Shown: piece after piece, positions 1 to 47,035 of the stretch | Layout of the letters: each line of letters starts with the position of its first letter | Numbering within the stretch: the first letter of the stretch is position 1 | Assembly: GCA_024404315.1 (NCBI GenBank) | Contig: JAKSQD010000010.1 | Location: 1-47,035 of the forward strand | DNA: 47,035 bases | Direction: 5' to 3' | Source of the DNA: Oscillospiraceae bacterium | GTDB lineage: Bacteria; Bacillota; Clostridia; Oscillospirales; Oscillospiraceae | Position numbers and translations under genes: made by a program | Notes under the pieces: generated by a model | Databases searched by the model: none | The model's input: only the letters and a program-made list of their open reading frames with translations | What the model was told of the DNA's origin: nothing

Positions 1-26
1 CTGTTAAATTCTTCTTGCTTTGCCAT
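1..26 (-). CDS. Start of an unidentified gene, cut by the window edge
   Basis: Reading the minus strand, an ATG at 26 opens a frame coding MAKQEEFN before the window ends. A weak purine-rich ribosome site lies a few bases upstream. The gene would be divergent from pheS. Eight residues are too few to name a family, and a chance ATG cannot be excluded. Confidence 0.3.
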
Positions 27-61
27 ATTTTCCCGTTTGTTCGGCGAATTTTCAAAAAAAC

Positions 62-90
62 TTGACAACTCCCCTTGCATCTTCTATAAT
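62..90 (+). promoter_or_regulatory. Promoter of the pheST operon
   Basis: A consensus -35 TTGACA (62-67) and -10 TATAAT (85-90) are separated by exactly 17 bases. Transcription would begin near 97, at the start of the T-box leader. Confidence 0.9.
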
Positions 91-96
91 GTTTTG

Positions 97-378
97 CACT
101 GGTTGAAATGCGATGATGGAGACAGCAGTACACTTTCTTTGGTTCGGGCACATCGCCCCCAACAGAGAGAAGGTTCACCGGCTGAAAGACCTTCCGAAAA
201 AGAACGTACCTATTCCCTCCTGAGCAGCCTGCGCCAAAGAACCGATGGTTTCTAGTAGTGCAGGACGTTTTGTCCCGTTACCGACAGTTAAAGTGCCGCT
301 GGAGAATTGTCCGGCGGAAGTATGGGTGGTACCACGGAGAATTGGCTTCGTCCCTTTTGGGATGAGGTCTTTTTTTAT
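97..378 (+). promoter_or_regulatory. T-box leader of pheST (tRNA-Phe responsive)
   Basis: The leader ends with the conserved T-box TGGTACCACGG (327-337), followed by a terminator hairpin (about 342-370) and a T run at 370-377. The likely specifier codon is TTC at 213-215. It is followed by CCTCC and TGAGCAG, the same context as the TAC specifier in the tyrS leader of this window. By family knowledge, uncharged tRNA pairs with the T-box and prevents the terminator from forming, so phenylalanine starvation raises pheST expression. Confidence 0.93.
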
Positions 379-477
379 TGAGTGAGGTGTTTTTTTCGGT
401 TCTCCGCCCCTTTCGCATCAACCACACAAACCCCTCGCTCCGATATCCGAACTCCTAACTTTACGAAGAGGTGTATT

Positions 478-1500
478 ATGGAAGCTAAAATCAAAGCCCT
501 GCGGGAGCAGATGGAAGCCGCTCTTGCTTCCGTCCAGTCCAAGGAAGAACTGGCCAATTTCTGGCAGAGTTATTTGGGTAAAAAGGGCAGCATTGCCGGC
601 CTGATGAAGGGTCTGGGCTCTGTCGCCAAGGAAGACCGTCCCGCCATGGGCAAAATCATCAATGAGTTTAAGCAGCAGGCCGACGCCCGTTATCAGGAAA
701 TCCGTGCCAAGATGGACGAGCTGGAGCTGGCCGCCCGCAACAAGAGCGAACAGGTGGATATCACCATGCCCGCTGTCCGCCGTGACGCTGGCGCACTGCA
801 TCCCATCACCATCATCCGCAATGAGATGGTGGACGTGTTCTCCTCCATGGGCTTTGAGATTTTTGAAGGACCCGAAATTGAGGACGACGATCATAACTTC
901 ACCCGCCTGAACGTGGCCAAGAACCATCCCGCCCGTGATATGCAGGATACCTTCTATGTGGCTGATGACATCGTGCTGCGCACCCATACCAGCGGCGCAC
1001 AGATTCGCCGCATGGATACCGGTAAGATGCCCATCAAGATGCTTTCTCCTGGCCGTGTGTTCCGCTCCGACTCCGATGCAACCCACTCCCCCGTCTTCCA
1101 TCAGATGGAAGGACTGGTTGTGGACCGGAACATCACCCTTTGTGACCTTCAGGGTATGCTGGATGAGTTCGTCAAGCGTCTTTTCGGCGGCGATGTCAAG
1201 ACCCGTCTGCGTCCCTCTTATTTCCCCTTCACCGAGCCTTCTGTTGAGGTGGACGTTTCCTGCTTTGAGTGCGGCGGCAAGGGCTGCGGCTTGTGCAAGG
1301 GAACCGGCTGGATTGAGGTTCTGGGCGGCGGCGTGGTTCACCAGAAGGTTCTGGAAAACTGCGGCATTGACCCCAAGGTTTATTCCGGCTTCGCCTTCGG
1401 CATCGGTATCGAGCGTATCGCCATGCTGAAGTATGGCATCAACAACATCAGCCTGCTTTATGAAAACGACCTGCGTTTCCTGAAGCAGTTCAAGGACTAA
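478..1500 (+). CDS. pheS: Phenylalanyl-tRNA synthetase alpha subunit
   Basis: PheS is the catalytic alpha chain of the alpha2beta2 enzyme that charges tRNA-Phe in the cytoplasm. The 340-residue length is normal. An N-terminal coiled-coil arm (about 1-90) is followed by the class II catalytic core, with motif 2 (FRSDSDATHSPVFHQ, near 193) and motif 3 (GFAFGIGIERIAM, near 304). A CxxC...CxxC cluster (CFECGGKGCGLC, from 262) could bind a metal, as in some clostridial PheS. The ATG at 478 was chosen because AGAGG precedes it and the protein then begins like other PheS; the frame stays open further upstream without a ribosome site. It is co-transcribed with pheT, 13 bases downstream, under the T-box. 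Confidence 0.97.
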   Translation: MEAKIKALREQMEAALASVQSKEELANFWQSYLGKKGSIAGLMKGLGSVAKEDRPAMGKIINEFKQQADARYQEIRAKMDELELAARNKSEQVDITMPAVRRDAGALHPITIIRNEMVDVFSSMGFEIFEGPEIEDDDHNFTRLNVAKNHPARDMQDTFYVADDIVLRTHTSGAQIRRMDTGKMPIKMLSPGRVFRSDSDATHSPVFHQMEGLVVDRNITLCDLQGMLDEFVKRLFGGDVKTRLRPSYFPFTEPSVEVDVSCFECGGKGCGLCKGTGWIEVLGGGVVHQKVLENCGIDPKVYSGFAFGIGIERIAMLKYGINNISLLYENDLRFLKQFKD

Positions 1501-1513
1501 GGAGGGCACCAAC

Positions 1514-3955
1514 ATGAAAGTACCGTTCAGCTGGCTCAAGGAATTCGTTGACATCGACGTGACTGCTCAGGAGCTGGAAGAAAAACTGTTTGGCTGCGGC
1601 TTCGAGGTTGAGGAGCTGGTCGAGATTGGCAAGGATGTGACCGGTGTTGTGGTCGGTCTGGTTACAGAGTGCGAGCCCATTCCTGATACCCATCTGCATG
1701 TCTGCAAGGTGGACGCTGGTACCGGCGAACTGCTCCAGATTTGCTGCGGTGCAGATAACGTAGTCGCTGGCAAAAAGTTCCCTGTGGCACTGCCCGGCGC
1801 AACCGTCATTGAAACCGCAAAGGATCATAAGACCGTTGTGGGCATTGCCAAAATCAAGAAAGGCAAGATGCGTGGCTATGAATCCAACGGTATGCTGTGC
1901 TCCGGTCTGGAACTCGGCCTGAATGACGACCTGTATCCCGGCGCTGATTACTTCGGACTGCTGGAGCTGCCCGATGATTGCGAGATTGGCGCAGATATCA
2001 AGCCCATTGTCGGCCTGGATGAGTGCATTTTTGATATTTCCATCACCGCAAACCGTGCGGACTGCCAGAGCGTTCTTGGCATCGCCCGTGAGGTGGCCGC
2101 TGTTCTGGGTAAGCCCCTGAAAATGCCCGCTACCGACTTTGTTTGCAGCGATTACCAGTATGATGGCCTGAACATCACCGTTGAGGCTCTGGATCTGTGC
2201 CCCCGTTATCTGGGTCACGGTGTCCGCAATATCACCTTTGGTCAGTCTCCCCAGTGGATGAAGCGCTATCTGGCTCTGTGCGGCCTGCGCTCCATCAGTA
2301 ACGTGGTTGACATCACCAACTACGTCATGCTGGAGATCGGCCAGCCCATGCACGCCTTCGATATGGACACGCTGGAAAGTCGTCAAATCATCGTCCGCCG
2401 TGCAGGTGACGACGAGAGCATTGTCACGCTCGACAACAAGGAATTCAAGCTCAACCACAACAATCTGGTCATCTGTGATGGTTCCAAGCCCGTCGCTCTG
2501 GCTGGTATCATGGGCGGCCTGAACAGCGAAATCACCGAGCACACCACACAGCTGCTCTTTGAGTCCGCCAAGTTCATGCGTGATAACATCCGTAAGACCT
2601 CTCGTGCGCTGGGTCAGTCCACCGACGCTTCCAGCCACTATGAAAAGGGCATCGCCGAGTACACCACTGAGCTGGGTATGGCTCGTGCGCTGCATCTGAT
2701 TCAGGAGCTGGGCTGCGGTGAGATTACCTCCTCTCACTTTGATGTTTCCGCTGGCGCTCCCCGCACCGGCAAGCACTTCACCGCCACCATCAGCGGCATC
2801 AACCGTATTTTGGGTATTGAGGTTCCCACCGAGGCCATTTTGGACATTCTCTCCCGCCTGAACTTCGAAGTCAAGCAGGACGGCGATGTTCTGGATGTGG
2901 TGGCTCCCCGCTACCGTGAGGATATCGAAATCGGCGAGCCCGACCTGGCAGAAGAAGTCATCCGTGAGTATGGCTATGACCACATTGTTCCCACCTTCTT
3001 GAAGGAAGCAACCGTCACCAACGGTGGCTTGAATCCCGTGCAGAAACAGCGTGCCAAGATGAAGCGCACCATGTGTGCTCAGGGCTACTATGAGGTTTCC
3101 ACGCTGGCCTTCTACGCTGACGCTGACCTGGATCAGATGGAGATTGCCGCCGACGCTCCCGAGCGTAATGTGGTTCGCCTGCTCAATCCCATCACCTCCA
3201 ATCTGACCATTATGCGTCCTCTGCTGGCTCCTTCGATGCTGAATACCATCGTTGGCAACATCAAGAAGGGCAACAACGAGGGCCGCATCTTCGAGCTGTC
3301 TAACATCTATATTCCCAAGCAGCAGCCCATCACCGAGCTGCCCGAGGAAAAGCTGCATCTGGGCTTCGCCGCTTTCGGCGGAGAGGAGACCTTCTTCACC
3401 GTCAAGGGCACTGTGGAAGCCATTGGTGAGGCATTCGGTGTGGAGCTGGATTATGTCCGTGCTGAGGACGTGCCTTATCTGCATCCCGGCATCGCCGCTT
3501 ATATCGTCTGCAACGGTGAGAAGATTGGTTCCTTCGGCAAGCTGGCCAACAAGGTTACGAATGCTCTGGATCTGCCCAAGGACAGCAAGGCAAACCACAA
3601 GATTTTCATTGGTGAAATCGACTTTGTGGCTCTCCAGAAGTATATGAACACCTCCCTCCGTTATCAGCCCATCTCTGACTTCGCTCCCGTAACCCGTGAC
3701 CTGGCTCTGGTTGTGGAGGAGTCTATGGAGTGCGGCACTTTGGTCAAGGAAATCAAAAACGCCTGCAAGCAGGCTGAGTCCGTGGAGCTGTTCGATATCT
3801 ACCGCAGCGAGCAGCTGGGCAAGGGCAAGAAGAGCATGGCCTTCAAGATTACCTTTGTTTCCAAGGAGAAAGAGCTTGGCCCCAAGGATGTGGATCGCTT
3901 CGTCAAGAAGATTCTGGGCAACCTGAAATTCCGCCTCTCTGTTGAGATTCGCTAA
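1514..3955 (+). CDS. pheT: Phenylalanyl-tRNA synthetase beta subunit
   Basis: PheT partners PheS, binds tRNA-Phe and edits mischarged tyrosine. The 813-residue length is typical of the long bacterial form. Visible regions are an N-terminal tRNA-binding (EMAP-II-like) domain at about 40-150, the B3/B4 editing region at about 210-390, the B5 domain near 400-475 and a C-terminal FDX-ACB anticodon-binding domain from about 719 (SDFAPVTRDLALVV). The start has an AAGGAGGG ribosome site. Its stop codon directly touches a 162-bp inverted-repeat element. The long opposite-strand open frame here is a codon-bias shadow. Confidence 0.97.
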   Translation: MKVPFSWLKEFVDIDVTAQELEEKLFGCGFEVEELVEIGKDVTGVVVGLVTECEPIPDTHLHVCKVDAGTGELLQICCGADNVVAGKKFPVALPGATVIETAKDHKTVVGIAKIKKGKMRGYESNGMLCSGLELGLNDDLYPGADYFGLLELPDDCEIGADIKPIVGLDECIFDISITANRADCQSVLGIAREVAAVLGKPLKMPATDFVCSDYQYDGLNITVEALDLCPRYLGHGVRNITFGQSPQWMKRYLALCGLRSISNVVDITNYVMLEIGQPMHAFDMDTLESRQIIVRRAGDDESIVTLDNKEFKLNHNNLVICDGSKPVALAGIMGGLNSEITEHTTQLLFESAKFMRDNIRKTSRALGQSTDASSHYEKGIAEYTTELGMARALHLIQELGCGEITSSHFDVSAGAPRTGKHFTATISGINRILGIEVPTEAILDILSRLNFEVKQDGDVLDVVAPRYREDIEIGEPDLAEEVIREYGYDHIVPTFLKEATVTNGGLNPVQKQRAKMKRTMCAQGYYEVSTLAFYADADLDQMEIAADAPERNVVRLLNPITSNLTIMRPLLAPSMLNTIVGNIKKGNNEGRIFELSNIYIPKQQPITELPEEKLHLGFAAFGGEETFFTVKGTVEAIGEAFGVELDYVRAEDVPYLHPGIAAYIVCNGEKIGSFGKLANKVTNALDLPKDSKANHKIFIGEIDFVALQKYMNTSLRYQPISDFAPVTRDLALVVEESMECGTLVKEIKNACKQAESVELFDIYRSEQLGKGKKSMAFKITFVSKEKELGPKDVDRFVKKILGNLKFRLSVEIR

Positions 3956-4117
3956 AGGCAACACCGCACAATAGTCGAATGTGCGCCTTGCTTGTCCTTT
4001 CACTCCCAAATTTGCCGTAAAACCCTTGAAATACGTCAGTATTCCTGCGGCTTTCCCAACAAATTTGGAAGCAAAATTACTGCGCAATCCGCACATCCCT
4101 ATTATGCGGTATTGCCT
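3956..4117 (+). repeat. 162-bp inverted-repeat (MITE-like) element, copy 1
   Basis: The ends are imperfect inverted repeats, GGCAACACCGCACAATAG and the complement of CTATTATGCGGTATTGCC, with 16 of 18 positions matching. Copies of identical length lie at 18474-18635 and, inverted, at 44780-44941. The only internal difference noticed among copies is a single base near position 64. The element begins immediately after the pheT stop codon. It carries no transposase, so it would have to be moved in trans, if it still moves. Confidence 0.9.
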
Positions 4118-4150
4118 AAACGCTTTTCTTGAATTCTATCTGACTGTTTG

Positions 4151-4183
4151 AGTCCTCCGGTTTTGGCCGGAGGACTTTTTTTA
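4151..4183 (+). terminator. Rho-independent terminator of pheST
   Basis: A 10-bp perfect stem (AGTCCTCCGG with CCGGAGGACT) is closed by TTTTGG and followed by seven T. It lies downstream of the repeat element and ends pheST transcription. Confidence 0.92.
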
Positions 4184-4256
4184 TGAATCCGGGGGTGCTT
4201 CCACTTTTTGCACCTTTTTTCGACCTTTTGCACTTTTTTGCTGTTTTCAGCTTTGT

Positions 4257-4285
4257 TTGACAAAAGCGCTCCCCCGTGTTATACT
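4257..4285 (+). promoter_or_regulatory. Promoter of the molybdenum gene block
   Basis: TTGACA (4257-4262) and TATACT (4280-4285) are spaced by 17 bases, followed by GAAGGAGG and the moeA start. The upstream stretch 4198-4256 is pyrimidine-rich, with repeated TTTTTGCAC-like words. Confidence 0.85.
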
Positions 4286-4304
4286 TTTTTGAAGGAGGAA
4301 TACA

Positions 4305-5228
4305 ATGCTTCAAATTGAAGAGGCTGTTGCCCTGCTGCAATCACGAATCGCCCCACTGAAAGAGACGGAGCGCATCTCGTTGACCGAAGCACTGGGTCGC
4401 ATCACGGCGGTAGATTATACCGCTCAGTACGACCAGCCGCCCTTCCCACGCTCGCCGCTGGACGGATACGCCGTTCAAGGGGAGGACTCGCTGGGCGCAT
4501 CCAAAGAGTCTCCCATGACATTAAAGGTCGTGGGAAAAATTTACGCAGGCGAAATGTTTTTCGGAACCATTCGGAAAGGAGAAGCGCTGCGTATCATGAC
4601 GGGCGCTCCCATCCCACAGGGGGCTAATACCGTCATTCGTCAGGAAGACACCGATCTGGGCGAAGACGTGGTGAAATTATATGCGTCCTCTGCGCCTTGG
4701 CAGAATTATTGCCCACAGGGAGAGGATTACCATGCCGGAGACGTGCTCATTCCCGCCCATACCAAAATCAATGGTTCTGTGGTTGCTGTCTTGGCCAGCC
4801 TGGGATATGGTGCAGTGGAAGTGATGCGTCAGCCCAAGGTGGCCGTTTTTTCCACCGGAGATGAAGTCATTCAGCCCGGAGAAGCACTGCGCCCAGGTAA
4901 AATCTACGATTCAAACCGCTTTTATGTTTCCTCTCGTCTGACAGAATTGGGAACTCCTCCGTTTTTGTCGCAGCATTGCCCTGATGATGCCGCAATCGTA
5001 ACCGAGGCCATCCGGCAGGCGGCCAAAACCTGTAACCTTATCATCACCACCGGCGGCGTTTCGGTGGGAGAGAAGGACATTCTACACGAGGTGCTCCGGC
5101 TGCTGGGAGCGGAACAGCTTTTTTGGAAGGTGGCGCTCAAACCCGGCTCGCCGACCCTTGCTGCGGTTTATCATCGTGTCCCCATCGTCTGTCTGCCCGG
5201 CAACCATTCGTGCAATTTGTATCAGTGA
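4305..5228 (+). CDS. moeA: MoeA-like molybdopterin molybdotransferase, 3'-truncated
   Basis: MoeA inserts molybdate into adenylylated molybdopterin, the last step of molybdenum cofactor synthesis. The 307 residues cover the MoeA N-terminal domains (about 1-170, with RSPLDGYAV) and the MoCF_biosynth domain (TGDEVIQPGE near 185, TTGGVSVGEKD near 248). The family motif LPGNP, near 297-301, is broken after CLPGN. Seven unrelated residues and a stop follow, so domain IV (about 100 residues) is missing. The bases after the break are the in-frame beginning of the neighbouring MOSC domain in another reading frame, which points to a deletion that removed both the moeA end and the next gene's start. 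Activity is doubtful. An assembly error is the main alternative. Confidence 0.8.
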   Translation: MLQIEEAVALLQSRIAPLKETERISLTEALGRITAVDYTAQYDQPPFPRSPLDGYAVQGEDSLGASKESPMTLKVVGKIYAGEMFFGTIRKGEALRIMTGAPIPQGANTVIRQEDTDLGEDVVKLYASSAPWQNYCPQGEDYHAGDVLIPAHTKINGSVVAVLASLGYGAVEVMRQPKVAVFSTGDEVIQPGEALRPGKIYDSNRFYVSSRLTELGTPPFLSQHCPDDAAIVTEAIRQAAKTCNLIITTGGVSVGEKDILHEVLRLLGAEQLFWKVALKPGSPTLAAVYHRVPIVCLPGNHSCNLYQ

Positions 5229-6132
5229 ACAGAGAGGAACCTGCAAGCATGAAATCGACCACGCCGTACTGATAGAGGATTGGGGCATCCAGACAGACGC
5301 TCACGGTGGAAAATGGCATCGTCAGGTCATCTTGCTGGCCGTGGAAGAAATAGAAGCATTCCGTGCCAAAGGTGCGGAGGTGGACTTCGGTGCGTTCGGG
5401 GAAAATCTGGTGGTAGAGGGCTTTGATCTGGCTCATCTTCCTGTTGGAACCCGCTTTCAGATTGGTGAGGTGGAATTGGAGCTGACCCAGATTGGCAAAG
5501 AGTGCCACAGCCATTGCGCCATCTACAAGCAGGTGGGCGACTGTATCATGCCCCGTAAGGGGGTGTTCACCCAAGTGCTCCGAGGGGGCAGCATTCGGGT
5601 CGGGGACGAGATGACCATGGAGCTGCCTGCGGCGGATCGCCCCTTCACAGCTGCCGTTATCACCCTCAGTGACAAAGGATTTGCCGGAGAGCGGGAGGAC
5701 AAGAGCGGCCCTCTCATCTGTGAAATGCTCCAGGAAGCCGGTTATCGAGTGGTAGAAACCATTCTGCTTCCCGACGAAGCAGCCCCGCTCAAAAAGAACC
5801 TCATCCGCCTGACCGATCAGCGTCAAGTGGATCTGATTCTCACCACCGGCGGAACAGGCTTTTCTCGTCGGGACATCACGCCCGAAGCAACCACTGCTGT
5901 TTGCGACCGAATGACCCCTGGTATTGCAGAAGCCATCCGTGGCTACTCCATGACCATCACGCCTCGTGCAATGCTCAGTCGTACCGTCAGTGGGATCCGC
6001 AAGGGCAGCCTGATTGTGAATCTGCCCGGCAGTCCCAAAGCGGTGAAGGAATCCTTGGAGTTTGTTCTTCCTTCTCTGGAACACGGCCTCGGCATCCTGC
6101 GTGGGACGGCAAGTGAGTGCGCCAGAAAGTAA
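5158..6132 (+). CDS. MOSC domain fused to MogA/MoaB-like molybdopterin adenylyltransferase
   Basis: The N-terminal half is a MOSC domain (IRAICISEQRG, DAHGGKWHRQV, GENLVVEG, and the conserved cysteine region GKECHSHC). From about residue 160 it is a MogA/MoaB domain (AVITLSDKG, TTGGTGFSRRDITPEAT, LPGSPKAV near the end), which adenylylates molybdopterin before MoeA acts. Such MOSC-MogA fusions occur in clostridia. The native start codon seems lost: the frame can only begin at a TTG inside moeA at 5158 (or GTG at 5176), giving about 16 residues that are out-of-frame moeA. There is no good ribosome site, so translation may depend on coupling to moeA, or the gene may be dead. Confidence 0.82.
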   Translation: MLRFIIVSPSSVCPATIRAICISEQRGTCKHEIDHAVLIEDWGIQTDAHGGKWHRQVILLAVEEIEAFRAKGAEVDFGAFGENLVVEGFDLAHLPVGTRFQIGEVELELTQIGKECHSHCAIYKQVGDCIMPRKGVFTQVLRGGSIRVGDEMTMELPAADRPFTAAVITLSDKGFAGEREDKSGPLICEMLQEAGYRVVETILLPDEAAPLKKNLIRLTDQRQVDLILTTGGTGFSRRDITPEATTAVCDRMTPGIAEAIRGYSMTITPRAMLSRTVSGIRKGSLIVNLPGSPKAVKESLEFVLPSLEHGLGILRGTASECARK

Positions 6133-6216
6133 AAACTTCTCCCTCCGTCACAGTCATACGGCGGAGGGAAACCATACAAAATCGAGTGTTATGAAAAAAC
6201 GATTCGGGAGAGCAAC

Positions 6217-6585
6217 ATGAACAACAAAGAACCATTGGAACCGTCGGTGAAGCTCTGTCTGGAACGGGGCGGCGTACGCTTTTTTGGCCCCGGAACCCTA
6301 GAACTGTTGGAACGCATCCGACAGTCTGGCTCCCTCCGTCTATCCTGCGAACAAATGGGGGTATCCTACTCCAAGGGACGTAAAATGCTACGGAAGCTGG
6401 AAGAAATGCTGGATGTTCCCGTGGTGCAGTGCATCCGAGGCGGAAGCAACGGCGGAAGCACCCAACTGACCGAGCAGGGCGAGCGGATTTTGGAACAATA
6501 CAAAAATTTTGAAAGCCATCTGAAAGAATACGCAAAAGAGACGTTTTCCCTCTTTTTTGTGGAGGAAGGAGAAGAAATACGATGA
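6217..6585 (+). CDS. ModE-like winged-helix transcriptional regulator
   Basis: This 122-residue protein matches the N-terminal DNA-binding domain of ModE/LysR-type regulators: GVRFFGPGTLELLERIRQSG, then the helix-turn-helix around LSCEQMGVSYSKGRKML (about 48-64) and a wing near CIRGGSNGGSTQL. It lacks the C-terminal MOP/TOBE domains that sense molybdate in E. coli ModE, so any molybdate response would be indirect. Its position between cofactor and modABC genes suggests it controls this block. The stop overlaps the next gene's ATG (ATGA), so the two are coupled. AGAG lies just before the start. Confidence 0.85.
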   Translation: MNNKEPLEPSVKLCLERGGVRFFGPGTLELLERIRQSGSLRLSCEQMGVSYSKGRKMLRKLEEMLDVPVVQCIRGGSNGGSTQLTEQGERILEQYKNFESHLKEYAKETFSLFFVEEGEEIR

Positions 6586-7607
6586 AATTGGTCAAGACAA
6601 CCGATGCGGTCGGCCACGTTCTCTGCCATGATATCACCCAGATTATCAAAGGAGTCACCAAGGATGCCGTGTTCCGCAAGGGTCACATTGTCCGGGAAGA
6701 GGATATTCCCGTTTTACTCAGCGTGGGGAAAGAGCATTTATACATCTGGGAGAACGACGAGAAGATGCTCCACGAGAATGAGGCCGCCGAAATCCTCCGG
6801 GATATCTGCATGGGAGAGGGAATGCACCCCACAGAGCCCAAAGAGGGAAAAATTGAATTGATTGCTGACCGGGACGGCCTGTTGATGATTGACGTGGAGC
6901 GCCTGCGTGCGGTCAATGCGTTGGGCGAAATGATGATTGCCACCCGTGCTTCTGGATTCACGGTCAAAAAGGGAGACCGTCTTTGCGGAACCCGTATTAT
7001 CCCTTTGGTGATTAAAAAAGAAAAAATGGAGCGTGCCAAAGCGGTGGCCGGGGAAACGCCCCTGCTGCGCCTGCTTCCTCTGAAGCCCAAAAGGTTCGGC
7101 GTTGTCACCACAGGCGGCGAAGTGTTCCGTGGCCGCATTCAAGATACTTTCACACCGGTTTTGCAAGAAAAATTAGGAGAATTTGGCTGTGAGATGATTG
7201 CTCACGAGATTTTGGACGATCATCATGAGGAAATTACCGCCGCCATCCGCCGTATGCTGGATATGGGCTGTGAGATGGTTCTTTGTACTGGCGGCATGAG
7301 CGTGGATCCCGACGATAAGACCCCGCTTGCCATCAAAAACAGCGGTGCAAAGATTGTTTCCTATGGTGCTCCCGTTCTGCCTGGTGCGATGTTCCTTGTT
7401 TCCTACCTGGAGGACGGTCGCCCGGTTTGCGGACTGCCCGGCTGTGTCATGTACGCCAAGCGCACCATTTTTGACCTTGCGCTTCCTCGCCTGTTGGCTG
7501 ATGTTCCCGTCACGGCGGAGTATCTGGCTGGACTGGGACACGGGGGCTTCTGCCTGAACTGTCCGGTCTGTCATTTCCCCAATTGTGGCTTTGGAAAGGG
7601 TGTTTGA
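6582..7607 (+). CDS. Molybdopterin-binding protein with MoCF domain and C-terminal cysteine cluster
   Basis: A 341-residue MoeA relative. The N-terminal part (about 1-160) is specific to this clostridial family. The MoCF_biosynth fold follows, with [17 protein letters not shown] (near 170), [15 protein letters not shown] (near 230) and a GLPGCVMY motif near 285 in place of LPGNP. The last 20 residues carry [12 protein letters not shown], four closely spaced cysteines that could hold a metal or iron-sulfur cluster. The role is probably binding molybdopterin or a related cofactor. Whether it compensates for the truncated MoeA is unknown. It overlaps the ModE-like gene and ends one base before moaC. 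Confidence 0.85.
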
Positions 7608-7608
7608 T

Positions 7609-8106
7609 ATGGGTTTTACACACATGGATGCCAACGGCAACGCCATTATGGTGGATGTCGGCGGGAAAGCAATCACCCAGCGAATGGCCGTTGCCACAGG
7701 ACGAATTGGCATGAGTGAGGAATGTTTCCTGGCGGTTCAGAATGGCACCGCTCAGAAAGGCGATGTGCTGGGCGTGGCGCAGGTCGCTGGCATTATGGCG
7801 ACAAAAAAAACCTCAGAGCTGATTCCGCTTTGTCATCTGTTGAACCTCACCAAGAGCCAGATCCATTTTCGGCTTTGTGAAGCGGAACACGCCGTAGAGG
7901 TCACTTGTACCGTTGCGTGCGAGGGCAAAACGGGCGTGGAGATGGAAGCCCTCACGGGAGCTACCGTCGCTCTGCTGACGGTTTATGATATGTGCAAGGC
8001 CATTGACAAGGGCATGGTCATTTCCAATGTCCATTTGGTGGAAAAACACGGCGGAAAGAGCGGAGACTTCGTAAATTTTAATTGCAAAAAAGGAGAAAAT
8101 GAATGA
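7609..8106 (+). CDS. moaC: Cyclic pyranopterin monophosphate synthase
   Basis: MoaC converts the MoaA product (3',8-cyclo-7,8-dihydro-GTP) to cyclic pyranopterin monophosphate, early in molybdenum cofactor synthesis. The 165-residue length is right. Signature stretches are [27 protein letters not shown] and [20 protein letters not shown]. The ATG at 7609 is preceded by GGAAAGGG; the frame extends eight codons further upstream into the previous gene without support. The partner moaA is absent from this window. The stop overlaps the modA start. Confidence 0.96.
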
Positions 8107-8909
8107 CGAAAAAGATTGCACTTCTTTTGAGCCTGTCCATGCTTCTCAGTCTGACGGCCTGTGGTGGTTCCAACCACGCTCAGAACAGCGAATCAGAAAC
8201 CGTAGAACTGACTGTTTTTGCGGCGGCCTCCCTGACGGAAACGCTGAATCCCCTTGCTGAAACCTATCAGTCTGCTCATGAGGATGTCAAGCTGACCTTC
8301 AACTTTGACTCCTCCGGCACACTCAAAACCCAGATTGAAGAAGGCGCACAGTGTGACCTTTTCCTCTCTGCCGCCCAGAAGCAGATGAATGAATTGGAAG
8401 AGAAAGGGCTGGTTGCAACAGAAAGCCGCATTGACCTGTTGGAAAATCAGGTTGTTTTGTCCGTTCCAGACGCTGACTCGGAAAACGCTGTCACTTCCTT
8501 TGACGACATGGCGCAGCGTCTGGCAGACGGTACAATTTTGCTTGCCATGGGTAACGAGGATGTCCCGGTGGGTCAGTACACCCAAAAGATTTTGAGCTAT
8601 TACGGTTTGGATGAGGCAGAGCTTGCAGCCGCCGGCGTTCTCACTTACGGTTCCAACGTGAAGGAAGTGACGACGCAAGTCAAGGAGGCCAGCGTGGATT
8701 GCGGTGTCATCTATTGCACTGACGCTTTTTCCGCCGGATTGACGGTTGTGGATGAGGCGCTTCCTGAGATGTGCGGACAGGTGATTTATCCCGCCGCCGT
8801 GCTGGAAAACAGTGCAAATGCCGCCGCTGCACAAGATTTTCTGGATTTCCTCACGACGGATGAGGCAATGGAAGTCTTTGCAAGCGTTGGATTCTGCCCT
8901 GTGAGCTGA
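8103..8909 (+). CDS. modA: Molybdate ABC transporter substrate-binding lipoprotein
   Basis: ModA captures molybdate or tungstate outside the cell and passes it to ModB. The 268-residue precursor has a lipoprotein signal peptide with lipobox LTAC (C20), then the periplasmic-binding fold typical of Mod[33 protein letters not shown], and GVIYCTDAF near 200. The ligand-contacting serines are visible at AAASL and DSSG. AAAGGAG precedes the start, which overlaps the moaC stop (ATGA). It is followed by modB and modC. Confidence 0.95.
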
Positions 8910-8919
8910 GGAAGAAGCT

Positions 8920-9585
8920 ATGAACTGGTTTCCGTTATGGAACTCCATCCGTATTGCGGCAATGAGCACGGTGCTGGTCTTTTTCGTGGGCATTTTCTGT
9001 GCCTATTACGCCTCACGGCTCCCGAGAGCGGTAAAAGGCTTGCTGGATGTGGTGCTTACCCTGCCTATGGTGCTGCCGCCTACGGTTTGTGGTTACTTTT
9101 TGCTGGTTCTTTTTGGGACAAAGCGTCCTTTGGGTGTCTTTTTGTCTCGATTTGGCATTCAAATGGTGATGTCTTGGACGGGAGGCATTTTGGCGGCCTT
9201 TGTGGTGTCCTTTCCGCTGATGTATCGCACCGCCCGGGGCGCATTTGAGAGCTTTGACGAGACGCTGGCCTACTCCGCCCAGACTCTTGGGCTGCCCAAC
9301 AGCTATATTTTTTGGCGTATCCGTATGCCTGTCTGCCGACAGGGGATTTTGGCCGGAGCTGTGCTGGCGTTTGCCCGTGCACTGGGAGAATATGGCGCAA
9401 CCAGTATGCTCATCGGCTACACCCCCGGCAAAACCGCCACCATTTCCACAACGGTGTATCAGCTCTGGCGCACCAACGACGAGGCAGGGGCGATGCGCTG
9501 GGTTTTGGTAAACCTGGCCATCAGCTTGGTGGTGCTTTTGGCGGTGAATCTGTTAGAACAGCGTCAAAAGGAGGGGAACAAATGA
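8920..9585 (+). CDS. modB: Molybdate ABC transporter permease
   Basis: This 221-residue inner-membrane protein has about five transmembrane helices. It carries the ModB-type cytoplasmic loop that docks the ATPase (ALGEYGATSMLIGYTPGKT, near 150-168) and the upstream LPMVLPPTVCGYFLL stretch. It forms the molybdate channel with ModC. GAGGAAG precedes the start. The stop overlaps the modC start codon, so the two are translationally coupled. Confidence 0.95.
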   Translation: MNWFPLWNSIRIAAMSTVLVFFVGIFCAYYASRLPRAVKGLLDVVLTLPMVLPPTVCGYFLLVLFGTKRPLGVFLSRFGIQMVMSWTGGILAAFVVSFPLMYRTARGAFESFDETLAYSAQTLGLPNSYIFWRIRMPVCRQGILAGAVLAFARALGEYGATSMLIGYTPGKTATISTTVYQLWRTNDEAGAMRWVLVNLAISLVVLLAVNLLEQRQKEGNK

Positions 9586-10625
9586 GCCTTTTGGTGGATA
9601 TCGAAAAGAAGGTTGGACAATTTCACTTGCGTGTTTCCTTGGAGGCAGAGCAAGGGGTGACGGGACTGCTTGGCTCATCAGGATGCGGCAAGAGTATGAC
9701 CCTCAAGTGCGTTGCTGGCATTCTTCGCCCGGATCGGGGTATCATCTCGCTCAATGGTGTGACGCTCTTTGATTCCCAAAGAGGAATTGATTTGCCGCCC
9801 CAAAAGAGAAAGGTTGGGTATTTGTTCCAGAATTATGCCTTGTTTCCCCATATGACCGTGAAACAGAATATCCTTTGCGGCCTCTATCACGAGAAAAATC
9901 AAGCCAAAAAGCACAAGAAATTGGAAGAAGTGCTCAAGGTTCTTCAACTGGAGGAGCTTCTGGAGCGCCGCCCCTTCCAGCTCTCCGGCGGACAGGCACA
10001 ACGTGTGGCGCTGGCTCGCATTTTGGTGGGAGAGCCGGAGCTGTTGATGCTGGATGAGCCATTCTCAGCGCTGGATAGCCACCTTCGAGAAAAGCTACAG
10101 GTGGAGCTGCGTTCCATCCTTGCCGACTTTGGAAAAACGGCGCTTTTGGTGACGCACAGCCGAGAGGAAGCCTTTCGTTTGTGCGGTGAAGTGGCCGTCA
10201 TGAGCGGTGGTTCCGTTCTCCTTCAAAGGGAGACGCATTCCCTGTTTGAAAATCCCCAAAAGGTTTCAGTGGCTCTGCTGACGGGGTGTAAAAATATCAT
10301 TCCCGCTCAAAAACGCAATGCACACCTTGTGGAAATCCCCGACTGGGGAATTTCCTTGGAAACAGCGGAGCCGGTGGCAGACACTCTGACGCACATCGGC
10401 ATTCGAGGGCACAGCTTCCACCCGGAAGAGCAAAAAAATGCTTTTTCTGTGGTTGTTTTGGATCAAATCGAGGAGCCTTTTGAATGGGTGGTGCAGTTCC
10501 ACTTTGTGGGGCAAAAAGAAAACACTTCTGCCCTATGGTGGAGGGTTCCCAAACAAGCGGGGATGGATTTGCAGCCCAAAACGCTCGGGGTTCATCCAGA
10601 CCAAGTTTTGCTGTTGGAAGAGTAG
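9582..10625 (+). CDS. modC: Molybdate ABC transporter ATP-binding protein
   Basis: ModC hydrolyses ATP to drive molybdate import. The 347 residues hold Walker A (GSSGCGKS, near 31), the signature LSGGQAQRVALARIL (near 133), Walker B with the catalytic glutamate (LLMLDEPFSALD, near 154) and the H-loop (LVTHSREEAF). The region after about 230 is where ModC normally has its molybdate-binding MOP/TOBE domain; here it is divergent. The ATG at 9582 follows AGGAGGGG and overlaps the modB stop. The frame is open much further upstream inside modB, but that extension is not ModC-like. Confidence 0.95.
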   Translation: MSLLVDIEKKVGQFHLRVSLEAEQGVTGLLGSSGCGKSMTLKCVAGILRPDRGIISLNGVTLFDSQRGIDLPPQKRKVGYLFQNYALFPHMTVKQNILCGLYHEKNQAKKHKKLEEVLKVLQLEELLERRPFQLSGGQAQRVALARILVGEPELLMLDEPFSALDSHLREKLQVELRSILADFGKTALLVTHSREEAFRLCGEVAVMSGGSVLLQRETHSLFENPQKVSVALLTGCKNIIPAQKRNAHLVEIPDWGISLETAEPVADTLTHIGIRGHSFHPEEQKNAFSVVVLDQIEEPFEWVVQFHFVGQKENTSALWWRVPKQAGMDLQPKTLGVHPDQVLLLEE

Positions 10626-10630
10626 AGGAA

Positions 10631-10672
10631 AAAGAGTTGTTTTTTGCATGAGAACAGCTCTTTTTCTTTTTT
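10631..10672 (+). terminator. Terminator after modC
   Basis: An 11-bp stem (AAAGAGTTGTT with AACAGCTCTTT, one wobble pair) is followed by a T-rich run. It closes the molybdenum block. Confidence 0.85.
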
Positions 10673-10702
10673 CTCCCCCGTTTTATTTTCCAACCCAGCC
10701 GC

Positions 10703-10731
10703 TGGACGGATATCCAAAACTCTGCTATAAT
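10703..10731 (+). promoter_or_regulatory. Promoter of the Gfo/Idh oxidoreductase gene
   Basis: -10 TATAAT (10726-10731) lies 17 bases after a partial -35, TGGACG (10703-10708). Confidence 0.65.
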
Positions 10732-10773
10732 ACCACCAGAAGCCAACTTTTTCATATTTAGGAGGATATCAGA

Positions 10774-11763
10774 ATGAAAATTGCGGCGGCAGGAACCGGT
10801 TTTATTGCCAAAGAGGTGCTTCCTCAGCTGGCGGACTGGGGCTGGACGGTGGAAGCCATTTGCTCCACGCCCCGCTCGGAGGAAAAGGCAAAGGCGCTGG
10901 CAGAGCAATGCGGCGGAACGGCCAGAGTTTATACGGATTTTTCCACCATGCTGGACAGCGAGACGGTGGACGCTGTGTATCTCTGCGTTCCCAATCATCT
11001 GCATCATTCCTTTGTCAAAGCAGCGTTGACAAAGGGGGTCAACGTGATTGTAGAAAAGCCCATTGCCAGCAACGACCGAGAGGCATTGGAGCTGGCAGAG
11101 CTGGCTCGGAGCAAGCAGCTTTTCTTCTATGAAGCCATTTCTACCTTATATCATCCCAACTTCCACAAGCTTCGGGAGCTGCTGCCCCTGCTGGGTGAAA
11201 TCAAGCTGGTCAGCTGCAATTTCAGTCAGTATAGCAGCCGTTATGACCGGTTTTTGTCCGGGGACATCGCTCCGGTTTTTGACCCAGCTCAGTCTGGCGG
11301 CGCTCTGATGGATTTGAACCTTTATAATCTGCATTACTTGATTGGTCTGTTCGGCGTTCCCAAAAGCGTGGGCTATCAGCCCAATATTCAAAAGGGCATT
11401 GACACAAGCGGCGTTCTGACGCTGGATTATGGGCGTTTTCAGGCCGTTAGCATCGCCGCAAAGGACTGCGGTGCTCCCTGTTTTTACACCATTCAAGGAA
11501 CCAAGGGATATCTCTTCCAGAGCACCCCCGCCAACACCTGCGGAGAAATTCTGCTCCACCTCAACAACGGCACGGAACAGCGGTTTGACGCATCCACGCC
11601 CAGCCGCCTGGAACCAGAATTCCGGCACTTCCTGAAAGAAATGGCCGCCGGGGATCTCCAAAGCTGTTACCGGACATTGGAACAAAGCTTAGACGTATGC
11701 CGGGTACAGACGGAGGCCAGAACCGGCGCTGGAATTTACTTCCCGGCAGATATCGAGTACTGA
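10774..11763 (+). CDS. Gfo/Idh/MocA-family NAD(P)-dependent oxidoreductase
   Basis: A 329-residue cytoplasmic dehydrogenase. The N-terminal Rossmann fold begins at GTGFIA (7-12), continues with YLCVPNHLHHSF, and holds the family EKP motif (VEKPIA, near 93). The C-terminal half is the usual alpha/beta substrate domain. The family oxidises sugars, inositols or related polyols; the substrate cannot be read from the sequence. It is a single-gene unit with its own promoter and AGGAGG ribosome site, facing tyrS tail to tail across a shared hairpin. Confidence 0.9.
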   Translation: MKIAAAGTGFIAKEVLPQLADWGWTVEAICSTPRSEEKAKALAEQCGGTARVYTDFSTMLDSETVDAVYLCVPNHLHHSFVKAALTKGVNVIVEKPIASNDREALELAELARSKQLFFYEAISTLYHPNFHKLRELLPLLGEIKLVSCNFSQYSSRYDRFLSGDIAPVFDPAQSGGALMDLNLYNLHYLIGLFGVPKSVGYQPNIQKGIDTSGVLTLDYGRFQAVSIAAKDCGAPCFYTIQGTKGYLFQSTPANTCGEILLHLNNGTEQRFDASTPSRLEPEFRHFLKEMAAGDLQSCYRTLEQSLDVCRVQTEARTGAGIYFPADIEY

Positions 11764-11795
11764 GCCGCACGCCCCCATAAAGCGCCCTTGATGTA

Positions 11796-11841
11796 AAATG
11801 GGTCTGGACGGAACCACGATGGTTTCCAATCCAGACCCATG
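11796..11841. terminator. Bidirectional terminator between the oxidoreductase gene and tyrS
   Basis: An 11-bp perfect inverted repeat (ATGGGTCTGGA with TCCAGACCCAT) has an extra inner stem around GGAACC/GGTTTCC. On the minus strand it is followed by a short T run, so it serves tyrS best. Confidence 0.75.
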
Positions 11842-11887
11842 ATTCATTTGACTTGTTTATTTACGGATAGGCTTAAAATCTTAAAAT

Positions 11888-13108
11888 TTAGCCCAGGACA
11901 ATCTTTTTAAAGACCTTTTTGCCCTTTTTGACCACAACGCCCTCAGCGGGAACCTCAAACGCAGCGCCAACGTCAGAAACCTTCTTGCCGTCCACGGAAA
12001 CGCCGCCGCCCTTCACCAGCTTCTTGGCTTCGCCATTGGAGGCGGCCAGGCCAGCGCCAGTCAGCATCTTGATGATGGGCAGCTTGCCGTCAGACAGATC
12101 GTCAGCGGACAGGGTGACAATGGGCATATCTGCATCGTCAGCGCCGCCGCCAAAGATGGAACGGGCGGCCTTCTGTGCCTTGTCTGCCTCATCCACGCCG
12201 TGAACCAGCTTGGTCAGCTCGTAGGCCAAAATCTCCTTGGCCTTGTTCAACTGGCTATCCTTCCAGGTCTCCATGACGGCAATCTCGTCCAGAGAGACTT
12301 CGGTCAGCATTTTTAGGCACTTGATAACATCAGCGTCATCCACGTTGCGCCAGTACTGATAGAAGTCATAGGGAGAAGTTTTTTCGGGATCCAGCCACAC
12401 AGCGCCGGAAACAGTCTTGCCCATCTTCTTGCCCTCGCTGTTGAGCAGCAGGGTGATGGTCATGCTCTCGGCGTCATCCTTGCCCAGCTTGCGGCGGATC
12501 AGCTCACGGCCGCCCAGCATATTGGACCACTGGTCGTCACCGCCGAACTGGAAGTTGCAGCCATAGCGCTGATAAAGCGTATAGAAGTCATAGGACTGCA
12601 TAATCATATAGTTGAATTCCAGGAAGCTCAGGCCGTTTGCCATACGCTGCTTGTAGCACTCAGCTCTCAGCATATTGTTGACGGAGAAGCAGGCACCCAC
12701 CTCACGCAGAACATCAACATAGTTCAGCTCCAGCAGCCAGTCAGCGTTATTAACCAGAATGGCCTTGCCCTCGCCAAAGTCAATGAAGCGGCTCATCTGC
12801 TTCTTGAAGCACTCGATGTTGTGAGCGATGGTTTCCTTGGTCATCATCTTGCGCATATCGCTATTGCCGGAGGGATCGCCGATCATAGCGGTACCGCCAC
12901 CAATCAGGGCAATGGGGCGATTGCCGGCCTTCTGGAGGCGGCGCATCAGGCACAGCGCCATGAAGTGGCCGACATGCAGAGAGTCAGCGGTGGGGTCAAA
13001 GCCGATATAGAAGGTGGCTTTTCCGTTGTTGAGCATATCACGGACTTTTTCCTCGTCCGTCACCTGTGCCACCAGGCCGCGTGCCTGGAGTTCTTCATAA
13101 ATACCCAT
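11888..13108 (-). CDS. tyrS: Tyrosyl-tRNA synthetase
   Basis: TyrS charges tRNA-Tyr with tyrosine. The 406-residue class I enzyme has the HIGH-equivalent in FDPTADSLHVGHF (about 38-50), the KMSKS-equivalent KKMGKT (near 229) and a C-terminal S4-type RNA-binding domain (about 340-406). The ATG follows AAAGGAG. A T-box leader precedes it, so expression should rise when tRNA-Tyr is uncharged. Confidence 0.97.
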   Translation of the reverse strand: MGIYEELQARGLVAQVTDEEKVRDMLNNGKATFYIGFDPTADSLHVGHFMALCLMRRLQKAGNRPIALIGGGTAMIGDPSGNSDMRKMMTKETIAHNIECFKKQMSRFIDFGEGKAILVNNADWLLELNYVDVLREVGACFSVNNMLRAECYKQRMANGLSFLEFNYMIMQSYDFYTLYQRYGCNFQFGGDDQWSNMLGGRELIRRKLGKDDAESMTITLLLNSEGKKMGKTVSGAVWLDPEKTSPYDFYQYWRNVDDADVIKCLKMLTEVSLDEIAVMETWKDSQLNKAKEILAYELTKLVHGVDEADKAQKAARSIFGGGADDADMPIVTLSADDLSDGKLPIIKMLTGAGLAASNGEAKKLVKGGGVSVDGKKVSDVGAAFEVPAEGVVVKKGKKVFKKIVLG

Positions 13109-13203
13109 AATTACGTTCTCCTTTGTGTTTTTCGTTTTTTAGCCGAAAAAGAAGCATTTTTTGCTCAGATACGCTCAGATACATTGAGCATGAAAAGAGC
13201 ATG

Positions 13204-13485
13204 AAAAAAGCCCCTGTCCGGCATGGGACAGAGGGCACAAAAATCCATACTGTGGTTTTGTACGGTACCACCTCTGATGCGTCGGCCCCTCACGGAGCGA
13301 ACCTCAGGGAGTCGCAGGGACTCCGGCAGGATAACGGCTGCAAACCCGGCTGCGCCTACTGGAAAAGCTCGTTCAGGCAGCTGCTCAAGGAGGTATTCAC
13401 GACGACTGCGCTCTTCCTTACACCAGCCGGAAGCTCTCTGCGGTGCAGCGATGCCGCTACTCTTTCCTGTCATAGCAATTAACTA
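13204..13485 (-). promoter_or_regulatory. T-box leader of tyrS (tRNA-Tyr responsive)
   Basis: On the minus strand, the T-box core GGTGGTACCG (complement of about 13263-13273) precedes a strong hairpin (GCCCTCTGTCC with GGACAGGGGC, 13210-13236) and six T. The likely specifier is TAC at 13395-13393, followed by CTCC and TTGAGCAG, paralleling the TTC specifier of the pheST leader. An AGTAG loop-E-like motif sits on the 5' side. Confidence 0.92.
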
Positions 13486-13491
13486 TAGGCT

Positions 13492-13520
13492 AAGATATCA
13501 TTTTTTATTGATCTTGTCAA
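13492..13520 (-). promoter_or_regulatory. Promoter of tyrS
   Basis: On the minus strand, TTGACA (13520-13515) and TATCTT (13497-13492) are spaced by 17 bases, just upstream of the T-box leader. Confidence 0.85.
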
Positions 13521-13571
13521 GGCGTTTTTTCTGATTTTTCCACAATCTGTCTAAAAAACTGTGGGAAACAG

Positions 13572-13600
13572 TTGCGCACAAAAAAAGATTATGCTACAAT
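13572..13600 (+). promoter_or_regulatory. Promoter of the DivIVA-like gene
   Basis: TTGCGC (13572-13577) and TACAAT (13595-13600) are 17 bases apart, with GAGGAGG and the start codon following. Confidence 0.7.
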
Positions 13601-13636
13601 ACGATATGAAATAGATTCGAGGAGGAATCCCTGATT

Positions 13637-14599
13637 ATGGTTGGCAATGTTTCTTTCCGAGGCGCTACCTTCGGTGGCTTTAACCGTGACGATGTCATGG
13701 ATTATATCGAAAAAACCAATAAAGAATATACTGACTCCCTGAACGACGCAAAAACAGAAGCCGAAGCCGCTTATGAACGTGCGCAGGAGCTGGACGAGCT
13801 GAATTTTGAGTTGAAAAATCAGTTGGAAACGCAGCAGAGAGAAGTCACCGAGCAGCTGATTCCTCTCAAAGCTGAAATGGAACGCCTGGTCAGCGAAAAC
13901 GCCGCTATGACACAGGCCAATCAAGAGCTTTCCCAGCGCAACGAGCAGATGGCGGCGCAGATTGCTCAGTTGGAAGAAGCGCTTTCCCAACAGCGCAAAG
14001 AAAACACCACGCTGGAGGGCAAGAATAAGGCGCTCTCCGCTCAGGGCGACCAACTGCGTGATGTTCTGAACCGCCGCACCAAGTCCCTGAAAGACGCAGA
14101 AGCAAAGATTGAGGAGCAAAATCAGACCATTGCGCAGATGGACGAGCAGGTGCGCTCTATGACCACGGACAACCAGAATTACCATGTGATTTGCGGTCGT
14201 CTGGGCAAAATCGAGGCTGAAATGCAGAGCCGTGCCATTGTGGTGGAAGAGGAAGCCCACAGAAAGGCTGAGGCTCAACTGGCGCAGGCCAAAGCTTATT
14301 ACAACAGCCTGATGAACAGCGCCAATGAGGATGCCGCTGTGATTTGCCGCCAGATGGAAGAACATTTGGAGCAGATTCGCACCAACACCATTGTCACCTC
14401 TGAAGACATGAACCAGTGCATTTCCAGCACACTGGCCGATGTCTCCAATATTCAGAACATGCTTCAAAAGCTCAGTGGCCGCCTGAATGAGCATGTGGAT
14501 GCTCTGATGGCACTGGATGTGAAAGTTACCCCCGCAAAGCCTTATGAAGACGAGGCCGCCATTGAGGAAGCCCAAGAAGAAGCAGGTGCACAAGAATGA
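13637..14599 (+). CDS. DivIVA/GpsB-like coiled-coil protein
   Basis: A 320-residue acidic protein. The first 30 residues (FRGATFGGFNRDDVMDYIEK) resemble the membrane- or pole-binding start of DivIVA-family proteins. Residues about 30-190 are an almost uninterrupted coiled coil rich in E, Q, A and L. A shorter helical region follows at about 195-290, and the tail is acidic. By family this suggests a scaffold in cell division or pole organisation. There is no signal peptide. The ATG follows GAGGAGG, and the stop overlaps the start of the fumarase-subunit gene (ATGA). Confidence 0.82.
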   Translation: MVGNVSFRGATFGGFNRDDVMDYIEKTNKEYTDSLNDAKTEAEAAYERAQELDELNFELKNQLETQQREVTEQLIPLKAEMERLVSENAAMTQANQELSQRNEQMAAQIAQLEEALSQQRKENTTLEGKNKALSAQGDQLRDVLNRRTKSLKDAEAKIEEQNQTIAQMDEQVRSMTTDNQNYHVICGRLGKIEAEMQSRAIVVEEEAHRKAEAQLAQAKAYYNSLMNSANEDAAVICRQMEEHLEQIRTNTIVTSEDMNQCISSTLADVSNIQNMLQKLSGRLNEHVDALMALDVKVTPAKPYEDEAAIEEAQEEAGAQE

Positions 14600-15156
14600 G
14601 CCAAACCTACCACATTCACACGGATGAACTGCGTGCCATGCAGCCCAAGCTGAACGCCGGTGATCGTGTTATACTGAGCGGAACCATCTATACCGCCCGT
14701 GATGCCGCCCACAAGCGTATGTTCGGCCTGCTGGATGAGGGCAAAGAACTGCCCTTCCCGCTCCAGGATGCCATCATCTATTACGCCGGCCCCACCCCCG
14801 CCCAGCAGGGTATGGCCGTGGGCGCATGTGGCCCCACCACCGCCAGCCGCATGAACGCCTTCGCCCCTCGCCTTTTGGATCTGGGTCTGGGTGCCATCAT
14901 CGCCAAGGGTCAGATGAGCGACGAAGTGGAAGCCGCTATGCAGCGAAATGGATGCTGTTTCTTTGCAGCTGTGGGCGGCGCTGGCGCTCTGATTGCCCGC
15001 TGCATTCAAATTGCAGATGTCATTGCGTTTGATGATTTGGGCTGTGAGTCCATCAAGCGCATGACCATTCAGGAGCTGCCCTTGACCGTCGCCATAGACT
15101 GCCACGGCGGAAACCTTTACAAGACTGGCCGTGCTCAGTATGAGCAAATCATTTGA
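14596..15156 (+). CDS. Class I (Fe-S) fumarate hydratase / tartrate dehydratase, beta subunit
   Basis: A 186-residue protein of the fumarase C-terminal (beta) domain family. Motifs are LSGTIYTARDAAHKRM, IYYAGPTPA, GPTTASRMN, IIAKGQM and the C-terminal DCHGGNLYK. In two-subunit class I fumarases this domain pairs with an alpha subunit holding the 4Fe-4S cluster and interconverts fumarate and malate. No alpha-subunit gene is adjacent, which is unusual because the two are normally neighbours. It overlaps the DivIVA-like gene and is followed 14 bases later by a small membrane-peptide gene. Confidence 0.9.
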   Translation: MSQTYHIHTDELRAMQPKLNAGDRVILSGTIYTARDAAHKRMFGLLDEGKELPFPLQDAIIYYAGPTPAQQGMAVGACGPTTASRMNAFAPRLLDLGLGAIIAKGQMSDEVEAAMQRNGCCFFAAVGGAGALIARCIQIADVIAFDDLGCESIKRMTIQELPLTVAIDCHGGNLYKTGRAQYEQII

Positions 15157-15170
15157 GGAGTTTGACCTTT

Positions 15171-15293
15171 ATGAATCGTAAACGTTCCAATTCCAATCAC
15201 AAGCTGATTGTAAGGATTTTCGCCGTACTGCTGGCCGCTATGTTCGTGCTGACCCTCGCCTCTCAGATTTTCTTTTACGCTGGTCTGATGTAA
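15171..15293 (+). CDS. 40-residue single-pass membrane peptide
   Basis: The frame starts at an ATG 10 bases after GAGGAG and codes MNRKRSNSNHKLIVRIFAVL, then AAMFVLTLASQIFFYAGLM. A basic N-terminus precedes one hydrophobic helix (about 12-40), implying insertion with the N-terminus inside. It is in the same transcription unit as the fumarase beta subunit and ends 30 bases before a terminator. No family was recognised. Confidence 0.7.
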   Translation: MNRKRSNSNHKLIVRIFAVLLAAMFVLTLASQIFFYAGLM

Positions 15294-15322
15294 CCGTTTT
15301 TCCCCTTCCAAAAAGCTTTTCG

Positions 15323-15359
15323 CTCCGCTTTGCCGATATGGGCAGAGCGGAGTTTTTTC
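15323..15359 (+). terminator. Terminator of the DivIVA-like/fumarase-beta unit
   Basis: A 12-bp stem (CTCCGCTTTGCC with GGCAGAGCGGAG) with loop GATAT is followed by six T. Confidence 0.9.
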
Positions 15360-15362
15360 TGT

Positions 15363-16364
15363 TCAGGAAGTTGTTTTGAAGCTGCCTACCGTGGAGATGA
15401 GCACCGCTCCCGCCATCATTCCCACTACGCCAAAGCATCGAAGTCCCAGATACATGCCCAGAACTGTGAAAAACGGGCTGATTCCCGCCTGATGTCCCAC
15501 CAATCGTGGCTCCAGCACCGCTCGCAGCACCCAGGAAAAGAACCAAAGCGCCGTCATGCCCAACGCTCGGCGGGACTGCCCCATCAAAGCAAGCAGCAGT
15601 GCCCACGGAGCCAGAATACTTCCCGTTCCCAACAGGGGGAGCGCATCGGCAAACGCCGTGATAAATCCGGCAAACAAAGGGCTTGCTACCTTTAATAACA
15701 GGAACCCAACGCTTAACAGAAAAAACTGCATGAGCACCAATCGCCCTTGGACACGCAGCCAATTCTTGCCCCCAGCCGCCAAAGAACGCAAGAGCTTCTG
15801 CATTTGCTTTTCCCAATCGGGAGGAACCGCTTGGTTCAGTAGCTGACGAATCTGAGGCCAGTCCACAGCGGCGTAGTAAGAGGCCAGCAGCGTGATAAAA
15901 AAGAAAAATAACTTCTGTGGCAGAGCGGAAGCCACCCATTTGCTGGCTTTTCCTGCAAGCGATGCAAACAGCGCGGGCAGGCGTTCGTTCTGCTGGGAGA
16001 GCAGCAAAATCACCTCATGTGCAACCGTCCCAACGCTGCCCTCTAAAGAGGAGGAGGCTTCCTCTAATCGTTGAAAGAGCGCTGAAAAATCAGGAAATTC
16101 CTCTGTTAGAAGGGTCACTCCATCACACAGACGAGAAAAAATACTGAGAACCGTAAAAATCACCAAGGCAGATATCCCCAGCATGAGAAAAACGCCTCCC
16201 AGCCAGCGGGGACACCCTCGCTGTTCCATCGCTGCCAGGGGAACGGCGGCCAGACGACCCACACACAGAGCAATCAAGGCACAGAATGCTCCGCTTCGTG
16301 CAGGAGGAAACAAAACAATCAGGAGGAAAGCCAGGAGAAACAGCGGTTTTTGGTATTTTTTCAT
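15363..16364 (-). CDS. AI-2E/YtvI-family membrane transporter
   Basis: A 333-residue protein with about seven or eight hydrophobic segments in the PerM/YtvI (AI-2E transporter) arrangement: paired N-terminal helices, a hydrophilic middle (about 85-150), then a C-terminal bundle including FADALPLLGTGSILAPWAL (near 240) and LVGHQAGISPFFTVLGMYLG (near 290). Clostridial and Bacillus members (YtvI) are linked to sporulation; the substrate is unknown. The start is uncertain because no strong ribosome site lies directly before the ATG. It is divergent from the HTH-ACT gene. Confidence 0.85.
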   Translation of the reverse strand: MKKYQKPLFLLAFLLIVLFPPARSGAFCALIALCVGRLAAVPLAAMEQRGCPRWLGGVFLMLGISALVIFTVLSIFSRLCDGVTLLTEEFPDFSALFQRLEEASSSLEGSVGTVAHEVILLLSQQNERLPALFASLAGKASKWVASALPQKLFFFFITLLASYYAAVDWPQIRQLLNQAVPPDWEKQMQKLLRSLAAGGKNWLRVQGRLVLMQFFLLSVGFLLLKVASPLFAGFITAFADALPLLGTGSILAPWALLLALMGQSRRALGMTALWFFSWVLRAVLEPRLVGHQAGISPFFTVLGMYLGLRCFGVVGMMAGAVLISTVGSFKTTS

Positions 16365-16467
16365 ACTTCTGCGTCATGGGATGAGAAAAAGCCTCCCCTT
16401 TCTCCTTTCCACAAAGAATCTTACAAAAGCGTCGGTCACATTTTATTAAAATTTGTTGAATCAATGG

Positions 16468-16496
16468 TTGCAAAAGCTATGGTATGATGCTATAAT
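16468..16496 (+). promoter_or_regulatory. Promoter of the HTH-ACT gene
   Basis: TTGCAA (16468-16473) and TATAAT (16491-16496) are separated by 17 bases. Confidence 0.85.
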
Positions 16497-16560
16497 GGCA
16501 CACGTGCGGCAAAACACAAATGCCCGTGCAATGTGGACAGACAGGAGGTTCGCTGAAAAT

Positions 16561-17001
16561 ATGACGAAGGTTCCTAAGTTTTTTATCGTTGAGGCAAGCG
16601 CACTGCCTGAGATCTTCTTAAAAGTGGCAGAGGCGAAGCAGGCTCTTGAGCTGGGTGAGGCGGCAACGGTCAACGAGGCCACCCGTCAGGCAGGTATCAG
16701 CCGCAGTGCCTTTTATAAATATAAGGATGCCGTTCGTCCCTTCAACGACATGATGAACGGCCACATTGTGACCTTCCAGGCGATGCTGAGAGATGAGCCG
16801 GGCGTGCTCTCTTCCATCCTGAATATCTTTGCCGCAAACGGCGGAAATATTCTCACCATCAATCAGACCATTCCCACCGGCAGCCTGGCCGCTGTCAACC
16901 TCAGCGCAGAGACCAGCGGTTTGACCCTTTCTCTGGAGGAATTGGTGCACCTGGCTGGCAGCATGGAGGGCGTTGTCAAATTTGAAGTCCTCGCAGGTTG
17001 A
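16561..17001 (+). CDS. ACT-domain protein of the PheB/UPF0735 family with HTH-like segment
   Basis: A 146-residue protein. Residues about 36-58 (TVNEATRQAGISRSAFYKYK) look like a helix-turn-helix. Residues about 69-146 form an ACT domain (RDEPGVLSSILNIFAANGGN), which binds amino acids in other proteins. By family it is a small regulatory protein, often encoded next to hom. It may sense a product of the aspartate pathway. The ATG at 16561 follows AGGAGG and gives the family's usual N-terminus (MTKVPKFFIV); the longer upstream frame would start inside the promoter. Confidence 0.88.
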   Translation: MTKVPKFFIVEASALPEIFLKVAEAKQALELGEAATVNEATRQAGISRSAFYKYKDAVRPFNDMMNGHIVTFQAMLRDEPGVLSSILNIFAANGGNILTINQTIPTGSLAAVNLSAETSGLTLSLEELVHLAGSMEGVVKFEVLAG

Positions 17002-17252
17002 TTTCTCGTTTGGGAATCGTCAGAGGTTCAAAAAACGTGGTGGGTAAGCAAAATGTGTCAAATTGGTATATTTTCCTTGCTTTCTACGAAAAAATAAGCA
17101 GCAATACATTGTGTGAATGGTCAGCCTGTCCCAGACAGGGCAAAAGGCAGCGTCATTTTCACGGTGTTTCGGAATCTGCCGTTCGGAAGGGACTCTACGG
17201 GGTCTGACATTCGAATTTGTGCGTTCCGAATGATTACAAAGAGGTGTCTTAA

Positions 17253-18449
17253 ATGGTTAATGTAGCGATTCTGGGTTATGGCGTTGTCGGCAGCGGTGTC
17301 GGTGAGATTTTTTACAAGAACGGCCAGCACATTTCCGAGCGTGTTGCCAACGAGGTCAACCTGAAATATATTCTGGATTTGCGGGAGTTCCCCAACAGCC
17401 CCTTTGCTGACCGAGTGGTACATGATTTCTCCATCATCGAGAATGACCCCGAGGTTCAGATCGTGGTTGAGACCATGGGTGGCGTTCCCTTCCCTCTGGA
17501 CTGCACTCGTCGTGCTTTGAAGGCCGGAAAGAGCGTTGTCACCTCCAATAAGGAGCTGGTGGCCAGCCACGGCTGCGAGCTGTTGAAGCTGGCAAAGGAA
17601 AACGGCTGCTCCTATCTGTTCGAGGCCTCCGTGGGCGGCGGTATTCCCATCCTGCGCCCTATGACCAGCTGTCTGGCCGCCAACGAGTTGCAAGAGATCG
17701 TCGGCATCCTGAACGGTACCACCAACTATATCCTGACCCGCATGATTCGTGCAGGTCTGTCTTTTGATGACGCTCTGGCTGAGGCACAGGCCAACGGCTA
17801 CGCCGAGCGGGATCCAAGCGCTGACATTCTGGGCTGGGACGCATGTCGTAAGATCTGCATTCTGTCCTCCCTGGGCTATGGCCGTCATATTTATCCCAAG
17901 CAGGTTCCCACTGAGGGCATCACCGGCATCACCCTTTCCGATGTCGCTTATGCTCGTTCCGGCGGCTACAAAATCAAGCTGCTGGGTCGCTCCATCCGCC
18001 GTGAGTCTGACGGCAAGGTCTGCGCCTTTGTCGCTCCCCACCTGGTGGCGGAGGATTCCCCCCTGGCAAACGTGGAGGATGTTTTCAACGCCATCCAGGT
18101 GACTGGCGACTCCATCGGCGATGTCATGTTCTATGGCCGTGGCGCTGGCAAGCTGCCCACCGCCTCCGCTGTTGTGGCCGACGTGATGGATATTGTCCGC
18201 ATGAAGGGCAAGAAGGTCATCAGCTGGGAGGAAGGCGGCGAAGACACCGTTTATCCCGTGGAGGAAATCGCAAGCCAGTGGTATGTCCGTGTGGCAGGTG
18301 ATTTTGCTGTGGAAAACACCAAGCGCCTGCGCAACGGCGACGCAAAGGACGGCGAAAACGCCTTTGTCACCGACGAGAAGCTCACCATTTCCGGCGTGCA
18401 GAAGCTGACCGAAGGCATGGACATCAAGGCAATGTACCGGCTTCTGTAA
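17253..18449 (+). CDS. hom: Homoserine dehydrogenase
   Basis: Hom reduces aspartate semialdehyde to homoserine, the branch toward threonine and methionine. The 398 residues show the nucleotide-binding GYGVVGSG (8-15), SNKELVA, EASVGGGIPI, the substrate motif NGTTNYIL and the catalytic GWDACRKICIL (lysine near 207). The C-terminus is short (about 350-398) and no clear ACT domain is visible, unlike the usual monofunctional enzyme. The ACT domain encoded just upstream might substitute in trans. AGAGGTG precedes the ATG. The 250-base leader holds a small hairpin (CATTCG/CGAATG, 17208-17232), but no terminator or promoter was convincing. Confidence 0.95.
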   Translation: MVNVAILGYGVVGSGVGEIFYKNGQHISERVANEVNLKYILDLREFPNSPFADRVVHDFSIIENDPEVQIVVETMGGVPFPLDCTRRALKAGKSVVTSNKELVASHGCELLKLAKENGCSYLFEASVGGGIPILRPMTSCLAANELQEIVGILNGTTNYILTRMIRAGLSFDDALAEAQANGYAERDPSADILGWDACRKICILSSLGYGRHIYPKQVPTEGITGITLSDVAYARSGGYKIKLLGRSIRRESDGKVCAFVAPHLVAEDSPLANVEDVFNAIQVTGDSIGDVMFYGRGAGKLPTASAVVADVMDIVRMKGKKVISWEEGGEDTVYPVEEIASQWYVRVAGDFAVENTKRLRNGDAKDGENAFVTDEKLTISGVQKLTEGMDIKAMYRLL

Positions 18450-18473
18450 CAAACCCATTGTTTTATGAATTTA

Positions 18474-18635
18474 AGGCAACACCGCACAATAGTCGAATGT
18501 GCGCCTTGCTTGTCCTTTCACTCCCAAATTTGCCGCAAAACCCTTGAAATACGTCAGTATTCCTGCGGCTTTCCCAACAAATTTGGAAGCAAAATTACTG
18601 CGCAATCCGCACATCCCTATTATGCGGTATTGCCT
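18474..18635 (+). repeat. 162-bp inverted-repeat (MITE-like) element, copy 2
   Basis: This copy has the same length and orientation as the one after pheT. It lies 25 bases after the hom stop codon. The flanking bases extend the palindrome (TTTAAGG...CCTTAAA). One internal base differs from copies 1 and 3, changing codon 28 of the small reverse-strand frame. Confidence 0.92.
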
Positions 18636-18645
18636 TAAAATGAAC

Positions 18646-18687
18646 AAAATGGTCATTCGCATTTGTGGCGGATGGCCATTTTTATTT
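18646..18687 (+). terminator. Terminator after hom
   Basis: The stem AAAATGGtCAT pairs with ATGgCCATTTTT and is followed by TATTT. It lies just past the repeat element. Confidence 0.75.
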
Positions 18688-18766
18688 ATGAGAAACAGGA
18701 AAAACAGCAATGCGTATATTCCACCGTGACGCTTGACGATGGCCATAAAACTGGGAAAAATAGGTA

Positions 18767-18795
18767 TTGCCATAATTAGGAAAATATGATATAAT
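18767..18795 (+). promoter_or_regulatory. Promoter of the duplicated secreted-protein gene
   Basis: TTGCCA (18767-18772) and TATAAT (18790-18795) are 17 bases apart. The resulting leader is about 230 bases long and AT-rich. Confidence 0.75.
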
Positions 18796-18967
18796 AACTT
18801 ATATTTTAAAAGACAACTTTTTGTTCTCCTACTATGGTAATTCAAAAAAGATGTGTCATATTTTTGTGAAATACCATCATTTTCAAACAATTTCGGAACT
18901 TTAAAAGGCGTTTTAGTTATAAAAAGCAAAAAAGCGTTTCTGATTGATAAAAAACGAGGTGAAGGTC

Positions 18968-19036
18968 GTGCTGCACAACGAAACCGCACTAAAGTTTTTT
19001 TATATAAAATTTCTAACAAAGGAGGAACTTAAATGA
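18968..19036 (+). CDS. 22-codon upstream reading frame coupled to the secreted-protein gene
   Basis: A GTG preceded by GAGGTGAAGG opens the frame MLHNETALKFFYIKF, then LTKEELK. Its TGA overlaps the ATG of the next gene (ATGA). The AAAGGAGG of the downstream gene lies inside this frame. A leader peptide for translational coupling is plausible, but chance cannot be excluded. Confidence 0.4.
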   Translation: MLHNETALKFFYIKFLTKEELK

Positions 19037-21747
19037 AGTTCAAACTGAAAAAGCTGACGGCTCTGCTGTTGGCTATGGCAATGTCTCTGTCTTTGTTAGC
19101 TCCGGCCTACGCAGCTGAAGAAGAAAGCGATATTGCGCTGACCGCTTCCTCTTCGGATGAGTCTGTGACTTCTGCCGAGGAAGAAGTTGCTCCCGCTGAG
19201 GAAGTGGCAATGACCGAGGAAGAAGTTGCTCCCGCTGAGGAAGTGGCAATGACCGAGGAAGAAGTTGCTCCTGTCGAAGAGGCACTGGTCACAGCGGAAT
19301 CTCCCACTGATCCCTATGCCGAAAAGATTGATATGGGTCAGTATCTGTACGCAGATATGACCAAGCTTCCTGCCGAAACCAAGTATCATGTTTCCACTGA
19401 CCCCGACGATTATGTGTATGGCGACAGCAATACCGAGATTGGCTACTACTACACCGACGACCCCAACGCTATGGACTTTGAGGTCATGCTGTGGGACAAG
19501 GCAAAGGGCGAAACCCTGCGCTCCGCTGTTGAGGAAGAGCTGAAGGACGAATACGGTGACAAGGCTCCCGAGTACACTATCATCGTCCTGAACAACACCC
19601 GTATTGCATATTATAACAGCATTGATACGGACGATGACGGCAAGCAGTGGCCCACTCTGACCGCTCTGGTTGACGCTGGTGATAAGATTGCTGAGTTCGT
19701 GTTCTGGTGCGACGGCCCCGATGTGGGTAAGCGCATCGCTGACATTGAGTCTGTTCTGGTTGCCTCTGGCCCCGCCCGTTATGAAGCTCAGAAGACCATC
19801 AAGATGGGCGCTATCACCGCTGACCTGACCCAAATCAAAGACGTTGTGTACTACATCTCCACCGACAAGAACGAGTACACCTTTGAAGACGAAATCGGCT
19901 ATTATTTCACCGCTGACGAGAAGGCTCTGGACTTTGAGGTGATGGTTTGGGATAAAGCCAAAGATGAAACCATCTTCTCCGCTGTTGAGGAAGAGCTGAA
20001 AGCTGAGTATGGTGACAATGCTCCTGATTACGAGAAGACAGAGCTGAACGGCATCCAAGCAGTGAATTACCGCAACGTGGACGACGACGGCGACGGCAAC
20101 CTTTACAAGACCTCCACCTGGCTGCTGGATGCTGGCGGACAGATTGCAGAGATTGTCTTCTGGCTGGAAAACGAGGAAGAGGATTCTGCCCGCATCGCTG
20201 ATGTCCTCAAAACTCTGTCTATTGAGAAGGAAGATTCCACTGAGCCTTATGCCGAGAAGATTGATATGGGTCAGTATCTGTACGCAGATATGACCAAGCT
20301 TCCTGCCGAAACCAAGTATCATGTTTCCACTGACCCCGACGATTATGTGTATGGCGACAGCAATACCGAGATTGGCTACTACTACACCGACGACCCCAAC
20401 GCTATGGACTTTGAGGTCATGCTGTGGGACAAGGCAAAGGGCGAAACCCTGCGCTCCGCTGTTGAGGAAGAGCTGAAGGACGAATACGGTGACAAGGCTC
20501 CCGAGTACACTATCATCGTCCTGAACAACACCCGTATTGCATATTATAACAGCATTGATACGGACGATGACGGCAAGCAGTGGCCCACTCTGACCGCTCT
20601 GGTTGACGCTGGTGATAAGATTGCTGAGTTCGTGTTCTGGTGCGACGGCCCCGATGTGGGTAAGCGCATCGCTGACATTGAGTCTGTTCTGGTTGCCTCT
20701 GGCCCCGCCCGTTATGAAGCTCAGAAGACCATCAAGATGGGCGCTATCACCGCTGACCTGACCCAAATCAAAGACGTTGTGTACTACATCTCCACCGACA
20801 AGAACGAGTACACCTTTGAAGACGAAATCGGCTATTATTTCACCGCTGACGAGAAGGCTCTGGACTTTGAGGTGATGGTTTGGGATAAAGCCAAAGATGA
20901 AACCATCTTCTCCGCTGTTGAGGAAGAGCTGAAAGCTGAGTATGGTGACAATGCTCCTGATTACGAGAAGACAGAGCTGAACGGCATCCAAGCAGTGAAT
21001 TACCGCAACGTGGACGACGACGGCGACGGCAACCTTTACAAGACCTCCACCTGGCTGCTGGATGCTGGCGGACAGATTGCAGAGATTGTCTTCTGGCTGG
21101 AAAACGAGGAAGAGGATTCCGCCCGCATCGCTGATGTCCTCAAAACTCTGTCCATTGAGAAGAAAGATTCCGCTGAAAACTCCTCCAAGCTGAATGCTGG
21201 CGCAAAGGCTGTCATGAAGGGTTCCAAGGCTGTTATCAGCTGGGGCAAGGTTGCTGAGGCGGATGGCTATGATGTCTTCCTTTCCAAGTGCAATGGTAAG
21301 TCTTTCTCTAAGAAGGCTACCACTACTGTGAAGAAGAATTCTGTCACTTCTGTCACCATTTCTAAGCTGAGCACCTCCGGTAGTTATAAGGTTCGTGTCA
21401 AGGCTTACCGCATGGTGGACGGCAAAAAGGTCTATGTGGCCACCGGAAAGGTTCTCCACTTCTGCGGCAGCAAGGCAAAGACCACCAACCCCAAGAAGAT
21501 CACCGTAAAGAAGAAAGCCGTTACCCTCAAGGTGAAAAAGAGCGCTAACATTTCTGCTTCTATCACCAAGGAATCTAAGAAGAAGCTGATTGGTCATACG
21601 GCCAAGCTGCGCTACTGGTCCAGCAACGCTCAGGTTGCCTCTGTGAATCAGCACGGCAAAATCACTGCCGTGGCACAGGGCAGCTGCACCATCTACGTCA
21701 TGGGTGAAAATGGCGTGAAGACCAGTGTGAAGGTAACTGTCAAGTAA
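19033..21747 (+). CDS. Large secreted repeat protein with Fn3-like and BIG2 domains
   Basis: A 904-residue exported protein. It has a Sec signal peptide (about 1-28, ending APAYA), a short acidic linker with a 13-residue tandem repeat (EEEVAPAEEVAMT), then two almost identical 311-residue units (about 92-713). Each unit is an A domain (DMGQYLYADMTKLP) plus a related B domain (KMGAITADLTQIKD), so the ancestral fold occurs four times. A fibronectin-III-like domain follows at about 716-815, then a bacterial Ig-like (BIG2) domain to the end (ASVNQHGKITAVAQGSCTI). There is no LPXTG motif or C-terminal anchor. The A/B fold was not recognised. The architecture suggests a surface or matrix adhesin-type role. 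Confidence 0.85.
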   Translation: MKFKLKKLTALLLAMAMSLSLLAPAYAAEEESDIALTASSSDESVTSAEEEVAPAEEVAMTEEEVAPAEEVAMTEEEVAPVEEALVTAESPTDPYAEKIDMGQYLYADMTKLPAETKYHVSTDPDDYVYGDSNTEIGYYYTDDPNAMDFEVMLWDKAKGETLRSAVEEELKDEYGDKAPEYTIIVLNNTRIAYYNSIDTDDDGKQWPTLTALVDAGDKIAEFVFWCDGPDVGKRIADIESVLVASGPARYEAQKTIKMGAITADLTQIKDVVYYISTDKNEYTFEDEIGYYFTADEKALDFEVMVWDKAKDETIFSAVEEELKAEYGDNAPDYEKTELNGIQAVNYRNVDDDGDGNLYKTSTWLLDAGGQIAEIVFWLENEEEDSARIADVLKTLSIEKEDSTEPYAEKIDMGQYLYADMTKLPAETKYHVSTDPDDYVYGDSNTEIGYYYTDDPNAMDFEVMLWDKAKGETLRSAVEEELKDEYGDKAPEYTIIVLNNTRIAYYNSIDTDDDGKQWPTLTALVDAGDKIAEFVFWCDGPDVGKRIADIESVLVASGPARYEAQKTIKMGAITADLTQIKDVVYYISTDKNEYTFEDEIGYYFTADEKALDFEVMVWDKAKDETIFSAVEEELKAEYGDNAPDYEKTELNGIQAVNYRNVDDDGDGNLYKTSTWLLDAGGQIAEIVFWLENEEEDSARIADVLKTLSIEKKDSAENSSKLNAGAKAVMKGSKAVISWGKVAEADGYDVFLSKCNGKSFSKKATTTVKKNSVTSVTISKLSTSGSYKVRVKAYRMVDGKKVYVATGKVLHFCGSKAKTTNPKKITVKKKAVTLKVKKSANISASITKESKKKLIGHTAKLRYWSSNAQVASVNQHGKITAVAQGSCTIYVMGENGVKTSVKVTVK
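19177..19275 (+). repeat. 39-bp tandem repeat in the secreted-protein linker
   Basis: About two and a half copies of a 39-bp unit begin at 19177, 19216 and 19255 and code EEEVAPAEEVAMT. Such in-frame repeats commonly vary in number between strains. Confidence 0.85.
19304..21169 (+). repeat. 933-bp in-frame tandem duplication
   Basis: 19304-20236 and 20237-21169 are the same sequence at an offset of 933 bases (311 codons). Differences are confined to a handful of bases near the unit borders, while the hundreds of bases between appear identical. This implies a recent duplication or ongoing gene conversion. Confidence 0.93.
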
Positions 21748-21780
21748 AAACCATTTCCAGCAAAAAAAGACTGGGCTGTA

Positions 21781-21808
21781 CGGCTGAACCACCTTCAGTC
21801 CGGTTTTT
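21781..21808 (+). terminator. Terminator of the secreted-protein gene
   Basis: The stem CGGCTGAA pairs with TTCAGTCCG (one bulge) and is followed by five T. Confidence 0.7.
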
Positions 21809-21977
21809 GGCAAACTCCATAATCCATCTGAGCGAGGTGAACCATCGTGTTTGCTTCGCTCTTTTTGCGCTTATGATGGATTTATGAAGCGCTCCTCCCT
21901 TCGTTCTGAATCAATTCACTTTAAAATCTTAATTCTTCTTTCTCCTTCTATTATCGTAGGAAAAGCGAAAGATTTTG

Positions 21978-22006
21978 TTGCAAAGTGGAACATTCTGACA
22001 TATAAT
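21978..22006 (+). promoter_or_regulatory. Promoter upstream of lysC
   Basis: TTGCAA (21978-21983) and TATAAT (22001-22006) have a 17-base spacer. A terminator-like hairpin begins only four bases after the -10. Confidence 0.8.
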
Positions 22007-22009
22007 ACA

Positions 22010-22050
22010 GAGTGAGAGGTCTGACAAGTACTTCTCACTCTTCTTTTTTT
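22010..22050 (+). terminator. Terminator-like hairpin at the very start of the lysC leader
   Basis: A perfect 8-bp stem (GAGTGAGA with TCTCACTC) is followed by TTCTTTTTTT. It lies directly at the expected transcription start, so it would form at the 5' end of the RNA. It may attenuate, yield a tiny RNA or protect the transcript end. Confidence 0.7.
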
Positions 22051-22056
22051 ATCTAA

Positions 22057-22215
22057 GAGCCCATCGTTCAATCAGCAGCACACTGCTGACTTGTTTATTT
22101 TCCACCATATCACTGCGAAATTTTTTGAAAGCCGACAGGATTCCTGCAAAATTTCGCAGCAATCTGATGCAAAATCTCCTGCGTCATCGGCGCACCTTGA
22201 TTGACCGATAGGCTC
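22057..22215 (+). repeat. 159-bp inverted-repeat element of a second family
   Basis: The ends match as inverted repeats (GAGCCCATCGTTCAATCA with the complement of TGATTGACCGATAGGCTC, 16 of 18). TAA flanks both sides and could be a target duplication. Inside is a perfect 11-bp stem (TGCGAAATTTT at 22114-22124 with AAAATTTCGCA at 22148-22158). There is no coding capacity. It is single-copy in this window, so mobility is inferred only from structure. It occupies most of the lysC leader. Confidence 0.6.
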
Positions 22216-22242
22216 TAACTCTGTTTAGGGGGTCAATGTCCA

Positions 22243-23469
22243 ATGGCACTGATCGTACAAAAATTCGGCGGCTCCTCCGTGGCGAGCTTGGAGCGGGTGC
22301 GCCATGTCGCAAAAATCGTTACAGATACTTACATTGCCGGTAATGACGTGGTTGTGGTGTTATCCGCCCAGGGTAAGATGACCGACCGATTGATTGCACT
22401 GGCCAACGAGTACAACCCACGAGCCAGCAAACGAGAGCTGGATCAGCTGCTTTCCATCGGAGAGCAGCAGTCTGTGGCGCTTGCCGCTATGTGCATCCAG
22501 GGGATGGGGTTTCCTGTGGTTTCCCTCAACGCCTGGCAGGTAGGCTTTAAGACCAACACCACCTACGGCAACGCAAGAATCAAGAAAATTGACACCGAGC
22601 GCATCCAAATGGAGCTGGATCAGCGAAAAATTGTCATTTTCACCGGTTTTCAGGGCATTAACCGCCGTGGCGATATCACCACACTGGGACGTGGTGGCAG
22701 TGATACCTCCGCCGTAGCGCTGGCTGCCGCCCTGAGAGCGGATTTGTGTCAGATCTACACCGATGTGGACGGCGTATACACCGCCGACCCCAATACGGTG
22801 GAGGGCGCACGCAAATTGGATGAAATCACTTATGACGAGATGCTGGAATTGGCCTCTCTGGGCGCAAAGGTGCTCCACAATCGCAGCGTGGAAATGGCAA
22901 AGCATTATCATGTGGAGTTGGAAGTACTGTCCAGCTTCACCGGAAATCCGGGTACAAAAGTCAAAGAGGTGGCAAAAAGGATGGAACATACTCAGGTCAG
23001 CGGCGTAGCAAAGGATAAGAGCATCGCCCGTATCGCATTGGTAGGCATCAAAAACGAACCAGGTATTGCGTTCCGTGTCTTCTCTCTGCTCTCCGGCAAA
23101 AAGATTAACGTTGATATCATCCTTCAATCCATTGGCCGTGAGGAGTGGAAGGACATCGCCTTCACCGTTGCTCGCAAGGATTTGAATCAGGCTGTTTCTC
23201 TGCTAGAGGAGTACAAGAGCGTGCTGGGTTACGACGGCATTGAGGTCAATGACCACATCGCCAAGGTCTCCATGGTGGGTGCCGGCATGATTGGCAATCC
23301 CGGCGTGGCTTCCGGCATGTTTGAGGCTCTTTATAACGCCGGAATCAACATCAATATGATTTCCACCAGCGAAATTAAGATTTCCGTTTTGGTGGATGAG
23401 AAGGATGCAGACCGTGCGGTTCAGGTGGTTCACACCAAATTCTTCTCTGAATACGGCTCTCAGAGCTGA
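22243..23469 (+). CDS. lysC: Aspartokinase
   Basis: LysC phosphorylates aspartate, the committed step toward lysine, threonine and methionine. The 408 residues hold the kinase motif KFGGSSVAS (6-14), FQGINRRGDITTLGRGGSDTS (near 141), YTDVDGVYTADP (near 175), and two C-terminal ACT domains (about 265-335 and 345-405) for feedback inhibition. GGGGGT lies about 10 bases before the ATG. No lysine riboswitch was recognised upstream; the leader instead holds a 5' hairpin and an inverted-repeat element. Confidence 0.97.
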   Translation: MALIVQKFGGSSVASLERVRHVAKIVTDTYIAGNDVVVVLSAQGKMTDRLIALANEYNPRASKRELDQLLSIGEQQSVALAAMCIQGMGFPVVSLNAWQVGFKTNTTYGNARIKKIDTERIQMELDQRKIVIFTGFQGINRRGDITTLGRGGSDTSAVALAAALRADLCQIYTDVDGVYTADPNTVEGARKLDEITYDEMLELASLGAKVLHNRSVEMAKHYHVELEVLSSFTGNPGTKVKEVAKRMEHTQVSGVAKDKSIARIALVGIKNEPGIAFRVFSLLSGKKINVDIILQSIGREEWKDIAFTVARKDLNQAVSLLEEYKSVLGYDGIEVNDHIAKVSMVGAGMIGNPGVASGMFEALYNAGININMISTSEIKISVLVDEKDADRAVQVVHTKFFSEYGSQS

Positions 23470-23494
23470 TTTTAACGTTATAGTAGTCAAAAAA

Positions 23495-23537
23495 GTCCGC
23501 AGGAGGATGAAATTTCTTCCCTGCGGGCTTCTTTTTG
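23495..23537 (+). terminator. Terminator of lysC
   Basis: The stem GTCCGCAGG pairs with CCTGCGGGC and is followed by TTCTTTTT. Confidence 0.85.
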
Positions 23538-23551
23538 TGTGATAGGGGCAT

Positions 23552-23592
23552 AAAAAAAGGTCTGGAAAGCAGTGGGAACTACCTTCCAGACC
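23552..23592 (-). terminator. Terminator of the butyryl-CoA operon
   Basis: On the minus strand, the stem GGTCTGGAAG pairs with CTTTCCAGACC and is followed by seven T. It faces the lysC terminator. Confidence 0.88.
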
Positions 23593-23631
23593 CCCTATTT
23601 CTATTTGATTCAGTGTTTTACTGATTCAGAA

Positions 23632-24741
23632 TTACTTTGCAGCCTTAGCAGCGTTAATCTCAGCGATCAGCTGGGGAACAACCTTGAACAGGTCGCCGAC
23701 GATGCCGTAATCAGCGATGCCGAAGATGGGAGCGGTCTCATTCTTGTTGACAGCGATGATGGTCTCGGAGTCCTGCATACCAGCGGTGTGCTGGATAGCG
23801 CCGGAGATGCCCAGAGCGACATAGACCTTGGGATGGACGGTCTTACCGGTCTGGCCAACCTGACGGTCAGCGGAGATCAGGCCAGCGTCAGTCAGTGCAC
23901 GAGAAGCGCCCACAACGCCGCCGCCCAGAGCGTCAGCCAGATCCTGAGCCAGCTTCATAGCGGTGTCCATATCCTTGGAAGCGCCACGGCCCAGAGCGAC
24001 AATGACATCAGCGCCGATCAGGTCAACCAGCTGCTCAGCGGCCTTCTTGACTTCCAGAACCTCGGTCTTGATGTCAGCAGCGGTCAGCTCGAAAGCGGGA
24101 CGCTCGACGACGCAAGCGGCAGCCTTCTCAGCGTTGAACTCAGCCTTCTTCATAACGCCGGGACGGACGGTGGACATCTGGGGACGGAAACGGGGGCAGA
24201 TGATGGTAGCCATCAGATGGCCGCCGAAAGCGGGACGGGTCATCTTCAGGTTGCGATCCTCATAGTCGAACTTCTGCTTGGACAGATCCAGAGAAGAGGA
24301 CTCCTTCAGGAACTCGACGTACTTGGTGGTGTCGATGTCCAGATGGGTTGCGTCAGCGGTCAGACCGGTGTGCAGACGAGCTGCCATACGGGGAGCCAGG
24401 TCACGGCCAATGTTGGAAGCGCCAATCAGGACGACCTCGGGCTTATACTCCTGAACCAGGTCACACAGAACCTTGGTATAAGCGTCGGTGGTATAGTCCT
24501 TCAGCAGGGGGGAATCAGCGACGATAACCTTATCAGCGCCGTAGCCGCCGACTTCCTTAGCCATCTCGTCAGCGATATCGCTGCCCAGCAGAACGCCAGC
24601 CAGCTCGCAGCCGATCTCGTCAGCCAGTTTACGGCCCTCGGAAATCAGTTCAAAATTGGTGTTCTGCTGCACGCCCTGACGCTGCTCGCAGAAAACCCAC
24701 ACGCCCTTGAAAGCGGCGATGTCACGAAAATCATATGCCAT
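23632..24741 (-). CDS. etfA: Electron transfer flavoprotein alpha subunit
   Basis: EtfA pairs with EtfB to carry electrons to or from butyryl-CoA dehydrogenase; in clostridia the Etf-Bcd complex can bifurcate electrons from NADH to crotonyl-CoA and ferredoxin. The 369 residues show the C-terminal FAD-binding domain: GRGASKDMDTA, SRALTDAGL, and GQTGKTVHPKVYVALGISGA near 290-310. The N-terminal domain is the usual adenine-nucleotide-alpha-hydrolase-like fold. It is the last gene of the operon, 19 bases after etfB. Confidence 0.96.
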   Translation of the reverse strand: MAYDFRDIAAFKGVWVFCEQRQGVQQNTNFELISEGRKLADEIGCELAGVLLGSDIADEMAKEVGGYGADKVIVADSPLLKDYTTDAYTKVLCDLVQEYKPEVVLIGASNIGRDLAPRMAARLHTGLTADATHLDIDTTKYVEFLKESSSLDLSKQKFDYEDRNLKMTRPAFGGHLMATIICPRFRPQMSTVRPGVMKKAEFNAEKAAACVVERPAFELTAADIKTEVLEVKKAAEQLVDLIGADVIVALGRGASKDMDTAMKLAQDLADALGGGVVGASRALTDAGLISADRQVGQTGKTVHPKVYVALGISGAIQHTAGMQDSETIIAVNKNETAPIFGIADYGIVGDLFKVVPQLIAEINAAKAAK

Positions 24742-24760
24742 GAGAAGTTTCTCCTTTCAA

Positions 24761-25564
24761 TCAGATAATGTGCTTCTTGGCCAGGATGCCAGCCAGGTCG
24801 GCAGCGGGAGCGTCGCCGGTGAGCATCATGCCTGCGCCCTTCTGGGGAGGAGTGAAGGACTTGAAGACGTTGGTGGGAGAACCCTTCAGACCAATGGTAT
24901 CGACCTCGATGAGGGGATCGTCCTTCAGTGCGTTGTAGTCATAGACATCCATGGGGTGCTTCTCATTGTCATAGCACTCGAAGATACCGCCAACGGACAT
25001 ATAACGGGGCTCATTCAGCTCCTTGATGCAAGTGACCAGGCAAGGGGTCTGAACCTTGACCATCATGTAGCCGTCTTCCAGCATACGCTTGATGAGCAGG
25101 GTGTTGCCATCCTTCTGGATGTCAGCAGCGTAGGAGACCTGGGGCAGGTGCAGCTTCTCAGCGATCTGGGGGCCAACCTGAGCGGTATCACCGTCGATAG
25201 CCTGACGGCCACAGAAGATGACATCGTCCTCAGCAACGCCGATCTTATTGATGCCAGCGGCGATGATCTGAGAAGTAGCGAAGGTATCGGAACCGCCGAA
25301 CTCACGGCCAGAAATCAGGACAGCACGGTCAGCGCCACGAGCGATGCACTCACGCAGCATACCTTCTGCGGGAGGGGGACCCATGGTGACGACAACGACT
25401 TCACAGCCGGTGGCGTCCTTCAGCTTCAGAGCGGCCTCCAGAGCAGCCAGGTCATCGGGGTTGGTGATAGTAGCCATAGAAGCACGGTCCAGAGTACCAT
25501 CGGCCTTGACAGCAACCTTACCGGAGGTATCGGGAACCTGCTTGACACAAACAATAGCTTTCAT
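24761..25564 (-). CDS. etfB: Electron transfer flavoprotein beta subunit
   Basis: EtfB is the small subunit of the heterodimer with EtfA. The 267 residues begin with the classic MKAIVCVKQVPDTSGKV and include NPDDLAALEAALKLKD, VVTMGPPPA, and FCGRQAIDGDTAQVGPQIAE (near 120). It lies 13 bases after bcd with AAGGAGG before the start. Confidence 0.96.
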   Translation of the reverse strand: MKAIVCVKQVPDTSGKVAVKADGTLDRASMATITNPDDLAALEAALKLKDATGCEVVVVTMGPPPAEGMLRECIARGADRAVLISGREFGGSDTFATSQIIAAGINKIGVAEDDVIFCGRQAIDGDTAQVGPQIAEKLHLPQVSYAADIQKDGNTLLIKRMLEDGYMMVKVQTPCLVTCIKELNEPRYMSVGGIFECYDNEKHPMDVYDYNALKDDPLIEVDTIGLKGSPTNVFKSFTPPQKGAGMMLTGDAPAADLAGILAKKHII

Positions 25565-25577
25565 TGAGTTATCCTCC

Positions 25578-26756
<1,179 letters not shown>

Positions 26757-26829
26757 AAAAACTTTTCCTCCTACAATTATTTGGGGACCCGACTGTCAGG
26801 GAAGCCAACAGCCGGGAATATAGGTGTCA

Positions 26830-27699
26830 TTACAGCTGATCGACAGGGGTCTTGGTGCGGTCAGCGTTGTAAACATAGAAGCCCTTGCCAGACTTGCAGC
26901 CCAGGTTGCCGCCACGAACCATCTTGCGCAGCAGGGGGCAAGCACGATACTTGGGATCCTTGGTCTCGTTGAACAGAACGTCCATGATAGCCAGGCAGAT
27001 ATCCAGGCCGATATAGTCGCCCAGCTCCAGGGGACCCATGGGATGGTTTGCGCCCAGCTTCATAGCGGCGTCGATACCAGCGATGTCAGAAACGCCTTCC
27101 ATCTTGATGAAAGCAGCCTCGTTAATCATGGGAATCAGGATGCGGTTGACGACGAAGCCAGCAGCCTCATTGACCTGAACGGGAACCTTGCCGATCTGCT
27201 CGGAGATTTCCTTAATCTTAGCGACGGTCTCAGCGGTGGTGTTAGCGCCGGCAATGACCTCGACCAGCTTCATGCGGTCAGCGGGGTTAAAGAAGTGCAT
27301 ACCGATGACGGGATGCTCAATGCCCTTGCCGATCTCGGTGATGGACAGAGAAGAGGTGTTGGAGCACAGAATTGCCTCGGGCTTGCAGATCTTGTCCAGC
27401 TCGCCGAAGGTGGTCTTCTTCACGCCCATATCCTCAAAAGCAGCCTCGACGACCAGATCCACATCACCGCACAGATCTTCCTTCAGGCCGGGAGTGATGT
27501 TATTGACGATAGCGTCAACCTTCTCCTGGGACAGCTTGCCCTTAGCGACCAGACGAGCATAGCCAGCAGCAATCTTAGCCTTGCCGCCCTCAGCCCACTC
27601 CTGCTTGATGTCACACAGAGCGACTTCGCAGCCTGCCTGTGCGAATGCCTTAGCGATGCCCTGACCCATGGTGCCGGCGCCGATAATACCAACTTTCAT
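26830..27699 (-). CDS. hbd: 3-hydroxybutyryl-CoA dehydrogenase
   Basis: Hbd reduces acetoacetyl-CoA to 3-hydroxybutyryl-CoA. The 289 residues begin with the NAD(P)-binding GIIGAGTMGQGIA (4-16), followed by VVEAAFED, SNTSSLSITEIG, the catalytic histidine region GMHFFNPADRMKLVEVI (near 138) and AGFVVNRILIPMINEA. AGGAGG precedes the start. Upstream, between crt and hbd, 128 bases hold a long hairpin (CGGTTTT/AAAACCG arms) and a smaller ATGC/GCAT one. No thiolase gene is present to supply acetoacetyl-CoA. Confidence 0.97.
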   Translation of the reverse strand: MKVGIIGAGTMGQGIAKAFAQAGCEVALCDIKQEWAEGGKAKIAAGYARLVAKGKLSQEKVDAIVNNITPGLKEDLCGDVDLVVEAAFEDMGVKKTTFGELDKICKPEAILCSNTSSLSITEIGKGIEHPVIGMHFFNPADRMKLVEVIAGANTTAETVAKIKEISEQIGKVPVQVNEAAGFVVNRILIPMINEAAFIKMEGVSDIAGIDAAMKLGANHPMGPLELGDYIGLDICLAIMDVLFNETKDPKYRACPLLRKMVRGGNLGCKSGKGFYVYNADRTKTPVDQL

Positions 27700-27827
27700 T
27701 GTAATTACCTCCTATATTTTCCTTTATCTATAATATGCTCTCGCATAATTATGATCGAACGAACAAACGGTTTTCACGCTCCGAAAGGGACGGCTCCGAA
27801 AAACCGCCCCAAAATGGACAAACCAGA

Positions 27828-28613
27828 TTAGTTATTGGTGAAAACGGGCTTGGGCTTGGGCTTCTCGCGGCTCATGAAGCAGCCCATACCCTCGATCTGG
27901 TCGTGGGTCTCGAAGCAGTCGCCGAAGAGCTTCTCTTCCAAAGCGATTGCGTCATCCATGTTCAGATCCAGGCCGTCATTGATGGCCTTCTTGCAGTTGC
28001 GGACGGCAATGGGAGCCTGCTTTGCGATGCCAGCGGCCATCTTCAGAGCGGCGGGCATCAGCTCCTCTGCGGGGTAAACAGCGTTGACCAGGCCAATGCG
28101 CAGAGCCTCGTCAGCCTTGATGTTGCGGCCAGTATAGATCAGCTGCTTTGCCATGCCGGGGCTGACCAGACGAGCCAGGCGCTGGGTGCCGCCGAAGCCG
28201 GGGGTGATGCCCAGACCCACTTCGGGCTGACCAAAGACAGCGGTCTCGGAGCAAATGCGGATGTCGCAGGACATAGCCAGCTCATTGCCGCCGCCCAGAG
28301 CGAAGCCATTGATGGCTGCGATAACGGGGATAGCCAGGGTCTCGATCTTACGGAAAACATCGTTGCCCTTCTTGCCGAAGGCTTCGCCCTCTGCCTTGGT
28401 GAGCTTGCTCATCTCGCCGATGTCAGCGCCAGCGACGAAAGAACGGTCTCCTGCGCCGGTGATAACGAGCGCACGAATTGCGTTGAGGTCGAGGGAGTCG
28501 ATTGCAGCATCCAGCTCCTCCAGGACGGAGCTATTCAGAGCATTGAGAGCTTTGGGACGGTCAATGGTCAGGACAGCAACAGCGCCCTGAGTTTCCAGAT
28601 TGATGAATGCCAT
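27828..28613 (-). CDS. crt: Crotonase (3-hydroxybutyryl-CoA dehydratase)
   Basis: Crt dehydrates 3-hydroxybutyryl-CoA to crotonyl-CoA. The 261 residues have the enoyl-CoA hydratase oxyanion-hole motifs GDRSFVAGADIGEM (near 60) and GFALGGGNELAMSCD (near 105), and the catalytic glutamate region FGQPEVGLGITPGFGGTQR (near 130). The start at 28613 follows AAGGAGG; a longer frame runs upstream into the promoter and is rejected. First gene of the crt-hbd-bcd-etfBA operon. Confidence 0.97.
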   Translation of the reverse strand: MAFINLETQGAVAVLTIDRPKALNALNSSVLEELDAAIDSLDLNAIRALVITGAGDRSFVAGADIGEMSKLTKAEGEAFGKKGNDVFRKIETLAIPVIAAINGFALGGGNELAMSCDIRICSETAVFGQPEVGLGITPGFGGTQRLARLVSPGMAKQLIYTGRNIKADEALRIGLVNAVYPAEELMPAALKMAAGIAKQAPIAVRNCKKAINDGLDLNMDDAIALEEKLFGDCFETHDQIEGMGCFMSREKPKPKPVFTNN

Positions 28614-28648
28614 AGCGTGGTTCCTCCTTATAAAATTCTTGAGTGAGT

Positions 28649-28666
28649 TTGTGATTTTTTTAACTA
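28649..28666. promoter_or_regulatory. Candidate Rex operator in the crt leader
   Basis: TTGTGATTTTTTTAACTA fits the clostridial Rex consensus (TTGTTAA-N4-TTAACAA) at 11 of 14 fixed positions. It lies just downstream of the expected transcription start of crt, where a repressor would block. This is an inference from motif and location. Confidence 0.4.
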
Positions 28667-28680
28667 ACTGCCTTGGAATA

Positions 28681-28709
28681 AGTATACCGCTTTTTGTCCC
28701 CGCTTGCAA
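28681..28709 (-). promoter_or_regulatory. Promoter of the butyryl-CoA operon
   Basis: On the minus strand, TTGCAA (28709-28704) and TATACT (28686-28681) are 17 bases apart, upstream of crt. Confidence 0.85.
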
Positions 28710-28902
28710 GTGAAAATCTACCAAATCCCATAAATTTTTTTTGTGCTTTTTTCCAGAAAACGGCAGAACTGCCAGTTGTCACTTATTTGTCGTTTTATGG
28801 CGGTTGCATCGCAAAAACATGGTGACAATTCGTCTAAAGGCAATCCGTTGACAAAAGATGTCTCGTTTTTGAGCCAGTGGGAATAAACCTTCGGCGACTG
28901 GT
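28710..28902. other. Intergenic stretch between divergent crt and DUF1540 genes
   Basis: No gene was seen. It contains a widely spaced inverted repeat (TTGTCAC at 28776-28782 and GTGACAA at 28822-28828) and a TATAAT at 28903-28908 that could serve the DUF1540 gene, though no good -35 stands before it. Confidence 0.4.
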
Positions 28903-28941
28903 TATAATAGACTTGTACCAAACAAAAGGAGGAATCATTCC

Positions 28942-29121
28942 ATGGAACAAATCAATAACAGCATTCATTGCAGCGTGAAATCCTGCGCTTATCACGCAGA
29001 CAGCAAGGATTTTTGCACCCTGAACAGCATCAAGGTTGGCTGCTGTGGCGACACCCGCCCCAAGACCTGTGACTGCACCGAGTGCGCTTCTTTCCAGACC
29101 AACGGCAAGACCTGCGGCTGA
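28942..29121 (+). CDS. DUF1540 cysteine-rich small protein
   Basis: A 59-residue protein with eight cysteines (CSVKSCAYH, FCTLNSIKVGCCGD, KTCDCTECASF), the pattern of the DUF1540 family found in spore-forming Firmicutes. The cysteines probably bind a metal such as zinc. The function is unknown, and a sporulation link is family-level inference only. AAAGGAGG precedes the ATG. It is monocistronic, ending at a hairpin at 29168-29200. Confidence 0.85.
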   Translation: MEQINNSIHCSVKSCAYHADSKDFCTLNSIKVGCCGDTRPKTCDCTECASFQTNGKTCG

Positions 29122-29167
29122 TTCTCTGGCGCTTCCAAGGTGAAGCATTTCTGAACAGAGTCAAAGA

Positions 29168-29200
29168 AAGGGCAGTGTTTCCACGGAGGCGCTGCCTTTT
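29168..29200 (+). terminator. Terminator of the DUF1540 gene
   Basis: AAAGGGCAG pairs with CTGCCTTTT across a short interior loop, ending in a four-T run. Confidence 0.65.
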
Positions 29201-29216
29201 CGGATGGGATGGTCAG

Positions 29217-29735
29217 TTACTCCCCCACCGCATCCAGGCTTTCTTGCGCAAGCGCTACATACTCCTTCCAATTGTGCTGTTTGGAGGCAAGTTCACGCTC
29301 TTTCACGGGGCGCACCGCTTTGGCGGGAACCCCCAGCGCCAGCGTTCCGTCAGGAAGAACCGTTCCGCCCGTCACCAGAGCACCGGCTCCAATGATACAG
29401 TTCTTTCCAATCACAGCGCCGGAAAGAACCGTTGCCCCCATGCCAATGAGCGAATCGTCCCCCACTGTGCAGCTGTGGATGATAGCGCCGTGACCAATGG
29501 TGACATTTCTGCCCAGGGTGAGGGGCTTTCCTCCGTCGCAGTGGAGAACGGCTCCGTCCTGAATGTTGGTGTTTTCGCCGACGGTGATGGGGGCTTCGTC
29601 CCCACGGAGGGTGGCGGCGTACCAGATGCTGACGTTTGCCTCACAGGTTACGCTTCCGATGACGGCAGCGTTTTCCGCTATGCGAACCGTAGGGGCAAGG
29701 GTTGGATGGATGCCTTGATAGGGTCTGATTATCAT
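29217..29735 (-). CDS. Gamma-class carbonic anhydrase-like hexapeptide-repeat protein
   Basis: A 172-residue left-handed beta-helix protein of the gamma-carbonic anhydrase/YrdA family. The metal-ligand histidines are visible in GAVLHCDGG (near 66) and TIGHGAIIHSC (near 83-90). Hexapeptide-type repeats run from about 25 to 140, then a C-terminal helix. Carbonic anhydrase activity is likely but not certain. The start at 29735 gives MIIRPYQGI, the family's usual beginning, after GGAAAGGAAG; an upstream in-frame ATG lies inside the preceding terminator and was rejected. Confidence 0.9.
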   Translation of the reverse strand: MIIRPYQGIHPTLAPTVRIAENAAVIGSVTCEANVSIWYAATLRGDEAPITVGENTNIQDGAVLHCDGGKPLTLGRNVTIGHGAIIHSCTVGDDSLIGMGATVLSGAVIGKNCIIGAGALVTGGTVLPDGTLALGVPAKAVRPVKERELASKQHNWKEYVALAQESLDAVGE

Positions 29736-29755
29736 AGCATTGCTTCCTTTCCTGA

Positions 29756-29802
29756 TATAAAAAGTCAGCCTAACGGCGGTCTCATCCATCGTCAGGCTGA
29801 CT
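29756..29802 (-). terminator. Terminator between the formate/nitrite transporter and carbonic anhydrase genes
   Basis: On the minus strand, AGTCAGCC and GGCTGACT form an 8-bp stem followed by five T. It ends the transporter unit; only read-through would reach the carbonic anhydrase gene, 20 bases on. Confidence 0.8.
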
Positions 29803-29868
29803 GATTGTTTCTGGTGTTCGTATGAAAATGGGTGGGATTTGTCTTTTTATCCCCCAGCCGATCGCTTA

Positions 29869-30639
29869 TTACTTTTTCTCCCAGCTGATGACCCAGTAGG
29901 GCAGAGCCACAAAAGCTGCGCCGCCCAAAATGTTGCCAATGGAGACAAAGAACAGGCTCTTGAAATAACCCAAGACCGGAATTACGGTGTCACCGGCGTT
30001 CAGCATACCAATCAGGATGGATGCCATGTTTGCAACGCTGTGCTCAAAGCCGCAAATCATGAAGATGAGGATGCACCAGACGGACATGATGAGCTTTGCC
30101 ACCTCGTTTTGGAGCTTGATGGAGCACCAAACGGCCAGACACACGCAGATATTGCAGAAAATTCCACGAAAAATCATCTGAACCGGGGGATAAGAGACCT
30201 TCGCCAAGGCGGTTGCCGCAAAAGCAGCCGCATGAACGGGGGCGATAGCACCGGAGAGCTGATAGAACACAGCCGTCAACACGCTGCCTGCCAGGTTGCC
30301 CAGCCAGCACACCGCCCAGAGCATCGCCACATCCGCCCAGCTGACCCGCTTTTCCAGCGCTCCGGCGGTCATGACCATATTATTACCGGTGAACAGCTCG
30401 GAACCGGCGGCAATGACCAGGCTCAAGGCGGAGGAAAAGAGCAGGGCGGCGATGAGCTTGGGCACGGTGGAGCCTGCCTCCGCAGCGAGCGAGCTCATGA
30501 CGGTGGACACCATTCCACCAAAAGCGACAAACATACCTGCCAGCATAGAGGAGACAAAATAACCCAACGGGTTCTTTTTCAGCAGGCTCAGTTTTCCTTC
30601 GGCGGCTTTGCAACAGGCCATGTAAGTATCGTGGAACAT
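29869..30639 (-). CDS. Formate/nitrite transporter (FNT) family protein
   Basis: A 256-residue channel-like membrane protein with six predicted helices. Family features are KKNPLGYFVSSMLAGMFVAF (near 22-42), SELFTGNNMVMTAG (the characteristic L-F-T-G-N loop, near 80), FRGIFCNICVCLAVW (near 158) and CGFEHSVANM (near 195). It moves formate, nitrite or a similar small anion. The substrate cannot be told from sequence, but formate is plausible in a fermenter. The start at 30639 follows AGAAAGAAG; the longer frame lacks a ribosome site. Confidence 0.92.
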   Translation of the reverse strand: MFHDTYMACCKAAEGKLSLLKKNPLGYFVSSMLAGMFVAFGGMVSTVMSSLAAEAGSTVPKLIAALLFSSALSLVIAAGSELFTGNNMVMTAGALEKRVSWADVAMLWAVCWLGNLAGSVLTAVFYQLSGAIAPVHAAAFAATALAKVSYPPVQMIFRGIFCNICVCLAVWCSIKLQNEVAKLIMSVWCILIFMICGFEHSVANMASILIGMLNAGDTVIPVLGYFKSLFFVSIGNILGGAAFVALPYWVISWEKK

Positions 30640-30710
30640 TGATAACAGCTTCTTTCTATTGTAAAATAACACAAGGAGAAAAACCACGTTTCCCCTTTAT
30701 TTGTGGCTTT

Positions 30711-30739
30711 AGGATAGCACATTGTGAAAAAACTGTCAA
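30711..30739 (-). promoter_or_regulatory. Promoter of the formate/nitrite transporter gene
   Basis: On the minus strand, TTGACA (30739-30734) and TATCCT (30716-30711) are 17 bases apart. Confidence 0.8.
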
Positions 30740-30793
30740 TCAATATTTGGAGGGGGTTGTATCAAAGCGGGGGGTATCAGTTTTCAACTTTTT

Positions 30794-30834
30794 AGGGCAA
30801 CAGCGCACAACAATCGGATGTATGTCTTGCCTTA
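30794..30834 (-). repeat. Decayed short hairpin element at the rfbB stop
   Basis: AGGGCAACAGCGCACAA...TCTTGCCTTAG matches the short derivatives at 34691 and 45528 with several substitutions and loss of part of the stem. It overlaps the rfbB stop codon (complement of TTA at 30832-30834). Confidence 0.7.
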
Positions 30835-31851
30835 GCGGTTGCCGTACATTTTTTCATAGTAGTTCTGATATTCGCCGGAAATGATGGTCTCCCACCACTC
30901 ACGGTTATCCAAATACCATTGGATGGTCTTTTTGATGCCATCCTTGAACATGGTTTCCGGCAGCCAGCCCAACTCATTATGAATCTTGGTGGGGTCGATG
31001 GCATAACGCATATCATGGCCCTTGCGGTCGGTCACATGGGTGATGAGGCTCTCGGTCTTGCCCAGCTCCTTACAAATAAGCTTCACAATGTCGATGTTTT
31101 TCATCTCGTTGTGGCCGCCGATGTTATAGATCTCTCCCACTCGACCCTTATGGATAATCAGGTCAATGGCCTTGCAGTGATCCTCCACATACAGCCAGTC
31201 ACGGACGTTCAGACCCTCGCCGTAGACCGGCAGAGGCTTGTCATTCAAGGCGTTGGCAATCATGAGGGGAATCAGCTTCTCAGGGAAGTGATAGGGGCCA
31301 TAGTTGTTGGAGCAACGGGAGATGGTCACAGGCAGACCATAGGTGCGATGATAAGCCAGTACCAGCAGGTCAGCGCCAGCCTTAGAGGAGGAATAGGGGC
31401 TGCTGGTGTGGATGGGGGTTTCTTCGGTAAAGAAGAGGTCGGGGCGATCCAGCGGGAGATCACCATACACCTCATCGGTGGAAACCTGATGGTAACGCTG
31501 AACGCCATACTTGCGGGAGGCATCCATCATGGTGGCAGTGCCCAGAATGTTGGTGTTCAGGAAGATACCGGGGTCTTCAATGGAGCGGTCAACGTGGCTT
31601 TCGGCGGCGAAGTTCACCACAATATCGGGGCGCTCCTCCTCAAAGAGCTGGAATACCGCCTCACGGTCGCAGATATCCGCCTTGACAAAGCGGAAGTTGG
31701 GGTGATCCATCACGGGAGCCAGGGTGGACAGGTTGCCGGCGTAGGTCAGCTTGTCCAAGCAGATGACACGATAGTCAGGATGTTCCTTCAGCATGTGGAA
31801 GACAAAGTTACTTCCGATAAAACCGGCACCGCCGGTTACAAGAATCGTCAT
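30832..31851 (-). CDS. rfbB: dTDP-glucose 4,6-dehydratase
   Basis: RfbB converts dTDP-glucose to dTDP-4-keto-6-deoxyglucose on the route to rhamnose and other deoxysugars of the cell surface. The 339 residues have the Rossmann GGAGFIGSN (7-15), NFAAESHVDRS (near 80), STDEVYGDL (near 125), the catalytic YSSSK (near 158), and RCSNNYGPYHFPEKLIPLMI. The ATG at 31851 follows GTGAGG. No rfbA, rfbC or rfbD is adjacent, so it is an orphan gene. It is divergent from the GTPase-nuclease gene. Confidence 0.95.
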   Translation of the reverse strand: MTILVTGGAGFIGSNFVFHMLKEHPDYRVICLDKLTYAGNLSTLAPVMDHPNFRFVKADICDREAVFQLFEEERPDIVVNFAAESHVDRSIEDPGIFLNTNILGTATMMDASRKYGVQRYHQVSTDEVYGDLPLDRPDLFFTEETPIHTSSPYSSSKAGADLLVLAYHRTYGLPVTISRCSNNYGPYHFPEKLIPLMIANALNDKPLPVYGEGLNVRDWLYVEDHCKAIDLIIHKGRVGEIYNIGGHNEMKNIDIVKLICKELGKTESLITHVTDRKGHDMRYAIDPTKIHNELGWLPETMFKDGIKKTIQWYLDNREWWETIISGEYQNYYEKMYGNR

Positions 31852-31934
31852 ATGTTTCAACCTCACAGTTTTTTAGATGGAGTACTCGCAGAGAGAAAGG
31901 ACAGATCAGCACCAAAGAATGATCTGATAAGTGC

Positions 31935-31963
31935 ATTTTAACGCAGATGCGGCCATTTTGCAA
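31935..31963 (-). promoter_or_regulatory. Promoter of rfbB
   Basis: On the minus strand, TTGCAA (31963-31958) and TAAAAT (31940-31935) are 17 bases apart. Confidence 0.75.
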
Positions 31964-32018
31964 CCCATCATTTTTTACGAAAAGCAACCAATCAGCGTGT
32001 TTTCTGCCCAACAGGGAC

Positions 32019-32047
32019 TTGAACACCGCCTTTCTTTCGGGTATACT
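32019..32047 (+). promoter_or_regulatory. Promoter of the GTPase-nuclease fusion gene
   Basis: TTGAAC (32019-32024) and TATACT (32042-32047) are 17 bases apart. Confidence 0.8.
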
Positions 32048-32081
32048 GTAAAAAAGAAATCAGATTTTGGAGCAGATTCTT

Positions 32082-34694
32082 ATGAAAAAACTGGTAATCG
32101 GCATCATGGCTCATGTGGACTCCGGCAAAACAACCCTTTCCGAAGCCATGCTCTATCTCAGCGGCAGCATCAAAAAGCTGGGACGAGTGGATCACCGTGA
32201 CGCTTTTTTGGATAACTTCTCTTTGGAACGGGAAAGGGGTATCACCATCTTTTCGAAGCAAGCCATCCTTCCTTTGAATGGGCTGTCGGTGACGCTGCTG
32301 GATACCCCGGGACATGTGGACTTCTCCACAGAAATGGAGCGCACTTTGCAGGTGCTGGATTATGCGGTTCTGGTCATTAGCGGAACCGATGGTGTGCAGA
32401 GTCACACCGAAACCCTTTGGCGGCTGCTGAAACGTTGGAATATCCCCACGCTGCTTTTTGTGAACAAGATGGATTTGGATGGAGCCGATAAGGAACGGGT
32501 GCTGGAGCACCTCCACGCCCGATTGGACGAAAACATCGTGGTATTCGGCGGCGCTATCAACGAAAAAGACCCCGTCTTTTTGGACGAAGAAGCGCTGGCT
32601 ATGTGCGACGAGGGCTTGATGGAGGCTTATCTGGAAGAGGGCGAATTGAGCAAGGCTTCGGCGGTGGATGCAATTCGACAGAGAAAGGTTTTTCCCTGTT
32701 GGTTTGGCTCCGCTCTGCGGGTTCGTGGCGTGGGGGATTTTCTGGAGGATTTGGAGATTGTTACCCGTGCGCCGGATTACGCAGCGGAATTTGGCGCAAA
32801 GGTCTTTAAAATCGCCCGTGATAACCAAGGAAACCGCTTGACCTATCTGAAAGTGACCGGCGGAACCTTGAAAGCCAAAACCCTTCTGCATGGAGCCGCC
32901 CGGAACGGTGAGGAGTGGTCAGAAAAGACCGATCAGCTTCGGCTATACTCTGGAACCAAATTTACGCCAGTCGATACAGCAGAGGCCGGAACCATCTGTG
33001 CCGTCACCGGCCTGACGAAAACCTATCCCGGCCAGGGATTGGGCATGGAAACGGATACCGCCTCTCCCCTGCTGGAACCCGTTTTAACCTACCAGTTGAT
33101 TCTCCCCCGAGACTGTGACCCCCACGTTGCTCACAGCAAGCTGAAAGAGCTGGAAGAAGAAGACCCTCAGCTTCATCTCGTGTGGGATCCCATGCTGAAA
33201 CAGCTTTCCATCCAACTGATGGGGCAGGTGCAATTGGAAATTCTGCGAGAGATCATCCATCAGCGCTTTGATATAGAGGTGCGGTTTGGAACCGGTGCCA
33301 TTGTCTATAAAGAGACCATCGAAGCGCCGGTTATCGGCATTGGTCACTTTGAGCCGTTGCGCCATTACGCCGAGGTGCATTTGCTGCTGGAGCCTGGCGA
33401 GCCTGGCTCTGGTCTGGTGTTTGACACCGTGTGCCCGCTGGACGTGTTGGATCTCAACTGGCAGCGCCTGATTTTTACCCATCTGGAAGAAAAAGAACAC
33501 CTCGGCGTGCTGACCGGCTCCCCCATCACGGATATGAAGCTGACGCTGCTCACGGGTCGTGCTCACATCAAGCACACCGAAGGCGGCGATTTCCGCCAAT
33601 CCACCTATCGTGCCATCCGTCAGGGGCTCATGCAGGCCAAAAGCATTTTGCTGGAGCCTTGGTATCAATTCCGGCTGGAAGTGCCCCAGGAATGCCTCGG
33701 ACGGGCTATGTCTGACGTGACGCTGATGGAGGGCAGCTTTGAGGATCCCGTTTTGGACGGAGAGAACGCTGTGTTGACCGGTCGTGCTCCCGTTGCCACC
33801 ATGGGGGACTATCAAACGCAGCTGGCCGCCTACTCCAAAGGCCGTGGACGGCTGAATTGCTCCGTGGATGGCTACCGTCCCTGCCACAACACAGAGGAAG
33901 TGGTCGCCGCCCGAACCTACAACCCGGAGGCCGACTTGGACAACACGCCAGATTCTGTTTTTTGTTCCCATGGTGCTGGAACCATCGTGAAATGGAACGA
34001 AGTACCCGCTCACGCCCACTTGGACAGCTCCGCTTTTCTACAAAAGGAAGAACCCGAGGAAGAAGAGCAGCCTGTGACCGTCATTCGTCGGGGCGGCGCT
34101 GCGGCGGCGGCTTCCGACAAGGAATTGCAGGCGATTTTTGAAAAAAACTATGGCTCTGTCAAGAGTCATGATTTCCGTCCCACGCAGAAAGGCGGAAAAA
34201 AGACCATTGAAAGCTATTCAACGGACAAGCTAAAGCTGATTCAAAACTTGCAGCCGGTGAAAGAGTTTTTGCTGGTGGACGGCTACAACATTCTTTTCGC
34301 CTGGGATGAGCTGAAGCATCTGGCGGAAATGGATCTGAACGCCGCTCGGGAGCTTTTGACGGAAATGATGTGCAACTATCAGGGTTATAAGGGCTGCGGC
34401 CTGATTCTGGTATTTGACGCTTATAAAGTGCCCAACAATCCCGGAAGCGTGGAAAAGCGGGGAAATATCTTTGTGGTTTACACCAAGCACGCCGAAACCG
34501 CCGATATGTACATTGAAAAGGTCACTTATGAGATCGGCAAGCGCTATAAAGTGCGGGTGGCAACCTCCGACGGGCTGGAACAGCTCATCATTCTGGGCAA
34601 CGGAGCGCTGCGGGTGTCCGCCCGCATGTTCCGTCAGGAGGTAGAAGCGGCGGAAGGCGCTTTGCAAAACCTGCTGGATCGGTATCGTTATTAA
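32082..34694 (+). CDS. TetM-like translational GTPase fused to a Rae1/YacP-type NYN endoribonuclease domain
   Basis: An 870-residue protein. Residues about 1-650 follow the EF-G/TetM plan: P-loop AHVDSGKTT (10-18), ERERGITI switch I, DTPGH (74-78), NKMD (128-131), then domains II-V. In domain IV the loop where TetM has its tetracycline-ejecting YSPVSTPADF-type motif reads HIKHTEGGDFRQS (near 498), so drug resistance is unlikely. A linker (about 650-728) leads to a NYN domain resembling B. subtilis Rae1 (VDGYNILFAWDEL, with D733; VFDAYKV; HAETADMYIEK; ATSDGLEQL; RVSARMFRQEV). Rae1 cuts mRNA in the ribosomal A site. The ATG at 32082 follows GGAG. It forms a single-gene unit ending in a hairpin element. 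Confidence 0.9.
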   Translation: MKKLVIGIMAHVDSGKTTLSEAMLYLSGSIKKLGRVDHRDAFLDNFSLERERGITIFSKQAILPLNGLSVTLLDTPGHVDFSTEMERTLQVLDYAVLVISGTDGVQSHTETLWRLLKRWNIPTLLFVNKMDLDGADKERVLEHLHARLDENIVVFGGAINEKDPVFLDEEALAMCDEGLMEAYLEEGELSKASAVDAIRQRKVFPCWFGSALRVRGVGDFLEDLEIVTRAPDYAAEFGAKVFKIARDNQGNRLTYLKVTGGTLKAKTLLHGAARNGEEWSEKTDQLRLYSGTKFTPVDTAEAGTICAVTGLTKTYPGQGLGMETDTASPLLEPVLTYQLILPRDCDPHVAHSKLKELEEEDPQLHLVWDPMLKQLSIQLMGQVQLEILREIIHQRFDIEVRFGTGAIVYKETIEAPVIGIGHFEPLRHYAEVHLLLEPGEPGSGLVFDTVCPLDVLDLNWQRLIFTHLEEKEHLGVLTGSPITDMKLTLLTGRAHIKHTEGGDFRQSTYRAIRQGLMQAKSILLEPWYQFRLEVPQECLGRAMSDVTLMEGSFEDPVLDGENAVLTGRAPVATMGDYQTQLAAYSKGRGRLNCSVDGYRPCHNTEEVVAARTYNPEADLDNTPDSVFCSHGAGTIVKWNEVPAHAHLDSSAFLQKEEPEEEEQPVTVIRRGGAAAAASDKELQAIFEKNYGSVKSHDFRPTQKGGKKTIESYSTDKLKLIQNLQPVKEFLLVDGYNILFAWDELKHLAEMDLNAARELLTEMMCNYQGYKGCGLILVFDAYKVPNNPGSVEKRGNIFVVYTKHAETADMYIEKVTYEIGKRYKVRVATSDGLEQLIILGNGALRVSARMFRQEVEAAEGALQNLLDRYRY

Positions 34695-34734
34695 GGCAAC
34701 ACCGCACAATAGTGAATGTGCGGTATTGCCTTAA
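34691..34734 (+). repeat. Short hairpin derivative of the 162-bp element
   Basis: TTAAGGCAACACCGCAC and GTGCGGTATTGCCTTAA pair almost fully (one C-A mismatch) around a 10-base loop. It equals the two ends of the 162-bp element joined at their shared TGCG. The left arm contains the TAA stop codon of the GTPase-nuclease gene. Confidence 0.88.
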
Positions 34735-34773
34735 ACAAAAATGGCCGCTGGGGAATACGCTTCCTCAACGGCC
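34735..34773 (-). terminator. Terminator of the phosphate operon
   Basis: On the minus strand, GGCCGTTGAGGAA pairs with TTCCCCAGCGGCC (two imperfect pairs) and is followed by ATTTTTG. Confidence 0.8.
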
Positions 34774-34785
34774 TTCTCTTTATGT

Positions 34786-36111
34786 CTAGGGAAAGAACAC
34801 GGTCACTGTGGTTCCAACGCCCGGCTCACTTTCGAGCTGAATTTCTCCTTGGTGGAGCAGAACAATATGCTTGACGATGGACAGTCCCAGTCCCGTTCCG
34901 CCTTTGGCTTTGCTGCGGCTTTTATCCACACGGTAGAAGCGTTCAAACACCCGGCTCTGTTCCGCCTTTGGAATGCCAATTCCATTGTCCTTCACACGCA
35001 AAAACGCCTTTTTTCCACTTGTTCCCGTGGAGACGATGACAAACCCTCCGGGACGATTATAACGAATGGCATTTTCCGTGAGATTCTCGCACAACTCCTC
35101 CAACAGAGCGGCGTTTCCGTGGATGCGGACAGGCTCGCCCTCCCAAGTCAGCGTCAAATAGGCATTTCTGGCCTGCAAAAGCAGGCGTTCCACTGTTTTT
35201 TCTCCGATTTCCGCTAAATCAATGTTCTCAAGCTCCGGAGAAAGAGACAAATCGGCGGGCTGAGACTCCAGCTCAGAGAGCATGATAATATCTTGAATCA
35301 AGGCAATCATACGGCTGGCTTCCCGGTGAATCCGCTCAGAAAAGCGTGGGATGTCCTCATCCCGTACCATGCCGCTGGCCATCATCTCCGCATAACCGGA
35401 AATACCGGTCAATGGGGTTTTCAACTCATGACTGACATTGGCAGTAAACTCCCGGCGGAATTTTTCCTGTCCTTTGCGCAGGTCTCGATCCTTTGCCAGC
35501 GCTTCCGCAAGGGGTTTCAGCTCTGGATAGGGAACAAACCGTTCAATTTCTTCCAAATGACGGCCCATTTTGGTAATGGGGCTGACCAGCGAGCGGGTCA
35601 GCGTTTCCGAGAGAACAAATTCTAAAATCAGCAGCAAAACCAGCGCCAGCGCCAGCCAGGGAAGCGCCGTGAGAAACACCAGATAAATGCTGGCGGTATC
35701 CACAGACACCCGGAGCACCCTTCCATCCGAGAGAAGAATGGCCTCATAAAAGGTTTTGACCGAAAGGGTGGTGCTCATGCGCTCATCGGAGCCAACGCCT
35801 TTTTCCAGCGCCTCTTGCACCTCGGGGCGGTCTGCGTGATTTTCCAAAACACCAATGGCTTGGCTGTCGGAAAGAACGTTGCCGTCCGTGTCAATCAGGG
35901 TCAGGCGGTAATCCTCCATGGTGTCGGGCAGGCTGGAAAACTGCTGACCGGACAACTCGTACATGTTGGCATACGCCTGTCCCAAACGGCTGACATCACT
36001 TCTCACTTGCAGGGAAAACACCTGATAGTAGATGAGACAAGAGGCAAAGGATGCCAAAACCGCCCCCAGCAGTCCGGTGAAAAACATCTTGGAAAGCAGT
36101 TTTCTTTGCAT
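34786..36111 (-). CDS. phoR: Phosphate-regulon-type sensor histidine kinase
   Basis: A 441-residue membrane kinase. It has one helix at about 9-30, an extracytoplasmic sensor of about 110 residues, a second helix at about 143-168, and a HAMP-like linker. The HisKA domain carries the phospho-accepting histidine in NVSHELKTP (H228), and the HATPase domain has NAIRYNRPGG, DNGIGIP and GGTGLGLSIVKH. It should phosphorylate the PhoB-like regulator encoded one base upstream. Assignment to phosphate rests on the Na/Pi transporter and the PHO-box-like repeats in the same block. Confidence 0.92.
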   Translation of the reverse strand: MQRKLLSKMFFTGLLGAVLASFASCLIYYQVFSLQVRSDVSRLGQAYANMYELSGQQFSSLPDTMEDYRLTLIDTDGNVLSDSQAIGVLENHADRPEVQEALEKGVGSDERMSTTLSVKTFYEAILLSDGRVLRVSVDTASIYLVFLTALPWLALALVLLLILEFVLSETLTRSLVSPITKMGRHLEEIERFVPYPELKPLAEALAKDRDLRKGQEKFRREFTANVSHELKTPLTGISGYAEMMASGMVRDEDIPRFSERIHREASRMIALIQDIIMLSELESQPADLSLSPELENIDLAEIGEKTVERLLLQARNAYLTLTWEGEPVRIHGNAALLEELCENLTENAIRYNRPGGFVIVSTGTSGKKAFLRVKDNGIGIPKAEQSRVFERFYRVDKSRSKAKGGTGLGLSIVKHIVLLHQGEIQLESEPGVGTTVTVFFP

Positions 36112-36112
36112 C

Positions 36113-36805
36113 TCAATTCCTTTCTTCTGTCAGGATGTACCCCACCTTGCGGAGCGTATGGATATAGCCTCCCGCCCTGCCCAGCTTTTGGCGCAGGGTG
36201 CGGATGTGCATATCCAGCGTGCGGCTTTCCAAAGACGCTTCGCAATCCCAGACCTGATTCATGATGGTTTCCCGACTGACCGCTTTTTCCGGCGTTTTCA
36301 GAAGAAGCTTTAAAAGCTCATATTCTTTTATGGTCAATTCAATGGAGTCCTGCTCCACCATCACCTGATGTCGTCCTTCGTCCATGCGGATGGAGCCAAA
36401 GGACAAAACGGATTTGGTCTCCTCCGCCACGGGGATGGTACGCTGGCTCCTGCGCAGCAGCGCCTTGGTTCTGGAAAGAAACTCCCGGATGCCAAAGGGC
36501 TTGGGCAGATAATCATCCGCTCCCTCGTCCAGTCCCTGCACAACATCCAATTCAGCACCCTTAGCCGTAACCATCATGACGGGTAGGTTGACCGTGCGAG
36601 GGTCTCCCCGAAGGCGCTTTAAAATTTCGTAGCCGTCCAAATCGGGCAGCATGACATCCAAAATCACCAATTCCGGCGTTTCACGCTGCAAAACGTGAAA
36701 GAAACTCTTGCCGTCTGGAAAAATTTCCGCCTGCATTCCGATGGTAGAAAGGGCATATTGTTCTAAAATGGCGATGGTTTCATCATCTTCAATGATTGCG
36801 ATCAT
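36113..36805 (-). CDS. phoB: PhoB/PhoP-like response regulator
   Basis: A 230-residue OmpR-class regulator. The receiver domain has EDDE near the start, the phosphorylated aspartate in ILDVMLPD (D50) and the conserved lysine in LPKPFG. The C-terminal winged helix (about 130-228) includes LTIKEYELLKLLL and SRTLDMHIRTLRQKLG. The ATG at 36805 follows GGAGA; a longer frame runs into the leader. The 116-base gap to the Na/Pi gene holds a strong stem-loop (about 36834-36872, CTGC...GCAG arms). Confidence 0.93.
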   Translation of the reverse strand: MIAIIEDDETIAILEQYALSTIGMQAEIFPDGKSFFHVLQRETPELVILDVMLPDLDGYEILKRLRGDPRTVNLPVMMVTAKGAELDVVQGLDEGADDYLPKPFGIREFLSRTKALLRRSQRTIPVAEETKSVLSFGSIRMDEGRHQVMVEQDSIELTIKEYELLKLLLKTPEKAVSRETIMNQVWDCEASLESRTLDMHIRTLRQKLGRAGGYIHTLRKVGYILTEERN

Positions 36806-36921
36806 AGCAGTCTCCTTTAAAAGCCACAAGGACTGCTCCACGAGCAAACCACACGGCTGCTCATGGGGCAGTTTTTCCTACTTTTATTCTTATCCTACCA
36901 GAATCCGTTTCAAAATACAAG

Positions 36922-38676
36922 CTATTCCGAAAGAGCCAATCCATATCTCAGACGGTAATTTTCATATCGTTTCAGAAAACTGTCCGTCTTGCGGCATCGC
37001 TCTCGATAGGCATGGCGTTCCATTCCACCGGTCTGGGCTTCGGCAATGCCAATGGCAATGTTTGTGCAGTGACTGGAAACTCGCTGAAGATTGGTCAGCA
37101 GGTCATTCAGGCGAATGCCACTCTGAATGGTACATTCCCCATCCTGCAAGCGCTCCACATGACGCTCTCTGATATCACCAATCAGATCGGTCACAATCCG
37201 GTTGAGGAGAGAAATCCGCTGTGCTTTTTCTTCATCCGGGCTCTCCAACAGCTTGATGGTGTCCGACAGAACCTCCTGAACCGCCTGCTCCAGCACACCC
37301 AGCTCCTCCGACGCCTGAGCCGAGAAGGAAAGCTGCTGCTGTTTCATTCCCTTTGCCAAAATGGAAATGGTCAAGGCGTGGTCGCCGATGCGCTCCAAAT
37401 CGCTGATGATATGAAAGAGAACGCTGACCGTTCGGCTGTCCTCCAAGGTCAGGTCATGTCTGGAAAGCTGAACCAGATAGGACGCAATTTGATCTTCAAA
37501 CGCATCCGTAGACTCCTCATGTTCACGCACAGCGTCAAAACGCTCCTCTTCCCAGTCATTCAGCAGAGAGAGGCCTTTGAGAAAGGCCGTTTGAGACAGC
37601 TCTGCCATCTGTTTGGTGACGACCAGGGTTTGTTCCAGTGCAACGGCTGGGGTGTTCAGCAGCCGCTCGTCCAGCAGCATGACGGTTTCCTTTTGTTCAT
37701 CGTCGGGAATGGTCAAATAGGCCAGCTTTTCCAGATGACCCGTAAAGGGCAACAGACAGGCCGTTGCAACGACATTAAATGCAGTATGAACGATAGCAAT
37801 TCCAGCTGCATCTATTTTTTGAGCGAGGAAGGGGAAGGGATATACCATGTTAATGGCGTAAAAGACAACCAAAAAGGTAACAGCGCCAATGACATTGAAG
37901 TACAGATGCACAAGAGCGGTTCTCCTGGCGTTTTTGTTGGCACCCACACTGGAAAGCATCGCCGTCACGCAGGTTCCGATGTTCTGACCCATGATAATGG
38001 GAATGGCACTGCCAAAGGTGACAGCCCCTGTAGAAAGCGCCAATGCCTGCAAAATGCCCACGCTGGCAGAGGAGGATTGAATGATACCCGTCAGAACGGC
38101 TCCCACCACCATACCGAGGATGGGATTCTGGAACATGAGGAACAGATTGGTAAAGGCAGGCACTTCACTCAGCGGCTCAACGGCGTGAGACATGGTGCTC
38201 ATGCCTGTCATCAGAATGGCGAAGCCCAGGAGAATGAGTCCGATGTTCTTCCGTTGCTCCTTTTTGCTCGCCATATAGAGGAGGATGCCGATAAAGGCAA
38301 GAACAGGGGAAAAGCTGGTGGGCTTCAACAGCTTGAGGAAGAAATTGCTGCCCTGGATACCAGCAAGGCTCAAAATCCATGCGGTGACAGTGGTTCCCAC
38401 ATTGGCTCCCATGATGATGCCGATTGCCTGAGAAAGCTGCATAATGCCGCTGTTGACGAAGCCGACCACCATAACCGTTGTGGCAGAAGAGGACTGAATG
38501 ACTGCGGTAACAAGCAGACCGAGGAAAAAGCCCTTCATACGGTTGTCGGTTAAGTGACGCAGGATGGTTTGCAGCTGACTACCCGCCTGCTTTTCCAAGG
38601 ATTTTCCCATTGTGTCCATGCCAAAGAGAAAGAGCGCAAGCCCTCCCAGCATGGAAAACAGATTAAAGATACTCAT
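36922..38676 (-). CDS. Na/Pi cotransporter family protein with PhoU-like domain
   Basis: A 584-residue protein. The membrane half (about 1-320) has the duplicated PNaS signature, with QSSSATT (near 62) and QSSSASVG (near 200), plus MGANVGTTVTAW and MGQNIGTCVTAM. The C-terminal 220 residues are a helical PhoU-like domain (LERIGDHALTI near 440, SHCTNIAIGI near 550). It imports phosphate with sodium, or may couple transport to PhoR signalling through the PhoU part. A PHO-box-like pair lies about 60 bases upstream. It is transcribed toward phoB and phoR. Confidence 0.94.
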   Translation of the reverse strand: MSIFNLFSMLGGLALFLFGMDTMGKSLEKQAGSQLQTILRHLTDNRMKGFFLGLLVTAVIQSSSATTVMVVGFVNSGIMQLSQAIGIIMGANVGTTVTAWILSLAGIQGSNFFLKLLKPTSFSPVLAFIGILLYMASKKEQRKNIGLILLGFAILMTGMSTMSHAVEPLSEVPAFTNLFLMFQNPILGMVVGAVLTGIIQSSSASVGILQALALSTGAVTFGSAIPIIMGQNIGTCVTAMLSSVGANKNARRTALVHLYFNVIGAVTFLVVFYAINMVYPFPFLAQKIDAAGIAIVHTAFNVVATACLLPFTGHLEKLAYLTIPDDEQKETVMLLDERLLNTPAVALEQTLVVTKQMAELSQTAFLKGLSLLNDWEEERFDAVREHEESTDAFEDQIASYLVQLSRHDLTLEDSRTVSVLFHIISDLERIGDHALTISILAKGMKQQQLSFSAQASEELGVLEQAVQEVLSDTIKLLESPDEEKAQRISLLNRIVTDLIGDIRERHVERLQDGECTIQSGIRLNDLLTNLQRVSSHCTNIAIGIAEAQTGGMERHAYRERCRKTDSFLKRYENYRLRYGLALSE

Positions 38677-38734
38677 TTTTTATCCCTTTCTATGGAATGA
38701 TTGCTTTGAATTTGTCTTTCTACTAAAAAGGTAA

Positions 38735-38751
38735 TGTAACCCTACTGTAAC
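38735..38751 (-). promoter_or_regulatory. PHO-box-like direct repeat upstream of the Na/Pi gene
   Basis: On the minus strand, GTTACA-GTAGG-GTTACA is a direct repeat with an 11-base period, as in Gram-positive PhoP sites (TTAACA-like words spaced 5 bases). It begins two bases before the end of the 72-residue membrane gene. A convincing -10 was not seen. Confidence 0.5.
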
Positions 38752-38752
38752 G

Positions 38753-38971
38753 TCAGTCACTGTTTCGATAGAGAAAGAACAAGCTTCCCAAAAAGCCAAA
38801 AATCACACCGCTGTAGCCGATACAGCACAGCAAAACATCAATGGCAGGGGCGATGCCACCCAGATGTGCAACCAGCAGATAGAGGCCGCCGCCCAATGCT
38901 CCGCAGATGCAGATACTCAGAAACAGGAAGAGGTTTTCGTGCTTCAATGCCCACTTTTGGATTTTTTTCAT
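38753..38971 (-). CDS. Small two-helix membrane protein
   Basis: A 72-residue protein with a basic start (MKKIQKWALKHEN), two hydrophobic helices (about 14-36 and 44-66) and a short polar tail (LYRNSD). No family was recognised. It sits between a small lipoprotein gene (6-base gap) and the Na/Pi cotransporter gene, downstream of the PHO-box array, so a role in phosphate starvation is inferred from position only. GAGAGG precedes the start. Confidence 0.72.
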   Translation of the reverse strand: MKKIQKWALKHENLFLFLSICICGALGGGLYLLVAHLGGIAPAIDVLLCCIGYSGVIFGFLGSLFFLYRNSD

Positions 38972-38977
38972 AATAGA

Positions 38978-39118
38978 CTACCTCTCGCTTGGAATGACAG
39001 CCTGCTGTTCCCCTTCCTCGTCTTCCCTGTCATCGCAGCGCACCGCAGGGCTGGAGGAAACAGTGGAACAGGACAACAGCACAACTGCAACAACCAAAAG
39101 GAACCATAGCTTCTTCAC
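38978..39118 (-). CDS. 46-residue putative lipoprotein
   Basis: A GTG start follows AAGAAGGTGG and codes MKKLWFLLVVAVVLLSCSTV, then an acidic tail ending PSER. The first 16 residues are a signal peptide with lipobox LLSC, so C17 would be lipid-modified after cleavage, leaving a 30-residue acidic tail (DDREDEEGEQQ) outside the cell. It is the first gene after the PHO-box array and is tightly linked to the two-helix protein. No family was recognised. Confidence 0.68.
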   Translation of the reverse strand: MKKLWFLLVVAVVLLSCSTVSSSPAVRCDDREDEEGEQQAVIPSER

Positions 39119-39169
39119 AGAATGCCACCTTCTTTAAAAATGAAATCAGCGTTTGATTGCTGTAAGGCT

Positions 39170-39247
39170 ATTGTAGCTTTGAGAATGTAAAATTTGAAAT
39201 CATAATGGGGTAAAATCGTGGTAAAACGGGGTAAAATATAAGTAAAA
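39170..39247 (-). promoter_or_regulatory. PHO-box-like array and promoter of the phosphate block
   Basis: On the minus strand, five TTTTAC words lie at start-to-start intervals of 11, 10, 11 and 23 bases (plus-strand GTAAAA at 39187, 39210, 39221, 39231 and 39242). They precede a -10 TACAAT (39175-39170). The helical-turn spacing matches PhoP-type activator sites and explains the lack of a good -35. Confidence 0.65.
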
Positions 39248-39427
39248 TGAAAAAGTGCAAAAGGAATCAGAAGTTGCAGACGTATGTGTAAAGTTTTCAT
39301 TGGCAAGTTTTTTGAGGTCGCAGATTTTATCAGTATCAGAAAATCATGGCAACAAACAGGATTTCAAAAATATTTCTGCCAACGAAACATTTACATTTAC
39401 CGGCTCGAACAGCGTTTGAGACAAGCC

Positions 39428-39456
39428 TTGACGAAAATCCGTTGGCAAGGTAAAAT
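39428..39456 (+). promoter_or_regulatory. Promoter upstream of cca
   Basis: TTGACG (39428-39433) and TAAAAT (39451-39456) are 17 bases apart. A terminator hairpin starts 16 bases after the -10. Confidence 0.65.
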
Positions 39457-39471
39457 AAAATAGGGTGAAGG

Positions 39472-39504
39472 GGAACGCAGAGCCTTTTCTGCGTTCCTTT
39501 TTTA
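39472..39504 (+). terminator. Terminator-like hairpin in the cca leader
   Basis: A perfect 9-bp stem (GGAACGCAG with CTGCGTTCC) is followed by six T. It lies between the promoter and the cca start, so it either attenuates cca or ends a very short transcript. No gene precedes it on this strand. Confidence 0.8.
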
Positions 39505-39539
39505 TAGCAAAACACAGAGAGAGAATATGGGGACTTATC

Positions 39540-40904
39540 ATGAAAGTAAAACTGCCTGAAAAAGTGAATCTGATTCTGCGCACACTCCAAGCGGGAGGTT
39601 ACGAGGCCTATGCGGTGGGTGGATGTATCCGGGACGCTCTGCTGGGCAGGGAACCTCATGACTGGGACGTATGCACGTCTGCTCTGCCGGAGGAGACCAT
39701 GGCTTGTTTTTCCGGCTATCCCATTCATACGGTGGGGATTCAGCACGGAACCGTGCTGGTGATGATCGACCAGGAAGGTTTTGAGATTACTACTTACCGT
39801 TCCGACGGAGATTACAGCGATCATCGACACCCGGACGGCGTAACGTTTGTTCGCAGCCTGCGGGAAGATTTGGCTCGGCGGGATTTTACCATCAACGCCA
39901 TGGCCTATGAGCCTTCTGTGGGGCTTCAAGACTTTTTCGGCGGGGAGGCAGACTTGAAAAACGGCCTCATCCGCTGCGTAGGCGACCCGGAGCAGCGTTT
40001 TGAGGAGGATGGACTCCGCATCCTTCGAGCCTTGCGCTTTTCGGCTCGATTTGGATTTCCCATTGAGGGAAAAACCGGCACTGCCATACGGAAAAAAGCC
40101 CAGCTTTTGGAATACATTGCGGCGGAACGGATTTTTTCCGAGCTAAAGGGATTTTTCTCCGGGAAGTTTGCCGCTCCGCTTCTGCTGGAATATCGGGATG
40201 TTTTTGGTGTGATCGCCCCGGAGCTCATTCCCATGTTTGACCATCCCCAATATAACTATCATCATATTTATGACGTATGGGGGCACACCTGCAAAGCGGT
40301 GGAGGGCGTTTCTGGGGATTGGCTGCTGGGTCTGACCATGCTGTTCCACGATTCGGGCAAGCCCGATCATTTCACCATTGACAGCGAGGGCATCGGCCAC
40401 TTCAAGGGCCATCCCATCCGCAGCACCGCCATTGCGGAAACGGTGCTCAAGCGGCTGCATTGCGATCACAAAACCCTGGAAACGGTGTTGCCGCTCATCC
40501 AGTGGCACGACCGCATCCGGGTGTTTGATCGACGCAATACCCGGCGCATGTTGTCAGAATTGGGAGAAGAGCGGTCTCGTTTGCTGTTTCGGGTGATGGA
40601 AGCCGATGTCCGGGCGCAAAACCCGGCGCTTCTGGATGGAAAGCTGAAGGCGCTGGCCAATGGCAAACAGATTTTGGAAACGTTGATTGCGGAAAATGCC
40701 TGCGTGAGCATCAAAGATCTGGCGGTAAAGGGAAGCGATTTGAAAGAAATCGGCATTCCCGCCGGCCCTCAGATGGGACAGTGTCTCCATGAGCTGCTGG
40801 AGGATGTTTTGGAAGAACGCCTGCCAAACCAACGGGAAATTCTGCTGGACGCTGCCAAAAGTCGCATGAAAGCTTCGTTTTCTAAAGAAAACGAGCAAAT
40901 GTAA
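39540..40904 (+). CDS. cca: CCA tRNA nucleotidyltransferase with HD domain
   Basis: The enzyme adds or repairs the 3' CCA of tRNAs. The 454 residues have the class II polymerase-beta motif GGCIRDALLG (27-36) with catalytic aspartates in DWDV (41 and 43), RRDFTINAMA (near 120), the RNA-binding neck (GDPEQRFEEDGLRILRALRF), and an HD hydrolase domain (HTCKAVEG near 248, MLFHDSGKP near 268). The ATG at 39540 matches the family N-terminus; the frame extends 25 codons upstream across the leader hairpin and is not used. The ribosome site (GGGG) is weak. Confidence 0.93.
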   Translation: MKVKLPEKVNLILRTLQAGGYEAYAVGGCIRDALLGREPHDWDVCTSALPEETMACFSGYPIHTVGIQHGTVLVMIDQEGFEITTYRSDGDYSDHRHPDGVTFVRSLREDLARRDFTINAMAYEPSVGLQDFFGGEADLKNGLIRCVGDPEQRFEEDGLRILRALRFSARFGFPIEGKTGTAIRKKAQLLEYIAAERIFSELKGFFSGKFAAPLLLEYRDVFGVIAPELIPMFDHPQYNYHHIYDVWGHTCKAVEGVSGDWLLGLTMLFHDSGKPDHFTIDSEGIGHFKGHPIRSTAIAETVLKRLHCDHKTLETVLPLIQWHDRIRVFDRRNTRRMLSELGEERSRLLFRVMEADVRAQNPALLDGKLKALANGKQILETLIAENACVSIKDLAVKGSDLKEIGIPAGPQMGQCLHELLEDVLEERLPNQREILLDAAKSRMKASFSKENEQM

Positions 40905-41047
40905 ACCAAGGACGATAAAAATCTCAATAAAAAATAAGCTTACTTTTGGTGGTTTCTAGTTGAAAAAATACAAAAAATATCTTTCATAAAAGATGAGCAC
41001 ACTCTTTTTCGTTGAAAAAGTCGGATATTTCCTGAAATTTATGGGAC

Positions 41048-41076
41048 TTGCAATCAAAAGCTTTTTGTAGTAAAAT
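41048..41076 (+). promoter_or_regulatory. Promoter of pfkA
   Basis: TTGCAA (41048-41053) and TAAAAT (41071-41076) are 17 bases apart. The rest of the 253-base gap after cca is AT-rich with small palindromes and no clear terminator. Confidence 0.75.
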
Positions 41077-41157
41077 GTCCCCATGGGAGTGCAGGCATCG
41101 CTTTTGGCAAGCAGCGACCTGCAAAGGTAATTTTATTCCAGAAAAGAGGAACAATTT

Positions 41158-42210
41158 ATGGCAAATGAAAAGATGGAAAACGCTGTTTCCTGCATCGGCG
41201 TTCTGACCTCCGGCGGCGATGCGCCCGGCATGAATGCCGCTGTTCGTGCGGTGGTTCGTGCGGCTCTTTATCGTAATATCAAGGTCATCGGCATCAAGCG
41301 TGGATGGCAGGGCCTGATTGATGGTGGCTCTAACGTGTTTGAAATGAAGGCTTCCGACGTTGCTCACATCATCAGCCGTGGCGGTACCATCCTGAACACC
41401 GCCCGCAGCGCTGCTTTCCGTACCAAGGAAGGCCGTGCACAGGCTTATAAGACCTGCCAGCAGCTGGGTTTGGATGGCATCGTGGCCATCGGCGGTGACG
41501 GCACCTTCGCTGGCGCAAAGGCTCTGTCCAATGAGTATCCCATCTCCGTGGTGGGCATCCCCGGCACCATCGACAATGACATCGGCTGCTCTCATTACTG
41601 CATCGGCTACGATACCGCAGCCAATACCGCCATTGATGCCATCGACAAGATTCGTGACACCATGCAGTCCCATGAGCGCTGCTCCGTCATCGAGGTGATG
41701 GGCCACCGTGCAGGCAACCTGGCTCTGTATGTGGGCATTGCTACCGGCGCTACTGCTGTTCTGGTTCCCGAAGAGCCTTGGGATTTCCAGCATGATGTGG
41801 CAGATAAGCTGATTGCCTCTCGTCGTGCAGGCCGTACCCATTTCATGGTGGTCGTGGCTGAGGGCGCAAAGCGCAAGGATGACGGCACTCTGGATAACGA
41901 AGTCGTCGGCGACGGCAGCGCAGCCCAGCAGGTTGCCCAGCTCATCAAGGATCGTCTGGGCTATGACCCCCGTGTCACCGTTCTGGGTCATATTCAGCGT
42001 GGCGGCTCCCCCTCCGCTCGTGACCGTGTGACCGCTACCCGTATGGGCTACTTTGCCGTGGAAGCCCTGGCCGCTGGCAAGAATAACCGTGTTATCATCC
42101 ACCAGAAGGGCGGCATCACCGATATCGACATTGATGAAGGTCTGAGCCTCCAGAACACCCTGAACGAGGACGAAAAGGCCGTTTTGAAGGCCATGACCGA
42201 GAGCTATTGA
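41158..42210 (+). CDS. pfkA: 6-phosphofructokinase (ATP-type)
   Basis: PfkA phosphorylates fructose 6-phosphate to the 1,6-bisphosphate, the committed glycolytic step. The 350 residues have TSGGDAPGMNAAVR (17-30), the nucleotide site GGDGTFAGA, where glycine after GGD favours ATP over pyrophosphate, and the catalytic PGTIDNDIG, again with the ATP-type glycine. GHIQRGGSPSARDR lies near 282. AGAGG precedes the start. Single-gene unit. Confidence 0.96.
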   Translation: MANEKMENAVSCIGVLTSGGDAPGMNAAVRAVVRAALYRNIKVIGIKRGWQGLIDGGSNVFEMKASDVAHIISRGGTILNTARSAAFRTKEGRAQAYKTCQQLGLDGIVAIGGDGTFAGAKALSNEYPISVVGIPGTIDNDIGCSHYCIGYDTAANTAIDAIDKIRDTMQSHERCSVIEVMGHRAGNLALYVGIATGATAVLVPEEPWDFQHDVADKLIASRRAGRTHFMVVVAEGAKRKDDGTLDNEVVGDGSAAQQVAQLIKDRLGYDPRVTVLGHIQRGGSPSARDRVTATRMGYFAVEALAAGKNNRVIIHQKGGITDIDIDEGLSLQNTLNEDEKAVLKAMTESY

Positions 42211-42269
42211 GTTTTCGGGAGTGCCTCCCTCGACAGCGCGACAAACTAAATCAATAAATTAACAAAAGG

Positions 42270-42304
42270 AATCCCCTCTGTTCGTTGGAGCAGAGGGGAT
42301 TTTT
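42270..42304 (+). terminator. Terminator of pfkA
   Basis: An 11-bp perfect stem (AATCCCCTCTG with CAGAGGGGATT) is followed by T residues. Confidence 0.9.
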
Positions 42305-42361
42305 GACGCTCAAGCATCATTCACAGCGAGAAAAGATACTGCCTGCTTGTCTTGAAGCGTC

Positions 42362-42760
42362 TTATCTCAGCCTGGCTTTTAAATCCAGAATCTTTTCTTC
42401 TATTTTTGTCATCGTGTCCATAAATACCTCGTCAGGCTGTCCGGTTGGGTCATCGAGTCCCCAGTCCTCCCGCATTTTGCAAGAAAGAAAAGGACAGTTG
42501 ACGTTGCATCCCATGGTGACAACCACATCCACACAGGTAATCTCATCAAGGAGCTTGCTGTGCTGTCCCTCTGCCTCCATGTCGATATGATAGCGGTCTT
42601 TCATCAATCGAACAGCGTCTTGGTTGATTTGAGGCTTCGTCTCCGTACCGGCTGAAACGCTGACGAATACATCTCCCGCAAGATGTCTGCCCAACGCCTC
42701 CGCCATCTGACTGCGGCAGGAGTTGTGGACGCAGATAAAAGCAACAACGGGTTTCTTCAT
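42362..42760 (-). CDS. arsC: Arsenate reductase, low-molecular-weight phosphatase fold
   Basis: The enzyme reduces arsenate to arsenite using thioredoxin-type electrons. The 132 residues start with the phosphatase-like loop CVHNSCRSQMAEA (C10 to R16). The redox relay cysteines appear in VTMGCNVNCPF (about 83 and 87). It ends the ars operon. The start lies one base after the stop of the thioredoxin-like gene, which may encode its electron donor. Confidence 0.93.
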   Translation of the reverse strand: MKKPVVAFICVHNSCRSQMAEALGRHLAGDVFVSVSAGTETKPQINQDAVRLMKDRYHIDMEAEGQHSKLLDEITCVDVVVTMGCNVNCPFLSCKMREDWGLDDPTGQPDEVFMDTMTKIEEKILDLKARLR

Positions 42761-42761
42761 A

Positions 42762-43154
42762 TCAATAGCCCAGCTTGCCCATGAGCTTGATGATGTCGGC
42801 GCTCTTCAGCACCTTACCGTAGGTGGCAACCTTCTCATTGACCACCAGTGCAGGCATGGACATCACACCGTAAGAGACAATTTTTTCCATATCGGTGACA
42901 TATTCCACCTCGATGCCAAGTCCCATATCAGAAACCGCCTTCTTTGCGTTTTCATACTGAGCGTGACAGCTCTTGCAGCCGGAGCCGAGCACCTTCATGC
43001 TGGTGATGCTCTTGCAGCAGTCGGGGGATGCTTCACCGCCGCAGCAGCAAGGAGCTTCCGCTTTATAAATAGAAACAGGTGCGCCAGCGTTGCAGGCGCA
43101 GGCAGGGATATTTTCTGCCTGTACCTTCTTTTTACCAAAATCAAACAGTGCCAT
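42762..43154 (-). CDS. Thioredoxin-fold protein with cysteine-rich N-terminus
   Basis: A 130-residue protein. The C-terminal 75 residues are a small thioredoxin fold of the redox-active disulfide protein 2 type, with active site GSGCKSCH and the cis-proline region VMSMPALVV. The first 50 residues carry seven extra cysteines (ACAC, CCCGG, DCC), which could bind arsenite or another metalloid. The start at 43154 follows AAAGGAG; an upstream ATG overlaps that site. Position suggests it supplies electrons to ArsC or binds metalloid. Confidence 0.85.
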   Translation of the reverse strand: MALFDFGKKKVQAENIPACACNAGAPVSIYKAEAPCCCGGEASPDCCKSITSMKVLGSGCKSCHAQYENAKKAVSDMGLGIEVEYVTDMEKIVSYGVMSMPALVVNEKVATYGKVLKSADIIKLMGKLGY

Positions 43155-43195
43155 TATGATGACTCCTTTCAAATATATGGGAATCGTCCCAAAAG

Positions 43196-44209
43196 TTACA
43201 AAAATAGATATGCAAAGGCATTAAAGAAATAGCCGATTGTGATAATACCAACAGCTACAAGGCCGATAAAAAGTGCCAGCAGCTTCGGTTTCATTGCCTT
43301 TTTCAGCATAATCATGGAGGGCAGAGAGAGTGCCGTGACGCTCATCATAAAGCTGATGACCGTTCCAAGACCCGCTCCCTTGAACAGCAGGCTCTCAGCA
43401 ACAGGAATGGCTCCAAAAATATCTGCATACATGGGGACACCCACCAGACAGGCAAGAAGGACGCTGTACCAATGCTCGCCGCCCAACAATCCCTGAATAA
43501 TCTCCTGCGGAATGACATTGTGAATCAGCGAACCAATGGCAACACCGAGGAAAATATACATCCAGACACGCTTCACGATGTCCGCAACACCCTCAACGGC
43601 AATGTGGAGGCGGTCAGAAACGGTCAGCTCTTCCTCCTCCTGCTCCATGGCTTTGGCGTTGCGGATAAAGTCGGCAACCTGATTCTCCATACCCAGCTTT
43701 TCGATAATCGTGCCGCCGATGACCGCAATGAGAAAGCCTGTCACCAGATAAGCAAGAGCAATTTTACCGCCGAACTCACTCAGCAGCATAGTGAGACTGC
43801 CGAGGTCTGCCATAGGGGACATGATGAGAAAAGAAAGCGTCACACCGATGGGAAGTCCTGCACTGGAAAAGCCGATAAACAGCGGAATGGAGGAGCAAGA
43901 GCAAAACGGAGTGAGAACACCCAGCAACGCACCCAAGCAGCGGCCAGGCAGTCCTTTGACCCGTCCCAATAGACGGCGGGTTTTCTGAGGTGGAAAATAG
44001 CTCTGGATATAGGTGATGATGAAAATGAGGACGGACAGCAGGAAGAAGATTTTGATGCTGTCATAGAGGAAAAATTGCAGAGAGCCGTGGAGCTTCCCGT
44101 CAGGGGAAAGACCAATAGCGGTCAGCAGCTTCCCAATCAGGACATTCAGCCAGTGGATGCCGAGAATCTGATTCTGGAAAAAAGACCATGCGTTTGCAAG
44201 TGTGGTCAT
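43196..44209 (-). CDS. ArsP/DUF318-type permease
   Basis: A 337-residue membrane protein with about eight to ten helices in two repeats. The cytoplasmic cysteine motif TPFCSCSSIPLFIGF lies near 100, SFLIMSPMADLGS near 128, and GVPMYADIFGAIPVAE near 250. The family exports trivalent organoarsenicals or related metalloids; here, between arsR and arsC, it probably removes arsenite or methylarsenite. The start at 44209 (MTTLANAWSFF) follows AAAGGATG; the longer frame would begin before that ribosome site. Confidence 0.9.
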   Translation of the reverse strand: MTTLANAWSFFQNQILGIHWLNVLIGKLLTAIGLSPDGKLHGSLQFFLYDSIKIFFLLSVLIFIITYIQSYFPPQKTRRLLGRVKGLPGRCLGALLGVLTPFCSCSSIPLFIGFSSAGLPIGVTLSFLIMSPMADLGSLTMLLSEFGGKIALAYLVTGFLIAVIGGTIIEKLGMENQVADFIRNAKAMEQEEEELTVSDRLHIAVEGVADIVKRVWMYIFLGVAIGSLIHNVIPQEIIQGLLGGEHWYSVLLACLVGVPMYADIFGAIPVAESLLFKGAGLGTVISFMMSVTALSLPSMIMLKKAMKPKLLALFIGLVAVGIITIGYFFNAFAYLFL

Positions 44210-44271
44210 AGAAATCATCCTTTCAAAACAGATATAGAAACATTGCATTTATTCTATGTATAGGTGGGATG

Positions 44272-44305
44272 AAAACCGATACTCGTAACCGGTTTTGAGT
44301 ATCGG
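44272..44305 (-). terminator. Partial terminator between arsR and the permease gene
   Basis: On the minus strand, CCGATACTC pairs with GAGTATCGG (9 bp, perfect) and is followed by only four T, so read-through is likely. It would make arsR more abundant than the genes behind it. Confidence 0.65.
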
Positions 44306-44309
44306 AAAT

Positions 44310-44627
44310 TCATTCATGGTCAGATTTGCGGTGACAGATACAGTCGGGACTGCTGGTGAACACGTTCGAAAGTGCCTCTTGCAGTTCCTTTAACCGTTCC
44401 GCATGGAGGGAGTAATAGATGTTTTTGCCATCTCTGCGGCTGTTGACCAGCTTCGCCTCAGTCAGTACCCTCATGTCATGGGAAAGAGTGGGCTGAGTGA
44501 TGTGAAACTCATCAAGGATACGGCAGGCGCACAGTTCACCACAGGAAAGCATATCCACGATTTTCAGACGCTTGGGGTCGGAGATGGCCTTCAGTGCTTT
44601 TGCGGTATCAAAATAAATCTGTTCCAT
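44310..44627 (-). CDS. arsR: ArsR-family metalloid-responsive repressor
   Basis: A 105-residue winged-helix repressor. ISDPKRLKIVDML is followed by the metal-site helix GELCACRILDEF, whose two cysteines bind arsenite or antimonite, then QPTLSHDMRVLTEAKLV (recognition helix) and the wing RRDGKNIYYSL. The C-terminal tail adds further thiols and histidine (CICHRKSDHE). It should repress its own promoter until metalloid binds. GGGAGGTGAG precedes the start. Confidence 0.94.
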   Translation of the reverse strand: MEQIYFDTAKALKAISDPKRLKIVDMLSCGELCACRILDEFHITQPTLSHDMRVLTEAKLVNSRRDGKNIYYSLHAERLKELQEALSNVFTSSPDCICHRKSDHE

Positions 44628-44640
44628 CTATCTCACCTCC

Positions 44641-44713
44641 CATAGAATGGTTTCTATGATTAGTATATGCGAGAAAATTCGTTTTGTCAATAGAAATTTT
44701 TCGATATTTCTAT
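44641..44713 (-). promoter_or_regulatory. arsR promoter with two inverted-repeat operator candidates
   Basis: On the minus strand, TTGACA (44690-44685) and TATACT (44667-44662) are 17 bases apart. ATAGAA-N4-TTCTAT (44642-44657) covers the transcription start and ATAGAA-N12-TTCTAT (44690-44713) touches the -35. Both fit the AT-rich dyads bound by ArsR-family repressors. Confidence 0.75.
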
Positions 44714-44733
44714 TTTTCTGTCCCAACCAAAAC

Positions 44734-44777
44734 AACGCCCTTCCCTTTGGAACATGCCAAAAGGAAGAGCGTTTTCT
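44734..44777. terminator. Hairpin between arsR and the PAP2 gene
   Basis: AACGCCCTTCC pairs with GGAAGAGCGTT (one mismatch) and has an inner TTTGG/CCAAA stem. It probably ends the minus-strand PAP2 transcript after the repeat element. Confidence 0.6.
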
Positions 44778-44779
44778 TG

Positions 44780-44941
44780 GGGCAATACCGCATAATAGGG
44801 ATGTGCGGATTGCGCAGTAATTTTGCTTCCAAATTTGTTGGGAAAGCCGCAGGAATACTGACGTATTTCAAGGGTTTTACGGCAAATTTGGGAGTGAAAG
44901 GACAAGCAAGGCGCACATTCGACTATTGTGCGGTGTTGCCT
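44780..44941 (-). repeat. 162-bp inverted-repeat (MITE-like) element, copy 3 (inverted)
   Basis: This copy has the same length as those at 3956 and 18474 but the opposite orientation. Relative to the PAP2 gene it begins at the stop codon (complement of 44941-44943), matching the arrangement after pheT. On the plus strand a 47-codon frame runs through it (MCGLRSNFASKF... to ...DYCAVLP) and ends at the element border; all three copies keep it open. Confidence 0.92.
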
Positions 44942-45510
44942 TAGTTATTTTCTTTTTCGCTCAAGCGCTTTGCCTGTCGGTCATAGGGCTTGCTGAGGAA
45001 GCACCAAACCAGTGTGCTCCCTAAAATGCCCTCAATGGAACCGGCTAGCACGTCGGTGGGATAATGAACGCCCACATACAGCCTGGAAAAGGCCATCAAA
45101 CAGGCAAGAACAATCAGAAGAAGCTTTAACCACTTCTGAGGCACGCCTCTCATTGCGCCAAAGGCGACAGCAAAGGAAGAATTGGAGTGACCGGAGGGAA
45201 ACGAATAGTCACTGGGCAGCGGGATCAAAGGTCGCAGTGACTCGATGGCGGTGAACGGTCTGGGACGAGCCACCAGCAATTTCAACACAAAATCGTTGAA
45301 CAGAAAACACAGCAGCAAGGAAATCAGAGCCAACACGCCGCCCTTTCTGGTTTTGGGGGAGAGAATCAACAGCAAACAAAGAACAATCCACAGTTCTCCG
45401 TGGTTGCCGGTGGTGGTGAAGGGAACCAGCAGCGTGGTCAGCAGAGCACAGCGCAGATGCTCTTGAATCCAAAGCAGAATACCGGCTTCCACCGTATGAA
45501 GTGCGGCCAT
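44941..45510 (-). CDS. PAP2-family membrane phosphatase
   Basis: A 189-residue protein with about five helices and the three PAP2 motifs: KLLVARPRPF (near 80), PSGHSNSSF (near 106) and SRLYVGVHYPTD (near 148). It dephosphorylates a lipid phosphate such as undecaprenyl pyrophosphate or phosphatidate; which one is unknown. The ATG at 45510 follows AGGAGG; the frame continues upstream into a hairpin element and that extension is rejected. Confidence 0.92.
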   Translation of the reverse strand: MAALHTVEAGILLWIQEHLRCALLTTLLVPFTTTGNHGELWIVLCLLLILSPKTRKGGVLALISLLLCFLFNDFVLKLLVARPRPFTAIESLRPLIPLPSDYSFPSGHSNSSFAVAFGAMRGVPQKWLKLLLIVLACLMAFSRLYVGVHYPTDVLAGSIEGILGSTLVWCFLSKPYDRQAKRLSEKENN

Positions 45511-45527
45511 GATAAATCCTCCTGTTT

Positions 45528-45572
45528 CTAGGGCAACACCGCACAATAGTCGAATGTGCGGTATTGCCCTAG
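45528..45572 (-). repeat. Short hairpin derivative upstream of the PAP2 gene
   Basis: CTAGGGCAACACCGCAC pairs with GTGCGGTATTGCCCTAG around an 11-base loop. Compared with the copy at 34691, two base pairs have changed on both sides (T-A to C-G and A-T to G-C), keeping the stem. It lies in the gap between the Ig-like protein gene and the PAP2 gene. Confidence 0.88.
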
Positions 45573-45669
45573 CATCAATTGTGGGTGTAGATGGGCTTTA
45601 TTATAGCCAACTCCGAACAAACTGTCAATCAGGGGAATTTTGACCTGTCTCAAACGCTGTTCGAGCCGC

Positions 45670-46839
45670 CTAACGTCTGTTCGTTCTGTTGTGGCCGCCG
45701 GAATTGTGATTGCTCTGATGGTTTGTGTTTTGCTCTGTCTGCTGCTCATCGCCGGAACCGCCCAGGAACTCCCACAGACGATCCGTCCAGGTTTTGCCCG
45801 CACAGGTGACTTGGCATTGATCGGCTATGCCGCTGTTGCTGGCAACAATGGTACAAGTGCCAGGGCCAACCCAAGTGACCACACCCTTGTCCACCGTGGC
45901 AACGGAAGAATTACTGGTGCTCCACTTCACGCTTCCCTCCCAGTTGGAGGGATAGGTATCACAGCTCAACCGGGCGGTTTGATACTCCGCCAAATCCAGC
46001 GTGTGCTGGTTGAGCCACACCGTGGTCAGCTGCGTCTTTTCGCATTGAACGACGCATTCAGCGGAAACATCATCCGCAATGGCGGTGACGGTGCATTTCC
46101 CCTCACCTTTCCAAACCACCAATCCGTCATTCACATCGCACACGGATGGGTCGCTGCTCTCCCAGCGAACAGAGCCCTCCCAATCCGAAGGCGTGACTTT
46201 TGCTTCCAGCTGCTTGTATTCATTGCCCGCCAGCCAGACCTTCTTTTCATCCAGCGAGATGGAAGCGGCGGGAGTCTGACAGATTGTGAGATAGGAGGTG
46301 GCAGCGGCAGCGTTACCAGACGCATCAATGACGGTATATTTGACCTCGTAGCGTCCCTTCTCCTCCAACGAAACTTGGCTGCTGTCAACACGGACATTTG
46401 CAATTAAATCACCATCCATTGCATCGGTTGCGGTGACATGGCTGAGGTAGTCCGGCACTTCGCCGAGCGCAATGCTAAAATTCTCTGCGTTCAGTGTTGG
46501 CGGAATATGATCAACCACATGAACGGTGGTGGTAGCTTCTTCGGCATAGAGGCCATCCTTGGCACGGACGGTGACTTTATAATGGCCGACTTTGGGAAAG
46601 GTAATGGTCTGTCCATCCTCCCCAATCTCGCCCTTGCCGCTGAGGGTGAGAACCGCTCGGTCTCGGTGATTCAACTGTTCCACCAGCTGATAAACCAAAA
46701 CCGGCTGCTGATAACCAACCTCATAGCTTTCAACAGCGCTCAAGCGCAAGCCGTTTTGGTTGGTTTTCCAGATTCCGGCGCCTACCAGCAGAAGCGCCAC
46801 AAAAACAACAATGGGAATTAAGACTGTTTTCTTTTTCAT
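45670..46839 (-). CDS. Membrane-anchored protein with Ig-like (BIG2-type) domains
   Basis: A 389-residue protein. An N-terminal hydrophobic helix (about 3-24) serves as signal anchor. Next comes a beta-sandwich region (about 30-110), a DUF5011/HYR-like domain (HIPPTLNAENFSIALGE to about 190, with ATDAMDGDLIANV), then two BIG2-type Ig-like domains (about 195-275 and 280-350, each with a W-E-S-S-D/W-S-T-S-N strand). The tail is polar and rich in N, H, Q and T. The extracellular location is inferred; the role is unknown. The start at 46839 follows GAAAGGGGGCG; the longer frame is not needed. Confidence 0.82.
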   Translation of the reverse strand: MKKKTVLIPIVVFVALLLVGAGIWKTNQNGLRLSAVESYEVGYQQPVLVYQLVEQLNHRDRAVLTLSGKGEIGEDGQTITFPKVGHYKVTVRAKDGLYAEEATTTVHVVDHIPPTLNAENFSIALGEVPDYLSHVTATDAMDGDLIANVRVDSSQVSLEEKGRYEVKYTVIDASGNAAAATSYLTICQTPAASISLDEKKVWLAGNEYKQLEAKVTPSDWEGSVRWESSDPSVCDVNDGLVVWKGEGKCTVTAIADDVSAECVVQCEKTQLTTVWLNQHTLDLAEYQTARLSCDTYPSNWEGSVKWSTSNSSVATVDKGVVTWVGPGTCTIVASNSGIADQCQVTCAGKTWTDRLWEFLGGSGDEQQTEQNTNHQSNHNSGGHNRTNRR

Positions 46840-47006
46840 GGCATCGCCCCCTTTCCCTTTTTGCGGCTTTATCATACCATAGTTGCGGCCAAAATTCTAT
46901 GCCAAAAGAAAAAATTTCATTAAAAAATGGTTACAGTTTTCGTTTTCCCAAGCTGAACCGGTAAAAAAGAAAGAGCTTTTTGTCATTTTTAAAGAGAGGG
47001 TTTGAT

Positions 47007-47035
47007 TTGAAAAAACGGAAGTCCGGCCAGACGCA
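47007..47035 (+). CDS. Start of an unidentified gene, cut by the window edge
   Basis: A TTG preceded by AGAGAGGG opens a frame coding MKKRKSGQT at the window end. Spacing to the ribosome site is good, and the basic start resembles a membrane protein N-terminus. Too short to identify. Confidence 0.35.

Follow-up and report, generated by a model that had tools for sequence, protein, structure and literature searches.

The single gene that fuses an EF-G-like GTPase to a NYN_YacP nuclease domain in the window (the whole stretch of 47,035 nucleotides of Oscillospiraceae DNA that was analysed) rather likely encodes an mRNA endonuclease that depends on the ribosome and is tethered to a GTPase. It would serve the Clostridia in housekeeping or under stress, as a factor in which the Rae1 nuclease is tied to a dedicated EF-G-like GTPase. 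The support computed here consists of the architecture itself, the conservation of both active sites, the near-exclusive occurrence of fused and standalone forms, the existence of separate-gene counterparts, a predicted flexible tether, and the absence of TetM-type loops. In the available text on Rae1, ribosome-dependent action, proposed at the A site, is printed for Rae1 and not for the fusion (PMC6613710); for the fusion we infer ribosome binding, A-site cleavage, the order of events and GTP gating. With these results the weight of evidence shifts away from antibiotic resistance and towards a part in translation like that of Rae1.

The fusion is not itself a novelty, although the sequence-only reading knew of no functional description of it: the available part of an earlier report already prints the same fusion in ten Clostridiales species, together with the functional guess of resistance through RNase activity (Atkinson 2015, PMC4342817). 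No functional study of it was found in the literature searched, which takes in few subscription journals. New here are the class-wide counts, the apparent replacement of Rae1, the separate-gene state, the lack of a C-terminal motif in most fusions, and the finding that the GTPase is not of the TetM type.

Gene architecture

One continuous frame had been read as a complete GTPase with intact G motifs followed by a C-terminal Rae1/YacP-like NYN domain, and both the frame and the Pfam domains bear this out (Table 1). The G motifs and domains II-V of a translational GTPase of the EF-G/EF2 superfamily are all present, and the NYN_YacP profile scores 152 bits in the window protein against a curated cut-off of 24.6. 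Folded and structure-searched alone, the NYN_YacP domain has the Rae1 fold, and structure searches with the full-length model (Foldseek, VIA) gave GTPase rows only among the matches listed. Structure prediction of the full protein, one of the checks that had been proposed, yielded a confident family-specific tail and two low-confidence tether segments. The tail, in which C601, Y613, D618, S625, F627, G631, and W638 are invariant across the 61 fusion rows, also ends the unfused GTPases, while L682 and G691 are invariant in the tether region (alignment A3). Promoter-like matches numbered four in the scanned stretch against a mean of 1.7 (sd 1.5) in shuffles. An Rfam scan of the window gave nothing at gathering score, and a tmRNA was found in the source genome.

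Table 1. Features of the fusion gene and its upstream region (positions in the window, residues in the protein).
Feature	Position	Strand	Basis or remark
Complete fusion gene: EF-G-like GTPase, then NYN_YacP (Rae1-like) nuclease domain	32082..34694	+	870 aa plus stop; Pfam and 61 aligned fusions
G domain, residues 4-224; P-loop AHVDxGKTT, DTPGH, NKxD	32091..32753	+	Pfam GTP_EFTU; motif conservation
Domains II and III, residues 237-403	32790..33290	+	Pfam EF-G_D2, EFG_III
Domain IV, residues 407-520	33300..33641	+	Pfam EFG_IV
Domain IV loop III, H-I-K-H-T-E-G-G-D (495-503); TetM Pro509 aligns with Lys497	33564..33590	+	Alignment
Domain V, residues 523-603	33648..33890	+	Pfam EFG_C
Family-specific tail, residues 600-655	33879..34046	+	Alignment; confident in predicted model (pLDDT)
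Predicted tether: low-confidence 659-674 and 694-725 flanking conserved helix 674-690 (D-x-EL-x-x-IFE-x-x-YG)	34056..34256	+	pLDDT
NYN_YacP nuclease domain, residues 730-863; acidic D733, D779, D808, D830	34269..34670	+	Pfam, alignment, structure
Weak sigma-70-type promoter-like match, 9/12, consensus match only	32019..32047	+	Upstream of fusion gene

Conservation of both active sites

Conservation was read from a first alignment of 61 fusions (the window, 58 loci from 57 genomes, and two plasmid records) and a second of 71 (the window and 70 loci), two sets that may overlap; of 80 loci, seven were dropped because their frames were incomplete or untrimmed, and three had no matching frame of 500 codons. 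In the GTPase, D13, G15, K16, T17, T18, T55, D74-H78, K129, and D131 of the G motifs are invariant in the first set, with H11 (98%) and N128 (95%) nearly so. In the nuclease, D733, N736, D779, D808, and D830 are invariant in 61/61 fusions, and the second set keeps all of them except for one D830, so that the loss of the conserved acidic residues, which would have told against the original reading, is not what the alignment reveals. The four acidic residues are likewise kept in 26/26 standalone proteins. With conserved catalytic residues in both modules, the fusion protein looks active.

Distribution of fused, separate and standalone forms

Among the source genome and its relatives (n = 148), NYN_YacP occurs in 74, in frames of at least 847 aa in 70 of these. 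Within the genus, the source genome included, 30 of 32 genomes have NYN_YacP, and one of the two without it, G021, is rated 100% complete. Since the fusion-type gene is absent from 74 of the 148 genomes, this same-genus genome included, it is dispensable over evolution. Oscillibacter, Lawsonibacter, Flavonifractor, Faecalibacterium, Gemmiger, Ruminococcus, Butyricicoccus, and Blautia are among the names in the best 80 matches of a contig scan that gave at least 599 stretches from at least 574 relatives; these 80, as the best matches to the window, are narrower than the whole range of carriers.

In a draw of 391 genomes from the class, NYN_YacP was matched in 249 (248 over the cut-off) and the tail motif in 164. 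The GTPase tail and the NYN domain share one frame in 139 genomes (780 aa or longer in 128, shorter in 11) and lie in separate genes in 15; a further 93 have NYN only, eight the GTPase only, and 134 neither, with G366 and G481 left out of the classes and G148, G282, G374, G530, and G525 classed after a follow-up look. The 11 short cases (contig ends, breaks, or a shorter protein, perhaps in G363) count as fused on tail and NYN matches in a same-size frame on the same contig. For the 128 long cases, the NYN match itself was placed in the long frame in 84, and for the other 44 of the 139 fused the long frame is known for the tail, the genome's single NYN match being taken as within it. Of the 93 NYN-only genomes, the 49 with listed sizes, excluding G389, have frames of 168-216 aa; 43 were counted without frame sizes, and G389 holds a 20-bit partial match below the cut-off.

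A standalone NYN protein accompanies the fusion in one of the 139 fused genomes (G470), compared with 108 of the 252 others (15 separate plus 93 NYN only), as raw genome counts in which shared descent is ignored. On account of this near-exclusive occurrence, the fusion seems to behave as a replacement for Rae1. The search of related genomes for the fusion and for separate rae1, as the sequence-only reading had advised, thus strengthened the link to Rae1, both through this exclusivity and through the separate-gene counterparts. Candidate two-NYN exceptions in G281, G343, and G384 were rejected, the second match in each being a 21-bit partial one below the cut-off.

In a wider draw of 61 genomes from the phylum, 36 pass the NYN cut-off, 32 of them in frames of 169-197 aa, one in a frame of 308, and three at fusion size, namely the source genome, G533 (G533:C16, 884 aa), and G537 (G537:C60, 880 aa). 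The fusion probably occurs in the latter two, both outside the window's class. Because 32 of the 36 frames fall at 169-197 aa, again in raw counts that ignore shared descent, the standalone NYN is the general form and the fusion a derived one, common in the class and not confined to it. A 345-aa frame in G198 (L099:5130-6167) holds the tail and NYN without an intact GTPase frame, as an assembly error or a pseudogene, and was placed outside both groups in the NYN tree.

The fused NYN domain and standalone Rae1

According to the available text, Rae1 is an endonuclease of the ribosomal A site, thought by its describers to gain access to ribosomes that have stalled, and it acts on mRNA in translation (PMC6613710). 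The 26 standalone proteins compared with the fusions are 25 of the best-scoring NYN matches plus that of G470, and not a random draw. Within their last 16 residues, 25 of the 26 carry [EDQ]x[ILMWV]R[RK], a motif defined in this analysis rather than an established family criterion, compared with 5/61 and 6/71 fused proteins, the window protein being among those without it. Standalone ends read, for example, L-E-K-I-R-R, and that of B. subtilis reads F-E-K-W-R-R and includes R166. The R166P change in B. subtilis Rae1 is among efp suppressors and, in the portion of the report available, is taken as loss of function (PMC6613710), and the structure 5mq9 is a W164L crystal of Rae1. It may be that the standalone motif is a ribosome-contact element made needless by the fused GTPase, an argument that leans on one point mutant.

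The surroundings of the genes differ as well. Among 26 standalone loci, sigH lies near NYN in 25 and rlmB in 21, compared with 3/138 and 4/138 fused-type loci (140 loci, with L103 and L104 left out of the neighbour search). Standalone loci are mostly about 3 kb and fused loci mostly longer, and the contrast is more telling because the standalone stretches searched are the shorter ones. The one standalone protein lacking the C-terminal motif, L032, belongs to G385 (L032, L200, L250), where the usual neighbours are also missing (no rlmB, mrnC, or sigH match within its 14-kb surroundings) and the GTPase lies on another contig. This NYN branches nearest the fused ones, and the arrangement is probably a split fusion.

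These differences bear on whether the two modules are joined for joint expression only, with the GTPase as an EF-G-like elongation or recycling helper and NYN as an independent, ordinary Rae1. Such a loose partnership would accord with the modules being apart in 15/391 genomes, with the GTPase occurring alone in eight, and with a tether predicted to be disordered; it is nonetheless unlikely, given that an independent NYN leaves the scarcity of the motif in fusions (5/61 vs 25/26) unexplained and that even widely diverged proteins retain the fusion. Ribosomal subunits can be substrates of EF-G-like GTPases, and the fusion could also be pictured as a ribosome-assembly or RNA-maturation factor, the GTPase checking subunits and NYN trimming rRNA or tRNA. 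A role for NYN domains in rRNA/tRNA maturation has indeed been proposed (cited in the available part of PMC4342817), but Rae1, the closest relative of known function, acts on mRNA in translation, and the gene is dispensable over evolution, which makes maturation the least probable of the alternatives weighed here.

The GTPase and tetracycline resistance

Databases label one fusion 'TetM/TetW/TetO/TetS family tetracycline resistance' and another 'translation factor GTPase family protein'. The idea printed in 2015 (PMC4342817, available part) is that the protein shields ribosomes from tetracycline or from some other antibiotic of the A site, the RNase helping. The best NCBIfam match is indeed a tetracycline protection model (NF012153), yet its 405 bits fall far below the equivalog cut-off of 775. 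Scores also stay below the cut-offs for Otr(A) (316 of 900) and for the EF-G equivalog TIGR00484 (290.7 of 659.4 bits). The body of the window GTPase is 27% identical to TetM, 29% to an OtrA homologue, and 29% to the EF-G of its own genome; TetM and the OtrA homologue share 35%.

The loops of the GTPase were compared with those of the protection proteins. In the available texts, Pro509 of TetM overlaps the drug site (PMC7456112, PMC8161019); it is replaced by Lys497 in the window protein, as the earlier claim that the domain IV loop lacks the tetracycline-ejecting motif of TetM would have it, and lysine is found in 57/61 fusions of the first set and 71/71 of the second. TetM, O, W, and 36 have S-P-V-S-T-P-A-D-F-R in loop III, where OtrA-type proteins differ, so loop III alone cannot exclude resistance. 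In loop II, G-[LI]-[YFH]-G-W, a criterion defined in this analysis from six proteins, is common to TetM, O, W, 36, the OtrA homologue, and an OtrA-like protein. Neither the TetM-type loop III nor this loop II occurs in the window protein, two other fusions, or four unfused kin, and loop II of the fusion family resembles that of EF-G. From the absent loops, the about equal identity to TetM, OtrA, and EF-G, and the scores below cut-offs, the GTPase is judged not to be of the TetM type.

The location of the gene points the same way: of 1224 plasmid records with a match, two hold most of the query, and one-contig genomes (e.g. G172, G281, G364) have the gene on a multi-megabase contig. Resistance is accordingly an improbable function. 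The tetracycline label, which does sit on a fusion, is poorly founded and probably an error, as had been suspected. Mislabelling has a parallel in one sequence that appears as TetQ in 7uvp and as B. thetaiotaomicron EF-G2 in 8dmf. In a 2020 screen, as far as its available text goes, E. coli gained no resistance from 10 of the 17 predicted tetracycline genes, which spanned all mechanisms (PMC7725328).

Gene neighbourhood and mobility

No conserved operon was found in the 58 fused loci, and because at most 10 of them share a neighbour family, the neighbourhood hints at no pathway. Horizontal spread as a resistance gene was rejected as the main reading, with only the 2 of 1224 plasmid records above holding most of the query, the two records that were inspected being typed non-mobilizable, and no neighbour family (neighbours were clustered, not annotated) occurring in more than 10 of the 58 loci. 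A defence gene was also rejected, with 0 families at E 0.001 for PADLOC-DB profiles. In the window, the fusion gene is followed by a convergent phosphate-type set (34786-38676, minus strand) of histidine kinase, response regulator, and Na/Pi cotransporter with a PhoU domain, and the family holding that kinase recurs in 6/59 places (58 loci and the window). Upstream (27828-31866, minus strand) lie genes for an enoyl-CoA hydratase, a hexapeptide-repeat protein, a formate/nitrite transporter, and a nucleotide-sugar dehydratase family protein. On an Agathobacter plasmid (L104:2961-6426), the fusion adjoins genes for a BrnT toxin and its CopG antitoxin, which run on the opposite strand.

A phage origin is not favoured; 13 phage records match NYN, but the viral contigs of IMG/VR gave two relatives, both unfused GTPases at a contig start. 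These are near-identical proteins of 726 aa with two extra insertions (L185:1-2181 and L186), and the contig starts are probably host DNA flanking a provirus. Two unannotated faecal 'Bacteriophage sp.' records, MT835563.1 and MT835514.1 (H64, H65), carry NYN coding sequence, as host DNA or phage genes; the domains share 69% and 55% identity with that of the window.

Unfused GTPases and the origin of the fusion

Besides these two near-identical IMG/VR proteins, unfused GTPases comprise 12 in the class and a 644-aa protein encoded by a Ligilactobacillus salivarius megaplasmid, whose body shows 49% identity; they stop within about 20 residues past the tail. The kin in Lactobacillaceae and in IMG/VR contigs indicate that the GTPase itself can travel. 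Four unfused kin compared have H-T-x-G-G-D-F-R in loop III and the tail, as in the fusions, which makes both of them features of the GTPase rather than of the nuclease. Eight genomes of the 391 have an unfused GTPase and no NYN (in one, G379, it is broken into two frames), and in these the GTPase must be useful on its own.

Within a set of 13 unfused GTPases (L187-L198, L100), at most three loci have a neighbour in common, and the tail ends H-C in 11 (exceptions L187 and L188) where the fused proteins mostly read H-[LVI]-E/D. This end might, with C601 and C628, be a candidate metal site, and C601, C628, H630, and H646 were considered as a candidate zinc site. The L. salivarius gene (L100:5402-7920) adjoins rpsN (S14) and a gene for a putative metal homeostasis protein, neighbours that make a link to metal stress possible.

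In the NYN tree, one branch parts the 61 fused from the 26 standalone domains (support 81). The GTPase trees, whose EF-G and TetM outgroups are long branches, place the unfused proteins nested within the fused (81 rows, 3 changes) or two unfused rows at the base (45 rows). Constrained trees with all fused (p 0.629) or all unfused (p 0.637) as one clade were not rejected, both scoring higher than the free search, and a single fusion or fission event suffices.

Proposed mechanism and meaning

In the available texts, domain IV, in TetM as in EF-G, lies in the A-site region (PMC7456112, PMC8161019), and Rae1 needs that site too (PMC6613710). TetM-like docking while holding the nuclease in the A site, the delivery pictured in the sequence-only reading, thus fails as stated, and because both parts claim the same site, domain IV would have to hand the site over, or the nuclease would have to work on an adjacent ribosome. 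It is hypothesized that the GTPase body would bind the factor site of stalled ribosomes with a vacant A site, where domain IV (loop K-H-T-E-G-G-D) would sit in the decoding region. Upon GTP hydrolysis the GTPase would let go and domain IV retreat, allowing NYN, kept nearby by the tether of ~70 residues, to enter the A site and cut the mRNA; as an alternative to hand-over, NYN might cut on a collided neighbour ribosome. The ribosome would then be freed by tmRNA. We estimate that the about 48 low-confidence residues of the predicted tether could span such distances. Strict GTP gating, in which the GTPase recognises the stall and, by hydrolysis, domain IV would yield the A site to NYN with one cut per GTP, on the same or a collided ribosome, is a tentative proposal, possible rather than probable. 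Such a single-polypeptide no-go-decay machine would, to our knowledge, be unlike any bacterial rescue factor.

If a GTPase-tethered endonuclease is the true reading, about a third of the class-wide Clostridia draw (139/391) handles stalled translation with a factor on which no functional study was found, and resistome counts are inflated by the label that databases give it. Carriers include gut genera such as Faecalibacterium, Ruminococcus, Oscillibacter, Flavonifractor, and Gemmiger. The fusion would also give a handle on how Rae1 reaches the right ribosomes and on the work of the many EF-G paralogues that are still uncharacterised, with the fused, separate, and GTPase-only states serving as natural experiments.

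Comparison with known systems

The Tet-NYN fusion of Clostridiales (Atkinson 2015, PMC4342817) has the same architecture, matched by description only. The available part of that report offers ten species and a resistance guess, to which the survey counts, the unfused kin, and the apparent replacement of Rae1 are added here. With the TetM/TetO/OtrA ribosomal protection proteins the fusion shares a five-domain EF-G-type GTPase, but at 27-30% identity, with other loops II and III and another C-terminal tail. The fold and G motifs are likewise common to EF-G and the EF-G2 paralogues, from which the fusion, about 29% identical to the EF-G of its own genome, differs by its own tail and the fused nuclease. 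Lastly, Rae1/YacP of Bacillus subtilis is a standalone protein with a C-terminal W/I-R-R/K motif, encoded in an rlmB-rae1-sigH locus, whereas in the window the nuclease stands behind a GTPase, lacks that motif, and is encoded outside such a locus.
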